Below, one piece after another: positions 1-64,000 of a stretch of DNA of 64,000 nucleotides (positions are counted from its first letter, which is position 1; each line of letters opens with the position of its first letter). The stretch covers positions 1 to 64,000 of the forward strand of contig PKUK01000001.1 of NCBI GenBank assembly GCA_002869535.1, read 5' to 3'. A program made the position numbers and the translations under genes. The stretch is from Arcobacter sp. GTDB taxonomy: Bacteria; Campylobacterota; Campylobacteria; Campylobacterales; Arcobacteraceae. The notes under the pieces are model-generated. The model was not told the DNA's origin, searched no databases, and worked only from the letters and a program-made list of their open reading frames with translations.

Positions 1-1
1 A

Positions 2-700
2 GGAGTTGCCTTGTTGTTTAATATTAAATTGCCAATCAACTTTAATAGCCCGTATAAAGCATTGAATATACAAGATTTCTGGAGAAGATGGCATATTACA
101 CTATCTCGATTTCTAAGAGATTATGTCTATATTCCATTAGGTGGAAATAAAAAGGGAAGCTTTAGAACGTATAATAACTTGTTAGCAACATTTGTAATAG
201 GTGGTTTGTGGCATGGAGCAGGATGGACATTTGTATTTTGGGGTTTTTTGCATGGAGTAGCTTTGATTATTCATCGAGTATGGAGTAACTTAGGGTTTGC
301 TATGTGGAAATGGTTAGCTTGGTTGATAACGTTTAATTTTGTGAATATAGCTTGGGTCTTTTTTAGAGCCAAAGAGTGGGATGATGCTATTAAAGTCTTA
401 GGGGCTATGTTTAGTTTAGATAATATTGTTTTACCAGAGAAGTATTTTAAGTTTTTAGAGGCTTATAATGGGCTGTATTTTAACTATGGAATCGTATATG
501 AAAATATAATGGGTAAAAATAAAACGACGGCATTTATTTTGGTATGTTTTATATTAGTTTTACTATTTAAGAACTCTATGGAAAAAAAAGAAACATTTTT
601 TAATAAGCCGTATCTAAATTCATTGGTTTTTATTGTTTTTTCATTGTATATCATTTCAATTATGAGTAAATACTCAGAATTTTTATATTTTAATTTTTAG
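2..700 (+). CDS. MBOAT-family O-acyltransferase, C-terminal part (AlgI-like)
   Basis: The reading frame is open to the left edge, so the gene begins outside the window and only about 232 residues are seen. The sequence has the hallmark MBOAT/AlgI segment near its start: 'DFWRRWHITLS' followed by 'RDYVYIPLGGN', then the conserved 'GGLWHGAGW' motif whose histidine is the predicted catalytic residue. Several hydrophobic segments follow. In this family the protein moves acyl (usually acetyl) groups across the inner membrane to exported polysaccharides. The next gene, 8 bases downstream, encodes an AlgX/AlgJ-like SGNH protein, the usual partner. The substrate polysaccharide cannot be told from the sequence. 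Confidence 0.9.
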   Translation, partial: GVALLFNIKLPINFNSPYKALNIQDFWRRWHITLSRFLRDYVYIPLGGNKKGSFRTYNNLLATFVIGGLWHGAGWTFVFWGFLHGVALIIHRVWSNLGFAMWKWLAWLITFNFVNIAWVFFRAKEWDDAIKVLGAMFSLDNIVLPEKYFKFLEAYNGLYFNYGIVYENIMGKNKTTAFILVCFILVLLFKNSMEKKETFFNKPYLNSLVFIVFSLYIISIMSKYSEFLYFNF

Positions 701-708
701 GGAGATAT

Positions 709-1809
709 ATGGATAAGTATAGAAAAATTACATATTTCTGGATAATTGCATTATTGATTCTACTGTTATTTCATATTACAACGTATTTTGTGTATACAAG
801 TGTAGTTTATCCTAATCCTGATGACAATAAATATATAGGGGATTTAGGAAGAACAAGTTACATGGTAGATATTTTACATGAAAGACCAATAAATAAACAA
901 ACCTTCACTAAGTCATATATAGATTTTAAAGATTATAATGGTGGAAAGGTTGACTTAGTTACTATAGGGGACTCTTTCTCCCAAGGTATGGGCTTCGGTT
1001 TAAATCGTTTTTATCAAGATTATATAGTTAATGAGTATAATTTAAAAGTTTTGAATATTCAACAGTTATCAGGTACAGACAATTATATAGAAACAATTGT
1101 TCTATTAGCTAATTCAAACTATCTGAAAACTATAGGTGTTAAATATATCTTAATAGAATCTGTACAGCGTGAAGCATTAGAAAGATTGACAAAAAGAGTG
1201 AATTTTTTTAAAATAAGTAAAAATGAAAATTTCACTTCTTTAATAAACAATCAAAAAGAAATATATAATATAAACTCCTTATCTGAAAATAAGATAACTA
1301 TGATTAATAATTTGAATATCAATGCTTTAAAATATAATTTAAAGTATTTTTTTAGTGGGTATGGTTCTTTTGGAAGTTTTTACAGAGAAAAATTAAATCA
1401 AAAGTTTTTTACAGCTAAATCCTCTTCAGATATAATGTTTTATGCAGATGATATAAATAAGTTATCACTTGAGAATGTAGAGAATATTAAATTATTAAAT
1501 TATAATTTAAATAGATTATCTGATATTTTAGAAAAACAAAATATAAAGCTTATTTTTATGCCAGCAGTAGATAAATATAATTTATATAGAAAATATATCA
1601 TAAATCAAGAATATCCTAAAAGTTTATTTTTTGAAGATTTAAGAAGTTTATCAAAAAAATATTACTTTATTGATACAAAAGAAATATTGGAAAAAGAGTT
1701 GAAGAAAGGAGTAATCGACTTATTTTATAGTGATGATACTCATTGGTCATATAAAGCAAGTGAGATAATTATTCAAGATGATTTATTTAGAAGTATTGTA
1801 CAAGATTAA
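709..1809 (+). CDS. Membrane-anchored SGNH/AlgX-AlgJ-like protein
   Basis: 366 residues with one N-terminal membrane segment (about residues 8-30) and a periplasmic domain. 'TIGDSFSQG' matches the nucleophile block of SGNH/AlgX-type acetyltransferases, and 'SDDTHWS' near the C-terminus supplies the Asp-x-x-His pair, so the catalytic triad looks complete. It follows the MBOAT gene by 8 bases with 'ggagat' as ribosome binding site at 701-706, which suggests one transcript. The likely role is acetylation of a surface or exported polysaccharide together with the MBOAT protein. Arginine is mostly AGA here, unlike the glycan genes that follow. Confidence 0.8.
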   Translation: MDKYRKITYFWIIALLILLLFHITTYFVYTSVVYPNPDDNKYIGDLGRTSYMVDILHERPINKQTFTKSYIDFKDYNGGKVDLVTIGDSFSQGMGFGLNRFYQDYIVNEYNLKVLNIQQLSGTDNYIETIVLLANSNYLKTIGVKYILIESVQREALERLTKRVNFFKISKNENFTSLINNQKEIYNINSLSENKITMINNLNINALKYNLKYFFSGYGSFGSFYREKLNQKFFTAKSSSDIMFYADDINKLSLENVENIKLLNYNLNRLSDILEKQNIKLIFMPAVDKYNLYRKYIINQEYPKSLFFEDLRSLSKKYYFIDTKEILEKELKKGVIDLFYSDDTHWSYKASEIIIQDDLFRSIVQD

Positions 1810-1845
1810 ATAGACAAACTTCCTAATCTTTGATTTTATATAAAT

Positions 1846-1882
1846 AAAAGTTACTTTACTTTAATTAACTAAAGGTACTTTT
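1846..1882. terminator. Possible bidirectional terminator hairpin
   Basis: Imperfect inverted repeat between convergent genes: AAAAGT at 1846-1851 pairs with ACTTTT at 1877-1882, with a second inner pairing CTTTA/TAAAG. The stem is AT-rich and interrupted, so the call is weak and rests mostly on position. Confidence 0.35.
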
Positions 1883-1897
1883 GTGTTCTTTAGAAAG

Positions 1898-2722
1898 TTA
1901 TGAATAACTATTTAGACCTTTGGAACATTGATACTGTTTATTTATTTTATTTGTTTGAATTTGGTCCATCATATCACGCTTAAAAGTTCCACTCTTTCTT
2001 TTATGAAAGAGATGAAACTGGTTAGCAATGTATTTTGCAGAAACTATTTTATACCCTAAACCTTTAAAACGCCATTCGAGGTCTGTATCGCTGGCATATG
2101 CTGAGTTTCCAAGTGCTTCATCAAATCCATTAATATCGTATATGGCTTGGCGATAACATGAAAAGTTACAGCCTAAAAGAGGTAACTCTTTTTTCCTTCG
2201 TTTTAAAAGAGAGTGAATCAATCCATGGGGCTTTATTCTTAATCCCTCTTCTGTATGCTTCTCCTCTTTTGCATCATTTGCAATATCAAAATATTTGCGA
2301 ATAAAGTTTTTTTCAAGCCATAATGCAGTGATTTTTTTATGTCTTAACATGGTTGAGTATTTAGGTCCCAAGTTCACACGACGACCCGATACAATACTTT
2401 TTTCAGAAGAAACAGCAAGGTGTTTTTCTATAAAATCAATGTATAAAGTACAATCCCCATCTATAAATATCAAATACTCTCCTGAAGATGCTCTGATACC
2501 TTGGTTTTGAGAGTTTGATTTTCTTACTCCATTATCTTCTTGCGTGGTATGCTTTATATCCAAGTCTTTTACAGTAGCTACAAATGTTTTCATCTCTTCA
2601 GACTTTCCATCTTCAGCAATGATGACCTCAAAGTTTTTATAAGTTTGATGTCTGAGTGACTCAATGATGAGTTCTAGAGCCTCAACATCTTTATACACTG
2701 CTATTATAATACTGACTTTCAT
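1898..2722 (-). CDS. Glycosyltransferase family 2 protein
   Basis: 274 residues. The N-terminus 'MKVSIIIAVYKD' with 'IIAEDG' and, further on, 'FIDGDC' (the DxD-type metal/nucleotide-sugar site) is a GT-A fold GT2 enzyme. The C-terminal part with 'ASDTDLEWRFKGLGYK' is typical of the extra galactosyltransferase-like C domain in this family. It overlaps the start of the upstream glycosyltransferase gene by 4 bases (ATGA), so the two are translationally coupled. It is probably cytoplasmic and adds a sugar to a lipopolysaccharide-core or capsule intermediate. About half of its arginine codons are CGN, unlike the rest of the window. Donor and acceptor are unknown. Confidence 0.88.
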   Translation of the reverse strand: MKVSIIIAVYKDVEALELIIESLRHQTYKNFEVIIAEDGKSEEMKTFVATVKDLDIKHTTQEDNGVRKSNSQNQGIRASSGEYLIFIDGDCTLYIDFIEKHLAVSSEKSIVSGRRVNLGPKYSTMLRHKKITALWLEKNFIRKYFDIANDAKEEKHTEEGLRIKPHGLIHSLLKRRKKELPLLGCNFSCYRQAIYDINGFDEALGNSAYASDTDLEWRFKGLGYKIVSAKYIANQFHLFHKRKSGTFKRDMMDQIQTNKINKQYQCSKGLNSYS

Positions 2723-3771
2723 AGATTCTCCAATATATTTTTAAAAGCTTGAAACTGTGTCTGACTGTCAAAATATAAATTGGCTTTTTCTTTACCTTTT
2801 TGTGCCAACTGTTGTTGAAGTTGAGTGTCATTGACAACGAGGCTTAGCTTATTATATAAATCTTCACTGTCCATACTTTCAAAAAGCAAACCATTTTCAT
2901 TGTCATCAATGATTTCAATGGGTCCCCCTTGGTTACTTCCTAAAACACAAATACCACACTTCATGGCTTCAATTAAAACCAATCCAAATGTTTCTTTTTG
3001 TGTAGCTAAAACCAAGCATGAAGCAATTTGCATTAAGTCACTTACATTATTAATAAATCCTGTAAAAACATCTTTTGGGTATTTTGTTTTTAGTTCAGTC
3101 AAATAGGCTTCATCCATCGCATGTCCAATTACTAAAGTCTTAGCCTTAAGTCCATTTTGACGTAACTTTTCAACTGCTTCTAGGACAATGTGTTGTCCTT
3201 TTGGTTTCTCAATTCGTCCTACAATAGCAACTGTAAATTCCTCTTTTAAGTTATATCTTTCTTTGAGCTCTTTTTTGTCTTCATCACTTAGTGGAGAAGG
3301 AGTACTAGCACCAATATAGCACGTTTTGATTTGGGGTCTCACTGAAGCTGGGATAAACTCATTGAGTTGGTCTTTGACTAAATGAGTCACAGCAATCATG
3401 GTATCTATATTTTTGTATAAAAATTTATGGTAAAAATCACTTTTAAAACGTGTCATATGCATGTGTCGCGTTTGTACAATTTTAGGTTTTCTTTTAGAAA
3501 GCAATTTTGCAAGTACGACGGTGGGGATATCTTTTGTCCAATGCAAGTGTACAATATCGATTTCATTTTCATCTATGATTTTTGCTAAAGGAAAGAAACT
3601 TCGACGTCCAATTTTCTTATATGTATAAGGGCTGTCTTTAAAAAAAGTTTCCAGTTTGGAAGTGCTATTAATAACCACAAGGGAGTTCAGATGTTGAGCC
3701 AGGTTTTTAACATGAAGTTCAAGTCCACCCAAATCAGGAGAAAGACAAATTTCTAAAATATTTTTATTCAA
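2719..3771 (-). CDS. Glycosyltransferase family 4 protein
   Basis: 350 residues with the two-domain GT-B architecture. The N-terminal domain opens with 'SPDLGGLELHVKNLAQHL' (glycine-rich acceptor loop). The C-terminal donor domain has 'VAIVGRIEKPKGQ' and the 'ETFGLVLIEAMKCG' E-x7-E block that binds the nucleotide sugar. The chosen start is a TTG at 3771, with 'AAAGG' about 11 bases upstream on the minus strand. It is the first gene of a two-gene minus-strand unit with the GT2 gene and diverges from the plus-strand core locus at 3847. The product probably belongs to the same glycan pathway; its sugar specificity is not readable. Confidence 0.88.
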   Translation of the reverse strand: MNKNILEICLSPDLGGLELHVKNLAQHLNSLVVINSTSKLETFFKDSPYTYKKIGRRSFFPLAKIIDENEIDIVHLHWTKDIPTVVLAKLLSKRKPKIVQTRHMHMTRFKSDFYHKFLYKNIDTMIAVTHLVKDQLNEFIPASVRPQIKTCYIGASTPSPLSDEDKKELKERYNLKEEFTVAIVGRIEKPKGQHIVLEAVEKLRQNGLKAKTLVIGHAMDEAYLTELKTKYPKDVFTGFINNVSDLMQIASCLVLATQKETFGLVLIEAMKCGICVLGSNQGGPIEIIDDNENGLLFESMDSEDLYNKLSLVVNDTQLQQQLAQKGKEKANLYFDSQTQFQAFKNILENL

Positions 3772-3790
3772 TTGATAAGATACCTTTTGT

Positions 3791-3796
3791 TATAAT
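3791..3796 (+). promoter_or_regulatory. Candidate -10 box for the 3847-9818 glycan operon
   Basis: A perfect TATAAT lies 51 bases before the first plus-strand gene of the glycan locus, in the gap between divergent genes. Campylobacterota promoters often lack a clear -35 hexamer, and none is obvious here. No promoter as good is apparent in the tightly packed genes downstream. Confidence 0.5.
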
Positions 3797-3846
3797 GTTT
3801 GCATTTTAACGAAATATAAATTATTTTTAACTAAGAAGTGAAACCA

Positions 3847-4587
3847 ATGCAATATAAACTAAACAGTGGGTTTGAAAAATTTGAACCTTTTATTAAAAAC
3901 ATACAATCGCATTTTAAACAAATAAATGGAAATATCCATAAAGCACGAAATGAACTTAAAATTTTAAATTGGAATGACACTTCGGTGGTTGTTAAGTCTT
4001 TTAAAGTCCCACATTTTATCAATAAGATTGTTTACACGTTTTTCAAAGATACAAAAGCCAAGAAATCGTATGACTACTCGATAAAAATTGGAGATTTTAC
4101 TCCCACTCCTATTGCATACGTGACATTTTATAAAGGAGGTTTACTTAATGAAAGTTATTTTATCAGTGAAGAGTTTAAATATGACTTTACGATACGTGAA
4201 CCACTTTTAGAAGAGAATTTTGAAGACAAAGAAGAGGTCTTTAAACAGTTTGCCCAATTCACCTATTCTTTGCATGAAAATGGCATCCTTCATCAAGATT
4301 ATTCCCCTGGAAATATCTTAATTAAAAAAGAGGGAAGTATCTATACTTTTAAGATTGTGGACATCAATCGAATGCAGTTTATAAGCTTGAGTTTAGAGCA
4401 ACGACTTAAAAACTTTTGTAAATTGTGGGCAAAAGATAAAGACCTTGAAATCATAGCAACAGCATATGCTAAATGTATCAAAGAAAAAGAGCAGATGTGT
4501 GTAGAATTGGCATTGCAATATTCGCAACACCATAAAAATAAAATCAATTTTAAAAAGCGTCTAAAAGGGATTGAAGTTGTTGATTAA
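3847..4587 (+). CDS. Lipopolysaccharide-core kinase-like protein (Kdo/WaaP-type kinase fold)
   Basis: 246 residues. A protein-kinase-like catalytic loop is visible: 'HQDYSPGNILI' with H149, D151 and N156, followed by 'FKIVDINRM', which stands where the metal-binding DFG would be. This pattern is that of the WaaP/KdkA/InaA-type lipopolysaccharide kinases, which phosphorylate core heptose or Kdo at the cytoplasmic face. The ATG at 3847 was preferred to a GTG three codons upstream because 'aagaag' sits at usable distance. It overlaps the deacetylase gene by 17 bases and is first in the operon. The exact sugar phosphorylated is an inference. Confidence 0.72.
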   Translation: MQYKLNSGFEKFEPFIKNIQSHFKQINGNIHKARNELKILNWNDTSVVVKSFKVPHFINKIVYTFFKDTKAKKSYDYSIKIGDFTPTPIAYVTFYKGGLLNESYFISEEFKYDFTIREPLLEENFEDKEEVFKQFAQFTYSLHENGILHQDYSPGNILIKKEGSIYTFKIVDINRMQFISLSLEQRLKNFCKLWAKDKDLEIIATAYAKCIKEKEQMCVELALQYSQHHKNKINFKKRLKGIEVVD

Positions 4588-5296
4588 TCTTATGTATCAT
4601 CATGTCAACAGTGACAGATGCAGTAATAACATAGAAGTTTTTGAAAAACATATGCAGTACATTGCTTCTCATTTTCAAACCACCTTTCCTACAAAAAAAG
4701 AACTCAAAGGAAAATACGCTTGCTTAGTTTTTGATGATGCGTATGCGGATTTTTATTATTTAACTTTTCCTATTTTAAAAAAGTACAACATTAAAGCTTT
4801 ATTGGCTGTGCCCACGAAGTACATTTTGGATGTATGTAGCCAAACACCTGAGGTACGAATGTCCTTTGAACATAATGATGAGTTTAAAAACTATGAAAAA
4901 GGTACATTTTGTACTTTTAAAGAAATGAAAGAGATGATTGAGAGTGGTTTGGTGCAAATCGCGTCCCATTCACATACCCATACGAATCTTTTAGAAGAGG
5001 ATGTAAATATAAAAGAGGAGTTAATACTTTCTCAACAAATTTTAGAAGAGAAACTCAGCATCAAAGTAGAGAGTTTTGTATTTCCTTTTGGAAAATACAA
5101 TGATGCCATCGCAACAGAGACACTCAATTATTATACATATGCTTTTAGAATTGGCAATGCTATTCATAAAGATTTTTCAGGAATAAAAGGTATCAACTAT
5201 CGTGTTGATGCTGATGGTTTAAGCACTGCTGATGAAATCTTTACATTCAAAAAGCAATTGGGTTATAAGTTCAAAGCTTTTATCAAATCATTTTAG
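4571..5296 (+). CDS. Polysaccharide deacetylase family protein (NodB fold)
   Basis: 241 residues. 'MYHHV' at the N-terminus, 'LVFDDAYADF' (the general-base and metal Asp pair) and 'ASHSHTHTNL' (the His-x3-His-type metal ligands) identify a carbohydrate esterase 4/NodB deacetylase. No signal peptide is seen, so it may act on a cytoplasmic lipid-linked intermediate. It starts with TTG at 4571, inside the end of the kinase gene, and other TTG/ATG codons a few positions on (4577, 4580, 4592) are possible. Its position within a core-glycan operon suggests N- or O-deacetylation of a core sugar. Confidence 0.8.
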   Translation: MKLLINLMYHHVNSDRCSNNIEVFEKHMQYIASHFQTTFPTKKELKGKYACLVFDDAYADFYYLTFPILKKYNIKALLAVPTKYILDVCSQTPEVRMSFEHNDEFKNYEKGTFCTFKEMKEMIESGLVQIASHSHTHTNLLEEDVNIKEELILSQQILEEKLSIKVESFVFPFGKYNDAIATETLNYYTYAFRIGNAIHKDFSGIKGINYRVDADGLSTADEIFTFKKQLGYKFKAFIKSF

Positions 5297-5303
5297 GATA
5301 GTT

Positions 5304-6053
5304 ATGAATATAAGTGCCGTAGTATTAGCAAAAAACAACGAAAATACCATACGAAGAACATTAAAGAGCCTAAAAGGTTTCAGTGATGTGGTTGTCTATG
5401 ACAATGGTTCAACAGATACCACTATGAATATTGCACAAGAGTTTTCAAATGTTAACTTGATTCAAGGTGAGTTTAAAGGATTTGGATGGACTAAAAACCA
5501 TGCAGCTTCATTTGCTAAAAATGATTGGATACTCATCATTGACAGTGATGAAGTCGTGGATAAAGAACTCTTTGAAACACTGCAAAACAAAATCTTGGAT
5601 GAAAAGTGTGTCTATAAACTGAACTTTAAAGCCTTTTACAAAGAGATTCAAGTGAAGTATTGTGGTTGGAACAATCAAAAAATCAAACGCCTCTACAACA
5701 AAAAATGTACACAATACAACAGCAACGATGTGCATGAAGATATTATTACTGATGGGTTTAAGATTGAAGAGTTAAAAGGTAATGTCGAACATTACAGCTA
5801 TCACTCAATTTCACAATTTGTGATTAAAGCCGACCACTACTCAACACTTTTTGCACAAAACAATGCAGGGAAGAAAAAATCTTCTCCTGCAAAAGCTTAT
5901 TTCAATGGGTTTTATTCGTTTATACGTACCTATATATTTAAACGTGGATTTTTAGATGGCTATGTGGGATTGATCATCGCTTTTTCTCATATGGTTACAA
6001 ACTTTTATAAATACATCAAACTGTATGAAGCCAACAAAGAGTTGAAAAAATGA
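5304..6053 (+). CDS. Glycosyltransferase family 2, WaaE/KdtX-like
   Basis: 249 residues from the ATG at 5304. A longer upstream reading is possible but would begin inside the deacetylase gene, and 'aggata' at 5295-5300 marks this start. The N-terminus 'ISAVVLAKNNENTIRRTLKSL', with 'YDNGSTD', 'WTKNHAAS' and 'LIIDSDEVV', is the pattern of the WaaE/KdtX group of lipopolysaccharide inner-core glucosyltransferases. The C-terminus has amphipathic or hydrophobic stretches suggesting membrane association. The stop overlaps the next start by 4 bases (ATGA), so the genes are coupled. Assignment as a core glucosyltransferase is by family resemblance. Confidence 0.82.
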   Translation: MNISAVVLAKNNENTIRRTLKSLKGFSDVVVYDNGSTDTTMNIAQEFSNVNLIQGEFKGFGWTKNHAASFAKNDWILIIDSDEVVDKELFETLQNKILDEKCVYKLNFKAFYKEIQVKYCGWNNQKIKRLYNKKCTQYNSNDVHEDIITDGFKIEELKGNVEHYSYHSISQFVIKADHYSTLFAQNNAGKKKSSPAKAYFNGFYSFIRTYIFKRGFLDGYVGLIIAFSHMVTNFYKYIKLYEANKELKK

Positions 6054-6967
6054 ATTTACTCATAACACGACATGACAAAATAGGGGACTTTATTGTGACC
6101 TTGCCTTTATTTAAAGCCATTAAAGAGCAATACCCTCAAACTAAACTCACGTCACTTGTAAGCAAAGTCAACTTTGAATTCGCACAACATATTGAGTTTA
6201 TAGATGATGTGATTTTGTACGACAAGAATGATTTAAATACAACGTTACAAACGATAAAGTCTAAAAAGTTTGATGCCAGTATCAGTGCTTATATCGATAC
6301 TAATTTAGGAAAACTGCTTTTTAAAAGTGGCATTAAAAAAAGAGTCGCACCCGCAACAAAGATTGCTCAATTTTTTTTTAACAAACGGGTGAAACAACGA
6401 CGAAGTCGTGTAGAAAAAACAGAATGGCAATACAACCTTGATTTGGGGTTAAAACTTTTCCCTGATTTGCAAGCAACTTTTTCTAAACCACTTTTAAATA
6501 TCACTTCATCTAAAGAGAAAAAAGTGGTCTTTCACCCAGGATTTGGAGGAAGTAGTGATGGAAACTTAGCACTAGATGACTACATCACCTTAGCAAGAAC
6601 CCTTCAAAACAATGAATATCGTGCAGTGTTTACTTTTGGACCTGATGATGGAGATTCTAAAGAGTACATTCAAGCACATTTAGATTTTGATGCAGAGATT
6701 TTAGACTCTAAGATGTCGTTGTATGAATTTACCCAATTTTTAAGTTCATGTTTTCTGTTTGTCAGTACTTCAACGGGGCCCATGCATTTAGCAGGGGCAG
6801 TCAATACAAAAACGCTTTCATTTTTTGGAGACACACTTTTTGCAAGTGATAAACGCTGGGCAACAATCAGTGAAAAAGAGAACCAAAACAACTTTTTAGT
6901 TCCAGCTGATTATTCCAACGCATTGTATTTGGAAATCGAACAAAGATTAAAAGAGTTGACTTCATGA
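6050..6967 (+). CDS. Glycosyltransferase family 9 (heptosyltransferase-like)
   Basis: 305 residues. 'ITRHDKIGDFIVTLPLFKAI' is the family 9 N-terminal signature and 'STSTGPMHLAGAV' the ADP-heptose-binding region near residue 240. These GT-B enzymes add heptose to the lipopolysaccharide inner core. It is coupled to both neighbours by 4-base overlaps. It is more divergent than the waaF gene downstream, so it could be a WaaQ-type or strain-specific heptosyltransferase. Six of about nine arginines use CGN codons, which is unusual for this window. Confidence 0.85.
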   Translation: MNLLITRHDKIGDFIVTLPLFKAIKEQYPQTKLTSLVSKVNFEFAQHIEFIDDVILYDKNDLNTTLQTIKSKKFDASISAYIDTNLGKLLFKSGIKKRVAPATKIAQFFFNKRVKQRRSRVEKTEWQYNLDLGLKLFPDLQATFSKPLLNITSSKEKKVVFHPGFGGSSDGNLALDDYITLARTLQNNEYRAVFTFGPDDGDSKEYIQAHLDFDAEILDSKMSLYEFTQFLSSCFLFVSTSTGPMHLAGAVNTKTLSFFGDTLFASDKRWATISEKENQNNFLVPADYSNALYLEIEQRLKELTS

Positions 6968-8025
6968 ATCAAGCGCCTTTTTTTTGGGATGAATACTCAG
7001 ACCAGCCGCATGTTATTAAAGATAAAGCGTATAAAAAAGCCATGCGTAAAAGATATGTGTTGGACTATGTCAAACTTCTTCTGAGTTCTTTGATTGTTTT
7101 GCCTTTTGCCATATTAGTGATGAAGTTTTTTTCAAAAAAGCAAAACATTGACAACTCATTTTTTGGAATGGGTGTGAATTTAGATAAAGGCAATGACCAA
7201 CAAGAACTCATAGAAGAGTTGGGCATTAAACACTTAATCATTCGACTTCCTTTGTGGGAGATGGATAAAATCGATGAGTATGTTACATTTGCCCAAAGTT
7301 TTAATGTCCAAAATAAAAAACATATTTTGCTGAATATCATGCAAGACAGAGTACATATTGAAGATGGCAAACTGCTCAAAGAAGATTTAAATATCATTTT
7401 GACTAAGTTTGATGGAATCGTTGATGAGTATCAAATTGGTACCACGATTAATCGTGCCAAATGGGGCTTTTTTAGTGTGAAAGAGTATTTGGATTTTTAC
7501 CTTATTGCGCAAAAATTAAAAAAAGAGCACTTCCCTCACGTTCAACTCATAGGTCCCAGTATGATTGACTTTGAATACTACTACACTATAAGAGCACTGT
7601 TTAATACTTTTAATGTAGAGTTTGATAAAGTAAATGCGCTGTTATATGTAGACAGACGAGGTGGTCCTTCAAATACTCAGTATGGTTTTTTTGATACACA
7701 CAACAAAATTGATTTGTTGTATACTTTGGTGAAACTCTCTTCAAAATGCAAAAGCGATGATGTCTATATCACAGAAGTAAACTGGCCTCTTTCAAACACG
7801 GCACCGTATGCACCTACGAGTGAAAAAGAGTGCGTAAGTTGTGATACCTATACAAAATATATGAAAGAGTATCATGAGATTGCCATAAATACAGGGAAAG
7901 TTCGTCGTGTCTATTGGCATCAACTGATTGCTCCAGGGTATGGTTTGGTGGATAATAGAGAGGGTAAACTCATCAAATTGCCACAATTTTATGCTTACAA
8001 AGAGATGGTACAACACTATGGTTAA
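6964..8025 (+). CDS. Membrane-anchored glycoside-hydrolase-like TIM-barrel protein
   Basis: 353 residues with a cytoplasmic N-terminus of about 35 residues, one membrane segment (about 36-55) and an outside domain from residue 65. The rhythm of the domain ('FFGMGVNLD', 'IIRLPLWE', 'IGPSMIDFE', 'YITEVNWPLS', 'VYWHQLIAPGYGLVD') resembles clan A glycosidases. E271 in 'YITEVNWPL' stands where the nucleophile is expected. The position that normally holds the acid/base 'N-E-P' reads 'QIGTTINRAKWG' and has no acidic residue. It lies between two heptosyltransferase genes, with 4-base and 8-base overlaps. Function is unknown; it may be a glycan-binding or modified-mechanism enzyme of the envelope. Confidence 0.55.
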   Translation: MNQAPFFWDEYSDQPHVIKDKAYKKAMRKRYVLDYVKLLLSSLIVLPFAILVMKFFSKKQNIDNSFFGMGVNLDKGNDQQELIEELGIKHLIIRLPLWEMDKIDEYVTFAQSFNVQNKKHILLNIMQDRVHIEDGKLLKEDLNIILTKFDGIVDEYQIGTTINRAKWGFFSVKEYLDFYLIAQKLKKEHFPHVQLIGPSMIDFEYYYTIRALFNTFNVEFDKVNALLYVDRRGGPSNTQYGFFDTHNKIDLLYTLVKLSSKCKSDDVYITEVNWPLSNTAPYAPTSEKECVSCDTYTKYMKEYHEIAINTGKVRRVYWHQLIAPGYGLVDNREGKLIKLPQFYAYKEMVQHYG

Positions 8026-8953
8026 AAAAATATTTATAGAAATTCCTACATGGTTAGGCGATGCAATTATGACTACCCCTGCAATTGAAAATATCATCAA
8101 AACCTATCCCAATGCAGAGATTACAATGTTGGGTTCGTATGTCTCAACACAAGCTTTGGGAAACTTTAAAAACGTCAAACGTATTCTTGTTGATAATAGT
8201 AAAAAAGCTAAGAACCGTTATGTGGGTTTATTTAAAATTGCTAATGAAATAGGCTCAGTAGACTTAGCCATCTCTTTTAGACGAAGTTTTTCTTCTAAGT
8301 TAATGATGTTTTTTATTAAGGCTCAAAAAAAATTCAACTATAAAAGACTTGTGAAAGAAGAAAAACATCAAGTTCTTCGTTACAATGACTTTATCAATCA
8401 TGCGTTAAATTTAAACAACCTCCCTGGTGATTTAAAACTCTATTTTGAACCTTTTTCATACTCAAAACCGACTTTAGGAATAAACCCTGGGGCAACTTAT
8501 GGTAGTGCAAAAAGATGGTACCCAAAAGAGTTTGCAAAAGTTGCTGTTGAGCTAGCATTTAAGTATGATATTGTAATTTTTGGTGGTCCTGGGGAAGTTG
8601 ACATTGCTAGTGATATTGAAAAATCTTTAAAAGAAAATGGTATAAAAAACTACCAAAATATAGCTGGAAAGACTAGCATTCCTGAGCTTATTGAAAAAGT
8701 TGAAGGGTTAGATATTTTTATTACAAATGATTCTGGACCTATGCATATAGCAGCTGCTTTTAAAGTTCCTACTTATGCAATTTTTGGTCCTACAAGATAC
8801 AAAGAGACAAATCAATGGAATAATCCCAATGAGCACATTATCACTAAAAACTTAGAGTGTGCACCTTGTATGAAAAGAGTATGTCCTTTAGGGCATCATG
8901 ATTGTATGAAGCTTATAACTTCAGATGATGTGTTAAAGGTAATAAATGAATAA
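8018..8953 (+). CDS. waaF: Lipopolysaccharide heptosyltransferase II
   Basis: 311 residues from the ATG at 8018. A longer frame to 7928 would run deep into the previous gene. The N-terminus 'EIPTWLGDAIMTTPAIENI', the 'ITNDSGPMHIAAAF' donor-binding block and the cysteine-bearing C-terminus 'CAPCMKRVCPLGHHDCM' are diagnostic of WaaF, which adds the second heptose of the inner core from ADP-heptose. It overlaps the previous gene by 8 bases and the next by 8 bases. Arginine codons change within the gene: CGN codons appear up to about 8385 and only AGA after 8500, which suggests a recombination joint. Confidence 0.92.
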   Translation: MVKKIFIEIPTWLGDAIMTTPAIENIIKTYPNAEITMLGSYVSTQALGNFKNVKRILVDNSKKAKNRYVGLFKIANEIGSVDLAISFRRSFSSKLMMFFIKAQKKFNYKRLVKEEKHQVLRYNDFINHALNLNNLPGDLKLYFEPFSYSKPTLGINPGATYGSAKRWYPKEFAKVAVELAFKYDIVIFGGPGEVDIASDIEKSLKENGIKNYQNIAGKTSIPELIEKVEGLDIFITNDSGPMHIAAAFKVPTYAIFGPTRYKETNQWNNPNEHIITKNLECAPCMKRVCPLGHHDCMKLITSDDVLKVINE

Positions 8954-9818
8954 AAACTTATCAATTTATTTCAAATCAAAAAACATACTTATAGATGAAC
9001 TTCTAAAAAAAGAAAATATAAAACTCCATAAAAAACAAAATATTTTGGATAAATTAACTTTCAAGAGTAAAACTTATCCTGATATCTATTTTCATAGTGG
9101 AGTATTAGATGAAGAGTCAATTGAGTTAGTTGAAAACTCTAAGAAAACTATTGCTAATTCATATACTATGAAACAAGAGATGATAAAAGCTTGCAATATT
9201 ACAAATGATAAGATTGAGGTTATTTATCCCACAATAACTTCAACATATCTAAAACCAAAAGAGTCAAAAGAAATATTGTCACAAGAGTTAAATCTTAATA
9301 AAAAAGATAAAATCATACTTTTTCATGCAAAGAATTTAATGAAAAATGGAGTAATAGAGTTTTTAAATATAATAGCAACATTGAGTGCAAATAACTTTAA
9401 AGCAATAATTGCAGGTGATAGTAAACAAATCTATACTCTAAAATTTAAATTCACTAAATATAATTTAGATGATAAAGTGATGCTTTTAGAAGATTATAAA
9501 AATATGGATTTGTTATATAGTGCTGCTGATATTTATATACTACCTACATATATAAAAGCTTTCTCTTCAAATGTTATAAAAGCTATGTTTTATAAAACAG
9601 CAGTTTTTGTAAGTGCAAATAGTGCCTCAAGAGAAGTTATTGATATATTTTCAACAATGGATTCACCAAGTGATAGGTCAATGCAGTTTAAAGTAGAAGC
9701 AATCTTATCAAATAAAGATGAACTAAAAAATATAAAAAAAACAAACAAAGAAACAGCGGATGAATTTTTATTTGATATCCAGTTTAAAAGATTAGAAGAA
9801 ATACTTTCTGATATTTAA
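8946..9818 (+). CDS. Glycosyltransferase family 4-like protein
   Basis: 290 residues, shorter than a full GT-B enzyme because the N-terminal domain is reduced. The C-terminal half has the donor-site features: 'IILFHAKNLMKNGVIEFLN', 'AIIAGDSKQI' and 'ADIYILPTYIKAFSSNVIKAMFYKT', the last matching the E-x7-E region but without its first glutamate. It is the last gene of the glycan operon, overlapping waaF by 8 bases. Its codon use is like the genome core (AGA, ATA). It probably completes the core region; donor unknown. Confidence 0.78.
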   Translation: MNKNLSIYFKSKNILIDELLKKENIKLHKKQNILDKLTFKSKTYPDIYFHSGVLDEESIELVENSKKTIANSYTMKQEMIKACNITNDKIEVIYPTITSTYLKPKESKEILSQELNLNKKDKIILFHAKNLMKNGVIEFLNIIATLSANNFKAIIAGDSKQIYTLKFKFTKYNLDDKVMLLEDYKNMDLLYSAADIYILPTYIKAFSSNVIKAMFYKTAVFVSANSASREVIDIFSTMDSPSDRSMQFKVEAILSNKDELKNIKKTNKETADEFLFDIQFKRLEEILSDI

Positions 9819-9840
9819 ATTAAACTTAAGATAAAAAAGA

Positions 9841-9846
9841 TATAAT
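9841..9846 (+). promoter_or_regulatory. Candidate -10 box for rpmB
   Basis: TATAAT occurs 33 bases before the rpmB start, after the end of the glycan operon. The upstream sequence is AT-rich with no clear -35 hexamer, as is usual in this phylum. Confidence 0.55.
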
Positions 9847-9878
9847 TCGCAGATATTTTGAAAACAGAAGGAAAAATA

Positions 9879-10067
9879 ATGTCAAGAAGATGTGCAATAT
9901 CTGGAAAAGGACCTATGGCTGGAAACAACGTAAGTCATGCAAAAAACAGAACAAAAAGAAGATTTTTACCTAACTTAAGAACTGTAAGAGTTACTTTAGA
10001 TGATGGTACTACACAAAAAATTAAAATATCAGCAAAAGAGTTAAGAACTCTTAAGAAAAACTCATAA
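9879..10067 (+). CDS. rpmB: 50S ribosomal protein L28
   Basis: 62 residues beginning '[21 protein letters not shown]', the conserved start of L28, and ending in a lysine-rich tail; this is the normal bacterial length. The ATG at 9879 is preceded by 'agaaggaaa' at 9866-9873, which decides the start over an in-frame ATG-equivalent at 9858. It is a structural protein of the large ribosomal subunit. Only one cysteine is present, so it is not the zinc-binding (C+) form. Confidence 0.96.
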
Positions 10068-10068
10068 T

Positions 10069-10093
10069 AGAGGCACTAAAATAAAGTGCTTCT
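10069..10093 (+). promoter_or_regulatory. Hairpin covering the ribosome-binding region of the K+ channel gene
   Basis: AGAGGCACT (10069-10077) pairs with AGTGCTTCT (10085-10093) with one G-U pair and a 7-base loop. The 3' arm ends directly before the ATG at 10094 and occupies the place where a Shine-Dalgarno sequence should be. No T-tract follows, so it is unlikely to be a terminator. It could limit translation of the channel from rpmB transcripts. Confidence 0.4.
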
Positions 10094-11224
10094 ATGAGCA
10101 TCTTTCGTAATTTAAAAAAATCCCTTGGCTGGGAAATAAGAACTACAAAGCCAGAATACGATCTTAACCCCTTAATATATCAACAGTTAAAACCATTTAG
10201 AGTACCTTTAGTACTAGTACAATTATTAATGATGATTGGTACAGTTGGATATGTGCTTATAGATGATTTTCCAATATTAGATGCTATTTATCAAACAGGT
10301 ATCACTTTTACTACAGTTGGTTTTGGAGAGATTGCTCCAATTTCTGATGCGGGTAGGTTTTTCACCGTCACACTTATTATTTTTGGGTTTGCTTTGTTTA
10401 CTCTTTCAATTGCTGTACTAATTGATGCAATTGTAAAAGGTAACCTGATTGAACTATATAAGGAAAGAAATATGCTTTATAAAATTGCAAGACTTCGTAG
10501 ACATTTTGTTATCTTTCATCACAATGAATATACAATTCAGCTCGCTAGACAATTTAGAGAGAATCATGTACCTTTTGTAGTAGTTGATCCAAGAGAAGAC
10601 ATAGAAGAGATAGCAAAAGAGTACAACTACCCATATTATGTATGTGAGGAATCTTTTACTGAAAGAGCCTTTTTAAAGTCTCACTTATCATCTGCAAAGG
10701 GTGTTATTACACTTGCAAGAAATATTTCTGATAATATTACACTTATTGCATCTGTTAGACTTTATGAGAAAGAGTTAGGAAGAAACAAACCATTTTTGAT
10801 TATCTCAAATGCAGAAACACAGCATGATAAAGAGAGATTAAAAAAACTTGGGGCGGATAAAGTTGTAGCTCCTCCATCACTTATGGCAAAAAGAGTTTCG
10901 GCTATGGCAGTTCGACCTGATATGGAAAATGTACTTGAAGAGTTTTTATATAAACCTGATACTCCTATTGATATGGAAGAGGTATTGGTACGTGAAAGTT
11001 CATGGTTAGTAACAAGACAGCTAAAAGATATTCATTTAAGAGATAGATATAAGGTTTCTGTGATAGGTATTACAGAAAAAAGAGGAAGATTTATTCAAAT
11101 GCCAAAAGGTTCAACTATTATTGAAGGTGATTGTAAATTACTTTTAGTAGGTAATCAAAAAGGTATCGCAAAAGCAAAAATTTTAATAAATCAAAAAGTT
11201 GTACCAGAGGAGTGTTGTAGCTAA
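10094..11224 (+). CDS. Potassium channel protein with RCK (TrkA-N/TrkA-C) domains
   Basis: 376 residues. Two membrane helices (about 37-57 and 87-109) flank a pore loop with the selectivity filter 'TVGFGE' at residues 74-79, giving a 2-TM K+ channel. A cytoplasmic RCK/TrkA-N domain follows ('HFVIFHHNEYTIQLARQF', 'PFVVVDPRE', 'GVITLARNISDN') and then a TrkA-C domain from about residue 290. It is homologous to Kch/MthK-type ligand-gated channels of the inner membrane. The first glycine of the usual nucleotide-binding GxGxxG is not evident ('FHHNEY'), so ligand binding may differ. Its stop overlaps argJ by one base. Confidence 0.9.
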   Translation: MSIFRNLKKSLGWEIRTTKPEYDLNPLIYQQLKPFRVPLVLVQLLMMIGTVGYVLIDDFPILDAIYQTGITFTTVGFGEIAPISDAGRFFTVTLIIFGFALFTLSIAVLIDAIVKGNLIELYKERNMLYKIARLRRHFVIFHHNEYTIQLARQFRENHVPFVVVDPREDIEEIAKEYNYPYYVCEESFTERAFLKSHLSSAKGVITLARNISDNITLIASVRLYEKELGRNKPFLIISNAETQHDKERLKKLGADKVVAPPSLMAKRVSAMAVRPDMENVLEEFLYKPDTPIDMEEVLVRESSWLVTRQLKDIHLRDRYKVSVIGITEKRGRFIQMPKGSTIIEGDCKLLLVGNQKGIAKAKILINQKVVPEECCS

Positions 11225-12405
11225 TGTTTTCGATTTTTCCAATAAAAGGTTTTATAGACCAAATTGATGGTTTCTATTGTGATGGTATCTCTGCTGGTTT
11301 AAAAGCAAATAATAAAAAAGATATAGGTTTCATTTATAGTGATACTTTGTGTGATGTGGGAGCAGTTTTTACAAATAACAAATTTCAAGCAGCACCATTA
11401 AAACACTATCAAAAATATTCGGCTAATTTTAAAACAAATTTTGTCTTGATAAACTCAAAAAATGCAAATGCGTTAACAGGTCAAAAAGGTATTGAAGATA
11501 TTGATACTATTTTTTCTTCACTAAATTTTGATATTAAAAATCCAATTATGAGCTCAACTGGAGTTATTGGAAATAGACTTCCAATACAAAAAATAGTTGC
11601 TGGAGCTAAGAAGTTTGATTTAACAAGTAAAAATGGTGAGAGTTTAAGTCAAGCTATTATGACAACAGATGCCTATGCAAAAACTTGTATGTATGAAGTT
11701 AAACTTGAAGATGGAACTAGTTTTAAAATAGGTTCAGTAGCAAAAGGTGCAGGAATGATAAATCCAAACCTTGCAACAATGTTATGTTTTATTTGTACTG
11801 ACGCAAAAGTTTCACAAGAGGCTATTCAAGAAGCTTTAAATGAAGCTAGTGAAACAACTTTCAATGCAATCTCAGTTGATGGAGATACTTCTACAAACGA
11901 TACTGTATTAGTATTGGCAAATGGTAAATCAAATGCTTATGATAAAGAAGCATTTAAAGAGGCTTTAAAACTAGTAATGCATGACATGGCTATGTTAATG
12001 GTTGCTGATGGTGAAGGTGCTAAAAAGAGTGTTGCCTTTGAAGTTATTAATGCTGCATCAAAAGAAGATGCAATGAAAGCTGCAAAAGCTTTATCAAACT
12101 CACTGTTAGTAAAAACAGCACTATTTGGAGAAGACCCTAACTTTGGACGAATAGCTTCAACAATAGGAGCTAGTAGAATAGCGTGTGATGAAAACACTTT
12201 AGTTATCTCTTATAATGATGTAGTTGTATTTAACAAAGGTGAAATTGTATTTGATGCAAAATGTGAAGAAGATGCTGGAAAAGTATTACAAAATAGAGAG
12301 TTTAAAATTATTTGTGATATAGGGCTTGGTAGTGAAAACTTTACTGCATATGGATGTGATTTAGGTTATAAATATGTAGAAATTAATGCAGACTATAGAA
12401 CATAA
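11224..12405 (+). CDS. argJ: Bifunctional glutamate N-acetyltransferase / ornithine acetyltransferase
   Basis: 393 residues, the usual length. The autocleavage site is visible as 'KGAGMINPNLATML', with T185 as the nucleophile created when the precursor splits into alpha and beta chains. 'SSTGVIGNRLP' forms the oxyanion-hole region. The enzyme recycles the acetyl group between acetylornithine and glutamate in arginine synthesis, in the cytoplasm. It starts at an ATG overlapping the stop of the channel gene (TAATG), so the two genes are coupled although functionally unrelated. Confidence 0.95.
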   Translation: MFSIFPIKGFIDQIDGFYCDGISAGLKANNKKDIGFIYSDTLCDVGAVFTNNKFQAAPLKHYQKYSANFKTNFVLINSKNANALTGQKGIEDIDTIFSSLNFDIKNPIMSSTGVIGNRLPIQKIVAGAKKFDLTSKNGESLSQAIMTTDAYAKTCMYEVKLEDGTSFKIGSVAKGAGMINPNLATMLCFICTDAKVSQEAIQEALNEASETTFNAISVDGDTSTNDTVLVLANGKSNAYDKEAFKEALKLVMHDMAMLMVADGEGAKKSVAFEVINAASKEDAMKAAKALSNSLLVKTALFGEDPNFGRIASTIGASRIACDENTLVISYNDVVVFNKGEIVFDAKCEEDAGKVLQNREFKIICDIGLGSENFTAYGCDLGYKYVEINADYRT

Positions 12406-12443
12406 CTGTTATAATAAAAAGAATTTAAAAACAAGGAAAACAT

Positions 12444-12665
12444 ATGTTTCATGAACACAGAGAAATAATAACTCAATTAAAGAGCCGTGATAACCACTTT
12501 CACAATCTTTTTGATAAACATAATGCTTTAGATGAAGAGATTGCACAATTAGAGAAAGCTCATGCTGATCAATTTGAAATTGAAACTAAGAAAAAAGAAA
12601 AGCTTAGACTAAAAGATGAGATCTATGACGTTGTTATAAAGTATAAAAAAGATAATAATTTATAA
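12444..12665 (+). CDS. YdcH family (DUF465) small helical protein
   Basis: 73 residues, almost entirely charged helix: 'HREIITQLKSRDNHFHNLFDKHNALDEEI' followed by 'KEKLRLKDEIY', which is the YdcH/SlyX-like DUF465 pattern and predicts a short coiled coil. The ribosome binding site is 'acaaggaaa' about 8 bases upstream, and TATAAT at 12409-12414 may be its -10 box. A strong terminator lies directly after. The family has no settled function. Confidence 0.85.
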   Translation: MFHEHREIITQLKSRDNHFHNLFDKHNALDEEIAQLEKAHADQFEIETKKKEKLRLKDEIYDVVIKYKKDNNL

Positions 12666-12685
12666 AAATTAGATTAAATTTGTAC

Positions 12686-12718
12686 AAGGGGGAGAGTTTT
12701 ATACTTTCCCCCTTTTTT
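12686..12718 (+). terminator. Rho-independent terminator after the ydcH-like gene
   Basis: An 11-bp stem with one G-U pair (AAGGGGGAGAG at 12686-12696 with CTTTCCCCCTT at 12704-12714), a 7-base loop and a run of T to 12718. It is one of the very few GC-rich runs in the window and the clearest intrinsic terminator. Confidence 0.9.
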
Positions 12719-12779
12719 ATTCACTAACACTAAGTAAAATTTGGATAAAATATCTAAATTTTATAACAAGGCAATATCA

Positions 12780-15338
12780 ATGGAAAACCTTTTTGAAAAT
12801 CAAGATATTATAGATATAAATATCGAAGATTCCGTAAAGTCTTCATACTTAGACTACTCGATGAGTGTAATTATTGGTCGAGCTTTACCAGATGCTAAAG
12901 ATGGATTGAAGCCAGTACACAGAAGAATACTATTTGCAATGCACGATTTAAATATGAGTGCAAGAGCACCATATAAAAAATCTGCAAGGATAGTTGGGGA
13001 TGTTATTGGTAAGTATCACCCCCATGGAGATACTTCAGTTTATGATGCACTTGTAAGAATGGCACAAAGCTTCTCTATGAGAGAACCACTTATTGATGGA
13101 CAAGGAAACTTCGGTTCAGTAGATGGTGATAGTGCAGCAGCTATGAGATATACAGAGTCAAGATTTACAAAAATCTCTGAAGATATTTTAAAAGATATTG
13201 ATAAAGATACTGTTAACTTTACAATGAACTATGATGATACTATAAAAGAGCAATCAGTTTTACCTACAAGAGTTCCTACATTACTTATGAATGGTTCTGA
13301 AGGTATTGCAGTTTGTATGGCGACAAAGATTCCTCCTCATAATCTAAATGAGTTACTTGATGCAACAATGCATATTCTTGATAATCCAGAAGCTACAGCT
13401 GATGAGTTAATGGAGTTTATTCAAGGTCCAGATTTCCCAACAGGTGGAACTATCTTTGGAAGAAGAGGTATTATTGATGCATATAATACTGGACGTGGAA
13501 GAGTTAGAATTAGAGCTAAACACCATATTGAAACTAGAGGAAAAAAAGAGATTATTGTACTTGATGAATTGACTTATCAAGTAAATAAAGCAAGACTTAT
13601 TGAGCTTATTGCAAACCTTACAAAAGATAAGCAAATAGAAGGTATTTCAGAAGTTAGAGATGAATCAGATAGAGATGGTATTAGAGTTGTAATTGAACTT
13701 AAAAAAGATGCCATGAGTGAAATAGTTATGAATAATCTATACAAATCAACTCCTATGGAGACTACATTTGGAATTATTCTTTTAGCTGTACATAATAAAG
13801 AGCCAAAGGTATTTACATTGCCTGAGCTATTAAATGTATTTATTTCACATAGAAAAACAGTAATTATTAGAAGAACTATATTTGACTTAGAAAAAGCAAA
13901 AGCAAGAGCTCATATCTTAGAGGGTCTTAAAATTGCCCTTGATAATATAGATGAAGTAGTTAAAATCATCAGAGCAAGTTCAAATGATGCTGATGCAAAA
14001 GAGAAATTAGAAGTGAGATTTGGATTAAGTGCAATCCAGTCACAAGCTATTTTAGATATGAGATTAGGAAGATTAACAGGTCTTCAAAGAGATAAATTAG
14101 AGGCAGAATATCAAGAACTTATGGCTATTATTGCAGAACTTGAAGCTATCCTAAAATCAGAAGAAAGATTAGTTGAAATAATCAAAGAAGAGTTAAATGA
14201 AATTAGAGAAAAATACTCATCTAAAAGATTAACTGATATTGAAGATTCTTATGATGAGATTGATATTGAAGACTTAATTCCAAATGAGCCAATGGTAGTT
14301 ACTATTACTCATAATGGATATGTAAAAAGAGTACCAATAAAATCTTATGAAAAACAAAGAAGAGGTGGTAAAGGTAAAGTTGCAGTTACTACTCACGATG
14401 ATGACTTTATTGAAAGATTCTTTGTAACTAATACCCATGATACCTTGATGTTTGTTACAAACATGGGGCAACTATACTGGTTGAAAGTTTATAGAATCCC
14501 AGAAGGAAGCAGAACAGCTAAAGGTAAAGCAGTTGTTAACTTAATCAACCTAAGACCTGATGAAAAAATTATGGAAATCATTCCAACAAGTGATTTTGAT
14601 GAGTCAAAATCATTGGCATTCTTTACAAGAAATGGTGTTGTTAAAAGAACATCATTAAAAGAATTCTCAAACATCAGAAGTAATGGTGTAAGAGCAATTG
14701 TTCTTGATGATGCAGATGAAATTGTAACAGCAAAAATCACAACTGTTGAATCTCAATACCTGATGGTTTTCACAAGCTTAGGTCAATGTATTAGATTTGA
14801 TATTGAGAAAACAAGAGAACAAGGTAGAAGTACAAGAGGTGTAAGAGGTATCAAGTTTAAACATGATAGTGACTTCGTAGTTGATGCAAATGTTGTTGAT
14901 AATGTTGAACAAGAGTTGTTAACAGTATCTCAAAAAGGTATTGGTAAACGAACAACAGTAGAAGAGTATAGAGAGACAAACAGAGCTGGAAGTGGTGTTA
15001 TTTCTATGAAATTAAGCGCTAAAACTGGTAGTGTTGTAGGTGCTGTATTAGTTGATGAAGCACAAGACTTGATGATTTTAACTTCTATTGGTAAAATGAT
15101 TAGAGTAGATATGCAAACAATCAGAAAAGCTGGAAGAAATACTTCTGGTGTAATTATTGTAAATGTTGATGCAAAAGATAAAGTTGTTTCAATAGCAAAA
15201 TGTCCAAAAGAAGATGATGATGAGTTGGATATTGAAAGTGCTGATACTATGGATGGTATTAATTTAGATGAATTTAATTTAAAAGATAAACCAGAAGAAA
15301 GTACAGTTGATAAAGATAATACTTTAGGAGAGGATTAG
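12780..15338 (+). CDS. gyrA: DNA gyrase subunit A
   Basis: 852 residues from the ATG at 12780; an upstream frame to 12741 has no homologous sequence. The breakage-reunion domain carries 'AAMRYTESR' with catalytic Tyr124. The quinolone-resistance region reads '[15 protein letters not shown]', with T85 and D89 at the positions equal to E. coli Ser83 and Asp87; T is the wild-type residue in this phylum. The C-terminal beta-pinwheel has an intact GyrA box 'QRRGGKG', so true negative supercoiling is expected. An acidic tail ends the protein. asd follows 2 bases later in the same transcript. Confidence 0.97.
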
Positions 15339-15340
15339 AA

Positions 15341-16378
15341 ATGAGAAGATTTAATGTAGCAGTAGTTGGTGCTACTGGTGCAGTTGGTGAAGAACTGTTT
15401 AGAGTTATGGAAGCATATGACTTCCCTGTTAATAAAATTGTTCCCTTAGCAAGTGCAAGAAGTTTAGGTAGTACTATTGAGTATAAAAATAAAGAGATAA
15501 ATGTTTTAGAGCTAACTGAAACTTGTTTCGAAGAAAATGAAGTAGATATTGCTTTTTTTAGTGCAGGTGGATCTATATCTGAAAAGTTTGCTAAATATGC
15601 TGTTGAAGCAGGTGCTGTAGTTATTGATAATACAAGTCACTTTAGAATGGACCCAACTATACCTTTAGTTGTACCAGAAGTAAATCCAGAAGATATAGCT
15701 TTGTGGAAACAATCAGGAATTATTGCAAATCCAAATTGTTCTACTATTCAAATGGTACTATCATTAAAACCACTTGATGAACTTTATGGAATCAAAAGAG
15801 TTGATGTATCTACATATCAAGCTGTTTCAGGAGCTGGTAAAAAAGGTATGGAAGAGCTTGTAAAACAAATGCAAGGTATGTTAGCTTTTAAATTAGATGA
15901 AGTAAATGTAGAAGCTTTTGCACATCAAATTGTAAATAATGTTATTCCTCAAATAGATGTAGCCCAAGATAATGGCTTCACTAAAGAAGAGATGAAAATG
16001 GTAAAAGAGACTCAAAAAATCATGCACAAAGATATGCAAATAGCTGCTACTTGTGTGAGAGTTCCAGTTCTTAGAAGCCATAGTGAATCTATCACTGTAA
16101 CGTTTGCAGATGATGTTGATGTTGATGTTAATGAAGTAAGAACTGCATTAGAAAAATTTGAAAATGTAGAAGTAATAGATGACCTTGAAAACAACGCATA
16201 CCCTATGCCAATTATTTCAACTGATACTGATATTACATATGTAGGAAGAATTAGAAAAGATATCTATTCTGCAAATATGGTTCACTACTTTAATGTTGCT
16301 GACCAAGTAAGAGTAGGGGCTGCAACTAACTCTGTTAGAATAGCACTTAAATGGATTGAGTTGGAGAACGACATTTAA
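15341..16378 (+). CDS. asd: Aspartate-semialdehyde dehydrogenase
   Basis: 345 residues. 'GATGAVG' at residues 10-16 is the NADP-binding loop and 'NPNCSTIQM' carries the catalytic Cys133. The enzyme makes aspartate semialdehyde for lysine/diaminopimelate, threonine and methionine synthesis in the cytoplasm. 'GGAGAGG' inside the gyrA end serves as ribosome binding site, and the stop overlaps the next ATG by one base (TAATG), so gyrA, asd and the YqhA-like gene form one coupled unit. Confidence 0.95.
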   Translation: MRRFNVAVVGATGAVGEELFRVMEAYDFPVNKIVPLASARSLGSTIEYKNKEINVLELTETCFEENEVDIAFFSAGGSISEKFAKYAVEAGAVVIDNTSHFRMDPTIPLVVPEVNPEDIALWKQSGIIANPNCSTIQMVLSLKPLDELYGIKRVDVSTYQAVSGAGKKGMEELVKQMQGMLAFKLDEVNVEAFAHQIVNNVIPQIDVAQDNGFTKEEMKMVKETQKIMHKDMQIAATCVRVPVLRSHSESITVTFADDVDVDVNEVRTALEKFENVEVIDDLENNAYPMPIISTDTDITYVGRIRKDIYSANMVHYFNVADQVRVGAATNSVRIALKWIELENDI

Positions 16379-16890
16379 TGATTGAAAAGCTTTTTGAAGC
16401 TGCCATGTGGAAGACAAGATTTCTTGTTCTTTCGGCAGTTATTTTTGGGCTCATTGGAGCTTTAGTTCTTTTTGTTGTAGCTAGTATGGATATTTTTGGT
16501 GTAGCTGTATATGCTTTTGATACAATTGTTGCAAGTGCACATCCAGAACATTTCCACGAAGATATTGTAAGTGGTATTATTGGAGCTGTTGATTTATATT
16601 TGATAGCAGTTGTTATGTTAATATTCTCATTTGGTGTATATGAACTCTTTATTTCTCCAATTGACCACTCACAAGTTGCAAAAGATGACTCAAAAATTTT
16701 ATCAATAACAACACTAGACCAACTAAAAGATAAAATAGCAAAAGTTATAGTTATGGTTTTAGTTGTAAACTTTTTTCAAAGAGTTTTACATACAAAATAT
16801 GATGGTGCACTAGAGATGCTATATTTTGCACTTGCGGTTACTGCACTATCAGTTGGACTTTTCTTTTTGGGAAAAGTTGGAAAGAAATAG
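16378..16890 (+). CDS. YqhA family (UPF0114) membrane protein
   Basis: 170 residues with three or four membrane helices: about 17-40, 68-92, 115-135 and 145-165. '[22 protein letters not shown]' at the N-terminus and '[14 protein letters not shown]' in the middle are features of the UPF0114/YqhA family of inner-membrane proteins, whose function is not established. It is translationally coupled to asd. Confidence 0.85.
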
Positions 16891-16910
16891 AATACAAAAG
16901 GAAAATTATA

Positions 16911-17942
16911 ATGTCAAAAATATTTGTAGATGCATGTTTTAGAAAACCAACACCTTACACTCCTGTATGGATGATGAGACAAGCTGGAAGATACTTACCA
17001 GAGTACATGAAAGTAAGAGCTCAAGCTGGAAACTTTTTAAACCTATGCCATAATCCAGAATTAGCAGCAGAAGTTACTATCCAACCACTTGATATAGTTG
17101 GAGTTGATGCAGCTATTTTATTTAGTGACATTTTAGTTATCCCAAATGAAATGGGTATGCACTTAGAGTTTATCAAAGGTGAAGGTCCAATTTTCAGAGA
17201 TCCTGTTAAAACAGAAGCAGATATTGATGCTTTACTTGGTGGAAAAGAAGCCGCTGATAAATTAACTTACGTATACGATACTATCAAGTTATTAAAACAA
17301 AAGTTACCAGAAGATAAAGCACTTATAGGTTTTACAGGTGCTCCTTGGACACTAGCAACTTATATGATAGAAGGGCAAGGGACAAAGACATACAATATTT
17401 GTAAAAAAATGATGTACTCAAATCCAGAACTTCTACATAAAATTTTAAGAAAAGTAACTGATATAGTAAAACTATATATGGAAAACCAAATCAAAGCAGG
17501 GGCAGATGTTGTTCAGATATTTGATTCATGGGCAGCAGCAATAGAACCAGCTAAATACGATGAGTTTTCATGGAAATATATGGTAGAAATTGCTGAGTAT
17601 TTAAAAGAAAAATATCCACATATCCCGGTAATCATGTTCCCTAAAGGAATCCCTGCATTTTTAGACAAAGTTTATGGAAATTTTGATGTATTTGGTGTGG
17701 ATTGGGGAACTCCAATGGCACTTGCAAAAGAAAAACTTGGAGATAAATATGTTCTTCAAGGTAATATGGAACCTTGTAGATTATACTCAAAAGAAGCTAC
17801 AACAAAATGTGTTGAAGGAATTCAAGACATCATGCAAGGTGAAGGGCATATCTTTAACTTAGGTCATGGTATCTTACCTGATGTTCCAGTTGAAAATGCA
17901 ATTCACTTTGTAAAAGAGTGCCAAAGAGTTAGTAAAAAATAG
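16911..17942 (+). CDS. hemE: Uroporphyrinogen decarboxylase
   Basis: 343 residues. The N-terminal signature '[15 protein letters not shown]' supplies the conserved arginines that bind substrate carboxylates, and '[16 protein letters not shown]' is the second UroD signature. '[12 protein letters not shown]' near the C-terminus is also conserved. It converts uroporphyrinogen III to coproporphyrinogen III in haem synthesis (cytoplasm). A ribosome binding site 'aaggaaaa' precedes the ATG. The stop TAG overlaps the GTG start of the radical SAM gene by one base. Confidence 0.96.
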
Positions 17943-18850
17943 TGTCAAACATAATCTTTGGACCTATTCCTTCAAGGAGATTTGGTATCTCTTTGGGAGT
18001 AGATTTATCTCCTGATACAAAACAGTGTAATTTTGACTGCTTATACTGTGAATTAAAGCCTGCAAAAACTGTTGATAAGATGAACTCTTACCCAAGTGTA
18101 GATGAAGTCTTAGAGGCTATTGAAAACTCTTTTAAGAAGTATCCTAAAATAGATATGATAACAATCACTGCAAATGGCGAGCCAACTCTATACCCAAACT
18201 TAGATGAACTAATCACAAGAATAGATAAAATCAAAAAAGAGGCAAAGACTTTAATACTATCAAATGGAAGTACAATATATGACAAAAAGATTTTTGATGC
18301 CTTATTGAAATTTGACACGGTGAAGTTATCACTTGATTGTGTAAGCCAAAAGTGTTTTAAGAAACTAGATAGAATACATGAAAATATTGATATAGAAAAA
18401 ATAATTGAAGCTATGATAGAGTTTAAAGCAAAAACTACAAAAAGTTTTGTTTTAGAGATACTTTTTGTAAAAGACTTAAACGATAAAGAAAGTGAAATAG
18501 AACTACTTTATGAAGCTGTTAAAAAGATAAATCCACATAGAGTAGATATTGGTACAATTGATAGACCACCAGCTTATGAAGTTAAACCAGTGAGTTTTGA
18601 AACTTTAGAAAGTATTGCAAAAATATTTGAAAATATAAATGTAAATATTGCATTTAAAAATAGACGAAAACAACTAAACTCTTATAGTAATGAAGAGATA
18701 TTATCTTTGCTAGAAAGAAGACCTTTGACCTTAGAAGATATCGATAATATGTTTGATGAAAATAGTAAAAAAGAGCTAGAAAAACTAGTGAAATCATCGA
18801 AAATATCTCTAGTTGATAGTGCAGGTTTAAATTTTTATAAAATTTGCTAA
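17942..18850 (+). CDS. Radical SAM protein
   Basis: 302 residues starting with GTG within TAGTG. The cluster motif is 'CNFDCLYC' (Cx3Cx2C), which binds the 4Fe-4S cluster that cleaves S-adenosylmethionine. 'ITANGEPTLYPNLDELI' is the GEP-type SAM-binding segment. The N-terminus 'FGPIPSRRFGISLGVDLSP' is characteristic of a widespread subgroup annotated only as radical SAM protein, often with a short C-terminal helical extension as here. Coupling to hemE may be historical; no haem role can be inferred from the sequence. Confidence 0.88.
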   Translation: MSNIIFGPIPSRRFGISLGVDLSPDTKQCNFDCLYCELKPAKTVDKMNSYPSVDEVLEAIENSFKKYPKIDMITITANGEPTLYPNLDELITRIDKIKKEAKTLILSNGSTIYDKKIFDALLKFDTVKLSLDCVSQKCFKKLDRIHENIDIEKIIEAMIEFKAKTTKSFVLEILFVKDLNDKESEIELLYEAVKKINPHRVDIGTIDRPPAYEVKPVSFETLESIAKIFENINVNIAFKNRRKQLNSYSNEEILSLLERRPLTLEDIDNMFDENSKKELEKLVKSSKISLVDSAGLNFYKIC

Positions 18851-18866
18851 TTTTTGGGAAATTTCC

Positions 18867-18895
18867 TTGACAAAAAAAACAAATTTTACTATACT
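18867..18895 (+). promoter_or_regulatory. Strong sigma-70 promoter of the tRNA-Asn pair
   Basis: TTGACA at 18867-18872 and TATACT at 18890-18895 with an ideal 17-base spacer. The first tRNA begins 28 bases after the -10 box. This is the only textbook -35 hexamer noticed in the window, as expected for a stable-RNA promoter. Confidence 0.8.
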
Positions 18896-18922
18896 TCCAC
18901 TCCATTTAAAGAGAAGAAAGAT

Positions 18923-18997
18923 TCCGGCATAGCTCAGTGGTAGAGTAGATGACTGTTAATCATTTGGTCCCTGGTTCGAATCCAGGTGCCGGAGCCA
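18923..18997 (+). tRNA. tRNA-Asn (anticodon GTT), copy 1
   Basis: 75 bases including an encoded CCA end. The acceptor stem TCCGGCA/TGCCGGA is perfect, the anticodon loop CTGTTAA carries GTT at 18955-18957, and the T arm CTGGTTCGAATCCAG is intact. It decodes AAC and AAU. Confidence 0.97.
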
Positions 18998-19030
18998 TCA
19001 AACTTCTTTTTAAATACCTTTTATACAAGT

Positions 19031-19105
19031 TCCGGCATAGCTCAGTGGTAGAGTAGATGACTGTTAATCATTTGGTCCCTGGTTCGAATCCAGGTGCCGG
19101 AGCCA
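19031..19105 (+). tRNA. tRNA-Asn (anticodon GTT), copy 2
   Basis: Identical in all 75 bases to the copy 33 bases upstream, CCA included. It has no good promoter of its own in the spacer, so both are probably cut from one transcript. Confidence 0.97.
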
Positions 19106-19127
19106 CTTCATTTTGCATTCAGCAAAA

Positions 19128-19269
19128 AAATCAATTTATTAAACAATCTTTTAAAATATTTCAGCGTTAAATCAATTTTTTGATTTACTCATTACCGTGA
19201 AGGTAAATCCTAAACCAAAAAATTAATTTGCCTCGAACTCTTTCAAAATCTTATTCACTAAATTGATTT
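19128..19269. repeat. Structured palindromic repeat, copy A
   Basis: A nested inverted repeat. The outer arms AAATCAATTTA (19128-19138) and TAAATTGATTT (19259-19269) pair perfectly over 11 bases. A middle stem (about 19169-19182 with 19216-19229) pairs with one mismatch. An inner TTACC/GGTAA hairpin sits at the tip. The order of short motifs (GCGTT, stem, CTCA-TTAC, GTAA-TCC, stem, TGCCT-GAAC) matches the repeat at 52950-53070. It lies between the tRNA genes and a convergent gene, whose stop it touches. Confidence 0.55.
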
Positions 19270-19933
19270 AATTAAAATATTCTTTCATTTTATTATGTTT
19301 TTCTATCATATCTTTTGATTTGGCTAGTTCAGCTAAAATATAATTTATAATTCTTAGAGAAGATGATTTATCATTGTTTGCGATATGAGTATTTTTCAGA
19401 ATTTTAGATAAATGAATTAATTCATAAGCTGTATTTTTTATATTTAATAAATCAAAAACTAATCTTTCAGATGTATATTTATGTAATTCAATATTTAACA
19501 AGTAGTCAATATTTTTAATTATTATATTTTCATTTGTTTCATTGTCATAGAAATATTTAATTAAATCTATTTCTTTTAAATCAACATCTTGGCTTTTATT
19601 TATTTCTTGTGATAATTCTTTAAAGTATGTTTCTTGGTCATCTATCATCTCATTAAATAGCTTTAATCCTGCAATTAAAATAACTTTATTTTTTTTCTTT
19701 TCATTTTCTTTTTTTTCAAGTTCAATTTGTTGAGTATTTAAAATAGTTCTAATTACAGCAAATGAAGCTATAAGTGAAGAAAGTAAAATAGCTGTTGAGG
19801 GTAGTATCTTATACAAATTTTCTTTTTCACAATTTAAATATAATGATACAGACCAAAGGAATAAACATAAAAAAGAAATAATTCCTAAGGTAATAAGTGC
19901 TCTAAATATTAAAATTAATAATTTGTTTTTCAT
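19268..19933 (-). CDS. Hypothetical two-helix membrane protein with coiled coil
   Basis: 221 residues, not recognised. Two membrane helices (about 5-30 and 44-65) are followed by a long charged region with 'EKKENEKKKNK', then a mostly helical cytoplasmic part rich in Asn, Lys and Glu. The layout resembles small phage-exclusion or stress proteins, but no motif proves it. It is a single gene on the minus strand in an accessory stretch with a very low GC content. The ATG at 19933 has only a weak ribosome binding site ('aaaggtaatt'). Confidence 0.6.
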   Translation of the reverse strand: MKNKLLILIFRALITLGIISFLCLFLWSVSLYLNCEKENLYKILPSTAILLSSLIASFAVIRTILNTQQIELEKKENEKKKNKVILIAGLKLFNEMIDDQETYFKELSQEINKSQDVDLKEIDLIKYFYDNETNENIIIKNIDYLLNIELHKYTSERLVFDLLNIKNTAYELIHLSKILKNTHIANNDKSSSLRIINYILAELAKSKDMIEKHNKMKEYFN

Positions 19934-20089
19934 ATGTAATTACCTTTTAATTAGTTATGACTATTATAAGCAATTAGAACTTTACAATTTCTTCTTTTCT
20001 ATTTTCTTTATTGGATAAAAAATCTGGTACCAGTTTATTAGTTAACCAATTGATAGTTTATACTTTTATCTTCAGTTAAATGATAAGTA

Positions 20090-20419
20090 TCAAAGTTTTG
20101 CCAACATAACTAAAATAAATGGAACATGATGTTTTGGAGCATCAACGATATCGAATATTTTGCATGTTACACCTGCAAACTTTAAAATATCATCTTTTGT
20201 ATATTCATGTTCGTAGGCATTATCAAATAACTCTAAAGTTTTTTGTGATACTAGCTCTAAATCATCACAATTAACAATATCCTCATCAAGTGATTTTACA
20301 AATTTACATGCATGTGGAAATGTTTCTAATAGCTCTTTTAACTCTTGTTCTTCAATACCTTCTAAAAGTTGTGAGTACTTATGAAAAAAATCACTTATCT
20401 CTTGAAACTTACAAACCAT
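20090..20419 (-). CDS. Hypothetical acidic helical protein
   Basis: 109 residues, acidic, predicted all-helical, with three cysteines but no metal motif. A ribosome binding site 'aaaggaat' on the minus strand precedes the ATG at 20419, which supports expression. No family recognised. It is isolated, with about 150 bases of apparently empty sequence on each side. Confidence 0.6.
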   Translation of the reverse strand: MVCKFQEISDFFHKYSQLLEGIEEQELKELLETFPHACKFVKSLDEDIVNCDDLELVSQKTLELFDNAYEHEYTKDDILKFAGVTCKIFDIVDAPKHHVPFILVMLAKL

Positions 20420-20553
20420 ATGATTCCTTTGTGTTTATTTTTTAATATACAAAAAGTGTACCATGTCCTTTTTCAATAAGGATAGACTCCAAATGAGAAC
20501 TTTTCTGAAACTAATCTTGAAGTTTTGAGAACACAACTTGCATAGTAATCTTT

Positions 20554-20724
20554 ATGAATACTTATTCCTTATATTGTCACAATTGTAAAAAAAAATATAA
20601 TGTTCGCAAGGAAGATTTAGAACTGATGCAAGAGCATTATAAAAGCTTTGATGGAAAAGAGTATACAAAAGGTTGTTTTTTTAAAGATTTGTCATATATT
20701 AAAAAATCAAAAGCTTCAAAGTAG
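20554..20724 (+). CDS. Small CxxC protein (56 residues), possible zinc-knuckle
   Basis: A 56-codon frame starting 'MNTYSLYCHNCKKKYNVRKEDL', with a CxxC pair at residues 8 and 11 and a third cysteine at 41, and a basic C-terminus. The pattern of an aromatic residue before CxxC, then charged helix, is that of a small zinc-ribbon. The start has only a weak ribosome binding site ('tagtaat'), so the call depends on the protein-like composition. It is convergent with the nuclease-fold gene at 20752. Confidence 0.4.
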   Translation: MNTYSLYCHNCKKKYNVRKEDLELMQEHYKSFDGKEYTKGCFFKDLSYIKKSKASK

Positions 20725-20751
20725 ACTTAATAAAAAGAGTCATTAAAACCT

Positions 20752-21240
20752 TTATATAATCACATACCTACAATTATAATAATCATCTTTTAGTATGATT
20801 TTTGAAGATTTGTCTAGTGCATCCTCATAGTGTATTATATATCTAAATTTCACATCATGCTCTTTTAGATTATTTGTCTTAACATAGTTGATTGCACTTT
20901 TATGAAATACTCTTATATCTTCTGCTTTGATTGATTTTGCTTTTGAGTTGTTATTGCATTTTATTAGAAATGTTTGCTCATCTTTTGTGCAAATCATGTC
21001 TATGCTATCTTCTTTAGGCTCTTTGGTTTGGTTATAGATTACTTTAAATCCTAGTTTTTCATATTTTTCGACTGTACGTAACTCTAGGCTTTGACCTTTT
21101 TTTTCATGCTCTTCATTTATGTTTATTCTATGTTTTTTGGATTTGTTATTCATAAATTTTTTTAATAATACAATAAAAATTACAATTGGGATTATATGCC
21201 ATACTTTTGATAATGAAGCAAGTATCATTTCACTAGACAT
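20752..21240 (-). CDS. Membrane-anchored Mrr-like restriction-endonuclease-fold protein
   Basis: 162 residues. One N-terminal membrane helix (about 12-28) is followed by a basic linker and a domain from residue 46. In that domain 'GQSLELRTVEKYEKLGFKV' matches the first helix of the Mrr-type PD-(D/E)xK fold, and 'DSIDMICTKDEQTFLIKCN' gives the catalytic Asp and the 'IKC' lysine strand (usually QCK). 'INYVKTNN' in the following helix fits the same fold. A DNA- or RNA-cleaving role near the membrane is an inference; the glutamate or glutamine of the usual E/Q-x-K is replaced by Ile, so it could be inactive. Confidence 0.6.
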   Translation of the reverse strand: MSSEMILASLSKVWHIIPIVIFIVLLKKFMNNKSKKHRININEEHEKKGQSLELRTVEKYEKLGFKVIYNQTKEPKEDSIDMICTKDEQTFLIKCNNNSKAKSIKAEDIRVFHKSAINYVKTNNLKEHDVKFRYIIHYEDALDKSSKIILKDDYYNCRYVII

Positions 21241-21333
21241 TATATTTTCTCATTTTATTCCTTATGGGCCTATTTTTGGAGATAGTATATCTAATTAATA
21301 TAAATAGTATTGAGAAAAAAAAGAGAAAATATA

Positions 21334-22209
21334 TTAGTAAGTTTTATTTCTTTTTTTAATTATACTTGGCAAGGCATTTATAAATATAGCAAATATAACT
21401 AATGTACCACCTATTATTGTCATTTTTGGTGGTATTTCGCTAAGAAAAAGCCATAGCCAGATTGGTGCCATTGTTGTTTCAATAGTAGTGAAAAGACTTA
21501 CTTCTGCTGATGTTATATATTTTGTTGAGATAAAAATAAAATACATGGCTAATGGAATCTGAATAAAGCCCATAATACTTAGCCAAAACAGTGATTCTAA
21601 AGAGATATCTAAAAGCTTATCACTAAAAATATACATTATGCCTGCAACAAGAAAACCACTAAGAGAGATGACAAGCATAGTAGGAAAATGTCCATATTTT
21701 CTAAGCAGAGTAAGCTCAATACCCATAGTTATAGCTAAAGCTAAACCTAGTATATCTCCTATCCAATTTCCAGAAAAAGAAAAAGAGTTTCCAAAAACAA
21801 TAAATACACCCAAAAAAGATATAACTATTGCAATAACAGTTTGTTTTTGAATTCTCTCTTTTAGTAAAAAATAGCTAAATATAGCTGCAAAGAAAGAAGA
21901 GGTTGCCAAAAGTACAACAGTATTTGCAGCAGCTGTGTATTTTACAGAAAAGACAAAAAGACAAGTTCCCAGTGCGGATAATATGACCACTAAAGAAAAA
22001 TTCATAAACTCTAGTTTATTGGCAGGAATCCAAGTTTTGCTACTACTTCGTCTCCAAAGAATCAACATACTTATTCCCATAAAAAGACCTCTATAAAAGG
22101 AAATAACAGATGCATCAAGATTTGCAAGTCTTACTAAAAGAGCATCAAAGCTTATGATAAATACTCCCAATGCAGCAAGAATCATCCCTTGAACTTTTAT
22201 ATCTTTCAA
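21334..22209 (-). CDS. EamA/DMT-family transporter
   Basis: 291 residues with ten predicted membrane helices in two five-helix repeats, each ending near a Pro/Gly-rich turn ('LVVILSALGTCLFVFSVKYT' and 'IPLAMYFIFISTKYI'), as in drug/metabolite transporters of the EamA group. It starts with TTG at 22209, decided by 'GAGGAG' 9-10 bases upstream. The substrate is not predictable. Confidence 0.88.
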   Translation of the reverse strand: MKDIKVQGMILAALGVFIISFDALLVRLANLDASVISFYRGLFMGISMLILWRRSSSKTWIPANKLEFMNFSLVVILSALGTCLFVFSVKYTAAANTVVLLATSSFFAAIFSYFLLKERIQKQTVIAIVISFLGVFIVFGNSFSFSGNWIGDILGLALAITMGIELTLLRKYGHFPTMLVISLSGFLVAGIMYIFSDKLLDISLESLFWLSIMGFIQIPLAMYFIFISTKYITSAEVSLFTTIETTMAPIWLWLFLSEIPPKMTIIGGTLVIFAIFINALPSIIKKRNKTY

Positions 22210-22249
22210 AAATCAAATCTCCTCAAATTAAATATAATTTATTAGTATT

Positions 22250-22648
22250 TTAATTTTCTTCTACTTTTCTATTTTCTCTTATCCATGATTTAATGCCATG
22301 CTCTAAATGAAAGACATTTTCATATCCCATTTGTTTAGATAAAAATTCACCAACTAAACTTGTTCTATTTCCAGACCTACATATTAGAACAAAAGCTTGA
22401 TTTTTATCTTTTACATACTTTGAAAACTCATTAAGCCAACTTTGAACATCATAATTTCCTTTTTCATCAAAGAACATGATTTTTTTACTTGTTGGAACAA
22501 CTCCCAGCTCTTTCCATTCAGGAGGAGTTCGTATATCAATAAGTACTATGTTTTTATCAATTTTATCTTGAAGCATTTTAGGACTAAGTCCTTTAAAATC
22601 TCCAAATGCAAAAATAGCTAAAAATACCAATGATAGGAATACTCTCAT
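22250..22648 (-). CDS. Exported rhodanese-like protein
   Basis: 132 residues with an N-terminal signal peptide (about 1-16, ending '..FAFGD'). One rhodanese domain follows: 'VLIDIRTPPEWKELGVVP' and the active-site loop 'ICRSGNRTS' with Cys90. Family members carry a persulfide sulfur. The periplasmic location suggests sulfur handling or redox work outside the cytoplasm. It is separated from its neighbours and probably has its own promoter. Confidence 0.88.
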   Translation of the reverse strand: MRVFLSLVFLAIFAFGDFKGLSPKMLQDKIDKNIVLIDIRTPPEWKELGVVPTSKKIMFFDEKGNYDVQSWLNEFSKYVKDKNQAFVLICRSGNRTSLVGEFLSKQMGYENVFHLEHGIKSWIRENRKVEEN

Positions 22649-22696
22649 ATCTATAACCTTTTCTTAATTAATTACCAAATAATAGCTTTAAATAGT

Positions 22697-23026
22697 TTAA
22701 TCTATAGTTTCTATATTCACAAGTTCTACGTCTGCACAATCTTTTTTTGCAAGATTTCTTTTTTTTGCATCTTCTTCACTTAGTGTTATTAAATCGGCAA
22801 AGTCATTCTTATCTACTTCAAATTTATATAGCTCTTTTTTGGTCTCTATTTTTATTTTAGCTTCACTATCTTTTGTGAGAATATCAATATTTCTAATACC
22901 TTTGGCAAATTCACTTTTTATTGTTTTTGCTATCTTTTCATTTGCAAATAGTTTTTCAAGTGTTAGCTCTAAGTTGAAGTCATTTTTACACAGTATTTTA
23001 TAAGTTACTATCATTTTACCATCCAT
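22697..23026 (-). CDS. Hypothetical protein (109 residues)
   Basis: Mixed alpha/beta, charged, no membrane segment, no family recognised. 'AGAGGATAAAAC' before the ATG at 23026 is a good ribosome binding site and selects this start over ATG at 23014. The sequence alternates short strands ('VTYKILCKND', 'EAKIKIETKKELYKFEVD') and a helix, suggesting a small soluble ferredoxin-like fold. Confidence 0.6.
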   Translation of the reverse strand: MDGKMIVTYKILCKNDFNLELTLEKLFANEKIAKTIKSEFAKGIRNIDILTKDSEAKIKIETKKELYKFEVDKNDFADLITLSEEDAKKRNLAKKDCADVELVNIETID

Positions 23027-23224
23027 GTTTTATCCTCTATATTTTAAGTCTTATGCGATGATTGTACCATTAAAAAATGATGATATTTAAAATTATTGCA
23101 AGTTGTAAGATTTTGTAATTCCTTCACATATAATATATTTTAAAACAAATGAGTGGTTTTTATTATTATATTTCAATTTAGTTTCTTTTTGTATACTTGA
23201 AAAACTAAAAAATTAGAGGTTCAT

Positions 23225-24214
23225 ATGAAAAAACAAATTCCTTTATCTGTACTTGACTTGGTTCCTATTTGTGAAGGATATAGTATAAGTGAAGCTATTG
23301 AAAATAGTACAAAACTAGCTCAAGCGGTAGAAGAGTTAGGGTTTGAGCGTTATTGGATTGCGGAACATCATAACTTTAGTAGTATTGCAAGTGCTGCAAC
23401 ATCTGTGATTTTAAGTCATATTGGAGCAAGAACAAAAAAAATCAGAATTGGCTCAGGTGGGATAATGTTGCCAAATCATACGCCTTTGGTTATAGCAGAA
23501 CAGTTTGGTACCTTAGAATCAATGTATCCAAATAGAATAGACCTAGGTTTAGGAAGAGCACCGGGAACTGATCAAAGAACAGCAATGGCTTTAAGAAAAG
23601 ATAACAATGATGGTTCTGATTTTCCTGTTATGTTAAACCATTTACAATATTTTTTATCCAATGAAGGGGGTAAAAAAGCTATAAAAGCTGTACCTGGATA
23701 TGGACTTGAAATACCTATTTGGCTATTGGGCTCAAGTACATTTAGTGCAAGTTTAGCTGCTGTAAAAGGTTTACCTTTTGCTTTTGCTTCACACTTTGCA
23801 CCTGATGCGATGATGGATGCTATTGATGTTTATAAATCAAACTTCAAACCCTCAGCACAACTAAAAGAACCTTATATAATAATCTGTATCAATGCAGTAT
23901 GTGCTCAGACAAATGAAGAAGCCAAATATTTAGCTACCACAGAAATCCAAAAATTTCTTTACCTTCAAAGAGGTGATGAGAGACCCATTTCCAAACCAAC
24001 TGAAAATATAGATGAGTTGTGGGAAGAGTGGGAAAAAAGAAGTATAACTCAAAAGCTAAGAGAATCCATCTGGGGAACACCAGAATTTGTAAAAGAGAAG
24101 TTAGAAAATCTTGTACAAAGAACAGGTGCTAGTGAAATAATGATAAACTCATGGATTCACAATCCCAAAAAAAGAATTCACTCTTATGAGCTTATTGCAA
24201 AAACTTGGTTTTAA
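23225..24214 (+). CDS. LLM-class flavin-dependent oxidoreductase (luciferase-like monooxygenase)
   Basis: 329 residues. The features of the bacterial luciferase-like TIM barrel are visible: 'LGFERYWIAEHHNF', 'IRIGSGGIMLPNHTPLVIAEQFGTLE' and 'RIDLGLGRAPGTDQ', the last being the flavin-binding region of the subgroup usually annotated as MsnO8 or YhbW-type. It probably uses FMNH2 to oxidise a small molecule. It is a single gene with its own ribosome binding site 'agaggttc'; the substrate is unknown. Confidence 0.9.
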   Translation: MKKQIPLSVLDLVPICEGYSISEAIENSTKLAQAVEELGFERYWIAEHHNFSSIASAATSVILSHIGARTKKIRIGSGGIMLPNHTPLVIAEQFGTLESMYPNRIDLGLGRAPGTDQRTAMALRKDNNDGSDFPVMLNHLQYFLSNEGGKKAIKAVPGYGLEIPIWLLGSSTFSASLAAVKGLPFAFASHFAPDAMMDAIDVYKSNFKPSAQLKEPYIIICINAVCAQTNEEAKYLATTEIQKFLYLQRGDERPISKPTENIDELWEEWEKRSITQKLRESIWGTPEFVKEKLENLVQRTGASEIMINSWIHNPKKRIHSYELIAKTWF

Positions 24215-24326
24215 AATAGAGTATTTATATTTTTTTGAGTTTTATTTTTTACATTAAAGAAAGTGTAGATTAGTTAATATTGCTCTAACAAATTATCATA
24301 GATAGAATTAGTTATATGGAGAGTAA

Positions 24327-24839
24327 ATGCAGTTAACTGAACAAAAAGAGTTTATAAAAAAGAATGCATATTTGATATACGAGTATATAAATAGTGAAGT
24401 ATTAAAAAATGTAGGAACACTAAACCCTAACTTTTATATAAAACTTATTGATGATATATTTGTTAAGCAAATTGATATAAAAATAGGTGAACTAAATATA
24501 AATGTAAATATATTACCTTATTTTATTTTTACAATGCTTTTTGGAAAAGGGAAGATGGATTATACCTCTTTAAGAGCCGAGACAATTGACTTAACTGAAA
24601 TAAACAAAGAGTCAAAAATCTATTATAACTATGCACGATTTACTTTAGAAGATGACTTTTTATGTATAGATTTGATGCAGACTAAAATAGGTGGGATGCC
24701 AATTGAAGAAGATATTGTAAAGTTTACAAAAAGAATTCCTGTACAAAATTCAGGATTGGAAAAGTTTATTAGTAAAAATAGAAATATAAGTTCTGAAACA
24801 TTTAAAAAGATAAAAGAAGATATTGATAATATTCTTTAA
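24327..24839 (+). CDS. Hypothetical protein (170 residues)
   Basis: Soluble, no signal peptide, no family recognised. 'ggagagt' before the ATG at 24327 is a good ribosome binding site. The middle has a hydrophobic core stretch ('NVNILPYFIFTMLFGKGKMDYTS') that is too short and mixed for a clear membrane helix. Convergent with the DUF350 gene, with a shared hairpin between them. Confidence 0.6.
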   Translation: MQLTEQKEFIKKNAYLIYEYINSEVLKNVGTLNPNFYIKLIDDIFVKQIDIKIGELNINVNILPYFIFTMLFGKGKMDYTSLRAETIDLTEINKESKIYYNYARFTLEDDFLCIDLMQTKIGGMPIEEDIVKFTKRIPVQNSGLEKFISKNRNISSETFKKIKEDIDNIL

Positions 24840-24859
24840 GAAAATAGAAAAATATTTAA

Positions 24860-24884
24860 TCAATGAGTTTTAATAACTCATTGA
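24860..24884. terminator. Hairpin terminator shared by convergent genes
   Basis: TCAATGAGTT (24860-24869) and AACTCATTGA (24875-24884) form a perfect 10-bp stem with a 5-base loop. The stop codon of the minus-strand DUF350 gene lies in the loop. On the minus strand the stem is followed by TTAAATATTTTTC, so it best ends the DUF350 transcript. Confidence 0.7.
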
Positions 24885-25274
24885 TCCTGCATTTAAAAGT
24901 CCAATTGAAATTGATAAAAATGCCATCAAAATACCAACAGAAATAATTCCATCGGAAATCTTAGTTTTAAAAGAGTATTTACCACCAAGTCTTGTTACAA
25001 TAAATGCAAAAATTAATTGAATAAATATTGCAACTGTTCCCCAGATAGCAAAATCTACATAAGATACAGAGTGAACCAATGCACTATACAAAGGAATTGA
25101 TACTCCAATAATAGCTCCACCAAAACCAAGAGCTGCTGCTAAATTGTTTTCTTCAAAAATTAGCTTGTAATCATCATAAGGTGTAACAATTGCATATAAG
25201 TAAAGAAAAACAATCACTAAAATTATTGCGGTAAAAAAGAAACCAAGAAAGCCTATAAATAATTCTATTTCCAT
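24870..25274 (-). CDS. DUF350 family membrane protein (YjfL-like)
   Basis: 134 residues with four membrane helices in two similar halves (about 8-30, 46-66, 73-95, 107-127), as in DUF350/YjfL proteins. 'AALGFGGAIIGVSIPLYSA' in the second helix is the conserved small-residue segment of the family. Inner membrane; function not established. Ribosome binding site 'AAAGGATTTAA' on the minus strand before the ATG. Confidence 0.85.
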   Translation of the reverse strand: MEIELFIGFLGFFFTAIILVIVFLYLYAIVTPYDDYKLIFEENNLAAALGFGGAIIGVSIPLYSALVHSVSYVDFAIWGTVAIFIQLIFAFIVTRLGGKYSFKTKISDGIISVGILMAFLSISIGLLNAGSMSY

Positions 25275-25342
25275 TTAAATCCTTTTTTTGAAATCTTATC
25301 TAAAGTTAGCTATAAAGATTCATATAATATATTATCTATAAG

Positions 25343-25370
25343 AAAGCTAGTTTGGTTTATAACTAGCTTT
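25343..25370 (-). terminator. Hairpin after glnS
   Basis: AAAGCTAGTT (25343-25352) and AACTAGCTTT (25361-25370) make a perfect 10-bp stem with an 8-base loop, 3 bases beyond the glnS stop. The following minus-strand bases are only moderately T-rich. Confidence 0.65.
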
Positions 25371-25372
25371 GT

Positions 25373-27634
25373 TTAATTTAACTTTTGAGCCACAAGTTCA
25401 TTTACAACTTGTGGATTTGCTTTTCCACCAGTAGTTTTTAAAACTTGTCCTACAAAGAAGCCTAAAAGTTTTGTATTACCTGCTTTAAATTTAGCTACAT
25501 TATCAGGATTTTTTGCGATGATTTCATCAATAATCGGTAAGATTATTGCAGGGTCACTTATTTGTACTAGACCTTTATCTTCAACTATTTTTTCTGGATT
25601 TTCTCCTGATTTTGTCATTTCTTCAAATACTTGTTTTGCAATTTTACTTGAAATAGTTTCTTCATCAACCATTTTTATTAGTTGGGCTATTTGAAGTGCT
25701 GTAAATTTTAGCTCATTTATTTGTTTTTCTTTTAGCTCTTTTGCTACATCATTTGCTACAATATTTGCTATTGCAATAGGGCTATTAAGTTCAGATAATG
25801 CCTCTTCATAAAATGATGATAGTTGTTCATCACGTGCAAGGATGTTTGCAACCTCACTATTTAGTTTAAGTTCAGTAGTATATTTATCAAAAAGTGCTTT
25901 TTGTTCTTCATTTAAAGGCTCTGCTTCACCATGTACAACTGCTTTTTTAATCTCTTGTTTAGGAGCAGATTTTTGTGTAGTTTCAGGTGTTTTTGTCTTT
26001 TTAGCCCAAGAGTCTTTTAGTCCTACTATTTTATTAAATACTGGTTTTTCATCACTATAATCAATAGGGTCAGCATAAAAATATCCTTCTCTTTCAAACT
26101 GAAATCTTTCATCTTTTTTTTCAGTAATAACAGCAGGTTCTATAAGAGCATTTTCAATGATAGATAAAGAGTTTGGATTTAAGTCTTCTAATCCTTCTGG
26201 TGTTTCATTTTTGTATAGTCTGTCATAAAGTCTTACTTCGATTTGTTTTGCCTCTTTTGCATCAACCCAATGAATTGCACTTTTTACTTTGATACCACTT
26301 TTATCTTGTCCACTTTTTGAAGTAGGGTTATATTCTGCTTTTATTTCAGTGATATTTCCTTTTTCATCTTTAATGATTTCTTTACATGTGATAATATAAG
26401 CATGTCTTAGTCGTACAGGTTGTTCAGGTGCAAGACGATTGTAGTCTTTAGAAGGATTTTCCATAAAGTCTTCACGTTCAATATAAATCTCTTTAGAAAA
26501 AGGTATTTTTCTTGAACCCTCTTTAGGTACATCATGAGGGTAGTATGAAGCCTCAATCTCTTCACTTCCTTCATAATTTTCGATTGTAACTTTTAGTGGG
26601 TTAATCACACACATCACTCTTGGTACTTTTTGATTTAAATCATCTCTGATACAAAACTCTAATTGTGATACATCAACCATTGAGTTTGCTTTTGCAATAC
26701 CAATTTGATCACAAAAGTTCAAAATAGATTCAGGTGTATAACCTCTTCTTTTATATCCAGCAATTGTAGGCATTCTTGGATCATCCCAACCACTTACATA
26801 TTTACCTTCTACTAGCTCTAAAAGCTTTCTTTTACTCATAACTGTATAGTTAATACCAAGTCTTGCAAACTCATGTTGATAAGGACGAGGAGGAGTAAGT
26901 TTAAGTGTATCCAATACCCAATCATAAATTTCTCTGTTATTTTCAAACTCTAGTGTACAAATAGAGTGTGTAACACCTTCTATATAATCAGATAAACAGT
27001 GAGCAAAGTCATACATTGGATAAACATACCACTCATCTCCAGCTCTATAATGATGAGCATGTCTGATACGATATAAAAGTGGGTCTCTCATCTTCATATT
27101 AGAAGCTGACATATCAATCTTAGCTCTTAAAATGTGTTCACCATCTTTGAACTCACCTTTTTTCATTCGTTCAAAAAGGTCTAAGTTCTCTTCAATACTT
27201 CTATTAGCATATTTACTTCTACGTCCTGCTTGTGTAACTGTTCCACGATATTCTCGTATCTCTTCTTCTTTTAGACTATCAACATATGCTTTACCCATTT
27301 TGATAAGTTCAACAGCATAATCATAAATTCGAGGGAAGTAATCAGAAGTATAGTACTCTGTTTCTCCCCATTCAAATCCAAGCCATTTTACAGCATCTTT
27401 TAAAGCCTCAACATACTTTGTATCTTCTTTTGTAGGATCTGTATCATCCATTCTAAGGTTACAGTGACCATCAAAATCACGGGCAATACCAAAATTTATA
27501 CAGATAGATTTAGCATGTCCAATGTGTGGAAAGCCATTTGGCTCAGGAGGAAATCTTGTAATTACTTCTTTATATTTGCCTGATTTTAAGTCTTCATCTA
27601 CTTTGACTCGTAAAAAATCTTTGTGCTCACTCAT
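25373..27634 (-). CDS. glnS: Glutaminyl-tRNA synthetase fused to a YqeY domain
   Basis: 753 residues. The class I synthetase core has 'PPEPNGFPHIGHAKS' (HIGH motif) and 'VMSKRKL' (KMSKS-type loop), with the GlnRS/GluRS anticodon-binding beta-barrels up to about residue 550. A Lys/Pro/Glu linker is followed by a YqeY/GatB-like helical domain (about 585-753) of the type that improves tRNA binding in Deinococcus-type GlnRS. It directly charges tRNA-Gln. Many Campylobacterota lack GlnRS and use the GatCAB amidotransferase, so the fusion is notable. Single-gene unit with a good hairpin after the stop. Confidence 0.93.
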   Translation of the reverse strand: MSEHKDFLRVKVDEDLKSGKYKEVITRFPPEPNGFPHIGHAKSICINFGIARDFDGHCNLRMDDTDPTKEDTKYVEALKDAVKWLGFEWGETEYYTSDYFPRIYDYAVELIKMGKAYVDSLKEEEIREYRGTVTQAGRRSKYANRSIEENLDLFERMKKGEFKDGEHILRAKIDMSASNMKMRDPLLYRIRHAHHYRAGDEWYVYPMYDFAHCLSDYIEGVTHSICTLEFENNREIYDWVLDTLKLTPPRPYQHEFARLGINYTVMSKRKLLELVEGKYVSGWDDPRMPTIAGYKRRGYTPESILNFCDQIGIAKANSMVDVSQLEFCIRDDLNQKVPRVMCVINPLKVTIENYEGSEEIEASYYPHDVPKEGSRKIPFSKEIYIEREDFMENPSKDYNRLAPEQPVRLRHAYIITCKEIIKDEKGNITEIKAEYNPTSKSGQDKSGIKVKSAIHWVDAKEAKQIEVRLYDRLYKNETPEGLEDLNPNSLSIIENALIEPAVITEKKDERFQFEREGYFYADPIDYSDEKPVFNKIVGLKDSWAKKTKTPETTQKSAPKQEIKKAVVHGEAEPLNEEQKALFDKYTTELKLNSEVANILARDEQLSSFYEEALSELNSPIAIANIVANDVAKELKEKQINELKFTALQIAQLIKMVDEETISSKIAKQVFEEMTKSGENPEKIVEDKGLVQISDPAIILPIIDEIIAKNPDNVAKFKAGNTKLLGFFVGQVLKTTGGKANPQVVNELVAQKLN

Positions 27635-27888
27635 TATTATTAAACCTTTTAAATAAACTGCGTTTTGATTCTAAAACTATTTAAGAGATGTATTTTATCA
27701 AATTAGTGCTTATAGCACCTTAGTAGAAGTTATTTGAAGATAAAAAGATTAGAGTTGTTTGTTGTTTTTTAACATATAATTAAAGTAAGGATTTTTATAT
27801 TATTTGAAGAAACTATAGTTTATGTATAATTTTGAATTAAGCATTATTTTGTAACTATTAAGTAGTTTAAAGGTGAGTAAGCTGTTAG

Positions 27889-27894
27889 TATAAT
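27889..27894 (+). promoter_or_regulatory. Candidate -10 box for the HiPIP gene
   Basis: TATAAT 37 bases before the HiPIP start, in a 296-base gap between divergent genes that otherwise shows only AT-rich sequence. A second weaker box (TATAAT near 27824) also faces this way. Confidence 0.45.
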
Positions 27895-27930
27895 CAAAAG
27901 AATCAATGTAGCAAAATGAAAGGATATGCA

Positions 27931-28212
27931 ATGAAACATGAATCTAAAGATAATATCAAAAGTTTAAACAAACTGCTAAATAGAAGAGGGTTTTTTAAAA
28001 GTATGGCTTTTCTTGGTCTAGTAACTTTATCAACAACTCCACTACATGCAAAAGGTTCTAAAAAACAATTTAAATATCAAGATAGTCCTAAAAATGGTGA
28101 AATCTGTAAAGATTGTATGCATTTTGAACCTAAATCAAATACCTGTAAGGTTGTTGAAGGTTCAATAAGTCCAAATGGTTGGTGTACCTTATTTCGTAAA
28201 CCTCCACAATAA
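27931..28212 (+). CDS. High-potential iron-sulfur protein (HiPIP) with Tat signal
   Basis: 93 residues from the ATG at 27931, chosen over ATG 27916 because 'gaaagga' (27918-27924) fits only the later start. 'NRRGFFKS' plus the hydrophobic run to 'LHAKG' is a twin-arginine signal peptide, as expected for a protein exported with its cluster. The mature part carries four cysteines at 59, 62, 72 and 85 (Cx2Cx9Cx12C), matching the HiPIP family, which carries one electron in the periplasm. The partner donor and acceptor are unknown. Confidence 0.85.
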   Translation: MKHESKDNIKSLNKLLNRRGFFKSMAFLGLVTLSTTPLHAKGSKKQFKYQDSPKNGEICKDCMHFEPKSNTCKVVEGSISPNGWCTLFRKPPQ

Positions 28213-28350
28213 GTTCAAGTAAGAAAAGATATAGACTATTTTATTTCATACAGTTTTTTATTTTTTTCATAATTGGCATTTTATCTTTTATTTTAATACA
28301 ATTACTGTATTTTAAGAGAAGATAACACTAGGTACTAAGTAAGGCAATAA

Positions 28351-28845
28351 TTGAAAGATAAAATAAAAAAATACATTAAAGAGGGTGTAATACTTGTGGT
28401 GATGTTGACAATTGCTATGAATGCAATTAGTTATTATCGCTCACTTGATCTAAATAAAGATAGACTAAATATAGATACATTTTATCTTTTTGATGGAACT
28501 GAATATGAAGTCTCAAAAGATAAGCCTATACTGATTTATTTTTGGGCTACATGGTGTCCTATTTGTAAAGTTCAATCACCTAATATACAAAAATTATCAA
28601 AAGAGTATGAAGTAATAACTATTGCAGTTCAATCTGGAAGTAAAGAGGAGATACAAAATTATCTTGATGAACATAATCTTACATTTAAGGTAGTAAATGA
28701 TGAAGATGGTTTTTATTTTCAAAAGTTTAATATAGAAGTTTTCCCTACTACACTTATATATGATAAAGATAAAAACTTTAAATTTAGTGAAGTAGGGTAT
28801 ACAACTACCGCTGGACTCTATACAAGGATGTTATTAAGTAAATAA
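28351..28845 (+). CDS. Membrane-anchored thioredoxin-fold protein (ScsD/TlpA-like)
   Basis: 164 residues starting at TTG with 'aagg' 7-10 bases upstream. One N-terminal membrane helix (about 12-30) places a thioredoxin domain in the periplasm. The active site is 'WCPIC' (C69, C72) and 'VFPTTLIY' holds the cis-proline. The sequence style is that of ScsD-like protein disulfide oxidoreductases, which reduce periplasmic disulfides with a DsbD/CcdA-type donor. Possibly expressed with the HiPIP gene, but 138 bases separate them. Confidence 0.85.
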   Translation: MKDKIKKYIKEGVILVVMLTIAMNAISYYRSLDLNKDRLNIDTFYLFDGTEYEVSKDKPILIYFWATWCPICKVQSPNIQKLSKEYEVITIAVQSGSKEEIQNYLDEHNLTFKVVNDEDGFYFQKFNIEVFPTTLIYDKDKNFKFSEVGYTTTAGLYTRMLLSK

Positions 28846-28853
28846 GTTATACT

Positions 28854-29774
28854 TTATTCCCACTCAAGTTGAGTGTAATATATGGATATATTTGCGCTAT
28901 TTAACTGTTCAAAATGCTTAAGATAATCAAACTTTTTGCTTTTGACATGATTTTTAACTTCAAAAATATCAATCTCATCTTCATATGCTTTTTTTACGTC
29001 ATCTCTTAATATTTTTAGGTATTCTAAAGATGCTTTGTAAGAATCTTTATGAAAATCTTTTCCATGTCCACCTAAAAGATATTTTGCTTTTATTTTAGCT
29101 AAGTTTTCTAAGGCTTCTATCCAGCCATTTATATTTGAAGTCTTTTTATAGCTTAGGAGTCTTCCATTAAATACCATATTTCCTACGAATAAAAAGCTAT
29201 CATCTTTTGAATAAACTGCTATATCACTTTTTTCTTCTGAGATTTTGCTAGGTTTTATTATTTCAAGTGTTTTTTTACTTCCTTTTATCTTATATCCTCC
29301 CTCAACTAAAGTGTCAGCATTTATTAGTTCTGTTTTTTGATAAATCTCTTTTGGTAAAACTGCTTTCATCCTTTGAAATTTTGAAGGGTTTTGTTTTATG
29401 TCATCATTTATAGTTTTGTGTCCTAGAATTTTTGCACCAAGTTCTTTAAAGTAAGATGCCCCTTGAATTCTATCATCGTGATAATTACTTAAAACTACAT
29501 GGGATATCTTTTTATTTGGATACTCTTTTTTCATTAGCTTATGAAACTCTTTTGCAAATATGTAAGTAGGTCCTGCATCAAGTACAACTAAACTATTTCC
29601 CATATTTACATAACACATATTTGAAACAAATCCATTGTTTTGTTTATTTGGTGGATTTATATCTCCTATTACACAGCTAATATCATCTGTAATCTTTATA
29701 GGTTTTAGATTATAAATATCTGCAAATAATAGACTACCTAAAGCACTCAATAGCACAAGAACTCTTTTAATCAT
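28854..29774 (-). CDS. Exported metallo-beta-lactamase-fold protein with degraded metal site
   Basis: 306 residues with a signal peptide (about 1-18). The fold markers 'LVVLDAGPTYIFA' and 'YLLGGHGKDF' are present, as in the SoxH/quinoprotein-relay type MBL proteins. The metal motif HxHxDH is 'NYHDDR' at 97-102, so two of the histidines are replaced by Asn and Arg. The bridging Asp is Asn199 ('FVGNMVF'), and no histidine occupies the third ligand position. H99, D101 and H237 remain. A normal binuclear hydrolase is therefore unlikely. 'AAAGGATG' is the ribosome binding site. Confidence 0.8.
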   Translation of the reverse strand: MIKRVLVLLSALGSLLFADIYNLKPIKITDDISCVIGDINPPNKQNNGFVSNMCYVNMGNSLVVLDAGPTYIFAKEFHKLMKKEYPNKKISHVVLSNYHDDRIQGASYFKELGAKILGHKTINDDIKQNPSKFQRMKAVLPKEIYQKTELINADTLVEGGYKIKGSKKTLEIIKPSKISEEKSDIAVYSKDDSFLFVGNMVFNGRLLSYKKTSNINGWIEALENLAKIKAKYLLGGHGKDFHKDSYKASLEYLKILRDDVKKAYEDEIDIFEVKNHVKSKKFDYLKHFEQLNSANISIYYTQLEWE

Positions 29775-29997
29775 AACTTCATCCTTTTGATTGTAATAAT
29801 ATTATACTATTTTAATTGCACTTGGCAATATAATAGTGAAGTAAGATATGCACCTGTATTATAATATATTCAAAAAAATGTATCTAAGAGTAGCTGCTTT
29901 TTATAAATTCTAAAAATATATAAAAATTGGTACCTTTATTTTCTAAAAAGTAACAATAAATGCTTGAAATCTTTTTATCAAATATTAAAGGAATAAA

Positions 29998-30600
29998 ATG
30001 GTTTTAGATATGAATATAGAACTTGAAGGTATTGATGAAGAGTTTTTAGAAAACTTTGAAGAGCTTATTGAAGATACCAGAGTGGAGTATTTTATAATCA
30101 ACCCTAAGACAAAAGAAGATGTAGAAAAAGCACAAGCACTTTGTTGTGAATATGAGAGGTTTAAGTATACTCTTCCAATAAACTTTTATGAAACTAAAGA
30201 CAATAATTGTGTGGCAATAAGAGTATCCAATATTGAAGAGTTAGAAACTATTGAAAATATGCCTGTTATTATAGACTCTAAAACTCTTGATGATGAGTTT
30301 ATAGATGTTTTAAACAATAAAGCAATAAGTGGAGTTGTATTAGAAGCAAAACAAAGTGATAATAGACTTCATAATTTTGCCTATGCAATCTCTTATGATT
30401 CTCTAAAAGATTGGACAAAAGAAGGGCTAACAGATACTGATTATAATAAACTTGCCTTACAAAGTAACTATCCAAAATACTCTTATGATGATTTGTTTGA
30501 TTTATTGTTAAAAGATATGTCTGACCTTACTTTTAGAGCAGAACAATCAATAGCTTCAGGTGGAACAAGAACGGTATTGAAAATCTTCAAACTTTTATAA
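29998..30600 (+). CDS. Hypothetical protein, faint resemblance to TatD-like barrels
   Basis: 200 residues, acidic, soluble. 'SNYPKYSYDDLFDLL' near the C-terminus and the alternation of short strands and helices ('PVIIDSKTLDDEF', 'ISGVVLEA') weakly recall TatD-type metal-dependent hydrolases, but the His-x-His metal motif is absent and the protein is short. Ribosome binding site 'aaaggaa' precedes the ATG. The frame includes ATG 29998 and ATG 30010 as possible starts. Confidence 0.55.
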   Translation: MVLDMNIELEGIDEEFLENFEELIEDTRVEYFIINPKTKEDVEKAQALCCEYERFKYTLPINFYETKDNNCVAIRVSNIEELETIENMPVIIDSKTLDDEFIDVLNNKAISGVVLEAKQSDNRLHNFAYAISYDSLKDWTKEGLTDTDYNKLALQSNYPKYSYDDLFDLLLKDMSDLTFRAEQSIASGGTRTVLKIFKLL

Positions 30601-30694
30601 ATAGCAAGATTCGGATTGTAAATATTCTTTTAAAATTATATACTTTTACATACTTAACTTATGTAATAATATATAATTAATAAAAGATATTAAA

Positions 30695-31525
30695 ATGAAT
30701 GAATTAGAAATAAAAAGTAGATACTATGAAGATATTAAAAAAGCAATTGAATATTTTGATGAAAACTATTTATATCAGCCAAACTTAGATGAGGTCGCAG
30801 CTCATGTGGGGATGAGTAAATACCATTTTTCAAGAATTTTCAAAGAGTATGCAGGTATCTCTGCTTTACAATTTTTACAAGCAACTACTTTTTCATACGC
30901 AAAAAAGAAACTTCAAACTTCCAAGTCCATATTAGATAGCTCGATTGATTTAGGTCTATCTAGTTCAAGTAGACTTCATGAACTCTTTGTTAACTTTATT
31001 GGAGTAACTCCAAATGAGTACAAAAAGCTAGGTGAAAATCTAGAGATAAGATATGGCTTTGGTTTTTCAATCTTTGGTAAAACTATGATTGCTAGTACAA
31101 AAAAGGGCATATGTGCTTTAGAGTTCTATGATGAATCATATGATGAGGTTTTTAGTAGACTAAAGTCATCGTGGGAAAAGGCAAAGTTTATCAAAGATGA
31201 TAAGCATGCCCAAGAATTATTGGATAAAATCTTTATAAATAAAGAAAAAGTAAGTCTATATGTAAAAGGAATAAACTTTCAAATAAATGTTTGGAAAGCT
31301 ATTTTAAACATATCAAAAGCAGAAGTTTCAACTTACTCAGATATTGCTACTTTAATTGGAAAACCAAAAGCAGTAAGAGCAGTAGCCAGTGCAGTAGGGG
31401 CAAACCATATTGGCTTTTTAATTCCTTGTCATAGAGTTATTTCAAAAAGTGCAGCTATGGGTGGATATAGATGGAAAGTAGGACGAAAAAAAGTCATACT
31501 TAGTTTTGAAGAAGCGGAAAAATAA
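30695..31525 (+). CDS. AraC-type regulator fused to O6-alkylguanine-DNA alkyltransferase (Ada-like)
   Basis: 276 residues. The first 110 are an AraC double HTH ('LDEVAAHVGMSKYHFSRIFKEYAG', 'SSIDLGLSSSSRLHELFVNFIGVTPNEY'). The rest is an alkyltransferase with the acceptor motif 'PCHRV' (Cys245) and 'GGYRW' beyond. Unlike E. coli Ada it lacks the N-terminal zinc domain that senses methylphosphotriesters, so self-methylation at Cys245 is the only visible sensing route. Likely removes alkyl groups from guanine and may regulate its own or repair genes. Ribosome binding site is weak ('aaaagat'). Confidence 0.9.
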   Translation: MNELEIKSRYYEDIKKAIEYFDENYLYQPNLDEVAAHVGMSKYHFSRIFKEYAGISALQFLQATTFSYAKKKLQTSKSILDSSIDLGLSSSSRLHELFVNFIGVTPNEYKKLGENLEIRYGFGFSIFGKTMIASTKKGICALEFYDESYDEVFSRLKSSWEKAKFIKDDKHAQELLDKIFINKEKVSLYVKGINFQINVWKAILNISKAEVSTYSDIATLIGKPKAVRAVASAVGANHIGFLIPCHRVISKSAAMGGYRWKVGRKKVILSFEEAEK

Positions 31526-31526
31526 T

Positions 31527-31772
31527 TTAGTAAGAAGAGTCCCATTCAGTATAGTCTTGAGGAATACCTAAGCTTGAAGTATCAACTTCTTTATTTGTAT
31601 TTGGGTCTATTACTGCGCTTGTTTTATTTGTGATTAGATTATCAACTGCCTCTTGGATTGAAGTAAAAGCTCCTAATGATGTATCATCAAATATTACATG
31701 GTATTCCTTATCTTCACTTTGTCCTATATCAAAAATACCTATGTCTGTAGGATATGAAATTAATACTCTCAT
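31527..31772 (-). CDS. Hypothetical protein (81 residues)
   Basis: Small acidic soluble protein, convergent with the Ada-like gene and ending 1 base from it. 'AAAGGATTTATA' is a clear ribosome binding site before the ATG at 31772. Begins 'MRVLISYPTDIGIFDIG', a strand-rich start; no family recognised. Confidence 0.6.
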   Translation of the reverse strand: MRVLISYPTDIGIFDIGQSEDKEYHVIFDDTSLGAFTSIQEAVDNLITNKTSAVIDPNTNKEVDTSSLGIPQDYTEWDSSY

Positions 31773-31893
31773 TATAAATCCTTTTATTTGTATATAATAG
31801 TATTTTAACGATGTTTTCTTTGATTTTTTTTAAGGGGTTTTATTATTTATTTAATATGATATAATATTTAAAAATAAGATTTAATGGATTTTC

Positions 31894-34800
31894 ATGTCAA
31901 AAATAATGTTTAAACTTTTTTTAATTTTATCGCTATTTACTTCACTTTATTCTCAAGAAAAAGTGACTTTACAGCTAAAATGGTTTCATCAATTTCAGTT
32001 TGCAGGTTATTATGCTGCAAAAGAGAAAGGCTTTTATAAAGAGGCTGGTTTAGATGTAGAGATAAAACAAAGAGACCTAAAATATAATAACGTCGAAGAA
32101 GTAATAAAAGGCAAAGCTCAATATGGGATTGCCGATTCTATACTGATACTTTATAAAGCAAAGGGAGAGCCTGTTGTTATTGTATCTCCTATTTTTCAAC
32201 ATAGTGCTAGTGCTTTAATATCTTTAAAAAGTAGCGGTCTCAATTCTCCTTATGATTTAGGTGGAAAAGATGTACTTTTTTATCCTAATGATACAGATGG
32301 TTTCGCAGTATTAGCTATGTTTAAAAAATTAAATGTAAAACCAAATTTGATTCGAGAAAGAGAAAAAGATGATTATTTAAAACTAATAAACAAAGAGATT
32401 GATGTTTCTCCTGTTTATTTGAGTAATGAGCCTTTTTATTTTAAAGAAAAGAACATAGATATTAATATTATCAATCCTTCTAATTATGGTTTTGACTTTT
32501 ATGGTGATATCTTATTTACTAGTGAAGATGAGGTAAAGAATCATCCCAAAAGGGTTCAAAAGTTTAAAGAAGCTACTTTAAAAGGGTGGAATTATGCTTT
32601 AGACCACAAAGAAGAAATTATTCAACTAATACACAATAAATATAATTCTTCAAAGTCACTTGAACATTTGCGTTATGAAGCAAAAGCTATTGAAAAACTT
32701 ATCATGAGAGAAGTAGTCTCTTTAGGAAATGTAGATAAGGGTAGGATTAGATATATTTCTGATTTATATAATGAATATGGTTCAAATATAGAGTCATTTA
32801 ATATAAATGATTTTATATTTGAAGAGTATATTGAAGCAAAATCAAAAATCAATTTGACACAAGAAGAAAAGAAGTATTTGGATGAAAATCCCATTTTAAG
32901 AGTTCAAAACTTAAATGCTTTCCCTCCTTTTAACTTCATTGAAAATAATCAAGCACTAGGTTACACAGTAGATTATATGAATTTGATGGCAAAAGTTCTT
33001 GGAGTTAAAATAGAGTTTATTAGTCATAAAAGTTGGAAAGAATCTCTTGATATGCTAAAAAATGAACAACTTGATATCATACCTCACGTTGCTATTAATA
33101 ATGAACGAAAAAAGTTTATAAACTTTACTGAATTTGAGCATATTAGCTATAAAACAAGTCTAACAGTTAGAAAAGGTTCAAATATAAAATCTTTTGATGA
33201 CTTGAAAGATAAAACTATATCTGTATTAAATAAGTCTTTTATACATACTATTTTAAAAAATCGATATCCAAATCAAAAACTTTATTTAGCTAATAATACA
33301 AAAGAAGCAGTTATTGCTGTGTCAAATGGTAAAGCAGATGCTGTAATTGGAAGTTTGCCTACAACAGAGTATTATATTAGTCAAAACTGGTTGAGTAATT
33401 TAGAGACTATACAGTTAAACAATGTAGAATTTATTCCCTCTGAAACTCCACTATACATGGGGGTTTCAAAAGGAAACTTACTACTTAAATCAATTTTAGA
33501 AAAAACCTATATGGCAATGCCACATAATGAAGTTTTAGATTTAAAAGAAAAGTGGTTAAACGTAAACGCATCAAAAAAGATAAAACTTTCAGATGAACAA
33601 TATGCCTATTTGCAGTCTAAGAAAAAGTTAAAATTTTGTATTGACCCCAATTGGTTGCCTTTTGAAAAAATAGAAAAAGGTAAACATGTTGGTATGACAG
33701 CTGAGTATATAAAACTTTTTCAAGAAGAGTTACCAGTTCCTCTTGAGCTTGTTTCTAGCAAAAATTGGTCAGATACTATTAGATTAGCAGAAAATAGAAC
33801 TTGTGATTTTGTAACTGTTATGATGGATACAAAAAAACGCCGAACCTATTTTAATTTTACTGAAAATCTTATGAGTATGCCTTTGGTTATCTCTACTAAA
33901 TCTGAAAAGCCTTTTATTAATGATATTTCATCTGTATTGTCAGAAAAACTGGCTATTGTAGAAGGTTTTGCCTATTCAGAGATATTAAAGAAAAAATATC
34001 CAAATATAAAAATTGTTGAAGTAAAAGATACAATGGAGGGTTTAGAAAAAGTAAATAAAAATGAGCTTTATGGTTTTATTGGAGTTCTTCCAGTTATAGG
34101 TTATCACATTCAAGAAAACTTTTCAACAAATCTAAAAATAGCAGGTAAACTAGATACTATAGTTGGCTTTCCCATGGCAACAAGAAATGATGAACCTATT
34201 TTAAATGAGATAATTAATAAATTAATATCAAACGTACCTTTAGAGAAAAATAAAGAGATTTTAAATAAATGGCTATCAATTAAGTATGAAGAGAATATTG
34301 ATTATAAAACTATACTTTATGTAATTGGGGTATTTTCAATTATACTTTTAATCATCATAATCAAAAACCAAGCTATAGGTAAACTTAACGATAAACTTTC
34401 AAAATATCTTCATGTAGTAGATGAAAATGTCTTAACATCAAGTACAGATATAGATGGAACTATTGTTTCTGTTTCTCAAGCTTTTTGTGATATTAGTGGA
34501 TATACAAAAGAAGAACTAATTGGCAATAATCACAGAATCATAAGACACAAAGATATGCCAAAAGAGTTATTTGTTGAGTTATGGTCAACAATCTCAAGTG
34601 GAAAAACCTGGAAAGGTGAAATAAAAAATAGAAATAAAAACGGAAGTTTTTATTGGGTATATGCCGTTATTTCTCCTATTTTTGATGAGAAGAATAAAAT
34701 AGTAGGTTATACAGCAATCCGACAAGATATAAGTGATAAAAAGAAAATAGAAAAAATATCTATAACAGATGAATTAACAAGTTTATATAATAGAAGATAT

Positions 34801-35268
34801 TTTAATGAAGTATTTGAAAACGAACTTAATCGTGCAAAACGTGAGAAGCATTTTTTTGCATTGATTATATTAGATATTGATTTTTTCAAACAGTACAATG
34901 ACTTCTATGGACATCAAAAAGGTGACAGCGTATTAAAAGGTGTAGGGAAAGCGTTAATTGATATTTGTAAACGTGCCTCTGATGTTCCTTTTAGAGTAGG
35001 AGGAGAAGAGTTTGCAATTATATTTACTCCAAAAGATAAAGAAGATGCCATAAGTTTTGCAAAATTGGTTAATCAAAAAATTGAAGAGTTAAAGATAGAA
35101 CATAAGCACAACAAAGCAAGTAGTTATATAACAGCTTCTCTTGGACTATATGTGGCATATGGAGATGAAATAGATGCTTCTGAACATATTTATAACTTTG
35201 CAGATACTGCTTTATATAAAGCAAAAGAGAGTGGAAGAAATAAATTTGTTTTATATGAGAAAGATTAA
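31894..35268 (+). CDS. Triple-receptor sensor diguanylate cyclase (NMT1 + 2x SBP_bac_3 + PAS + GGDEF)
   Basis: 1124 residues. After a signal peptide comes an NMT1/THI5-like binding domain (about 20-310, 'LQLKWFHQFQFAGYYAA'). Two family 3 solute-binding domains follow (about 320-555, 'PPFNFIENNQALGYTVDY', and about 565-785, 'WLPFEKIEKGKHVGMTAEY'), then one membrane helix (about 805-823). A cytoplasmic PAS (about 840-950) leads to a GGDEF domain with active-site 'GGEEF'. 'RASD' five residues before it is an intact inhibitory I-site. It should make cyclic di-GMP in response to periplasmic ligands, possibly a pyrimidine-like compound plus amino acids. Single gene. Confidence 0.9.
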   Translation: MSKIMFKLFLILSLFTSLYSQEKVTLQLKWFHQFQFAGYYAAKEKGFYKEAGLDVEIKQRDLKYNNVEEVIKGKAQYGIADSILILYKAKGEPVVIVSPIFQHSASALISLKSSGLNSPYDLGGKDVLFYPNDTDGFAVLAMFKKLNVKPNLIREREKDDYLKLINKEIDVSPVYLSNEPFYFKEKNIDINIINPSNYGFDFYGDILFTSEDEVKNHPKRVQKFKEATLKGWNYALDHKEEIIQLIHNKYNSSKSLEHLRYEAKAIEKLIMREVVSLGNVDKGRIRYISDLYNEYGSNIESFNINDFIFEEYIEAKSKINLTQEEKKYLDENPILRVQNLNAFPPFNFIENNQALGYTVDYMNLMAKVLGVKIEFISHKSWKESLDMLKNEQLDIIPHVAINNERKKFINFTEFEHISYKTSLTVRKGSNIKSFDDLKDKTISVLNKSFIHTILKNRYPNQKLYLANNTKEAVIAVSNGKADAVIGSLPTTEYYISQNWLSNLETIQLNNVEFIPSETPLYMGVSKGNLLLKSILEKTYMAMPHNEVLDLKEKWLNVNASKKIKLSDEQYAYLQSKKKLKFCIDPNWLPFEKIEKGKHVGMTAEYIKLFQEELPVPLELVSSKNWSDTIRLAENRTCDFVTVMMDTKKRRTYFNFTENLMSMPLVISTKSEKPFINDISSVLSEKLAIVEGFAYSEILKKKYPNIKIVEVKDTMEGLEKVNKNELYGFIGVLPVIGYHIQENFSTNLKIAGKLDTIVGFPMATRNDEPILNEIINKLISNVPLEKNKEILNKWLSIKYEENIDYKTILYVIGVFSIILLIIIIKNQAIGKLNDKLSKYLHVVDENVLTSSTDIDGTIVSVSQAFCDISGYTKEELIGNNHRIIRHKDMPKELFVELWSTISSGKTWKGEIKNRNKNGSFYWVYAVISPIFDEKNKIVGYTAIRQDISDKKKIEKISITDELTSLYNRRYFNEVFENELNRAKREKHFFALIILDIDFFKQYNDFYGHQKGDSVLKGVGKALIDICKRASDVPFRVGGEEFAIIFTPKDKEDAISFAKLVNQKIEELKIEHKHNKASSYITASLGLYVAYGDEIDASEHIYNFADTALYKAKESGRNKFVLYEKD

Positions 35269-35290
35269 AAATATAAAACAAATTTTGATA

Positions 35291-35395
35291 TTAACTTTTT
35301 GAAGCTTTTTTAGCTTTTTTATCAGCTCTTTTTTCTTTCATTGATTTTGCAGGTTCTGTTTTAACAGATTTCTGTACATCTTTACCTTTAGCCAT
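35291..35395 (-). CDS. Small lysine-rich protein (34 residues)
   Basis: 34 codons, starting 'MAKGKDVQKSVKTEPAKSMKEK' and ending in a Lys/Ala-rich helix. The start is supported by a strong ribosome binding site, AAAGGAGA, 6 bases before the ATG on the minus strand, much better than most genes here. Nearly one third of the residues are lysine, which suggests nucleic-acid contact. Similar Lys/Ala-rich miniproteins are common but uncharacterised. Confidence 0.7.
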   Translation of the reverse strand: MAKGKDVQKSVKTEPAKSMKEKRADKKAKKASKS

Positions 35396-35477
35396 ACTAT
35401 CTCCTTTATTTGAGTTTATTAGGTAGTATAGCTTAATAATTGAAATATGGTGTTATAAAAAATAGTAGCTTTGTATT

Positions 35478-36050
35478 TTAAAGCTTTTTAATAGTAATAG
35501 CTTGTTTTTTCATTCTATATAACTCATAACTCTCATTAAAAAACTCATCATAATCTAAAACTTCAAACTCTTCATTAAAAAAGCTTTTAAGTTCATCTTT
35601 TTTTAATAAAAAATCAGGGTTTGATGGAGGCTTTTCATTATCTTTATCTTCCATATATGTTTCTATAAATAGTATGCCATTTATTTTAAGTGCATTTGAT
35701 AGTTTTGGGATTAGTTTTCTATTAAGAAAGTTTGTCATAACAATGAGGTCATAACTATTTTTAGGTATTTCATATTCATCTAAATCGACTAATTTAGTAC
35801 TTATATTTTCAAAGCCTTTTTTATCAAGCTCATCAAGTGCAACTTGTGATATGTCCATAGCATCAACATCAAAACCTTTTGTTGCAAGATAAATAGAGTT
35901 TCTTCCAGCTCCACAAGCTACATCAAGAGTTTTTTTACCCTTTACTTTATCTAATATTTCAATTAACTTTTTACTTGGCTCTCTTTTTTCAAGTAATGAG
36001 GGAGTTTCATTATATTTTTTGTCCCATTTTGTTTTATCTTTTTGTGCCAT
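35478..36050 (-). CDS. Class I SAM-dependent methyltransferase (TehB-like)
   Basis: 190 residues. 'TLDVACGAGRNSIYLA' is motif I that binds S-adenosylmethionine, 'VDAMDISQVALDEL' the acidic loop, and 'YDLIVMTNFLNR' motif IV. Length and order match the TehB/tellurite-resistance-like methyltransferase group with unknown natural substrate. It is followed downstream by a broken aat gene's opposite end, in the order aat then this gene on the minus strand, with an 11-base gap; possibly co-transcribed. Confidence 0.85.
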   Translation of the reverse strand: MAQKDKTKWDKKYNETPSLLEKREPSKKLIEILDKVKGKKTLDVACGAGRNSIYLATKGFDVDAMDISQVALDELDKKGFENISTKLVDLDEYEIPKNSYDLIVMTNFLNRKLIPKLSNALKINGILFIETYMEDKDNEKPPSNPDFLLKKDELKSFFNEEFEVLDYDEFFNESYELYRMKKQAITIKKL

Positions 36051-36061
36051 CTTATACCTTT

Positions 36062-36727
36062 TTATTTTCCTAAAATTTTAAAATACTCTTCTCTATCTAT
36101 CTCTTTTGCACCCAAACTTGCAAGGTGATCATTGTAGACTTTGCAATCTATAATTTTGATACCATTCTCTTTTGCTTGCTTGCAAAGATGATAAAAGGCT
36201 ACTTTTGAAGCATCTTTTTCTTCTGCAAACATACTCTCTCCACAAAATATATCACCAATAAGTAACCCATAAAGTCCACCTACAAGTTTTTCATCTAAAT
36301 AACACTCAATAGAAAAAGCATATTCAAGGTGAAAAAGATTTGTATAAGCTTCTATAAACTCATGGCTTATCCAAGTATTATCCTCATGTTTTCTTTTTAT
36401 ATTTGCACAAGATTTTATAACATCTTCAAATCGTTCGTTTTATTTTACTACAAAGCCTTTGTTTTTTATAACTCTTTTTAGGCTTTTTGTTAGTCTAAAC
36501 TCTTCTGGATATAAAACCATTCTTTTTTTAGGACTAAACCAATGAATGTAATTGTATTCATCTATATACCAAGGAAAAAGTCCATTTTGATAAGCATTGA
36601 TTATTCTTTGGGGATGAAAGTCTCCACCAATAGCAACTAAATCATCTTTCATCATATTTAGAGTTGGGAAATCAAAGTTATTATCATCAAGTAAGTAAAT
36701 CTTTTCTTTATCATCTAATATTTTCAT
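36062..36727 (-). pseudogene. aat: Leucyl/phenylalanyl-tRNA--protein transferase, interrupted by in-frame TAA
   Basis: A 222-codon frame in which codon 96 is TAA (36440-36442 on the minus strand). The first part has the Aat signature 'GLFPWY' and 'IHWFSPKKRMVLYPEEFRL'. The part after the stop continues in the same frame with 'NTWISHEFIEAY', 'FHLEYAFSIECY', 'GGLYGLLIGDIFCGESMF', all conserved in Aat, and ends normally. Only one codon separates it from an intact gene. The enzyme would add Leu or Phe to N-degron proteins for ClpS/ClpAP. The cause could be a real nonsense mutation or a sequence error. Confidence 0.88.
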
Positions 36728-36808
36728 AGTAAAAATGTTATCTCAATTTCACTAAAAATTGTCATCATATGGAGTAAATTTGGGTACAATTGCAAAAAAA
36801 GGAAAAAT

Positions 36809-37168
36809 TTGAAAAAAACTTTTAAACTTCAAGTAGAAAATAAAAAACCTCAAAGAGTTGTAGAATCAATAAAAAATGAGATAAGAAAATATATAAAAAG
36901 AGAACAAAGAAAAACATTATCAACTGATAAACACTTTTGGTTTTTTGATTGTAAGTTTGCAAAAGCTGATGAAACACCAGTTGAAATACCACTTTCTCAT
37001 GTAATCAAATCTATTGATTTAGCAGCTGCTGATAATTGTGAAACTTGTTATTTAGAGATAATTGCAAGAGAAGAATTAAAGAAAGAAAAAGAGAAAATTC
37101 AAACTTTAGATGAAACTGTTCAAGAAGAATCAGATGAAATCCAAGAGATAAAAGAAGAGGATATTTAG
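36809..37168 (+). CDS. DUF6172 family protein
   Basis: 119 residues starting at TTG 36809 with 'AAAAGGAAA' upstream. 'NEIRKYIKREQRKTL' and 'FWFFDCKFA' are the conserved core of the DUF6172 family, followed by an acidic coiled-coil tail rich in Glu. Soluble; function unknown. It converges on the DUF89 gene, with stops 1 base apart inside a shared hairpin. Confidence 0.8.
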   Translation: MKKTFKLQVENKKPQRVVESIKNEIRKYIKREQRKTLSTDKHFWFFDCKFAKADETPVEIPLSHVIKSIDLAAADNCETCYLEIIAREELKKEKEKIQTLDETVQEESDEIQEIKEEDI

Positions 37169-37181
37169 TTATCCTCTTTTT
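37155..37181. terminator. Bidirectional terminator overlapping both stop codons
   Basis: AAGAGGATA (37155-37163) pairs with TATCCTCTT (37170-37178) in a perfect 9-bp stem with a 6-base loop, followed by T on the plus strand and CTTTTAT on the minus strand. The stop of the DUF6172 gene is in the loop and the stop of the DUF89 gene begins at its edge. Confidence 0.8.
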
Positions 37182-38026
37182 AAGATTATCTCTCCTAAAT
37201 TTCTATTTATAGTTTTTGCAACTACATTACATTTTACTTTAAATAAGAAAAATATTTTTTCATCATTGTATGATTCCAAGCACTCAAAGTTACCCATACC
37301 TTTTGATAATACTAAGGGTGTTTTGTTAAATAGTTCCATGAACTCTTTAGAAGCTCTAGTTTTGTCTAATCCTGGAGTATCAACACCTGAACTAATAACT
37401 TTACAATATTTATCAATACCACTTTGCAAAGCTTCTTTTGTAGTGATATCGTTTATTATAGCTTTTCCTCTTGTGGCATAAGATATTTGAATATTTGGAT
37501 ATAAGCTAACTATTGTTTTTACCAAAACCTTATCAAATACATTTTCCCCTGCATTATCAGCTAAGATAATCAAAGAGTCGCTTTTTTCTAGCTTTTCTTT
37601 AAATATTTTATAATCATTTATTGAAAAATCTGTTTGGAATATAGAATTTATCTCTTCATCTAAAGAAAACTCTTTTGTTGTAGCAAAATCAATTACATTT
37701 CCAGCAACTGCAGCTTTTATTGCAGTGAAAAGTTTATCTTCACTTGAAGAAATTTTCTCTTCAATAAGTGGTAGATAAGTTGTTGCTTTTTTTATAGATT
37801 CTTCTTTTAAAGTCTCCAATGGATCTTTTAGATTTGTTTTAAAGGCAAGATATTCATAAACATCTTTTGCCACAAAAGGAGGCGACTTTTCAAAATCAAA
37901 ACCTGAAGCTCTTTTTTCTACTTCACTATTAATCTCATTTGCTAATTTTTCATCAAGTTTAAGTAATTTTGTTGCTTTATCTATTTGTCCTACTATACAC
38001 TCAACACAATCTTTTGTTATATTCAT
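37169..38026 (-). CDS. DUF89/ARMT1-like damage-control phosphatase
   Basis: 285 residues. 'DCVECIVGQ' at the N-terminus and 'ILADNAGENVFD' are the two metal/phosphate motifs of the DUF89 family, a Cys-containing subgroup seen in archaea and Campylobacterota. Members are metal-dependent phosphatases that remove damaged sugar phosphates or related metabolites. 'KGMGNFE' later on is also conserved. Cytoplasmic; natural substrate unknown here. Confidence 0.88.
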   Translation of the reverse strand: MNITKDCVECIVGQIDKATKLLKLDEKLANEINSEVEKRASGFDFEKSPPFVAKDVYEYLAFKTNLKDPLETLKEESIKKATTYLPLIEEKISSSEDKLFTAIKAAVAGNVIDFATTKEFSLDEEINSIFQTDFSINDYKIFKEKLEKSDSLIILADNAGENVFDKVLVKTIVSLYPNIQISYATRGKAIINDITTKEALQSGIDKYCKVISSGVDTPGLDKTRASKEFMELFNKTPLVLSKGMGNFECLESYNDEKIFFLFKVKCNVVAKTINRNLGEIILKRG

Positions 38027-38168
38027 TTTTTCACTTTTATGTTTTTTTTATTATAGAAAATATTTCTTTATCTTTGATTATTTTACTTGCTTTAATTAAT
38101 AATTATCCAACTTTATCTATTATTTTAGGACAAAAAAAGAGAATATCCTCTTTTATTTAGGATTTTAT

Positions 38169-39467
38169 GTGGGTTTTTTTAAATTAAAAAAAAATAATAC
38201 AAATGTTAAAACTGAGTTTACAGCTGGGTTAACTACATTTTTGACGATGATGTATATTGTTCCAGTGAATGGATTTATACTTTCAGATGCAGGGCTACCT
38301 ATGGATGCTGTTATAACAGCAACAGCACTAATTACGATTTTAGCAACACTATTTTCAGGTATTTGGTCAAATACACCTATTGCTATGAGTGTAGGTATGG
38401 GATTAAATGCTTATTTTTCTTATGGTTTAGTTTTGGGTATGAATATACCTTGGCAAACAGCCTTAGGTATTGTGTTTATTTCAGGTTTGCTTTTTGTAGC
38501 TTTATCTTTTACTAATTTTAGAGTTTGGATTATGACTTCTATTCCTATGAATTTAAGAAGAGCAATTAGTGCAGGTATTGGTACCTTTATTGCTTTTATT
38601 GGTTTAAAGCAGATGGGTATGATAGTTGACAACCCAGCTACTCTTGTTGCCTTGGGAGATTTTACAAAAGATACAGTTATGTTAGGTACTTTTGGTTTGA
38701 TTTTAACTTTTATTTTGTTTTCTTATAATTTAAAGGGTTCTTTTATCTTTTCAATAATGATTACCTCTATAATTGCGTGGTTCTTTGGAATAGGGGATGC
38801 TCCAAAAGAGTTATTTTCAACACCAGCATCTATTGCCCCTATATATATGCAACTTGATATTGCAAGTGCAATCAGTTTGTCACTTTTACCCGTTATCATT
38901 ACTTTTTTAATAACAGATATGTTTGATACCTTAGGTACTTTAACAGGTGTTGGTTCACGTGCTAATCTTTTTCAAGAGAATAATAAAGAAGATAAATCTT
39001 TACAAAAAACACTTGAAGCAGATGCAATTGCAACAGTTGGTGGAAGTTTATTAGGAGTCTCTACTACGACTTCATTTATTGAGAGTGCTTCTGGTGTAGA
39101 ACAAGGTGGAAGAACAGGATTAACAGCTGTATTTACAGCCTTGTTTTTTATAACAACACTTTTTATGTTGCCACTTTTTAAATCTATTCCTTCAAATGCT
39201 ATTTATCCAATTTTGGTGGTTGTTGGAATTTTGATGTTTAGTGAATTGGGTAAAATAAATTTTGAAAAAGTAGATTTTGCTACTGCTTCAGCGTCATTTT
39301 TTATAGTGTTACTTATGCCTTTGACTTTTTCTATTACAAATGGAATTGCAGCAGGGTTTATAGTATTTACTATCATAAAATTGGTAAAAAACGAGAGAGA
39401 AGATTTAAATTTAGGAATCTTTCTTTTGACATTTATTTCATTATTAGTTTTTATATTAAGAGGTTAA
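38169..39467 (+). CDS. NCS2-family purine (adenine/guanine/hypoxanthine) permease
   Basis: 432 residues with about 12-13 membrane helices. The AzgA/PbuG-type signature segments are seen: 'TEFTAGLTTFLTMMYIVPVN', 'VGMGLNAYFSYG' and 'ESASGVEQGGRTGLTA'. It starts with GTG at 38169 (the ATG two bases earlier is in another frame). It probably takes up purine bases with protons. The phosphoribosyltransferase gene begins 3 bases after its stop, which supports purine salvage. Confidence 0.9.
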   Translation: MGFFKLKKNNTNVKTEFTAGLTTFLTMMYIVPVNGFILSDAGLPMDAVITATALITILATLFSGIWSNTPIAMSVGMGLNAYFSYGLVLGMNIPWQTALGIVFISGLLFVALSFTNFRVWIMTSIPMNLRRAISAGIGTFIAFIGLKQMGMIVDNPATLVALGDFTKDTVMLGTFGLILTFILFSYNLKGSFIFSIMITSIIAWFFGIGDAPKELFSTPASIAPIYMQLDIASAISLSLLPVIITFLITDMFDTLGTLTGVGSRANLFQENNKEDKSLQKTLEADAIATVGGSLLGVSTTTSFIESASGVEQGGRTGLTAVFTALFFITTLFMLPLFKSIPSNAIYPILVVVGILMFSELGKINFEKVDFATASASFFIVLLMPLTFSITNGIAAGFIVFTIIKLVKNEREDLNLGIFLLTFISLLVFILRG

Positions 39468-39470
39468 AAA

Positions 39471-39920
39471 TTGCAAGAAAAATATTATTATGGTTATGAT
39501 GAGTTTAAAAATGATACTCAAGTTTTAGTAGACAAATGTAGAGATTATGAGCCTGATATCTTATTGGGAGTAGCACGAGGTGGTTTAACTTTGTCGCATC
39601 TAATGGGACAGGCTTTAAATATGAGAAATGTATTTACGATTAATTCTATACATTATGAGGGTGAGTTAAAACTAGATACTTTTAACATCTTTAATATTCC
39701 TGACTTATCCCATGCCAAAAGAGTTTTGGTTATTGATGATATCGTTGATAGTGGTGAAACTATGAGGGAAATTTTAAAGCTTTTAAATAAAAAGTTTCCA
39801 AATACAGAATTTAAACTAGCTACCATCTTTTATAAGCCAACAGCCTGTATTAAGGCTGATTATAGTGTTAAAATAGCTGATAAGTGGATAGAGTTTTTTT
39901 GGGAAGTAGATATTAAATAA
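39471..39920 (+). CDS. Purine phosphoribosyltransferase (Gpt-like)
   Basis: 149 residues from a TTG start. 'RVLVIDDIVDSGETM' is the PRPP-binding motif of type I phosphoribosyltransferases and 'ILLGVARGGLTLSHLMG' the PPi loop. 'DKWIEFFWE' near the end matches the base-binding hood of xanthine-guanine phosphoribosyltransferases. It would trap purine bases brought in by the adjacent permease as nucleotides. Operon with the permease, 3-base gap. Confidence 0.85.
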   Translation: MQEKYYYGYDEFKNDTQVLVDKCRDYEPDILLGVARGGLTLSHLMGQALNMRNVFTINSIHYEGELKLDTFNIFNIPDLSHAKRVLVIDDIVDSGETMREILKLLNKKFPNTEFKLATIFYKPTACIKADYSVKIADKWIEFFWEVDIK

Positions 39921-39924
39921 TATA

Positions 39925-39968
39925 TTTAGTATATATATTATATATATTTAGTATATATCTAGTATAAT
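39925..39968 (+). promoter_or_regulatory. Repeat-containing promoter of the small HTH gene
   Basis: TTTAGTATATAT occurs at 39925-39936 and again at 39947-39958, 22 bases apart (about two helix turns), and a related CTAGTATAAT at 39959-39968 contains the TATAAT -10 box. The spacing puts the repeats across the -35 region and spacer, which suits an operator for a dimeric repressor. Confidence 0.45.
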
Positions 39969-39994
39969 TAATTATTATTAAAATAGGAGAATAT

Positions 39995-40249
39995 ATGACA
40001 TTTATAGATTTTAAGAAGCTTCTTTTGGATGCTGAGTTAACGATTCCAAAGTTTACAGCACTAATAAAAGTTAGTGAAAAAAACATTCAAGCATATAAAA
40101 AGAAAAAAGAAGTTCCAAATGCTATAGCTGTAGTTGCTGCATGTTTTGCTAAAATGAATCAAGATGGTGTTGATTTTAAAGAGATAATTGAAGATCTAGA
40201 TTTAAAGAAAAAAGAGAAAAAAGGTGCAGGTTTTTCTGCTAAAAAATAA
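39995..40249 (+). CDS. Small HTH-like DNA-binding protein
   Basis: 84 residues. 'TIPKFTALIKVSEKNIQAYKKKKEVPNAIAV' has the helix-turn-helix pattern of small XRE/YdaS-like repressors, with a helix, a turn at 'VSEKN' and a lysine-rich second helix, followed by a basic tail 'KKKEKKGAGFSAKK'. Ribosome binding site 'taggaga' 7 bases before the ATG. Directly after a repeat-rich promoter, which suggests self-control. Confidence 0.55.
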   Translation: MTFIDFKKLLLDAELTIPKFTALIKVSEKNIQAYKKKKEVPNAIAVVAACFAKMNQDGVDFKEIIEDLDLKKKEKKGAGFSAKK

Positions 40250-40307
40250 TTTTAAATTTTCAAATTAATTTTTTTTCGATATACTTCCAAGAAATTAGGG
40301 AGTATAT

Positions 40308-40709
40308 ATGTTAGTAACAAAAAATACAAAAAACTTTTTGATTATTGCCTCATTTATGATGGCAGTTGTCATCGCAATTGGTGCTTTTGGTGCACACGGA
40401 TTAAAGGCTACAAACGACGAGTATATGATGGCCATATATAATACTGGTGTTCAATACCATTTTTACAACACACTTGGACTTTTCGCTATAGCACTAATCA
40501 CTCATTTCTTACCAAATTCTAAACAAATCGTTGTATCTGGATATCTACTTATTTTAGGTACTTTAATCTTCTCTTGCTCTTTATATTTGTTAGTTATTTT
40601 AAAAGTTTCATGGTTAGGTGCAATTACACCATTTGGTGGGACATTGATGATTATTTCGTGGATGGTTATTGGATTTACTGTTCTTAATGAACTGAAAATT
40701 AAAGAATAA
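40308..40709 (+). CDS. DUF423 family membrane protein (YgdD-like)
   Basis: 133 residues with four membrane helices (about 10-30, 47-66, 73-92, 98-120). 'VVIAIGAFGAHGLKA' and 'TGVQYHFYNTLGL' are the conserved DUF423 segments. 'GAITPFGGTLMIISW' closes the family pattern. Inner membrane, function unknown. Confidence 0.9.
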   Translation: MLVTKNTKNFLIIASFMMAVVIAIGAFGAHGLKATNDEYMMAIYNTGVQYHFYNTLGLFAIALITHFLPNSKQIVVSGYLLILGTLIFSCSLYLLVILKVSWLGAITPFGGTLMIISWMVIGFTVLNELKIKE

Positions 40710-40791
40710 AAGAGATAAATAGAGTCTCTTAACAATTATTACATATAAATTTTATATAATGTATAAATAATTATTAAAAATAGGAGAAAAT

Positions 40792-41292
40792 ATGGCAGTA
40801 AAAGAACATGGATTTGATATTTCTGCAAAGTTAGATATGCAAGAACTAAAAAATGCAGTTATTCAATCACAAAAAGAGATAGAAAATAGATATGACTTTA
40901 AAGGTTTAAAAGCAGAAATAGATTTTAATCAAGGTGCTAAAACTATAACTTTAATATCTTCTAGTGATAATAAAGTTGATGCTATGTATGATATTTTGAT
41001 TTCAAAAATGAATAAAAGAGGCTTATCTATTAATTCACTTGATGAAGCAAAAAAAGATGATAGTTCAGGTGGAAACAGAAAGTATGTTTATGCAATAGTT
41101 GATTCAATCAAACAAGATGAAGCAAAACAAATCCAAACAGAGATAAAAAACCTTAAACTAAAAGTAAAGGCTGTAAACCAAGGTGATGAGATAAGAGTTA
41201 CTGGAAAAAATATTGATGACTTACAAACTATCATGAAACATTTAAAATCATTGGACTTTAAATCACCACTAGTTTTTGATAACTTCAAATAA
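40792..41292 (+). CDS. yajQ: YajQ family cyclic di-GMP/nucleotide-binding protein
   Basis: 166 residues; 'FDISAKLDMQELKNAVIQSQKEI', 'RYDFKG' and 'VRVTGK'-like 'IRVTGKNIDDLQ' are the conserved segments of YajQ (two ferredoxin-like domains). Some members bind cyclic di-GMP and act as regulators. Ribosome binding site 'aataggaga' precedes the ATG. It lies 15 bases before a response regulator gene. Confidence 0.93.
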   Translation: MAVKEHGFDISAKLDMQELKNAVIQSQKEIENRYDFKGLKAEIDFNQGAKTITLISSSDNKVDAMYDILISKMNKRGLSINSLDEAKKDDSSGGNRKYVYAIVDSIKQDEAKQIQTEIKNLKLKVKAVNQGDEIRVTGKNIDDLQTIMKHLKSLDFKSPLVFDNFK

Positions 41293-41307
41293 AACTCAAG
41301 GAATATC

Positions 41308-41973
41308 ATGAAAGTTTTACTTTTAGAAGATGACCCAGCTTTAAGTGATATTTTAAATGATTATTTAAATCATAAAGGCTATGAAGTAACTTTGTGTACT
41401 CAAGGTGAAGATGCTTTAGAAAACCTAATTGAGAGTGTATATGATTTTGCAATATTAGATGTAAATACTCCAACTATGTCAGGACTTGATGTTTTAAAGC
41501 ATGTTAGAGATGATTATAAGAGTCGAACACCAATTATAATAATAACTGCATACCAAGATACAAAACATCTAAAAACTGCCTTTGAATTAGGAAGTGATGA
41601 CTATATTAAAAAGCCTTTTGATTTAGAAGAGTTAGAACAAAGAATAAATAGACTTTGCAGATACTTTTCTTTGGGGACAAGAGATGAGATAAAGATTGAT
41701 AATAGTATCTCTTTTATTCCCCATGAGTGTATAGTTTTATTGGATGAAAAAAAAGTTCATATTGCTCAAAAAGAGAGAGATATTTTAAAGTATTTTGTCA
41801 ACCATGCAAATAGGGTGATTTCTTCAGATGAGTTATTACAAAACATTTGGCAATATGATGAACAACCAACTGATGCTACTATAAGGGTTTATATAAAAAA
41901 TCTTAGAGAAATACTAGGAAAAGAAAAAATAGAGACCATAAGGGGAGTGGGGTACAAGTTTGAACAAAAATGA
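41308..41973 (+). CDS. OmpR-family response regulator (system 1)
   Basis: 221 residues. Receiver domain with the acid pocket 'EDD' (7-9), phospho-acceptor D51 in 'FAILDVNTP' and 'KKPFD' lysine; then an OmpR-type winged helix ending 'TIRGVGYKFEQ'. The kinase gene begins at a TTG inside the last codons (14-base overlap), so the pair is translationally coupled. It is paralogous to the regulator at 47274. Target genes are unknown. Confidence 0.92.
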   Translation: MKVLLLEDDPALSDILNDYLNHKGYEVTLCTQGEDALENLIESVYDFAILDVNTPTMSGLDVLKHVRDDYKSRTPIIIITAYQDTKHLKTAFELGSDDYIKKPFDLEELEQRINRLCRYFSLGTRDEIKIDNSISFIPHECIVLLDEKKVHIAQKERDILKYFVNHANRVISSDELLQNIWQYDEQPTDATIRVYIKNLREILGKEKIETIRGVGYKFEQK

Positions 41974-43132
41974 AAAAAAAGCCCTATATAGTTTTCTTTT
42001 TATTTATATAGGTTCAACAGTTTTAATTCTTTCTATTTTATTATTATCTTACTACCAAAAAGAGACTGATATGGTGGAACGTCAGTGCTCAATTGAGATG
42101 ATAAGTGCAGCAAATAAAATAAAAGCAGATATACTTAATGCAGAAATGGAAAATAAAACTTTTGTACCCAAAGAGTTAAAAAACAAAAATCTAAAATATG
42201 GACTTTTTGATAAAGATGGAAATCTCATCTACTCAAAACTTGAAAACAGCAGTATAGACTTAAATACTGAAGTATCTCATAACTCAACTCATTCTTTTCA
42301 TGTATCACAATTAGAAAAACAACACCATGAAAAAATCAAAATCAAATATATAGTAATAGAGACAAATCAAGCAATTAGTGAGATAAAAAAACTAAAGATT
42401 TATATTATATTAATTCTTTTTTTAAGTACCATTTTTATTGGTTTTATTGGATATTTACTTGCAAAGCTTTTATTAAAGCCTGTAAGAGAAAAAGTAGAGC
42501 ATATGGATAAGTTTATAAAAGACTCTGCACATGAATTAAATACTCCAATTGCAGTTTTGATGACTTCTACATCAACATTAAAACAAGGAAGAAACCCTGA
42601 GAAAATGTTGAACTATATAGTTAGTAGTGCAAAACAAATTTCACAGCTATATAATGATATGCACTATAGTGCTTTTAGTAAACAAGATACTTTTTTAGAT
42701 GTTAATATAGATTTTAATGAATTGATTAATGAGAGTGTTGAGTTTTTTCAAGATATTGCTATTACAAAAGGTATTAAGATTTATGAAGAGTTAGATGAGT
42801 GTGATATCTTTATGGATAAAACAAAAACACAAAAAATAGTAAATAATCTTATTTCAAATGCCATTAAATATTCTAACAAAGATTCTAAGATAATTGTAAG
42901 AGTAAAGAAAGGTGTTTTTTCTGTTCAAGATTTTGGAATAGGTATTGAAGAAAAAGACCAAAAAGAGATTTTTAAAAGATATAAAAGAGGCAAAAATTTT
43001 GAAGGTGGTTTTGGTATTGGCTTAGATATTGTAAGTGAAGTATGTAAAGAGTACAACTTAAAGCTATGGCTAGAATCACATGTGGACAAAGGTTCTATAT
43101 TTTACATAGATTTTGAGTCAGTTTTAAAATAG
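41960..43132 (+). CDS. Sensor histidine kinase (system 1)
   Basis: 390 residues from TTG 41960. Two membrane helices (about 9-31 and 146-170) enclose a periplasmic sensor of about 110 residues. The H box is 'SAHELNTPIAV' with H191, then N, G1 and G2 boxes ('NNLISNAIKYS', 'VQDFGIGIE', 'GGFGIGLDIV'). No HAMP domain is clear. The 'H-E-L-N-T-P' H box and the start inside the regulator gene are shared with the kinase at 47905 ('H-D-L-N-T-P'), which points to a duplication. Confidence 0.9.
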   Translation: MNKNEKKALYSFLFIYIGSTVLILSILLLSYYQKETDMVERQCSIEMISAANKIKADILNAEMENKTFVPKELKNKNLKYGLFDKDGNLIYSKLENSSIDLNTEVSHNSTHSFHVSQLEKQHHEKIKIKYIVIETNQAISEIKKLKIYIILILFLSTIFIGFIGYLLAKLLLKPVREKVEHMDKFIKDSAHELNTPIAVLMTSTSTLKQGRNPEKMLNYIVSSAKQISQLYNDMHYSAFSKQDTFLDVNIDFNELINESVEFFQDIAITKGIKIYEELDECDIFMDKTKTQKIVNNLISNAIKYSNKDSKIIVRVKKGVFSVQDFGIGIEEKDQKEIFKRYKRGKNFEGGFGIGLDIVSEVCKEYNLKLWLESHVDKGSIFYIDFESVLK

Positions 43133-44716
43133 TTATTGCTTTAAATCTGGGATTCTTATTTCAAACTCTAAACCCAAATAGCTATCTTTTTGGAAATAAA
43201 AGTATGCATTTTTAGCTGTTATTGTACCTTTTAAATGTCTTCCAACTATTTCTTGACACATATATAGTCCAATACCAGTTCCTAGTTTTTGCTTTTTTGT
43301 TGTGAAGTATGGTTCAAAGATTCTTTCCAATATATCTTCTGGTGCACCATTTCCAGAGTCTAAGATTTTTAATACTAATAAATCATTTTCTTTATAAGCT
43401 TGTATACCTATATATCTATCCTCTGTATTTTTAAGCTCTGAGAGTACATCAATTGAGTTATTTAGAATATTTATCAATACTTGTATTAGCTCATTTTCAT
43501 AATTTGTAATTATTATAGGAACAATCTCTTTTTTAATTTTAATATTTTCATTCTCTACTCTTGAATCTATTAATTTAAGTGCTAAATTTAATACAGTATC
43601 TATTGAAAAACTATTTTTTTCTTTAACTGTAGCAAAATAATTTCTAAAATCATCAATGGTATTTGAAAGATATTGGGCATTTAGATTAATGCTTTCAAAT
43701 GCTTCGTTTTCTATATTTGATGTATCAATTCCATATTTCTTTTTCATCAAAATACCTGTAGCATAGGTTGATATGATAGATAAAGGTTGTCTCAACTGAT
43801 GGGCAATATTTTCTAACATTTCTCCCATCATGGCTTGTTTTGTTTTATGCATTAGGATTTGTTCTTTTTCTATTTTCTCTTCTTCAAATCTTTTTTTCTG
43901 TAAATAATTGTTATGATTTTCAACAGCAATTCCAGTGATATTTGCAATATCTTCTATAAGTTTTATATCAAATTCGCTAGGTTCTTTTGGAGTATTATAA
44001 TAAATAGCAAAAGAGCCTAATACTTCATTTGAAGAGGAGAAAAATGGTTGAGACCAACATGCTTGAAGGTTAACTTTTGCAGCTAAGTTTTTTGCATATT
44101 TCCAGTTCTCGTGGGTTTGTATATCTTTGACAATAACCCTTTCTTTTAGAAAAACTGCTGCACCACAAGAACCAACATTTGCTCCTATTTACATACCATT
44201 TAGTTTTTCATTGTAAAACTCAGGCAAAGATGGAGCTGCACCTTTTATTAGTTTTTGTTTGGATTCATCTAAAAGTAAAATAGAACAAATCATATTGTTA
44301 TTTCTTTTTTCAACAGATTTAATAATCTCATCTAGAATAAATTCAATTGGTTTAGCTGTGGCAATATACTTTAATAGATTTTTATGGTCATCATATAAAA
44401 CTGAATATTTTTTAAACTCAGTAATATTTCTTCGTATGATTTTTATATAGGGCTCTTTGTTAATTTTTTTTACTAGAACTCTTTTTATTTTGAAATAATA
44501 TATCTCTTTGTTTATTTCAATTGTTTCATCTAAAATCTGTTTTGAATTATTTGATAAGTTGAGTTGTTTGAAAAAATCACTCTCTTTTTTTCCTAAAACA
44601 TCTTCAATATTTTTATTGATAAACTTTAGAAAAGCAGAGTTTGCCTTAATTATATTATTGTCTAAATCGACTTTTATAGTTAAGTTTTTAAATAAATTAA
44701 ATGTGCTTTTCCCCAC
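43133..44716 (-). pseudogene. PAS-GAF-histidine kinase interrupted by in-frame TAA
   Basis: A 528-codon frame from GTG 44716 broken only by TAA at 44189-44191 (minus strand). Order: PAS-like (about 1-115), GAF (about 120-280), coiled coil, HisKA with 'IAHQLRQPLS', and HATPase with 'NILNNSID', 'LDSGNGAPE' and 'TGIGLYMC'. The stop falls in the GAF domain just before 'GANVGSCGAAVFL', where relatives have a Glu or Lys. Both halves remain in one frame. A truncated kinase core could still start at 43852, so partial function is possible. Confidence 0.85.
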
Positions 44717-44734
44717 CTATTTTATCTCCAATAA

Positions 44735-45331
44735 CTAGAATCTTATTTGTAACTCTAAAGTACAATTTTCGTTTTCAATAAGCTTTGACTCAACAGAAGT
44801 TTTACCTTGAGCCAAATATCCTTGAATAGTCTGTAATACATGCCAAAACTTTTCATTAAAAGGAATACTAATATCTCTTATTTTATGCTCTTTGATTAAG
44901 TTTGAGATTATTTCTATAATATGCATATAATAGATTTTGTTTATTGCTCTTTGAACTCTATATTCATGCATTATCTCTAAATTGTTTTTTAGGGCATTTA
45001 GTTCTAAATCACTTAAAAGAGGATGCGAATCTTTTATATTTTCAATCTCCGCTTTTAAATAAATTTCATAAGAGTCTACCTCTTTTTCAATTGTATCTTT
45101 TAATTCAGGTTTATACTTTGTAATAGTATCTTCTACCTCTTGATCTGACAAGTTTGTAAAGTCAGGATCATATTTATATACTTTACCTTTTATATATTCA
45201 TGATTTATTGCATGTAGAATCTCTATTGCATTTTGAATATATACATATTTGTCTTCTTTACCATCTTTAAAACTTATACCATGTTCCGAAATCATAGGTT
45301 TGGGCCCTACATATTTTAATTGCATTTTCAA
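44735..45331 (-). CDS. Hypothetical protein next to the broken histidine kinase
   Basis: 198 residues, acidic, soluble, mostly helical in the middle. It begins 'MKMQLKYVGPKPMISEHGISF', a strand-rich start that is probably a small ligand or RNA-binding part, then a long helical region. I do not recognise the family. It lies 18 bases upstream of the kinase gene on the same strand, so both are likely co-transcribed, and a signalling role is an inference. Confidence 0.6.
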   Translation of the reverse strand: MKMQLKYVGPKPMISEHGISFKDGKEDKYVYIQNAIEILHAINHEYIKGKVYKYDPDFTNLSDQEVEDTITKYKPELKDTIEKEVDSYEIYLKAEIENIKDSHPLLSDLELNALKNNLEIMHEYRVQRAINKIYYMHIIEIISNLIKEHKIRDISIPFNEKFWHVLQTIQGYLAQGKTSVESKLIENENCTLELQIRF

Positions 45332-45422
45332 CCTTATACTTTGTAGCTTATATGTATTTTACTATATGTTTACTTTCTTTAAATAATTTTTGTATAGAAT
45401 ATCAAAATATAAAGGCTATTTT

Positions 45423-45998
45423 ATGAATAATATTATAAAAAATTTTGAAACATCTGAGTTAAATAATACAAAATTTGTACACCCTGTAAAAATAACATAT
45501 AAGCAAAATGGTGTAAAAAAGTCATGGGAAGCAGTTAAGAGTTTTGATTCTGTATCTGTCTTACTTTACAATGTAAATAAAAATGCATTTTTATTAGTAA
45601 AACAGTTTCGACCACCTGTTTATTTAAATGATAACTCAAACCTATGTACTTATGAACTTTGTGCAGGGATTATTGATAAGGATATCTCTTTAGAAATGAT
45701 TGTAAAAGAAGAGATAGATGAAGAGTGTGGATATGATGTTCCTATAGAAAATATAGAAAAAATAACCTCTTTTTATACAAATGTTGGAGTAAGTGGAGCA
45801 AAACAACACCTATATTATGCCAAAATAGATGATAGTATGAAAAAACACAGTGGTGGTGGAATTCATGATGAAGAGATTGAGACTGTGTATTTGAAAGTTG
45901 ATGATTATGAAGAGTTTATTTATGATGAAAATAAAGCGAAAACACCAGGATTGATGTTTTCGTTTATGTGGTTTATGGAAAAGAAATTATCTAAATAG
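45423..45998 (+). CDS. Nudix hydrolase, NUDT14/UDP-sugar pyrophosphatase-like
   Basis: 191 residues from ATG 45423 (an upstream frame to 45390 lacks homologous sequence). The Nudix helix is seen as 'AGIIDKDIS...VKEEIDEECGYD', with the E-E-x-x-E-E metal ligands kept; the usual Arg of REx2EE is Lys. The context 'CTYELCAGIID' and 'FYTNVGVSGAKQHLYYA' is like NUDT14-type sugar-nucleotide pyrophosphatases. It would hydrolyse ADP- or UDP-sugars in the cytoplasm. Confidence 0.85.
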   Translation: MNNIIKNFETSELNNTKFVHPVKITYKQNGVKKSWEAVKSFDSVSVLLYNVNKNAFLLVKQFRPPVYLNDNSNLCTYELCAGIIDKDISLEMIVKEEIDEECGYDVPIENIEKITSFYTNVGVSGAKQHLYYAKIDDSMKKHSGGGIHDEEIETVYLKVDDYEEFIYDENKAKTPGLMFSFMWFMEKKLSK

Positions 45999-46070
45999 AA
46001 CTTTAGAAAATATAGATTAACCAGCTATTTTTAATTGTTAAATAATATTTATAGAAATAGTTTTTTAACA

Positions 46071-46313
46071 TTATCTTTCTAGAACTTTAGCTAATTGTAG
46101 TTTGTTACTAACAATCTCTTGTGCGGCAGGCAGCTCTTTTTTATCCATATTTGTAAGTTTCGTGTCAAGCTCTTTTAATAACTCTGCTCTTATTTTCACA
46201 TCAGCAGTATTATTGATTTTATAAACTAATTGACTAACATCAGATACTCCTGATGCAAACAAACTTGTTGTTCCTACAATTGCTAAGATAGCTAATTTTT
46301 TACCTAATTTCAT
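46071..46313 (-). CDS. Small exported helical protein A of a three-member family
   Basis: 80 residues from the ATG at 46313, decided by a strong ribosome binding site AAGGAGAT; a longer frame to 46394 has no such signal. Signal peptide about 1-20 ('..TTSLFASG'), then a 60-residue helical domain. It is clearly related to the proteins at 48987 and, more distantly, 47020: all share 'L-V/L-x-K-(I/V)-N' and '(L)LK-x-L-D-x-KL' at the same spacing. Periplasmic; function unknown. Confidence 0.8.
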   Translation of the reverse strand: MKLGKKLAILAIVGTTSLFASGVSDVSQLVYKINNTADVKIRAELLKELDTKLTNMDKKELPAAQEIVSNKLQLAKVLER

Positions 46314-46444
46314 TTTTATATCTCCTTGATTTTTTATGTGTGGAAGTATATAAATAAAGTGTAAGTTAAATATTAGTTCAAATTTTTTAATCAAAGATTC
46401 TTTATTGGCAAAAAAATTGTCTTGATGTTTAATGAATATTCTAT

Positions 46445-46450
46445 TATAAT
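46445..46450 (+). promoter_or_regulatory. Candidate -10 box upstream of the lipoprotein operon
   Basis: TATAAT in the 287-base gap between divergent small-protein and lipoprotein genes. The gap also has a second TATAAT-like box near 46500 and a TTCCC/GGGAA inverted repeat (about 46519-46544). It is the main regulatory space of the signalling region, but no single promoter can be fixed by eye. Confidence 0.35.
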
Positions 46451-46600
46451 ACAGGCCTTAATAGTGGAGTTTGTAGTGATATTTAGGTTTTATATTCCAT
46501 TATAATTATTAAGTATTTTCCCATATAAATCTAATAGTAATAGGGAATAAATAAAAAATACAAATATGAACGCTGTTTTATTGTAAAAGGAAAAATATAG

Positions 46601-47020
46601 ATGTATAAACTATTGCAAGTATGTTTTATAACAGCTCTTTCAATAACACTAATTGGGTGTAGCCAAAAAGATTTTTCTATAGGTGAAAAAAAGAGTGAGT
46701 CTTCAAAAGAGATTATTAGAGATAAAAATTGTAATAAATATAAAAAAGCTATGGATTATGCCTCTACATATATACAAGAAGAGTTTGAAAAAGGCTACTT
46801 TTCAAAAAATGATACAGTAGGTGCAAAAGCACAGCTTTTTTTAATAGAGAGTAAATCTTCAACAATTTTTGCAAAAAATATAAATGCTGCAAAAGAGTCT
46901 TATGATGCTAATTACAACTTATCAAAAAAAGGAAATTGCAGTCTAAAAAGCTTTTATATACATCCTTTCGAAAAGTTAAAAAATAGTATAGAGACTTTAG
47001 AAAAACAAAAGGTTAAATAG
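46601..47020 (+). CDS. Putative lipoprotein, first gene of the second two-component operon
   Basis: 139 residues with a lipobox 'LIGCS' (Cys20), so it is a predicted lipoprotein. The mature part is helical and has two more cysteines, at about 44 and 113, that could form a disulfide. Ribosome binding site 'aaaaggaaaaa'. Its TAG overlaps the next gene's GTG by one base, and the regulator and kinase follow with 4- and 14-base overlaps, so it is part of the two-component operon. Not recognised as a known family. Confidence 0.75.
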   Translation: MYKLLQVCFITALSITLIGCSQKDFSIGEKKSESSKEIIRDKNCNKYKKAMDYASTYIQEEFEKGYFSKNDTVGAKAQLFLIESKSSTIFAKNINAAKESYDANYNLSKKGNCSLKSFYIHPFEKLKNSIETLEKQKVK

Positions 47021-47277
47021 TGAGATTAAAAAGTTTAATAATTATATTTATCTTTTCTATGACTTTGCAATTATTTGCTAAAGAAAAAGTAGTGGAAACT
47101 CTTCTAGAAAAAGTTAATCAAGCTTCAACACCCCAAGAAAAAAAGCAATTAATAGAAAAATTAAAAGTGGCCTTAGCAAAAAAAAATAAAAAAGCTAGAG
47201 AAGAATCAAATGCCATAATAAAAGCAAAACAGAAAGTGCCAATTAAACTTTTTGATGATAAAGTACTTGATAAATGA
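47020..47277 (+). CDS. Small exported helical protein C of the three-member family
   Basis: 85 residues starting with GTG in TAGTG. Signal peptide about 1-20 ('..LQLFAKE'), then a Lys/Glu-rich helix pair. Residues 28-72 align without gaps with residues 29-73 of the protein at 46071 (same 'LL-x-K-V-N', 'LIEKL' and 'A-I-I-x-x-K' positions), although with many lysines. It overlaps the regulator start by 4 bases, so its amount is tied to that of the two-component system. Function unknown; a periplasmic partner of the kinase is a reasonable guess. Confidence 0.7.
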   Translation: MRLKSLIIIFIFSMTLQLFAKEKVVETLLEKVNQASTPQEKKQLIEKLKVALAKKNKKAREESNAIIKAKQKVPIKLFDDKVLDK

Positions 47278-47918
47278 ATAAAAAAATAAAAATCTTACTT
47301 TTAGAAGATGATACAATTTTAGCCCAAACTATGGTGCAAATTTTAGAACAAGAAAATTATGATGTTACATTAGTATCTGATGGAGAAGAGGTTATTGAGT
47401 ATACATATGATAATAAATATGATCTTTATTTATTTGATATAAATGTACCTTTGCTTGATGGAATGGAGACCTTAAAGCTTTTGCGTCAAGCAGATGATAA
47501 TACACCTACTTTTTTCATAACAGCACTAATTGACATAAAATCTACCCTAAAGGGGTTTGACTATGGTTGTGATGATTATATAAAAAAGCCTTTTGATTTA
47601 GATGAGTTGTTAGCTCGTATTCAAGCAACTTTAAAACGGAAAAATCCTGTTCTTAAATACAAAAATATTACATTTGATTTACTAGAAAGTAGGGTATTAA
47701 AAGATGATATTGAAGTGCCCTTGGGAAGTGTAGAAAAAGAAGTCTTTTCACTTCTTATAAGAAATATTGGTATGACTGTAAACAAATCTACTTTTTTTGA
47801 TTATATGAATAAGCCTAGTGAACCAGCACTTCGTGTTTTAATTAGTAAATTAAAAAAGCTTTTAGATTTAGATATTTCAAATATAAAAGGTGTAGGATAC
47901 AAACTTGAAAAACTATGA
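47274..47918 (+). CDS. OmpR-family response regulator (system 2)
   Basis: 214 residues. Receiver with 'LEDD', phospho-acceptor D55 in 'YLFDINVP' and 'KKPFD', then a winged helix that ends 'NIKGVGYKLEKL'. The winged-helix part is shorter than in system 1 and lacks a typical recognition arginine-rich strand. Overlaps the small exported gene by 4 bases and the kinase by 14 bases. Paralogous to the regulator at 41308. Confidence 0.9.
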   Translation: MNKKIKILLLEDDTILAQTMVQILEQENYDVTLVSDGEEVIEYTYDNKYDLYLFDINVPLLDGMETLKLLRQADDNTPTFFITALIDIKSTLKGFDYGCDDYIKKPFDLDELLARIQATLKRKNPVLKYKNITFDLLESRVLKDDIEVPLGSVEKEVFSLLIRNIGMTVNKSTFFDYMNKPSEPALRVLISKLKKLLDLDISNIKGVGYKLEKL

Positions 47919-48939
47919 AAAAAAGTCTTTAATTACTACTATTTCTCTTTTTTTTATTCCTTTATTTATACTTGCAAGTATAGTTTTATATATGTATCAC
48001 AGTGATAAAGTTAAAGATATAGAACAAAATATTTTATATCAAATGAAAGATTATACTTTTGATTTTAAAGGTGATACGTTTAGCCTTGATATTGTTGAGG
48101 ATAATAAAGAAAAACAACTTTTTAAAATCTATCATTGCAAAGAGGGACTTTGCGCTTATTTTCAAATACCCTCAACAGGTCCATATCTTTTAAAAGTAAT
48201 TTATGACAAAAAGAAGTATGAAAAAGTTTATTATGATTTTCTAGTAGATATTTTTAAGTTTTCAGTTGTAATCTTCTTTTTTCTACTTTTTATCTCTGTT
48301 GGTTTTGCCCTATATTCTCTGCGACCAATGAAAGAAGCACTTCATCTTTTAGAAGATTTTCTAAAAGATTTAATTCATGATTTAAATACCCCTGCAACTT
48401 CTATTTTGTTAAATTCAAAATTATTAAAAAGACGTGGAGATTTTGAAGAGACTGAAAGAATAGAGTTAAGTGCTAAAACTATATCTTCTCTTTATAAAAA
48501 TCTAGAACTAATAACTCCTAAACAGATATCAAAAACTGAAGAAGTATCTCTTAGTAAATTGGTAGATGAAAAGATTGAAATTTTACAAAAGTTATATCCT
48601 AAAATCAAATTTAATAAAAATATGCAAAATGTTTTCATAAAAAGCAATAAAAATGCAATGGAACGTATTATCGATAATCTTTTAACAAATGCTTGTAAAT
48701 ATAATAAAAAAAATGGTGAAGTAAATATTAGTGCAAGTGAACAAAAACTTATTATAGAAGATAGTGGTATTGGTATAAAAAATGTTAAAAAAGTATTTCA
48801 AAGATATTATAAAGAGAATGAGACCGGACTTGGTATTGGCATGAGTATTGTAAAACAGCTTTGTGATATTTTGGATATAAATATTAGTATAACTAGTGTG
48901 ATTGATAAGGGTACAAAGATAGAGCTTACTTTTAAATAG
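47905..48939 (+). CDS. Sensor histidine kinase (system 2)
   Basis: 344 residues from TTG 47905. Membrane helices about 9-31 and 113-137 enclose a periplasmic sensor of about 80 residues with two cysteines (78 and 83, 'HCKEGLC'), which might form a redox-sensitive disulfide. The H box 'LIHDLNTPATS' has H158; N and G boxes follow ('DNLLTNACKYN', 'EDSGIGIK', 'TGLGIGMSIV'). It has no HAMP domain. The start lies within 'GYK-LE' of the regulator gene, exactly as in system 1. Confidence 0.9.
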   Translation: MKNYEKKSLITTISLFFIPLFILASIVLYMYHSDKVKDIEQNILYQMKDYTFDFKGDTFSLDIVEDNKEKQLFKIYHCKEGLCAYFQIPSTGPYLLKVIYDKKKYEKVYYDFLVDIFKFSVVIFFFLLFISVGFALYSLRPMKEALHLLEDFLKDLIHDLNTPATSILLNSKLLKRRGDFEETERIELSAKTISSLYKNLELITPKQISKTEEVSLSKLVDEKIEILQKLYPKIKFNKNMQNVFIKSNKNAMERIIDNLLTNACKYNKKNGEVNISASEQKLIIEDSGIGIKNVKKVFQRYYKENETGLGIGMSIVKQLCDILDINISITSVIDKGTKIELTFK

Positions 48940-48944
48940 CTTGA

Positions 48945-48983
48945 GTAAAAATCACCTTTGAAAAATTCAAAGATGATTTTTAC
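48945..48983. terminator. Long bidirectional terminator hairpin
   Basis: An 18-bp stem with one mismatch (48945-48962 with 48966-48983) and a 3-base loop lies between the convergent kinase gene and small exported gene. Its outer part is A-rich on the left and T-rich on the right (TTTTTAC), which suits termination in both directions. Confidence 0.85.
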
Positions 48984-48986
48984 TAC

Positions 48987-49223
48987 TTAAAGAACTTTAG
49001 ATATTTTTAGTTTAGTATTAATAATTTGCTGAGCGGTAATAAGGTCTTCTTGCCCCATTGATGAAAGCTTTGCATCAAGTTTCTTCAATAGTTGGCTTCT
49101 TTCATTTAAATTAGTAGCTGTATTGATTTTATCTACTAATACATTTACATCATTAATTCCAGCAGCGAATAATCCCGTTGCCCCTAATATTGCAAAAATT
49201 GCTATTTGTTTACCTAACTTCAT
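48987..49223 (-). CDS. Small exported helical protein B of the three-member family
   Basis: 78 residues, signal peptide about 1-20 ('..GLFAAG'). Residues 1-78 align with the protein at 46071 over the whole length with many identities (MKLGK, AI-AI-G, LFA-G, DV, LV-KIN, LLK-LD-KL, AQ-I). A good ribosome binding site AAAGGAG stands before the ATG. It lies on the other side of the two-component operon from protein A, on the same strand as A. Periplasmic, function unknown. Confidence 0.8.
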   Translation of the reverse strand: MKLGKQIAIFAILGATGLFAAGINDVNVLVDKINTATNLNERSQLLKKLDAKLSSMGQEDLITAQQIINTKLKISKVL

Positions 49224-49285
49224 ATTTCACTCCTTTTTTTAAAGATGTGAAAGTATATGAAGAAAGTGTTAGTTAAGTGTAAGTT

Positions 49286-50263
49286 TTATCTTGAAAGGCT
49301 AATTCCAAAGCTTATTCGATTTATTTCTTCATTATAATCAATTAAACTATCCCCATAACCACTTGATACTTGAACATATCCAAAAGTATTTTTTGAGTTT
49401 AGTAAAGGGAAAGTCCAGCTAAGTTCTGCAAAACCTTTATTTGAATCATCAAATTTTAGATTATTTCTAAGCAGTAATTTAAAAGTGTGTTTTTTATATG
49501 GTAAATCAAAAGTTAAATCCCCATATCCAAGATAGTCTTCTATATCTGGATTATCATCATTTTGTCCATCTGGTATTCTATACCAAATTCTTGGGCTGAA
49601 AAATAGACTTGAAAATTGAAAATAACTTTGGGCATATAATCGGTTCCATGATCTAGATTTTGCTTGGGCTTGGCCATTTGATTCATGTAAAAATCCAAAC
49701 TTTAAGGCTTTTAAAGAGGTTTTGTTTTTTTTACCATATGGAATCATAACAAAAACTTCAGGCTTATAATTTGTCTCTCTAAAAGGTGATGATTCAGAAT
49801 ATAGTTGCCACCAAGACTTTTGAGTATATGCGAAGTTTATACTCTCTTTTAAACCAAAAAAGTTATAAGAAATAGGCTTTTTAACACTTAGTTGAAATAC
49901 TGTTTCAAAATCTTTTCTTCCATCATCAAGTTTTGAACTATATGAAAAAGGTAGAAGATAGTTTTCATTGTATGGATATAGGTCAAAAGAAGAGGCTAAT
50001 ATTTGAGATAAAGTGTTTCTTGTCTCTTTATCTTCAATTGTATCTAAAACCTTTTTTGTAGCTTTTACTTCTGCTTCTTTGTCTTCATCTATAAAAGTAA
50101 TTTTATCATTAGTTTCAGACTTTGCTATTTGTTTATATATAAGCATAGCCTCTTTATAGTTGTGTTCATCTTCAAATTTTTTAGCTTTTGCATAGAGTTC
50201 ATCCAAATTTTCATTTGCAAATATTGCTGAGATTAAAAAAATAGATAGTAGAAGTTGTTTCAT
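49286..50263 (-). CDS. pldA: Outer-membrane phospholipase A
   Basis: 325 residues with a signal peptide (about 1-16). A helical, TPR-like N-terminal region (about 18-90) precedes the OMPLA barrel. The catalytic triad is clear in 'FLHESNGQAQAKSRSWNRLY': H193, S195 and N207 have the same spacing as H142, S144 and N156 of E. coli OMPLA. 'FGISLSR' ends the barrel with a C-terminal aromatic/hydrophobic signal. It removes acyl chains from misplaced outer-leaflet phospholipid. It lies 62 bases upstream of small protein B on the same strand. Confidence 0.9.
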   Translation of the reverse strand: MKQLLLSIFLISAIFANENLDELYAKAKKFEDEHNYKEAMLIYKQIAKSETNDKITFIDEDKEAEVKATKKVLDTIEDKETRNTLSQILASSFDLYPYNENYLLPFSYSSKLDDGRKDFETVFQLSVKKPISYNFFGLKESINFAYTQKSWWQLYSESSPFRETNYKPEVFVMIPYGKKNKTSLKALKFGFLHESNGQAQAKSRSWNRLYAQSYFQFSSLFFSPRIWYRIPDGQNDDNPDIEDYLGYGDLTFDLPYKKHTFKLLLRNNLKFDDSNKGFAELSWTFPLLNSKNTFGYVQVSSGYGDSLIDYNEEINRISFGISLSR

Positions 50264-50362
50264 TTACATAAGCCTTAAATAAGTTGGCACAATATTAGCA
50301 TAAAAAGTAAAATAAAACTATAAAATGATATAATCGCCACAATTAAAGAAAAAGGTATTTTT

Positions 50363-51004
50363 ATGTTAGTTGCTCCTTCGATACTATCAGCTGATTTTGG
50401 GAAATTAAATGAAGAGATAAAAGCTATCTGTGATGGTGGCTGTGATTTGATTCATGTGGACGTTATGGATGGTCATTTTGTACCAAATATGACACTAGGA
50501 CCTGTTGTTGTAAACCCTGTTGCAAAAATAGCAACTAAACCTCTTGATGTACATTTAATGGTAGAAAACAATACTTTTTTTGTGGATTTATTTGCACCTT
50601 TAAAACCTGAATATATCTCATTTCATATAGAGAGTGAAAAACATCCACATAGACTTATCCAAAAAATAAGAGATTATGGAATAAAACCAGCAATTGTACT
50701 AAATCCTCACTCAACTCCTGAGTCAATCGAATACTTACTAGAAGATTTAGATATGGTTTTACTAATGTCAGTTAATCCAGGTTTTGGTGGACAAAAATTT
50801 ATTAAAAGTGTTGTTGAAAAGAGTAAAAAACTAAAAGAGCTTATAAATAAAAGAAACCCAAACTGCCTTATTGAAGTAGATGGTGGAGTAAACGATAAAA
50901 ATATTCATGAACTAAAAGCTGCTGGTGTTGATGTGGTTGTTGCAGGTTCTTTTGTCTTCTCTCAAGATGACTATTCTAAAGCTATAAAAAGCCTTCAGGT
51001 ATAA
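50363..51004 (+). CDS. rpe: Ribulose-phosphate 3-epimerase
   Basis: 213 residues. 'PSILSADFGKL', 'HVDVMDGHFVPNMTLGP' and 'VNPGFGGQKF' are the conserved TIM-barrel segments with the metal ligands (His, Asp pairs) of Rpe. It interconverts ribulose-5-P and xylulose-5-P in the pentose phosphate pathway. Ribosome binding site is weak ('aaaggta'). trpF follows 3 bases later. Confidence 0.96.
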   Translation: MLVAPSILSADFGKLNEEIKAICDGGCDLIHVDVMDGHFVPNMTLGPVVVNPVAKIATKPLDVHLMVENNTFFVDLFAPLKPEYISFHIESEKHPHRLIQKIRDYGIKPAIVLNPHSTPESIEYLLEDLDMVLLMSVNPGFGGQKFIKSVVEKSKKLKELINKRNPNCLIEVDGGVNDKNIHELKAAGVDVVVAGSFVFSQDDYSKAIKSLQV

Positions 51005-51007
51005 GTT

Positions 51008-51598
51008 ATGCGAGTAAAGATTTGTGGTATTACAAATTTAGAAGATGCTATTGATGCTATTAATGCAGGAGCAGATGCTTTAGGATTTGTATTTTATGAG
51101 CCAAGTCCTAGATATATTAGACCCATTGATGCTAAAAAAATAGTTGAGCAACTTCCTCCTTTTATACAAACAGTAGGGCTTTTTGTAAATGAGTCATCAA
51201 AACACATAAATGATATTTGTAAAGTTGCCCATATGCAATTGGCACAAATAATTGATGATGAAGATACCACAGAGTTTGATAATCTAGAAATAAAACATGT
51301 AAAAGTTGAAAGAGTAGCTTCAAAAGAGGACTTAGAAGACTTAGAAGAGAACTTTATGTTAGTAGATGCTTTTGTTCCAGGTTTTGGTGGAGAGGGCAAG
51401 CGTATAGCTCTTGATTGGTTTGAGGGTGTTGATTGTTCTAAAATAATTATTGCTGGTGGATTAAAAACTGAAAACTTGAGTGAGTTAAAAGGTTTTGGTT
51501 TTTATGGTGTTGATGTTAGCAGTGGAGTAGAACAAAGTAAAGGTAAAAAAGACAGACAAAAAATGATAGACTTTATAAAAGTTGCCCATGAAATCTAA
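51008..51598 (+). CDS. trpF: Phosphoribosylanthranilate isomerase
   Basis: 196 residues. 'KICGITNLEDA' with the catalytic Cys, 'ADALGFVFYEPSPRYI' and 'IIAGGLKTEN' are the TrpF signatures, with the Asp in 'LVDAFVPGFGGEGKRIALDW'. It makes CdRP in tryptophan synthesis. It is not next to trpC here (59372), so the tryptophan genes are dispersed. In a short unit with rpe. Confidence 0.95.
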   Translation: MRVKICGITNLEDAIDAINAGADALGFVFYEPSPRYIRPIDAKKIVEQLPPFIQTVGLFVNESSKHINDICKVAHMQLAQIIDDEDTTEFDNLEIKHVKVERVASKEDLEDLEENFMLVDAFVPGFGGEGKRIALDWFEGVDCSKIIIAGGLKTENLSELKGFGFYGVDVSSGVEQSKGKKDRQKMIDFIKVAHEI

Positions 51599-51671
51599 GA
51601 AACAAATCGTACCTTCAAACAGTGATATTATTGTATAAAAAATAAAAAAAGGATTATCTACTTTAGATGAG

Positions 51672-52409
51672 TTGCTTAGCTTAATTGAATCACTTAAAAA
51701 TACATTTTTTGATGATGCTTTTTTAGAACTTGAACTTCTTCTATCAAATGGTTTACCCTTAGAAATAATAAATGATAAAGTCTTTTTAAAAACAAACATA
51801 AACTCTTTATCTGAACAAGTTTTTTGTATAGTGGATATTGAGACAAATGGAAGTAATGTAAAAAATGGGCAAGTCATAGAAATAGGGGCAGTTAAACTTA
51901 AAAATGGGCAGATAATAGATAGCTATGAATCCCTTGTTTACGCAAAAGATGTACCGCCATATATCCAAGAAGTGACAAATATAACTCCCTCTATGTTAAA
52001 AGATGCACCGGTCTTAAAAACTGTACTTGAAGAGTTTAAAATATTTTTAGAAGATGATGTTTTTGTTGCACACGATATTAAGTTTGATTATAGATTTATC
52101 TCTGAGTCTTTTAAAAAGTACAATTTAGGTGAACTGCAAAATAGAAAACTTTGTACTATTGATTTAGCAAAAAGAACAATTGAGGCACAAAGATATGGAT
52201 TGGATTTTTTAAAGGATTTATTGCATATAAATATAGATACTCAACATAGAGCTTATAGTGATGCCTTAAGTACAAGTTATATTTTAAAAGAGTCTATATC
52301 AAAGTTATCTGAAAAAATTATCACAGCTGAAGATTTAATAGCTTTTTCAAAATCAGATAATATAATTAACAATAAACATAAACAAAAAAATAAAGAAAAG
52401 GAAAAGTAA
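51672..52409 (+). CDS. DnaQ-like 3'-5' exonuclease
   Basis: 245 residues. After an N-terminal 45-residue helical part, the DEDDh exonuclease domain has ExoI 'VDIETNG', ExoII 'FVAHDIKFDYRF' and ExoIII 'HRAYSDALST'. It could be a proofreading or RNase T-like enzyme. The start is uncertain: TTG 51672 is the first standard start codon in frame, but a good 'AAAAAAAGGA' site at 51644-51653 is 18 bases away. TAATG overlap with the HD gene suggests coupling. Confidence 0.85.
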   Translation: MLSLIESLKNTFFDDAFLELELLLSNGLPLEIINDKVFLKTNINSLSEQVFCIVDIETNGSNVKNGQVIEIGAVKLKNGQIIDSYESLVYAKDVPPYIQEVTNITPSMLKDAPVLKTVLEEFKIFLEDDVFVAHDIKFDYRFISESFKKYNLGELQNRKLCTIDLAKRTIEAQRYGLDFLKDLLHINIDTQHRAYSDALSTSYILKESISKLSEKIITAEDLIAFSKSDNIINNKHKQKNKEKEK

Positions 52410-52951
52410 TGTTTTCACAAGAAAAATACCTAAAAGCACTAAACTATGCAGCAAAGGTACACGGTGAGCAAAAAACACCACATGGCTTACCTTATCTTAC
52501 TCATCTTACAGCAGTAGCAATGGAGATGATGCATGCTTGTGAGCAAGGCAATGTAAAAATAGAAGATGCAGACTTTGCAATATCAGTTGCTCTACTTCAT
52601 GATGTATTAGAAGATACAAATGTAACTATTAGTGAACTAATTGAAGAGTTTGGGGATGAGATTGCAAGTGGAGTTGAAGCCTTATCAAAAGATCCAAATA
52701 TAGAGTCTAAAAAACAGCAAATGGCTGATAGTATAAATAGACTTCTAACTCAAAATTATGCAGTACAATGTGTAAAATTAGCAGATAGAATTTCAAACCT
52801 ACAAAAGCCACCAGCATCTTGGGATAATGAGAAAATATATAGTTATTTTCAAGAATCGAAGTTTATACTTAGTTGTTTTAAAAATGCTAATCCGTTTTTG
52901 TCAAAGAGATTGGAAGATAAGATAAACATCTACCGAACCTACATAAAATAA
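52409..52951 (+). CDS. HD-domain hydrolase, MESH1/SpoT-type
   Basis: 180 residues. 'YLTHLTAVAMEMMHA', 'ALLHDVLEDTN' (the HD metal pair) and 'CVKLADRISNL' match the metal-dependent (p)ppGpp 3'-pyrophosphohydrolase family (MESH1-like, also about 180 residues). It has no synthetase domain. It may remove (p)ppGpp or NADPH-type phosphates; both are known activities for the group. Start ATG overlaps the exonuclease stop. Confidence 0.85.
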   Translation: MFSQEKYLKALNYAAKVHGEQKTPHGLPYLTHLTAVAMEMMHACEQGNVKIEDADFAISVALLHDVLEDTNVTISELIEEFGDEIASGVEALSKDPNIESKKQQMADSINRLLTQNYAVQCVKLADRISNLQKPPASWDNEKIYSYFQESKFILSCFKNANPFLSKRLEDKINIYRTYIK

Positions 52952-53070
52952 AAACTCAGCTTTTTGCCCAACTCTGCGTTCGACTGCAATATTAATTACA
53001 CTCACTTACTTTAGTAAGCTCCTTTATTAATATTTTGTCTGCCTTGATTTGAACAAAAATCAGAGTTTTT
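52950..53070. repeat. Structured palindromic repeat, copy B
   Basis: Nested inverted repeat directly after the HD gene: outer arms AAAAACTC (52950-52957) and GAGTTTTT (53063-53070), a second pairing TTTTTG/CAAAAA, a middle stem AATATTAAT (52988-52996) with ATTAATATT (53026-53034), and a tip CTTAC/GTAAG (53005-53018). The motif order TGCGTT ... CTCA-CTTAC ... GTAAG-CTCC ... TGCCTTGA matches copy A at 19128-19269. It could also act as a terminator for the HD gene. Confidence 0.65.
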
Positions 53071-53158
53071 AGATATTTTTAGATAAAGTTTTTATAAAAC
53101 AATAAAGTAATTTATTGTTTATCTTGGAGAGTGTAAGTGACGTTATTTATTAATTGTA

Positions 53159-53173
53159 CCTGCCTCCCTTTAT
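53159..53173 (+). repeat. Left arm of an inverted repeat pair around a tiny membrane gene
   Basis: CCTGCCTCCCTTTAT. Its reverse complement matches the sequence at 53430-53444 at 13 of 15 positions. Short GC-rich runs of this kind are rare in the window. Confidence 0.5.
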
Positions 53174-53196
53174 CAATAATAAAAGAGGAAAATAAA

Positions 53197-53409
53197 ATGA
53201 TTAAATATTTACAATATTTTGTTGCTTATTTGAGCTTAATAATACTATGGATTTTTTTTATTTTAGCTTTTGGTAGTATATTTAATTTATTTGGAGTTGA
53301 TACTAATCCAGGTTTAGTTATAATTGGAATTTTTTTTGCTTTAATTTATCATAAATATAAACCTATGAAATTTAAAGATTTATTAGCAAAAATAGGTATA
53401 TCTATATAA
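53197..53409 (+). CDS. Small two-helix membrane protein (70 residues)
   Basis: 70 residues from ATG 53197, chosen over an upstream GTG-type start at 53137 because 'agaggaaa' precedes it. Two membrane helices (about 7-30 and 39-55) and a short basic tail. Not recognised. It sits in a small patch bounded by inverted repeats (53159-53173 and 53430-53444) and next to a toxin-antitoxin pair, so it may have arrived as a unit. Confidence 0.55.
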   Translation: MIKYLQYFVAYLSLIILWIFFILAFGSIFNLFGVDTNPGLVIIGIFFALIYHKYKPMKFKDLLAKIGISI

Positions 53410-53429
53410 CATAGACATCGGGGTCATGA

Positions 53430-53444
53430 ATAAAGGGGGACAGG
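53430..53444 (-). repeat. Right arm of the inverted repeat pair
   Basis: ATAAAGGGGGACAGG, followed by 'catcttttttaa'. Matches the left arm at 53159-53173 in reverse complement with two differences. It lies directly before the end of the convergent toxin gene. Confidence 0.5.
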
Positions 53445-53452
53445 CATCTTTT

Positions 53453-53725
53453 TTAATTCTTAAATAACTGACTGTGAGTGCCTATTCTTGTTAGTTTAAC
53501 ATAACCATCATCTATTATATATACTAAGAGCATATCTCCACTAATATGGCATTCTCTAAAACCTTTATAATTACCAATAAGGTCATGGTCTAAAGCTTCA
53601 TCAGGAAGCTTTTTATTTTCAAGTAATGAAGAAACAAATTTTATATACTTTTCATAGTGTTTATCTGATAACTTAGTTTTATCATAATCTTTTACAAATT
53701 GTTTTGTTCTAAATAGTTTATACAT
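53453..53725 (-). CDS. YafQ-family mRNA-cleaving toxin
   Basis: 90 residues. The E. coli YafQ catalytic residues (His50, His63, Asp67, His87, Phe91) are all present with the same spacing: H47, H60, D64, H84, F88. 'GFRECHISGDMLLVYIIDD' and 'RIGTHSQLF' are the family core. It would cleave mRNA in ribosomes, and be blocked by the antitoxin encoded 4 bases upstream. Intact and probably active. Confidence 0.93.
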   Translation of the reverse strand: MYKLFRTKQFVKDYDKTKLSDKHYEKYIKFVSSLLENKKLPDEALDHDLIGNYKGFRECHISGDMLLVYIIDDGYVKLTRIGTHSQLFKN

Positions 53726-53729
53726 TATT

Positions 53730-53963
53730 TTATAAATCTTTTAGAGAAATTTCATCTCCTTTAAACTCTTTTGCTTCTTTCATTGCTTTTAATGTATCTT
53801 TATTTGGAATTTTTATCTCAAATGGAATACCATTGTTTAGTTTTACCATATTTAAAAACATAACAATCGCTTGAGAAGTATTCAGACCTAAACTTTTAAA
53901 TATTGATTCTGTTTCTTCTTTTAATTGGCTATCTACTCTAGCTCTTACTGTTGCATTAAGCAT
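53730..53963 (-). CDS. DinJ/RelB-family antitoxin
   Basis: 77 residues. 'ATVRARVDSQLKEETESIFKSLGL' then 'TSQAIVMFLNMV' is the ribbon-helix-helix start of RelB/DinJ; the rest wraps the toxin. As a DNA-binding protein it should repress its own promoter. 'AAAAGGAT' precedes the ATG. First gene of the toxin-antitoxin operon. Confidence 0.92.
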   Translation of the reverse strand: MLNATVRARVDSQLKEETESIFKSLGLNTSQAIVMFLNMVKLNNGIPFEIKIPNKDTLKAMKEAKEFKGDEISLKDL

Positions 53964-54052
53964 TTATAATCCTTTTTATTGAGTGTAGCACAAATGAGCT
54001 ACAAAGTCAATAAGTAATGAGCCTATTGCAAATGATAAGCTTTAATAAAATA

Positions 54053-54610
54053 TTAGCCAGAAACCTGTCTAGCATACTCCAAACCTAAATCAAAGGCTTT
54101 GTTGTTTATCTCATGTACTTTTGCTGGTACTTTTGAGAGCATGGTTTCTCGCAAGGTATTATTGTCTACACTTTCACCTGTCATATAGTTAGCAATAGCT
54201 AAAGCTAGGACTGATTGGGTGATTACATTTCCTACTTCTTCTTTTGCTATTGTTATGATTGGGATTTCATAGATTTTCCATCTTTTTTTATCTTCATCTG
54301 TGGGTTTTACTAGGTTTGGTTCTACTACAATTACTCCACCTTCTTTTACACCCTCTTTAAACTGGTCATATGAAACTTGGGCAACTGATAACATAAAGTC
54401 TATCTCTCCATCATTTGCATATGGGTAAAGGATTTCTTTATCATCTAGTGTTATATCAACAACAGTTGCTCCTCCTCTTACTTGTGAGGTATATGTGGCT
54501 GTTTTTAGACCATATCCACCTGCATTGATTTTTGCTGCTGCAAAGATTGCACCTGCTAGTAAAACACCTTGACCACCGACACCTGTAAATCTCATCAAAA
54601 TCTTACTCAT
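54053..54610 (-). CDS. oorC: 2-oxoglutarate:acceptor oxidoreductase, gamma subunit
   Basis: 185 residues. 'RFTGVGGQGVLLAGAIFAAA' is the conserved glycine-rich start of the pyruvate/ketoisovalerate oxidoreductase gamma domain, followed by 'TYTSQVRGGA'. Last gene of the oorDABC operon, 9 bases from oorB. The complex turns 2-oxoglutarate and CoA into succinyl-CoA, replacing the usual dehydrogenase of the TCA cycle and reducing flavodoxin or ferredoxin. Confidence 0.95.
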   Translation of the reverse strand: MSKILMRFTGVGGQGVLLAGAIFAAAKINAGGYGLKTATYTSQVRGGATVVDITLDDKEILYPYANDGEIDFMLSVAQVSYDQFKEGVKEGGVIVVEPNLVKPTDEDKKRWKIYEIPIITIAKEEVGNVITQSVLALAIANYMTGESVDNNTLRETMLSKVPAKVHEINNKAFDLGLEYARQVSG

Positions 54611-54619
54611 TATCTTTCC

Positions 54620-55453
54620 TTATAACACTACAGCTGTTTTGTTTTTATGTGCAGTTTTTACTTTTTCATACTGGTCTGTGTACTCTTTTGCTTCTTCATC
54701 TTGTTTTAAAATGCCAGTTGGAAATTTGCCAACTTTTTCTTCATCACTTAGTTTTTCAAATTTATTTTTTGCAACTGTAATTTCATCTATCCAATTAAGA
54801 TTTTCCATTGCAGAGTTCATTTTGTTTTTTCTTCCTAGGTTTATATGACAGTTTGAAAAAATATCAAAAAAAGCATATCCATTATGATTTAAACCTTTTG
54901 TAAAAAGTCTCTCTAATTTTTTAGGTTCGTTTACACTCTCTCTAGCTACAAAAGATGCACCCGCTGCGATTGCTAAATTACAAGGGTCAAAAGTAGGGTC
55001 AATATTTCCTCTTTTCATAGTAACAGTCCACATTCCCTGTGGAGTTGTTGGACTTGTTTGTGAGTTTGTTAAACCATATATGAAGTTATTTACAACTATA
55101 TGATTTATATCTATATTTCTTCTACATCCATGAATTGTATGATTCCCCCCAATTGCAAGACCATCTCCATCTCCAGTTACACAAATAACATGTTTGTCTG
55201 GGTTTGCCATTTTGATACCTGTGGCATAGGCTATTGCTCTTCCATGAGTAGTATGAACTGTATTGCAGTTCATATATGAAGAAAATCTTCCAGAACAACC
55301 AATTCCAGATACTACACATACATCATTCATATCCCAACCAAGCCCATCGATAGCTCTAAGTAGGGCTTTTAAAATAACACCATCTCCACAACCCCAACAC
55401 CATAAAGTTGGCATTTTATTTATTCGTAAATATTTATCATAATTAAAAGCCAT
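54620..55453 (-). CDS. oorB: 2-oxoglutarate:acceptor oxidoreductase, beta subunit (TPP-binding)
   Basis: 277 residues. The thiamine-diphosphate motif 'GDGDGLAIGG' and the cysteines of 'PTLWCWGCGDG' and 'VSGIGCSGRF' are typical of oxidoreductase beta subunits, where they hold a 4Fe-4S cluster. 'THGRAIAYATGIKMA' is also conserved. Begins 1 base after oorA's stop. Confidence 0.95.
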   Translation of the reverse strand: MAFNYDKYLRINKMPTLWCWGCGDGVILKALLRAIDGLGWDMNDVCVVSGIGCSGRFSSYMNCNTVHTTHGRAIAYATGIKMANPDKHVICVTGDGDGLAIGGNHTIHGCRRNIDINHIVVNNFIYGLTNSQTSPTTPQGMWTVTMKRGNIDPTFDPCNLAIAAGASFVARESVNEPKKLERLFTKGLNHNGYAFFDIFSNCHINLGRKNKMNSAMENLNWIDEITVAKNKFEKLSDEEKVGKFPTGILKQDEEAKEYTDQYEKVKTAHKNKTAVVL

Positions 55454-55454
55454 C

Positions 55455-56585
55455 TTACATTCCTTTGATTTTTTTTACTATTTCAAGTGGTGCTATTGGT
55501 CTACCATTTGCTTTAAACATTGTTTCAAAATCTAATCTTCCACTTACTCTTTGAATCTCTTGAATATATTGCCCAAGATTTAGCTCACAAACTAATACTT
55601 TTTCAAACTTATCACATAACTCTTTTATCTTTTTAGCAGGACTTGGCCAAAGTGTTATTGGTCTAAAAAGTCCAACTTTTACACCTTCTTCTCTTAGTCT
55701 ATTAACTGCTTCTTTTGCAGAAAGAGATAAAGAACCATAAGCGATAATCATAATATCAGCATCTTCAAGTTCATACTCTTCATATGATTCTATTTCATCA
55801 AGGTGTGCATCTACTTTTCTAAATAGTCTCTCTATTAGATTTTCACACATAGTTTCATCTTCTGTTGGATGTCCATTAAAGTCATGATGAAGTCCAGTGT
55901 AGTGATATTTGTAACCTTTAAACATAGGATTTAAAACAGCTGGTTGGTCATCTGCTACATTATAAGGTTCATATTCACTTGGGTCACCTTCAAAGACTTT
56001 TCTTGGAACAATTCCTTTTTTTACCTCTTCAAGAGTTGGTAGAACTGCTTTTCCACTCATATGTCCTATTGTTTCGTCAAGTAGTACAAAAACTGGTTGC
56101 ATAAATCTATCTGCTAAATTAAAAGCTCGAACTGTTTCTGTATAACACTCAGCTAAATTTCCTGCACATAAAGTAATAGAGTTATAATCTCCATGTGTAG
56201 GATTTTTAGCTTGTAAGATATCACCTTGTGCTACACGTGTAGGAAGTCCAGTTGATGGTCCTCCTCTCATAACATTTACAATTACAAGGGGAACTTCTGC
56301 AATAAAACCAAGACCAATATTTTCAGCTTTAAGTGAAATCCCTGGACCACTTGTAGCTGTAAGTGATCTTTTACCACTCATTGATGCACCTAAGGCTGCA
56401 CAAATTCCTGCAATCTCATCTTCCATTTGAATAGCAGCACCACCTGATGCTGGAAGCAAATCAGATATTACATGCATAACTTCACTTGAGGGAGTAATTG
56501 GATATCCAGAAAAGAACTCACAACCTGCATCAACTGATGCAATTGCTGAAAGTTCATTTCCAGTACTTATAATTTCTCTTGACAT
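55455..56585 (-). CDS. oorA: 2-oxoglutarate:acceptor oxidoreductase, alpha subunit
   Basis: 376 residues. 'SREIISTGNELSAIASVDAGCEFFSGYPITPSSE' contains the substrate/TPP-facing segment and 'TSGPGISLKAENIGLG' the conserved loop of OorA/KorA. The transketolase-like C domain ends 'GRPIAPLEIVKKI'. The start is 2 bases after oorD. Second gene of oorDABC. Confidence 0.95.
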   Translation of the reverse strand: MSREIISTGNELSAIASVDAGCEFFSGYPITPSSEVMHVISDLLPASGGAAIQMEDEIAGICAALGASMSGKRSLTATSGPGISLKAENIGLGFIAEVPLVIVNVMRGGPSTGLPTRVAQGDILQAKNPTHGDYNSITLCAGNLAECYTETVRAFNLADRFMQPVFVLLDETIGHMSGKAVLPTLEEVKKGIVPRKVFEGDPSEYEPYNVADDQPAVLNPMFKGYKYHYTGLHHDFNGHPTEDETMCENLIERLFRKVDAHLDEIESYEEYELEDADIMIIAYGSLSLSAKEAVNRLREEGVKVGLFRPITLWPSPAKKIKELCDKFEKVLVCELNLGQYIQEIQRVSGRLDFETMFKANGRPIAPLEIVKKIKGM

Positions 56586-56587
56586 TA

Positions 56588-56902
56588 TTATTCCTTGATT
56601 CTGAAATTGTTTTCTTTTAGTATTCGTGCTCTCTGTTTTGCTTCTTCTGTAAGTTTTGAGAATTTATAATCATCTTTACTTGCTACCGAAATAGCAAAGT
56701 CAGGACAGGCAAGTTCACACTCACCACAGCCAATACATGATTCTTTTGAAATAATTCTTACCATTGAACCAAGAGTTGATGTAGAGTCGTAATCCATAGC
56801 TATAACTCCTGCTGGACACAAAGATGCACAGATATCACAGGCTTTACACCTTTTTGCATCTACCCAAACTGGAGTATTTATTGGAGTTTCCATTATTGTC
56901 AT
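56588..56902 (-). CDS. oorD: 2-oxoglutarate:acceptor oxidoreductase, delta (ferredoxin-like) subunit
   Basis: 104 residues. Two 4Fe-4S motifs: 'CKACDICASLCP' and 'CIGCGECELACP'. It carries electrons from the TPP site to the external acceptor. First gene of the operon, with an excellent ribosome binding site AAAAGGAGAT before the ATG at 56902. Confidence 0.95.
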   Translation of the reverse strand: MTIMETPINTPVWVDAKRCKACDICASLCPAGVIAMDYDSTSTLGSMVRIISKESCIGCGECELACPDFAISVASKDDYKFSKLTEEAKQRARILKENNFRIKE

Positions 56903-57055
56903 TTTATCTCCTTTTATTTTTATTAAATAAAAATATTAAATTGTATTTAAAAATAATATCTAATAAAGACTAAATCTTTATATAAATTAAAATAGTAGTT
57001 TCAAATCATTATTAGAGAGTTTTTAGTACAATATCAAAAAATAAAAAGGCTATTT

Positions 57056-57766
57056 TTGCTTCTATATCAACCCCATGATGGATATTGCTATAACAGTGAT
57101 ACTCATTTTTTGCATCATTTTATAAATACTAATTTAAAAATCTTTAAAAATATAAAAGGTGAACTTTTAGATATAGGCAGTGGAAGTGGAATACTTGGCC
57201 TTCTTGTTGCTAGAGATAATGCAAAGTTAAACCTCAATCAATGTGAACTGCAAGAGAAGTTTCAAGAGCTAAGTAAAATAAACTCAAAAAACAATAAAAT
57301 AGACTCAAAAATATATAAAGGGAAATATCAAGATATAAGTTTTGATAAATTATTTGATATATGTGTATCAAACCCTCCTTTTTATCATAGTAGTGTAGTA
57401 AAAAGTGAAAATGAAAATATAAAGATTGCAAGATATAATGACTCTATGCCTTTGGTTGATTTTATATCAAAAACATCAAAAATATTAAATCAAAATGGTA
57501 AGTTTTTCTTCTGTTATGATGTTAAGCAGTTAAATGATATTATATTAACTTTAAATGAGTTTAAATTTAATATAGAGTCAATACAGTTTGTACATCCAAA
57601 GCTGGGAAAAGATGCCACTTTGGTTTTAATATATGCAAGAAAAAATTCAAAATCTTTGATGAAAATTTTAAGTCCACTCATCGTTTTTGATGGGGAAGAT
57701 TTTACAAATGAGGTTCAAGATATTTATAAGGTATCGTCAACTCATAGTATAAAAGTTGAAATATGA
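57056..57766 (+). CDS. N6-adenine methyltransferase, TrmN6-like
   Basis: 236 residues from TTG 57056 ('AAAAAGG' upstream). 'LLDIGSGSGILGLLVA' is the S-adenosylmethionine motif and 'VSNPPFYHS' the NPPF/Y catalytic loop of N6-adenine methyltransferases. The length and layout fit tRNA1(Val) (adenine37-N6)-methyltransferase (TrmN6/YfiC). Overlaps the next gene by 4 bases. Confidence 0.82.
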   Translation: MLLYQPHDGYCYNSDTHFLHHFINTNLKIFKNIKGELLDIGSGSGILGLLVARDNAKLNLNQCELQEKFQELSKINSKNNKIDSKIYKGKYQDISFDKLFDICVSNPPFYHSSVVKSENENIKIARYNDSMPLVDFISKTSKILNQNGKFFFCYDVKQLNDIILTLNEFKFNIESIQFVHPKLGKDATLVLIYARKNSKSLMKILSPLIVFDGEDFTNEVQDIYKVSSTHSIKVEI

Positions 57767-58146
57767 ATGAAATAATAAAACAAGATGGTTTTACCTATGG
57801 CTTCAATCCAAAAGCATGTGATACTTGTGAAGGTAATTGCTGTATAGGTGAGAGCGGTTATATTTGGATAGCTAAAAGTGAATGTGAAGAGTTAGCCAAA
57901 CATCTAAATATAGAATTAGAAGATTTGCTACACAATTACTTAAGAAGAATAGGGTATAACTATTCTATAAATGAGAAAAAATTATCAGAAGATAATTATG
58001 CATGCATATTTTTTGATTTAGAAAAAAAACAGTGTTCTGTTTATGAAGCTAGACCAAAACAGTGCAGAACTTTCCCTTTTTGGGATTATTTTAAAAATAG
58101 AGTTAAAGAGGTAAAAGAAGAGTGTCCTGCTATAAAAGATATTTAG
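57763..58146 (+). CDS. YkgJ-family cysteine-cluster protein
   Basis: 127 residues. 'ACDTCEGNCCIGESGYIWI' and 'ACIFFDLEKKQCSVYEARPKQCRTFPFW' are the two cysteine blocks of the YkgJ/CxxCxxCC zinc- or iron-binding family. Soluble. Coupled to the methyltransferase by ATGA and overlapping the TPR gene's start. Biochemical role unknown. Confidence 0.88.
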   Translation: MNEIIKQDGFTYGFNPKACDTCEGNCCIGESGYIWIAKSECEELAKHLNIELEDLLHNYLRRIGYNYSINEKKLSEDNYACIFFDLEKKQCSVYEARPKQCRTFPFWDYFKNRVKEVKEECPAIKDI

Positions 58147-59375
58147 TTATATTTATATTTATTTCTTCTTTATTTGCAAAAGAAGCAAACTTCAATGAAG
58201 ATTTATATATTTTATATGCTTTAGAGTATGAGAAACAAGACAAAACAAATGAAGCAAGAGCTTTATATGAAAAATTATTTGAGAACACACAAAACTATGA
58301 GTATTTTATAAAGTATTTAAGAGCATCTCTTGCAACAGGAAACTTTCAAGATATAGTTAAAAAAGTACCAAGTCATTTAAAAAAAGATATAGATGAACAG
58401 GAACTAATAACTAGAATATACTGTGTTTCTTTGCTTAACTTAAATAAGACAGATAAAGCATTAAGTGTTGCACAAGAACTTTTAAGCAAATACAAAACTG
58501 CACTAAATTATGAAGTTTTGGCAAATGTTTATTTTGTAAAAAAAGAGTATACAAAAGCTGCTTCATATTTTGAAACTTCATACTCAATGAACAATAACTC
58601 AAATACACTTTTCAATTTAGTAAATATTTTATATGCATATTTAAACAGAAAAGCTGAAGCTTTAGCATATCTTGAGACTCATGTTAGACTTTATGGATGT
58701 GATTCAATTGTCTGTTCAAAGCTAGTATCTATTTATCAAGAGCAAAATAATATAGATGGTATTATATCAGTATTAAAAAGGTCATATCAAGCTAATAGAG
58801 ATGCTGGAAATAAAGATATGGCAAACAAAACATATAAACTTTTAATAACATACATAGAAAAAAAAGATATCAATGAAGCCATCTCTTTTTTAGAAAAAGA
58901 AAAAATCGATAATGTAAAATTAGTCAATTTATATAAAAGAACAAATCAACCCCTAAAAGCTTTGAAATTAGTTCGTAAACTCTATAGGGAAGATGGCAAT
59001 ATAGATTTTCTAGCACAAATAGCAATTTTAGAGTTTGAAACAGCAGAAAATAAGAAAAAAGTCTTAAATAATGTTATTAAAAAGTTCAATGATGTATTAA
59101 CAGTACTAGATAGTCATGTATATCAGAACTATTTAGGATATTTGTTAATTGACTATGATATTGATGTTAAAAAGGGTTTAGAGTATGTTGAAAGTGCCTT
59201 AGAAAAAGCACCTAACAATATAGCATATTTAGATTCAAAGGCTTGGGCTAATTATAAGTTAGGAAATTGTGCAGAGGCTTATAAATCTATGAAGAGAGTT
59301 GTTGATGAAGTTGGTCTAAACGAAAGTGAGATTAAACTTCATTGGAAGAAAATTAAGGAGTGTAGTAAAAAATGA
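58122..59375 (+). CDS. Exported tetratricopeptide repeat protein
   Basis: 417 residues. The start GTG 58122 lies inside the previous gene and gives a signal peptide (about 1-19, '..ISSLFAKEA'). Multiple TPR-like helix pairs run through the protein, clearest at the end ('[19 protein letters not shown]'). Periplasmic or outer-membrane-associated scaffold is the likely role; no enzyme motif. Its stop overlaps trpC by 4 bases. Confidence 0.82.
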
Positions 59376-60163
59376 TTTTAGATGAGATAAACAGAAGAAC
59401 TTTAGAAGATGTGGAAAAAAGAAAAAAAGATTTGCCACTTGAATTACTTGGAAGAAGTTTAAGTTCTAACCCATATGCACCAAGGGATGTTAAGCCTTAT
59501 CTTACATCAACTAAAGAAGAACCAATTAGAATCATTGCTGAAGTTAAAAGAGCAAGTCCTAGTAAGGGAATTATAAAAGAGGATTTTGATCCACTTAAGA
59601 TAGCACAAGAGTACTCAAACACTGGAGCAAATGCAATTTCTGTACTAACAGAACCTCACTATTTCCAAGGAAATTTGGAGTATCTTACACAAATAAGAAG
59701 ATATGTTCCAACACCACTTCTTAGAAAAGATTTTATTTTGGATAAATATCAAATCGTAGAAGCTTTAGTTTATGGAGCTGATTTTATACTTCTTATTGCA
59801 AAAAGCTTATCAACTAAAGATTTAAAAGAGTTATATGAATATGCTCTTCATTTAGGATTAGAAGTATTAGTAGAAGTACATGATAAAGAAGATTTAACAA
59901 AAGCTATGAAATGTGGAGCACATATCGTAGGAATCAACCATAGAAATCTAGAAACAATGGAAATGGATATGACCCTTTGTGAAAAATTAATACCAATGAT
60001 TCCAAATGGCAAAATCATAGTTGCAGAAAGTGGAGTAAGCAATACTGAAATAATAAAACACTTAAGCCAAATAGGAGCAGATGCTTTTCTAATAGGTGAA
60101 CACTTTATGAGAGTTCCAAGTATAGAAGAAGAGTTGAAGAAGTTCAAAAACTCACTAAACTAA
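59372..60163 (+). CDS. trpC: Indole-3-glycerol phosphate synthase
   Basis: 263 residues. '[14 protein letters not shown]' (catalytic Lys), '[13 protein letters not shown]', '[13 protein letters not shown]' and 'VAESGV' are the TrpC barrel signatures. It closes CdRP to indole-3-glycerol phosphate, the step after TrpF (encoded at 51008). Coupled to the TPR gene by ATGA. Confidence 0.96.
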
Positions 60164-60164
60164 A

Positions 60165-60872
60165 ATGTTTTTTGAAATTATTCTATTTTCATTATTATCA
60201 GGGTCTACCGTATTTATTGGAGGTTTGATTTCTTGGTATTTTGAAAATAGGGTACATAACAAAGAGCTAAAAGAGATGACGATTCATTATCTAATAGCTT
60301 TTGCAACTGGTATTATGCTTTCAGCTATTGCCTTTGTACTTGTTCCAAAAGGCATGGTAGAAATCTCTATTTTACTAAGCTGTACTCTTTTTATATTGGG
60401 AGGAGTGAGTTTTTATTATTTTGATAAATTTGTTGAAAAAAATAGATACAAATTACCACAAGTAATAGCTATGTTGTTGGACTTTATACCCGAATCAATA
60501 GCTCTTGGAGCTGTTTTTGTTTATGACCATAAAACTGGAATCTTACTTTCTATTTTTATTGCTTTACAAAATTTGCCTGAATCTTTTAATTCATATATTG
60601 AATTAAAAAGATTAAATCACTCAACAAAAAAGTCACTAAAACTGCTGTTTATTTTAAGTTTTGTGGGACTATTCTTTTCCTTGTCAGGGTATTTTTTCTT
60701 AGATGAAAGAATAGAAATCACATCTTCTTTGATGCTTTTTTCAGCAGGTGGTATAATGTATATTATTTTCCAAGATATTGCACCACTGTTGCAATATAAA
60801 AAAAGAAGACTTATTGCCCTTGGGGTAAATTTTGGTTTTATTGTTGGTATGTTAGGTGAAGCAATAGTATAA
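60165..60872 (+). CDS. ZIP-family membrane protein with altered metal ligands
   Basis: 235 residues with eight membrane helices. The TM4 motif normally HNxPEG reads 'DFIPES' (D106, P109, E110), and the TM5 motif normally HExPHE reads 'QNLPES' (Q135, E139), so both key histidines are replaced by Asp and Gln. The fold is still clearly ZIP. It may carry a different ion or act as a sensor. Starts 2 bases after trpC. Confidence 0.8.
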   Translation: MFFEIILFSLLSGSTVFIGGLISWYFENRVHNKELKEMTIHYLIAFATGIMLSAIAFVLVPKGMVEISILLSCTLFILGGVSFYYFDKFVEKNRYKLPQVIAMLLDFIPESIALGAVFVYDHKTGILLSIFIALQNLPESFNSYIELKRLNHSTKKSLKLLFILSFVGLFFSLSGYFFLDERIEITSSLMLFSAGGIMYIIFQDIAPLLQYKKRRLIALGVNFGFIVGMLGEAIV

Positions 60873-60953
60873 GAAAATCTTATGTAATTTTTAACATTTA
60901 TTTTATGATTTATTCAATATAATCTTTTACAAATTACTATATAAAGGTTTTTT

Positions 60954-61487
60954 TTGAATAGAATTTTATTAGTTATTCTTATTGGAGTAATTCTATTTTT
61001 TTCATATGGTATCTATTCAAATTTAAATAAAAAAAGTATAAAATCAAAAAGAGTTGTTTGCCAACAGCAAACAGTAACCTTTGAGTCCATTTATGATAAA
61101 ACAAATATAGCTAAAGTACAAAAACTATTTACGTCTAAAAACTATATTATCAAATCAAATATTATCTACTCTGTTTTTATGCCAACTGTTTTAAAAAACA
61201 ATTTAAATGCTAACTTAGCAGATGATATTTTAAAAAGAAATATCCCTATAACTGACATAATAAAAACCGATGAAAAGCTTGTAATAGATTATTATATTTA
61301 TGAGAATGATAAAGATGATAATAAGAAAAAAAATCCAAAAGCGAAACTATATGCGGGATATTTACTTTTTGAGTTTAAATTAAATGAAAAAATAGTTTAT
61401 AAAATACAAACTGATTATATGAAACAAGATGGAAGTGATATAGAAAATAGAATAGAGTGTGTGGTTAAATCGTTTTTAAGTATATAA
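60954..61487 (+). CDS. Hypothetical signal-anchored protein
   Basis: 177 residues from a TTG start with weak 'aaaggtt' site. One N-terminal membrane segment (about 3-20) is followed by a soluble domain outside the cytoplasm, with two distant cysteines (C35 near 'VVCQQQ', C170 near 'RIECVVK') that could form a disulfide. Not recognised. Convergent with yggS. Confidence 0.6.
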   Translation: MNRILLVILIGVILFFSYGIYSNLNKKSIKSKRVVCQQQTVTFESIYDKTNIAKVQKLFTSKNYIIKSNIIYSVFMPTVLKNNLNANLADDILKRNIPITDIIKTDEKLVIDYYIYENDKDDNKKKNPKAKLYAGYLLFEFKLNEKIVYKIQTDYMKQDGSDIENRIECVVKSFLSI

Positions 61488-61500
61488 ATAAATTTAGGAA

Positions 61501-61520
61501 AAGTCTATTTAAATAGACTT
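61501..61520. terminator. Perfect 20-base palindrome over the yggS stop
   Basis: AAGTCTATTTAAATAGACTT is fully self-complementary and lies over the stop codon of the minus-strand yggS-like gene. On that strand it is followed by TTCCTAAATTTATTT, so it can act as a terminator hairpin, with a short loop. Confidence 0.5.
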
Positions 61521-62185
61521 GAACCTACTCGAATCATATTTGAACCACATGTAATAGCTAACTCAAAATCACCGCTCATACCCATAGAACAATATTTTGC
61601 ACCTAAGGGTTGAAGTTCATCAAAGATTTTTTTAGTTGTTTCAAAAGATTTTTTTATAGTATCTTCATCTTCAACATGCGCACCTATACTCATTACACCT
61701 TTTAAACTAATATTTGGGCAAGATTCAATTATATTTTTATAAACTTCAATTGCCTCTTCTGGCATAACACCAGCTTTTGATTCCTCATATGCTGAGTTAA
61801 TTTGAAGAAGGGCATTTATTTTTTTATTTTTTGCTTCAAGTTTTTTATTTAATTCAATTGCCAAATCAAGTGAGTCAATTGATTGAATTAGTGTTGGATT
61901 TAAGTCAATAAGATTGTTTATCTTATTTTTCTGAAGTCTTCCTACAAAGTGCCACTCTAAAGGTAACTCTTCAAGTATCTCCATTTTTTCTTTTAAATCT
62001 TGAACTTTATTTTCCCCATATGCTCTTTGCCCTGCATTATATAGTGTTGCCACTTCATCTGCTTGGCTATATTTACTAATAGCTATTATTTTTACTATAT
62101 GGTGATGTGAAACTTGAAGTCTTGCTGCTTCAACTTTTTCTATAACTTTGTCTAAATTTTCTACAGCTAACTCTTTTGTTAACAT
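61505..62185 (-). CDS. YggS family pyridoxal-phosphate homeostasis protein
   Basis: 226 residues. 'VKIIAISKYSQADEV' carries the PLP lysine, 'YGENKVQDL', 'WHFVGRLQKNK' and 'SMGMSGDFELAI' are the conserved YggS/PROSC segments. It binds PLP and keeps its free level in balance. 8 bases downstream of rseP on the same strand. Confidence 0.93.
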   Translation of the reverse strand: MLTKELAVENLDKVIEKVEAARLQVSHHHIVKIIAISKYSQADEVATLYNAGQRAYGENKVQDLKEKMEILEELPLEWHFVGRLQKNKINNLIDLNPTLIQSIDSLDLAIELNKKLEAKNKKINALLQINSAYEESKAGVMPEEAIEVYKNIIESCPNISLKGVMSIGAHVEDEDTIKKSFETTKKIFDELQPLGAKYCSMGMSGDFELAITCGSNMIRVGSSLFK

Positions 62186-62193
62186 CTATTCTC

Positions 62194-63246
62194 CTACTTT
62201 AATAATCTGTTGATATCATTGTAGATACCTAAAAGCATAAGTGAAGCAAGGATTACCCATCCTGCAACAGTTAAGTATAAAAATGCTTTATCACTAGGCT
62301 TTCTTCTTGTAATGATTTCATAAAGGTTAAACATAATATGTCCACCATCAAGAGCTGGTATTGGAAGAAGATTTAAAACTCCCAAATTTACTGAAATTAG
62401 TGCAGTAATTGTTAAAAGTGCAATAATACTTGATTGACTTGCATCTGAGATTACTTTTCCTATTGTTATAACTCCACCAACTTCACTACTAGGAATTACC
62501 CCTTGAATTAGTTTTTGAACACCTTTAAAAATCATTTTTGATGATTCTATTGTTGTGTCATAGGCAAAAACTAAAGACTCAATAGGCGTCATATTTAAGG
62601 TTACAACTTTTGGAGCTGGTGCAATACCTATCATTCTTTTTTTGATTTTTTCTTTAAAAATATTTTCACTATCACTAATATGAGGTCTTATTACTTTACT
62701 AAGTATTACTCCATCTCTTTTAATATAAAATTTTAATGCACCTTGTGAATTTATAATTTGTTTACCAATATCTTTCCACTGCTTAACATCTGTATTATTT
62801 ATTCTTAAAATCTCATCATTTACTTTTAGTCCAGCCTTATGGGCAGGAGAGTCAACTACAACTTGTCCAATAGTTGGACTTAAGGCATTTGCTCCGAGTA
62901 GAGCAATTGTAAAATATAAAATTGCCGCAAGGATGAAGTTAGCAAAGGGACCTGCAAAAAGTATAATAATTCTTTGCCAAGGTTTTTTGTTGTTGTATGA
63001 ATCATTTCCAGCTTCTACTAAGCCAGGTTTTGTATCATCTTGACCTTTCATTTTTACATATCCACAAAGTGGTATTAGTGCAAATTGCCAGTTTGTTCCC
63101 ATCCAATATTTAGAAAAAAGTTTTTTTCCAAAACCAATAGAAAATACTTCAACTTTTATCCCAAAATAACGTGCTGCTAAAAAATGTCCTAGTTCATGGA
63201 AGAAGACTAAAAAAGAAAGAACCAGTAAAAAAGTTATAGTACCCAA
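62194..63246 (-). CDS. rseP: Site-2 metalloprotease RseP
   Basis: 350 residues. The zinc site is 'FFHELGHFLAAR' (H17, E18, H21) in the first helix and 'LDGGH' in the third. One PDZ domain lies between ('GLKVNDEILRINN'). Four membrane helices. It cuts membrane proteins, such as anti-sigma factors, within the membrane. Follows pgsA by 8 bases. Confidence 0.94.
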   Translation of the reverse strand: MGTITFLLVLSFLVFFHELGHFLAARYFGIKVEVFSIGFGKKLFSKYWMGTNWQFALIPLCGYVKMKGQDDTKPGLVEAGNDSYNNKKPWQRIIILFAGPFANFILAAILYFTIALLGANALSPTIGQVVVDSPAHKAGLKVNDEILRINNTDVKQWKDIGKQIINSQGALKFYIKRDGVILSKVIRPHISDSENIFKEKIKKRMIGIAPAPKVVTLNMTPIESLVFAYDTTIESSKMIFKGVQKLIQGVIPSSEVGGVITIGKVISDASQSSIIALLTITALISVNLGVLNLLPIPALDGGHIMFNLYEIITRRKPSDKAFLYLTVAGWVILASLMLLGIYNDINRLLK

Positions 63247-63254
63247 AAATATCC

Positions 63255-63797
63255 TTAGTTTTTAAAATAGTCTCTTATATATTCATATCCTGAATATATT
63301 GTTAAAATTACTGCTAACCACAAAAGTTCAGTTGCAAAAGGCCAATTCATAATCAAAAAACCTATTGCAACCATTTGAATTACAGTTTTTATTTTCCCTG
63401 CCATTGTAGAGGCAACATTTTTGCCTTCAGCTACTGCAACAACTCTAAGTCCTGTGATAAAAAATTCACGAGAAAGTATCAAAAATACAGCCCAAGCTGA
63501 GGCTCTATCTATTACCATAAGACCTAAAAAACCCGCAAGCATAAGCATCTTATCTGCAAGAGGATCTAATATTCCACCTAGTTTTGTTATTTGATTCCAA
63601 GAACGTGCAATAAACCCATCAAAGAAATCTGTAACAGAAGCTATGACAAAAATTAGTCCAGCAAAATAGTCAAGCCAGCTAGGGTGCCAAGCAGAAAAGA
63701 AGCTTGAATCTCTATCAACTAAAAACCAAAGCATTAGCGGAGCTAATGCTATTCTTAAAAGAGCGAGTAAATTTGGAAGATTTAGTGCTTTTGACAT
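63255..63797 (-). CDS. pgsA: CDP-diacylglycerol--glycerol-3-phosphate 3-phosphatidyltransferase
   Basis: 180 residues. The CDP-alcohol phosphotransferase motif 'DGFIARSWNQITKLGGILDPLADK' (shown in parts: DG-x2-AR-x8-G-x3-D-x3-D) is complete. Multiple membrane helices. It makes phosphatidylglycerol phosphate. Its ATG overlaps the stop of the SDR gene by one base. Confidence 0.94.
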   Translation of the reverse strand: MSKALNLPNLLALLRIALAPLMLWFLVDRDSSFFSAWHPSWLDYFAGLIFVIASVTDFFDGFIARSWNQITKLGGILDPLADKMLMLAGFLGLMVIDRASAWAVFLILSREFFITGLRVVAVAEGKNVASTMAGKIKTVIQMVAIGFLIMNWPFATELLWLAVILTIYSGYEYIRDYFKN

Positions 63798-64000
63798 TAT
63801 CTAAAAGTTGTCCCACCATCAACGATTAAAGTATGACCTGTAATCCATGATGCATCATTAGTACATAAGAAATAACAAGATTGTGCCAAGTCTTCTGGTT
63901 GACCAATTCTGTTTAGTGCAGAAAGTTCAGCTGTTTTTTGTTTAACTTCTTCATAGTTTGTAAATGCTTTAAGTGCATCAGTGTCTATTGGACCTCCTGA
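63797..64000 (-). CDS. SDR-family oxidoreductase, C-terminal 67 residues
   Basis: The frame runs out of the window at its 5' side. The visible end 'SGGPIDTDALKAF', 'SALNRIGQPEDLAQ' and 'ITGHTLIVDGGTTFR' is the typical C-terminal part of short-chain dehydrogenases such as FabG/enoyl-ACP reductase-like enzymes. The active-site Tyr lies outside the window. TAATG overlap couples it to pgsA. Confidence 0.85.
   Translation of the reverse strand, partial: SGGPIDTDALKAFTNYEEVKQKTAELSALNRIGQPEDLAQSCYFLCTNDASWITGHTLIVDGGTTFR

Follow-up and report, generated by a model that had tools for sequence, protein, structure and literature searches.

A conserved two-component module of Arcobacteraceae with small exported helical proteins as its predicted main output

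Three genes for related small exported proteins lie around and within a two-component operon of Arcobacter sp., raising the question of whether they form one envelope-sensing module with its kinase. We examined the locus in a window of 64,000 nucleotides, the whole stretch of DNA that was analyzed. The operon consists of a lipoprotein gene (46601–47020, + strand; 139 aa), the gene for protein C (47020–47277, +; 85 aa, GTG start), a response regulator (RR) gene (47274–47918, +) and a sensor histidine kinase (HK) gene (47905–48939, +). On the opposite strand, one on each side, are the genes for protein A (46071–46313, −; 80 aa) and protein B (48987–49223, −; 78 aa), the latter convergent with the kinase gene and preceded directly upstream by pldA (49286–50263, −). 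Every gene was found where a sequence-only reading of this DNA had placed it, and the overlaps of 1, 4 and 14 bases that it had described among the lipoprotein, C, RR and HK genes were borne out. The explanation we prefer, with a probability of roughly 0.55, is that the locus encodes a dedicated two-component system that senses the envelope and would have small exported helical proteins as its main output, with C and the lipoprotein acting on the kinase.

Protein A comprises a signal peptide and a helical mature part of ~60 aa, and B and C are its paralogues. A and B share 51% identity, and C is ~30% identical to each of them; a profile-profile comparison of A/B with C made without the signal peptides gave a match at E=1e-10. 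The proposal that A and B are close kin and C is diverged therefore stands, and the homology survives removal of the signal peptides. By sequence, all three are exported helical proteins of common descent. Neither they nor their distant small-protein relatives were assigned to a family in Pfam and NCBIfam scans, and a sequence search of the PDB with the small-protein profile yielded nothing convincing (best E=0.011). The structure model of B (pLDDT 79) has a signal helix that continues into the first helix, followed by two further helices, and Foldseek found nothing similar to it at E≤0.001.

In a tree of 85 proteins, A/B formed one group (support 99/93), C another (98/82) and the distant relatives a third (100/97); the alignment behind this tree has few columns, and the three main splits are nonetheless well supported. 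Because A/B and C each form one clade, the split into an operon paralogue and a separately controlled paralogue appears to be older than these genera. The simplest reading of the tree is that one ancient duplication gave the operon-borne C and the A/B type, which is controlled by the promoter box described below, and that the A/B pair of this genus arose by a later duplication.

The two-component proteins were classified by Pfam and NCBIfam models. Pfam returned Response_reg at 92 bits for the RR, and HATPase_c at 61 bits and HisKA at 27.0 bits (barely above the cut-off of 26.9) for the HK. Trans_reg_C matched the RR only at E=0.0013, below its cut-off, so that the DNA-binding half is the weakest point of the class assignment; OmpR-family NCBIfam models aligned with the RR along its whole length. 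The catalytic residues of both proteins were kept in 22 out of 22 orthologues, in which phospho-Asp55 and the other receiver residues of the RR and the HDLNTP H-box of the HK were invariant. Two transmembrane segments of the HK, at ~8–33 and ~110–140, enclose a short sensor region. Judged by these features, the pair is classed as an OmpR-type two-component system.

The lipoprotein has an invariant GC (Cys20) lipobox, and its structure model (pLDDT 87) predicts a four-helix bundle after Cys20, with pLDDT mostly above 95 over residues 41–130. Neither a Pfam nor an NCBIfam family was found for it in scans, Foldseek gave no match to the model at E≤0.001, and VIA-align reached a Z of only ~6, with generic helical bundles.

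To see how the arrangement is kept, we turned to related genomes. A profile of A and B matched 23 of the 104 genomes of the family, and 22 of these carry the module; the match in the 23rd genome (G079), which has no module, was weak and lay in an unrelated long frame. Since most of the 104 genomes lack the module, we regard it as an accessory system. The lipoprotein, C, RR and HK genes formed one block in all 22 mapped loci. An A/B gene stood at the kinase end, pointing back toward the kinase gene and usually adjoining it, in 21 out of 22 loci, one gene intervening in G058; in the remaining genome (G035), it is the lipoprotein end that carries the corresponding small exported gene. The number of A/B copies at the module ranged from one to three. 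In almost every matched genome, a C-type relative was encoded ~2 kb from the A/B match on the opposite strand, and this co-occurrence of the two types, genome after genome, places the grouping of A, B and C beyond chance. Sulfurospirillum arcachonense (L067) and a second Sulfurospirillum genome (L078) have the same block, and a rearranged version was found in a Campylobacterales metagenome-assembled genome (MAG; L076).

Further afield, a profile seeded solely from Arcobacteraceae C proteins provided a clean test of linkage. It was searched in 397 genomes of the phylum. With Arcobacteraceae and the genus that carries the full module set aside, 12 matches at E≤0.001 were left, nine of them within 2 kb of a relative of the kinase; the chance of a random match within 3.5 kb of such a kinase is ~0.003. 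The other three were in frames of more than 340 aa and look like chance matches. Thus, the small proteins remain beside this kinase type and are not scattered at random across genomes, the pattern that would have spoken against the sequence-only reading by its own account. A broad profile (A7) had 95 of its 118 matches no more than 3.5 kb from a kinase, and such a neighbor was present at 78 of 101 kinases; these figures are supporting only and not independent, because A7 was partly seeded from kinase neighborhoods. A few matching contigs (L118, L128) are labeled Aquificota; these are MAGs, and binning errors are possible.

In the other Campylobacterota, the small protein was usually encoded on the RR/HK strand together with a beta-barrel-like protein of ~265 aa bearing a thrombospondin-type-3 (TSP3) motif (examples of this outer-membrane-barrel-like protein are L163:1966–2787 and L164:1815–2624). 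The barrel profile matched 56 of 93 kinase stretches, some of which represent the same place twice. At several loci of Sulfurospirillum, the place of the barrel-like protein was taken by a TSP3 lipoprotein of 85 aa. Because these TSP3 proteins accompany the small protein elsewhere, the helical lipoprotein is the Arcobacteraceae-type partner. The small protein of the distant relatives is probably co-transcribed with the kinase, a placement that alone is no proof of kinase contact.

Alignment of the regions upstream of A and B revealed AACTwAyAyTTAACTwACACTT followed by TATACT. The box of A (46345–46376, −) reads CTAATATTTAA-CTTACACT, and that of B (49252–49283, −) reads CTTACACTTAA-CTAACACT, each a direct repeat followed after 7 nt by TATACT. 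Their consensus is an 11-bp direct repeat, AACTwACACTT-AACTwACACTt, that ends exactly 7 nt before a TATAmT −10 element, in place of a −35. Two direct repeats of 11 bp are the usual geometry for OmpR-type regulators. The box of A sits in the gap that A shares with the lipoprotein gene, ~225 bp upstream of the latter; on inspection, most genomes showed no separate box for the lipoprotein-C-RR-HK operon.

With 0–1 mismatches, the box preceded 33 out of 34 A/B-type genes, always with the same 7-nt spacing to the −10, and the one gene lacking it is the inner gene of a tandem array. The 33 include an unlinked A/B copy far from the module (L054) and genes of S. arcachonense, L078 and L076. When the genome of the window was searched with the box alone, exact occurrences were found only before A and B; nine further matches had two mismatches each, and we take these as chance because a reversed control pattern gave 12 matches. 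Searched with box plus −10, this genome had only the A and B sites at 0–2 mismatches. We extended the box plus −10 scan, at up to three mismatches, to 24 genomes with the module and four without. All but four of the sites with 0–1 mismatches in the module-bearing genomes preceded A/B-type genes; two of the four exceptions had no ORF behind them (G032, G033) and two had an ORF of ~100 aa (G261, G418). Among the module-free genomes, three had no site and the fourth had just two, with three mismatches each. The scan pattern was derived from A/B promoters, so that finding it before A/B genes is to some extent a foregone result. This does not apply to the fixed spacing, to the virtual lack of the box elsewhere in each genome or to the boxes at L054, in Sulfurospirillum and at L076. 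Thus, A and B look like outputs of the adjacent regulator, as had been proposed, because both carry a promoter box that is conserved and, within any one genome, hardly occurs anywhere else. The predicted regulon defined by the box, A/B and no more than one or two other loci, is a minimum estimate, since weaker or different regulator sites would escape the scan.

These observations strongly indicate that the regulator would activate A and B through the predicted box. Once phosphorylated, the protein encoded at 47274 would bind the paired 11-bp direct repeats that stand shortly before the −10 elements of A and B and switch on both genes, and this regulatory wiring is well supported at the level of sequence. 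The steps on the sensor side are more conditional. C and the envelope lipoprotein may control how active the kinase is by acting on its short periplasmic part, a role we infer because both are encoded in the kinase operon and because, throughout the phylum, C relatives are found next to relatives of the kinase. Accessory proteins of this kind are an established way of working: CpxP binds and restrains the kinase CpxA (PMC4160245), and the lipoprotein QseG activates QseE via its periplasmic loop (PMC6075780). As paralogues, C and A/B probably share a binding target, be it a client or a surface. The kinase might be turned on when a client or a damage product in the envelope draws off C or engages the lipoprotein; A and B would then be made, exported and bound to the same client, and surplus A/B or freed C would turn the kinase off again. 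A and B might in this way be output and feedback together. As nearly the whole box-defined regulon, they would have to do useful envelope work and not feedback alone.

That last point is also an argument for another explanation, in which A and B are plain effectors that protect the envelope, as small periplasmic chaperones or as binding proteins, and are induced by the two-component system with no contact between any of the small proteins and the kinase, C being a constitutive copy. The common core of C and A/B fits such an explanation as well. However, C and its relatives elsewhere keep to the operon or vicinity of one kinase type, which is beyond what a free effector would need, and we consider this explanation rather unlikely. 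Linkage of a small exported protein with a kinase and a regulator that appears to induce it also recalls peptide quorum-sensing cassettes; A and B would then be signals that the cell exports and its kinase detects, closing a positive loop. Such autoinduction is improbable here: no leader-processing or dedicated export gene adjoins the locus, the sequences are conserved and not hypervariable between species, and a Sec-type signal peptide would keep the product in the periplasm.

The least probable of the alternatives, and to our minds a very faint one, is a wider membrane-damage response in which PldA is a further output, as the sequence-only reading had suggested. Its basis is that pldA immediately precedes B in this genome and in four related ones, which makes 5 of the 22 mapped loci (G000, G032, G033, G058 and G065). 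In the other 17 loci, however, pldA is away from the module, and no regulator box precedes pldA itself. Moreover, the box of B is inside the short gap after pldA, so that B has its own promoter. We therefore rejected pldA as a part of the module; it is an incidental neighbor.

The module described here, proposed to be a dedicated sensor system with paralogous exported proteins, resembles CpxRA/CpxP/Spy of Escherichia coli: each combines an OmpR-type two-component system with periplasmic proteins that are small, helical and paralogous to one another. The gene for CpxP lies beside cpxRA, and CpxP is 28% identical to its paralogue Spy; the division of work between CpxP, a kinase modulator, and Spy, a chaperone output, is comparable to that proposed for C and A/B. 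By contrast, the mature part of A/B/C is ~60 aa, against ~140 aa in CpxP/Spy, C is inside the kinase operon, and the box-defined regulon, with A/B and no more than one or two other loci, differs from the broad envelope regulon of Cpx. The LTXXQ family was not matched in Pfam scans of A, B, C and 50 relatives, and membership of the CpxP/Spy family was rejected, as hhalign gave a probability of ~1% or less against CpxP or CpxP plus Spy. The earlier comparison with CpxP thus holds as an analogy and fails as a sequence relation. A lipoprotein encoded with the kinase and regulator is shared with E. coli QseE-QseG-QseF, although the regulator here is OmpR-type and not sigma-54 dependent and an additional small paralogue family is present. 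Membership of the QseG family was likewise rejected (hhalign of 25 lipoproteins against QseG aligned the signal region only, with a probability of 1.4%).

Within the phylum, the OmpR-type system DccRS of Campylobacter jejuni is similar in having a small regulon, a few genes whose products are putative periplasmic or membrane proteins (PMC7118207, PMC9449129). Kinase matches in the small genomes of two families taken as Helicobacter- and Campylobacter-type (f2, f3) covered the kinase domain only, and a kinase near groEL, the synteny of DccS, was not found in the four genomes tried. DUF1104 proteins (PF06518) are also small exported helical proteins of Campylobacterota. A, B and C had no match to PF06518 at E≤1, nor was it among the families matched by the 50 relatives at E≤0.01. 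A profile-profile comparison without signal peptides gave a probability of 74% (E=3e-5), with column-shuffled controls at ~0.1%; a distant relationship of DUF1104 proteins to A/B/C is possible, and the match is only suggestive.

We found no paper describing the module in a search that covered few subscription journals. As far as could be checked, it is real, conserved and not previously described, and its protein family is unnamed. An exported protein family thereby gains a testable role and an uncharacterized regulator a predicted binding site, within an unusually small circuit from sensor to output, whose output is paralogous to the protein on the sensor side. The module also touches the open general question of how small periplasmic accessory proteins tune kinases beyond the enterobacterial Cpx model, and the phylum-wide tie to one kinase subfamily suggests an envelope surveillance of Campylobacterota with parts unrelated in sequence to CpxP and QseG. 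A broader reading, which we offer tentatively and with the odds leaning against it, is an undescribed class of multi-part envelope sensors across Campylobacterota (with the few contigs labeled Aquificota). Each such sensor would join a kinase, always of the same subfamily, and its regulator to a small helical protein that is exported; the envelope partner would differ between lineages (a TSP3/beta-barrel protein, an 85-aa TSP3 lipoprotein or a helical lipoprotein). In Arcobacteraceae, the small protein would have been duplicated into an operon copy reporting to the kinase and box-controlled copies forming nearly the whole output.

Several minor observations were made along the way. In the sister genomes G032 and G033, box plus −10 stood before an ORF-free stretch (L286:2578–2680, L287:2543–2650) that is convergent with a different response-regulator gene and had no Rfam match; it is possibly a regulated small or antisense RNA. 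Two Sulfurospirillum genomes had an exact box before an ORF of ~100 aa with no obvious signal peptide (L288 ~2590, +; L289 ~3653, −). Elsewhere in the genome of the window (L236, G000:C9:246000–255000, at 4661–6709), a DUF1104 exported protein is encoded directly before the regulator of a second two-component system, an order that recurs in several other Arcobacteraceae genomes (L237–L242) and in L247 and L253. In the window itself, a separate regulator-kinase pair at 41308–43132 stays near A and a NUDIX gene in relatives (L032, L034, L038, L039). Beside it, at 43133–44716 (−), a kinase-domain ORF (43133–43852) and a PAS-like ORF (44189–44716), on the same strand and separated by ~340 bases, look like two halves of a single, possibly disrupted, sensor kinase gene.
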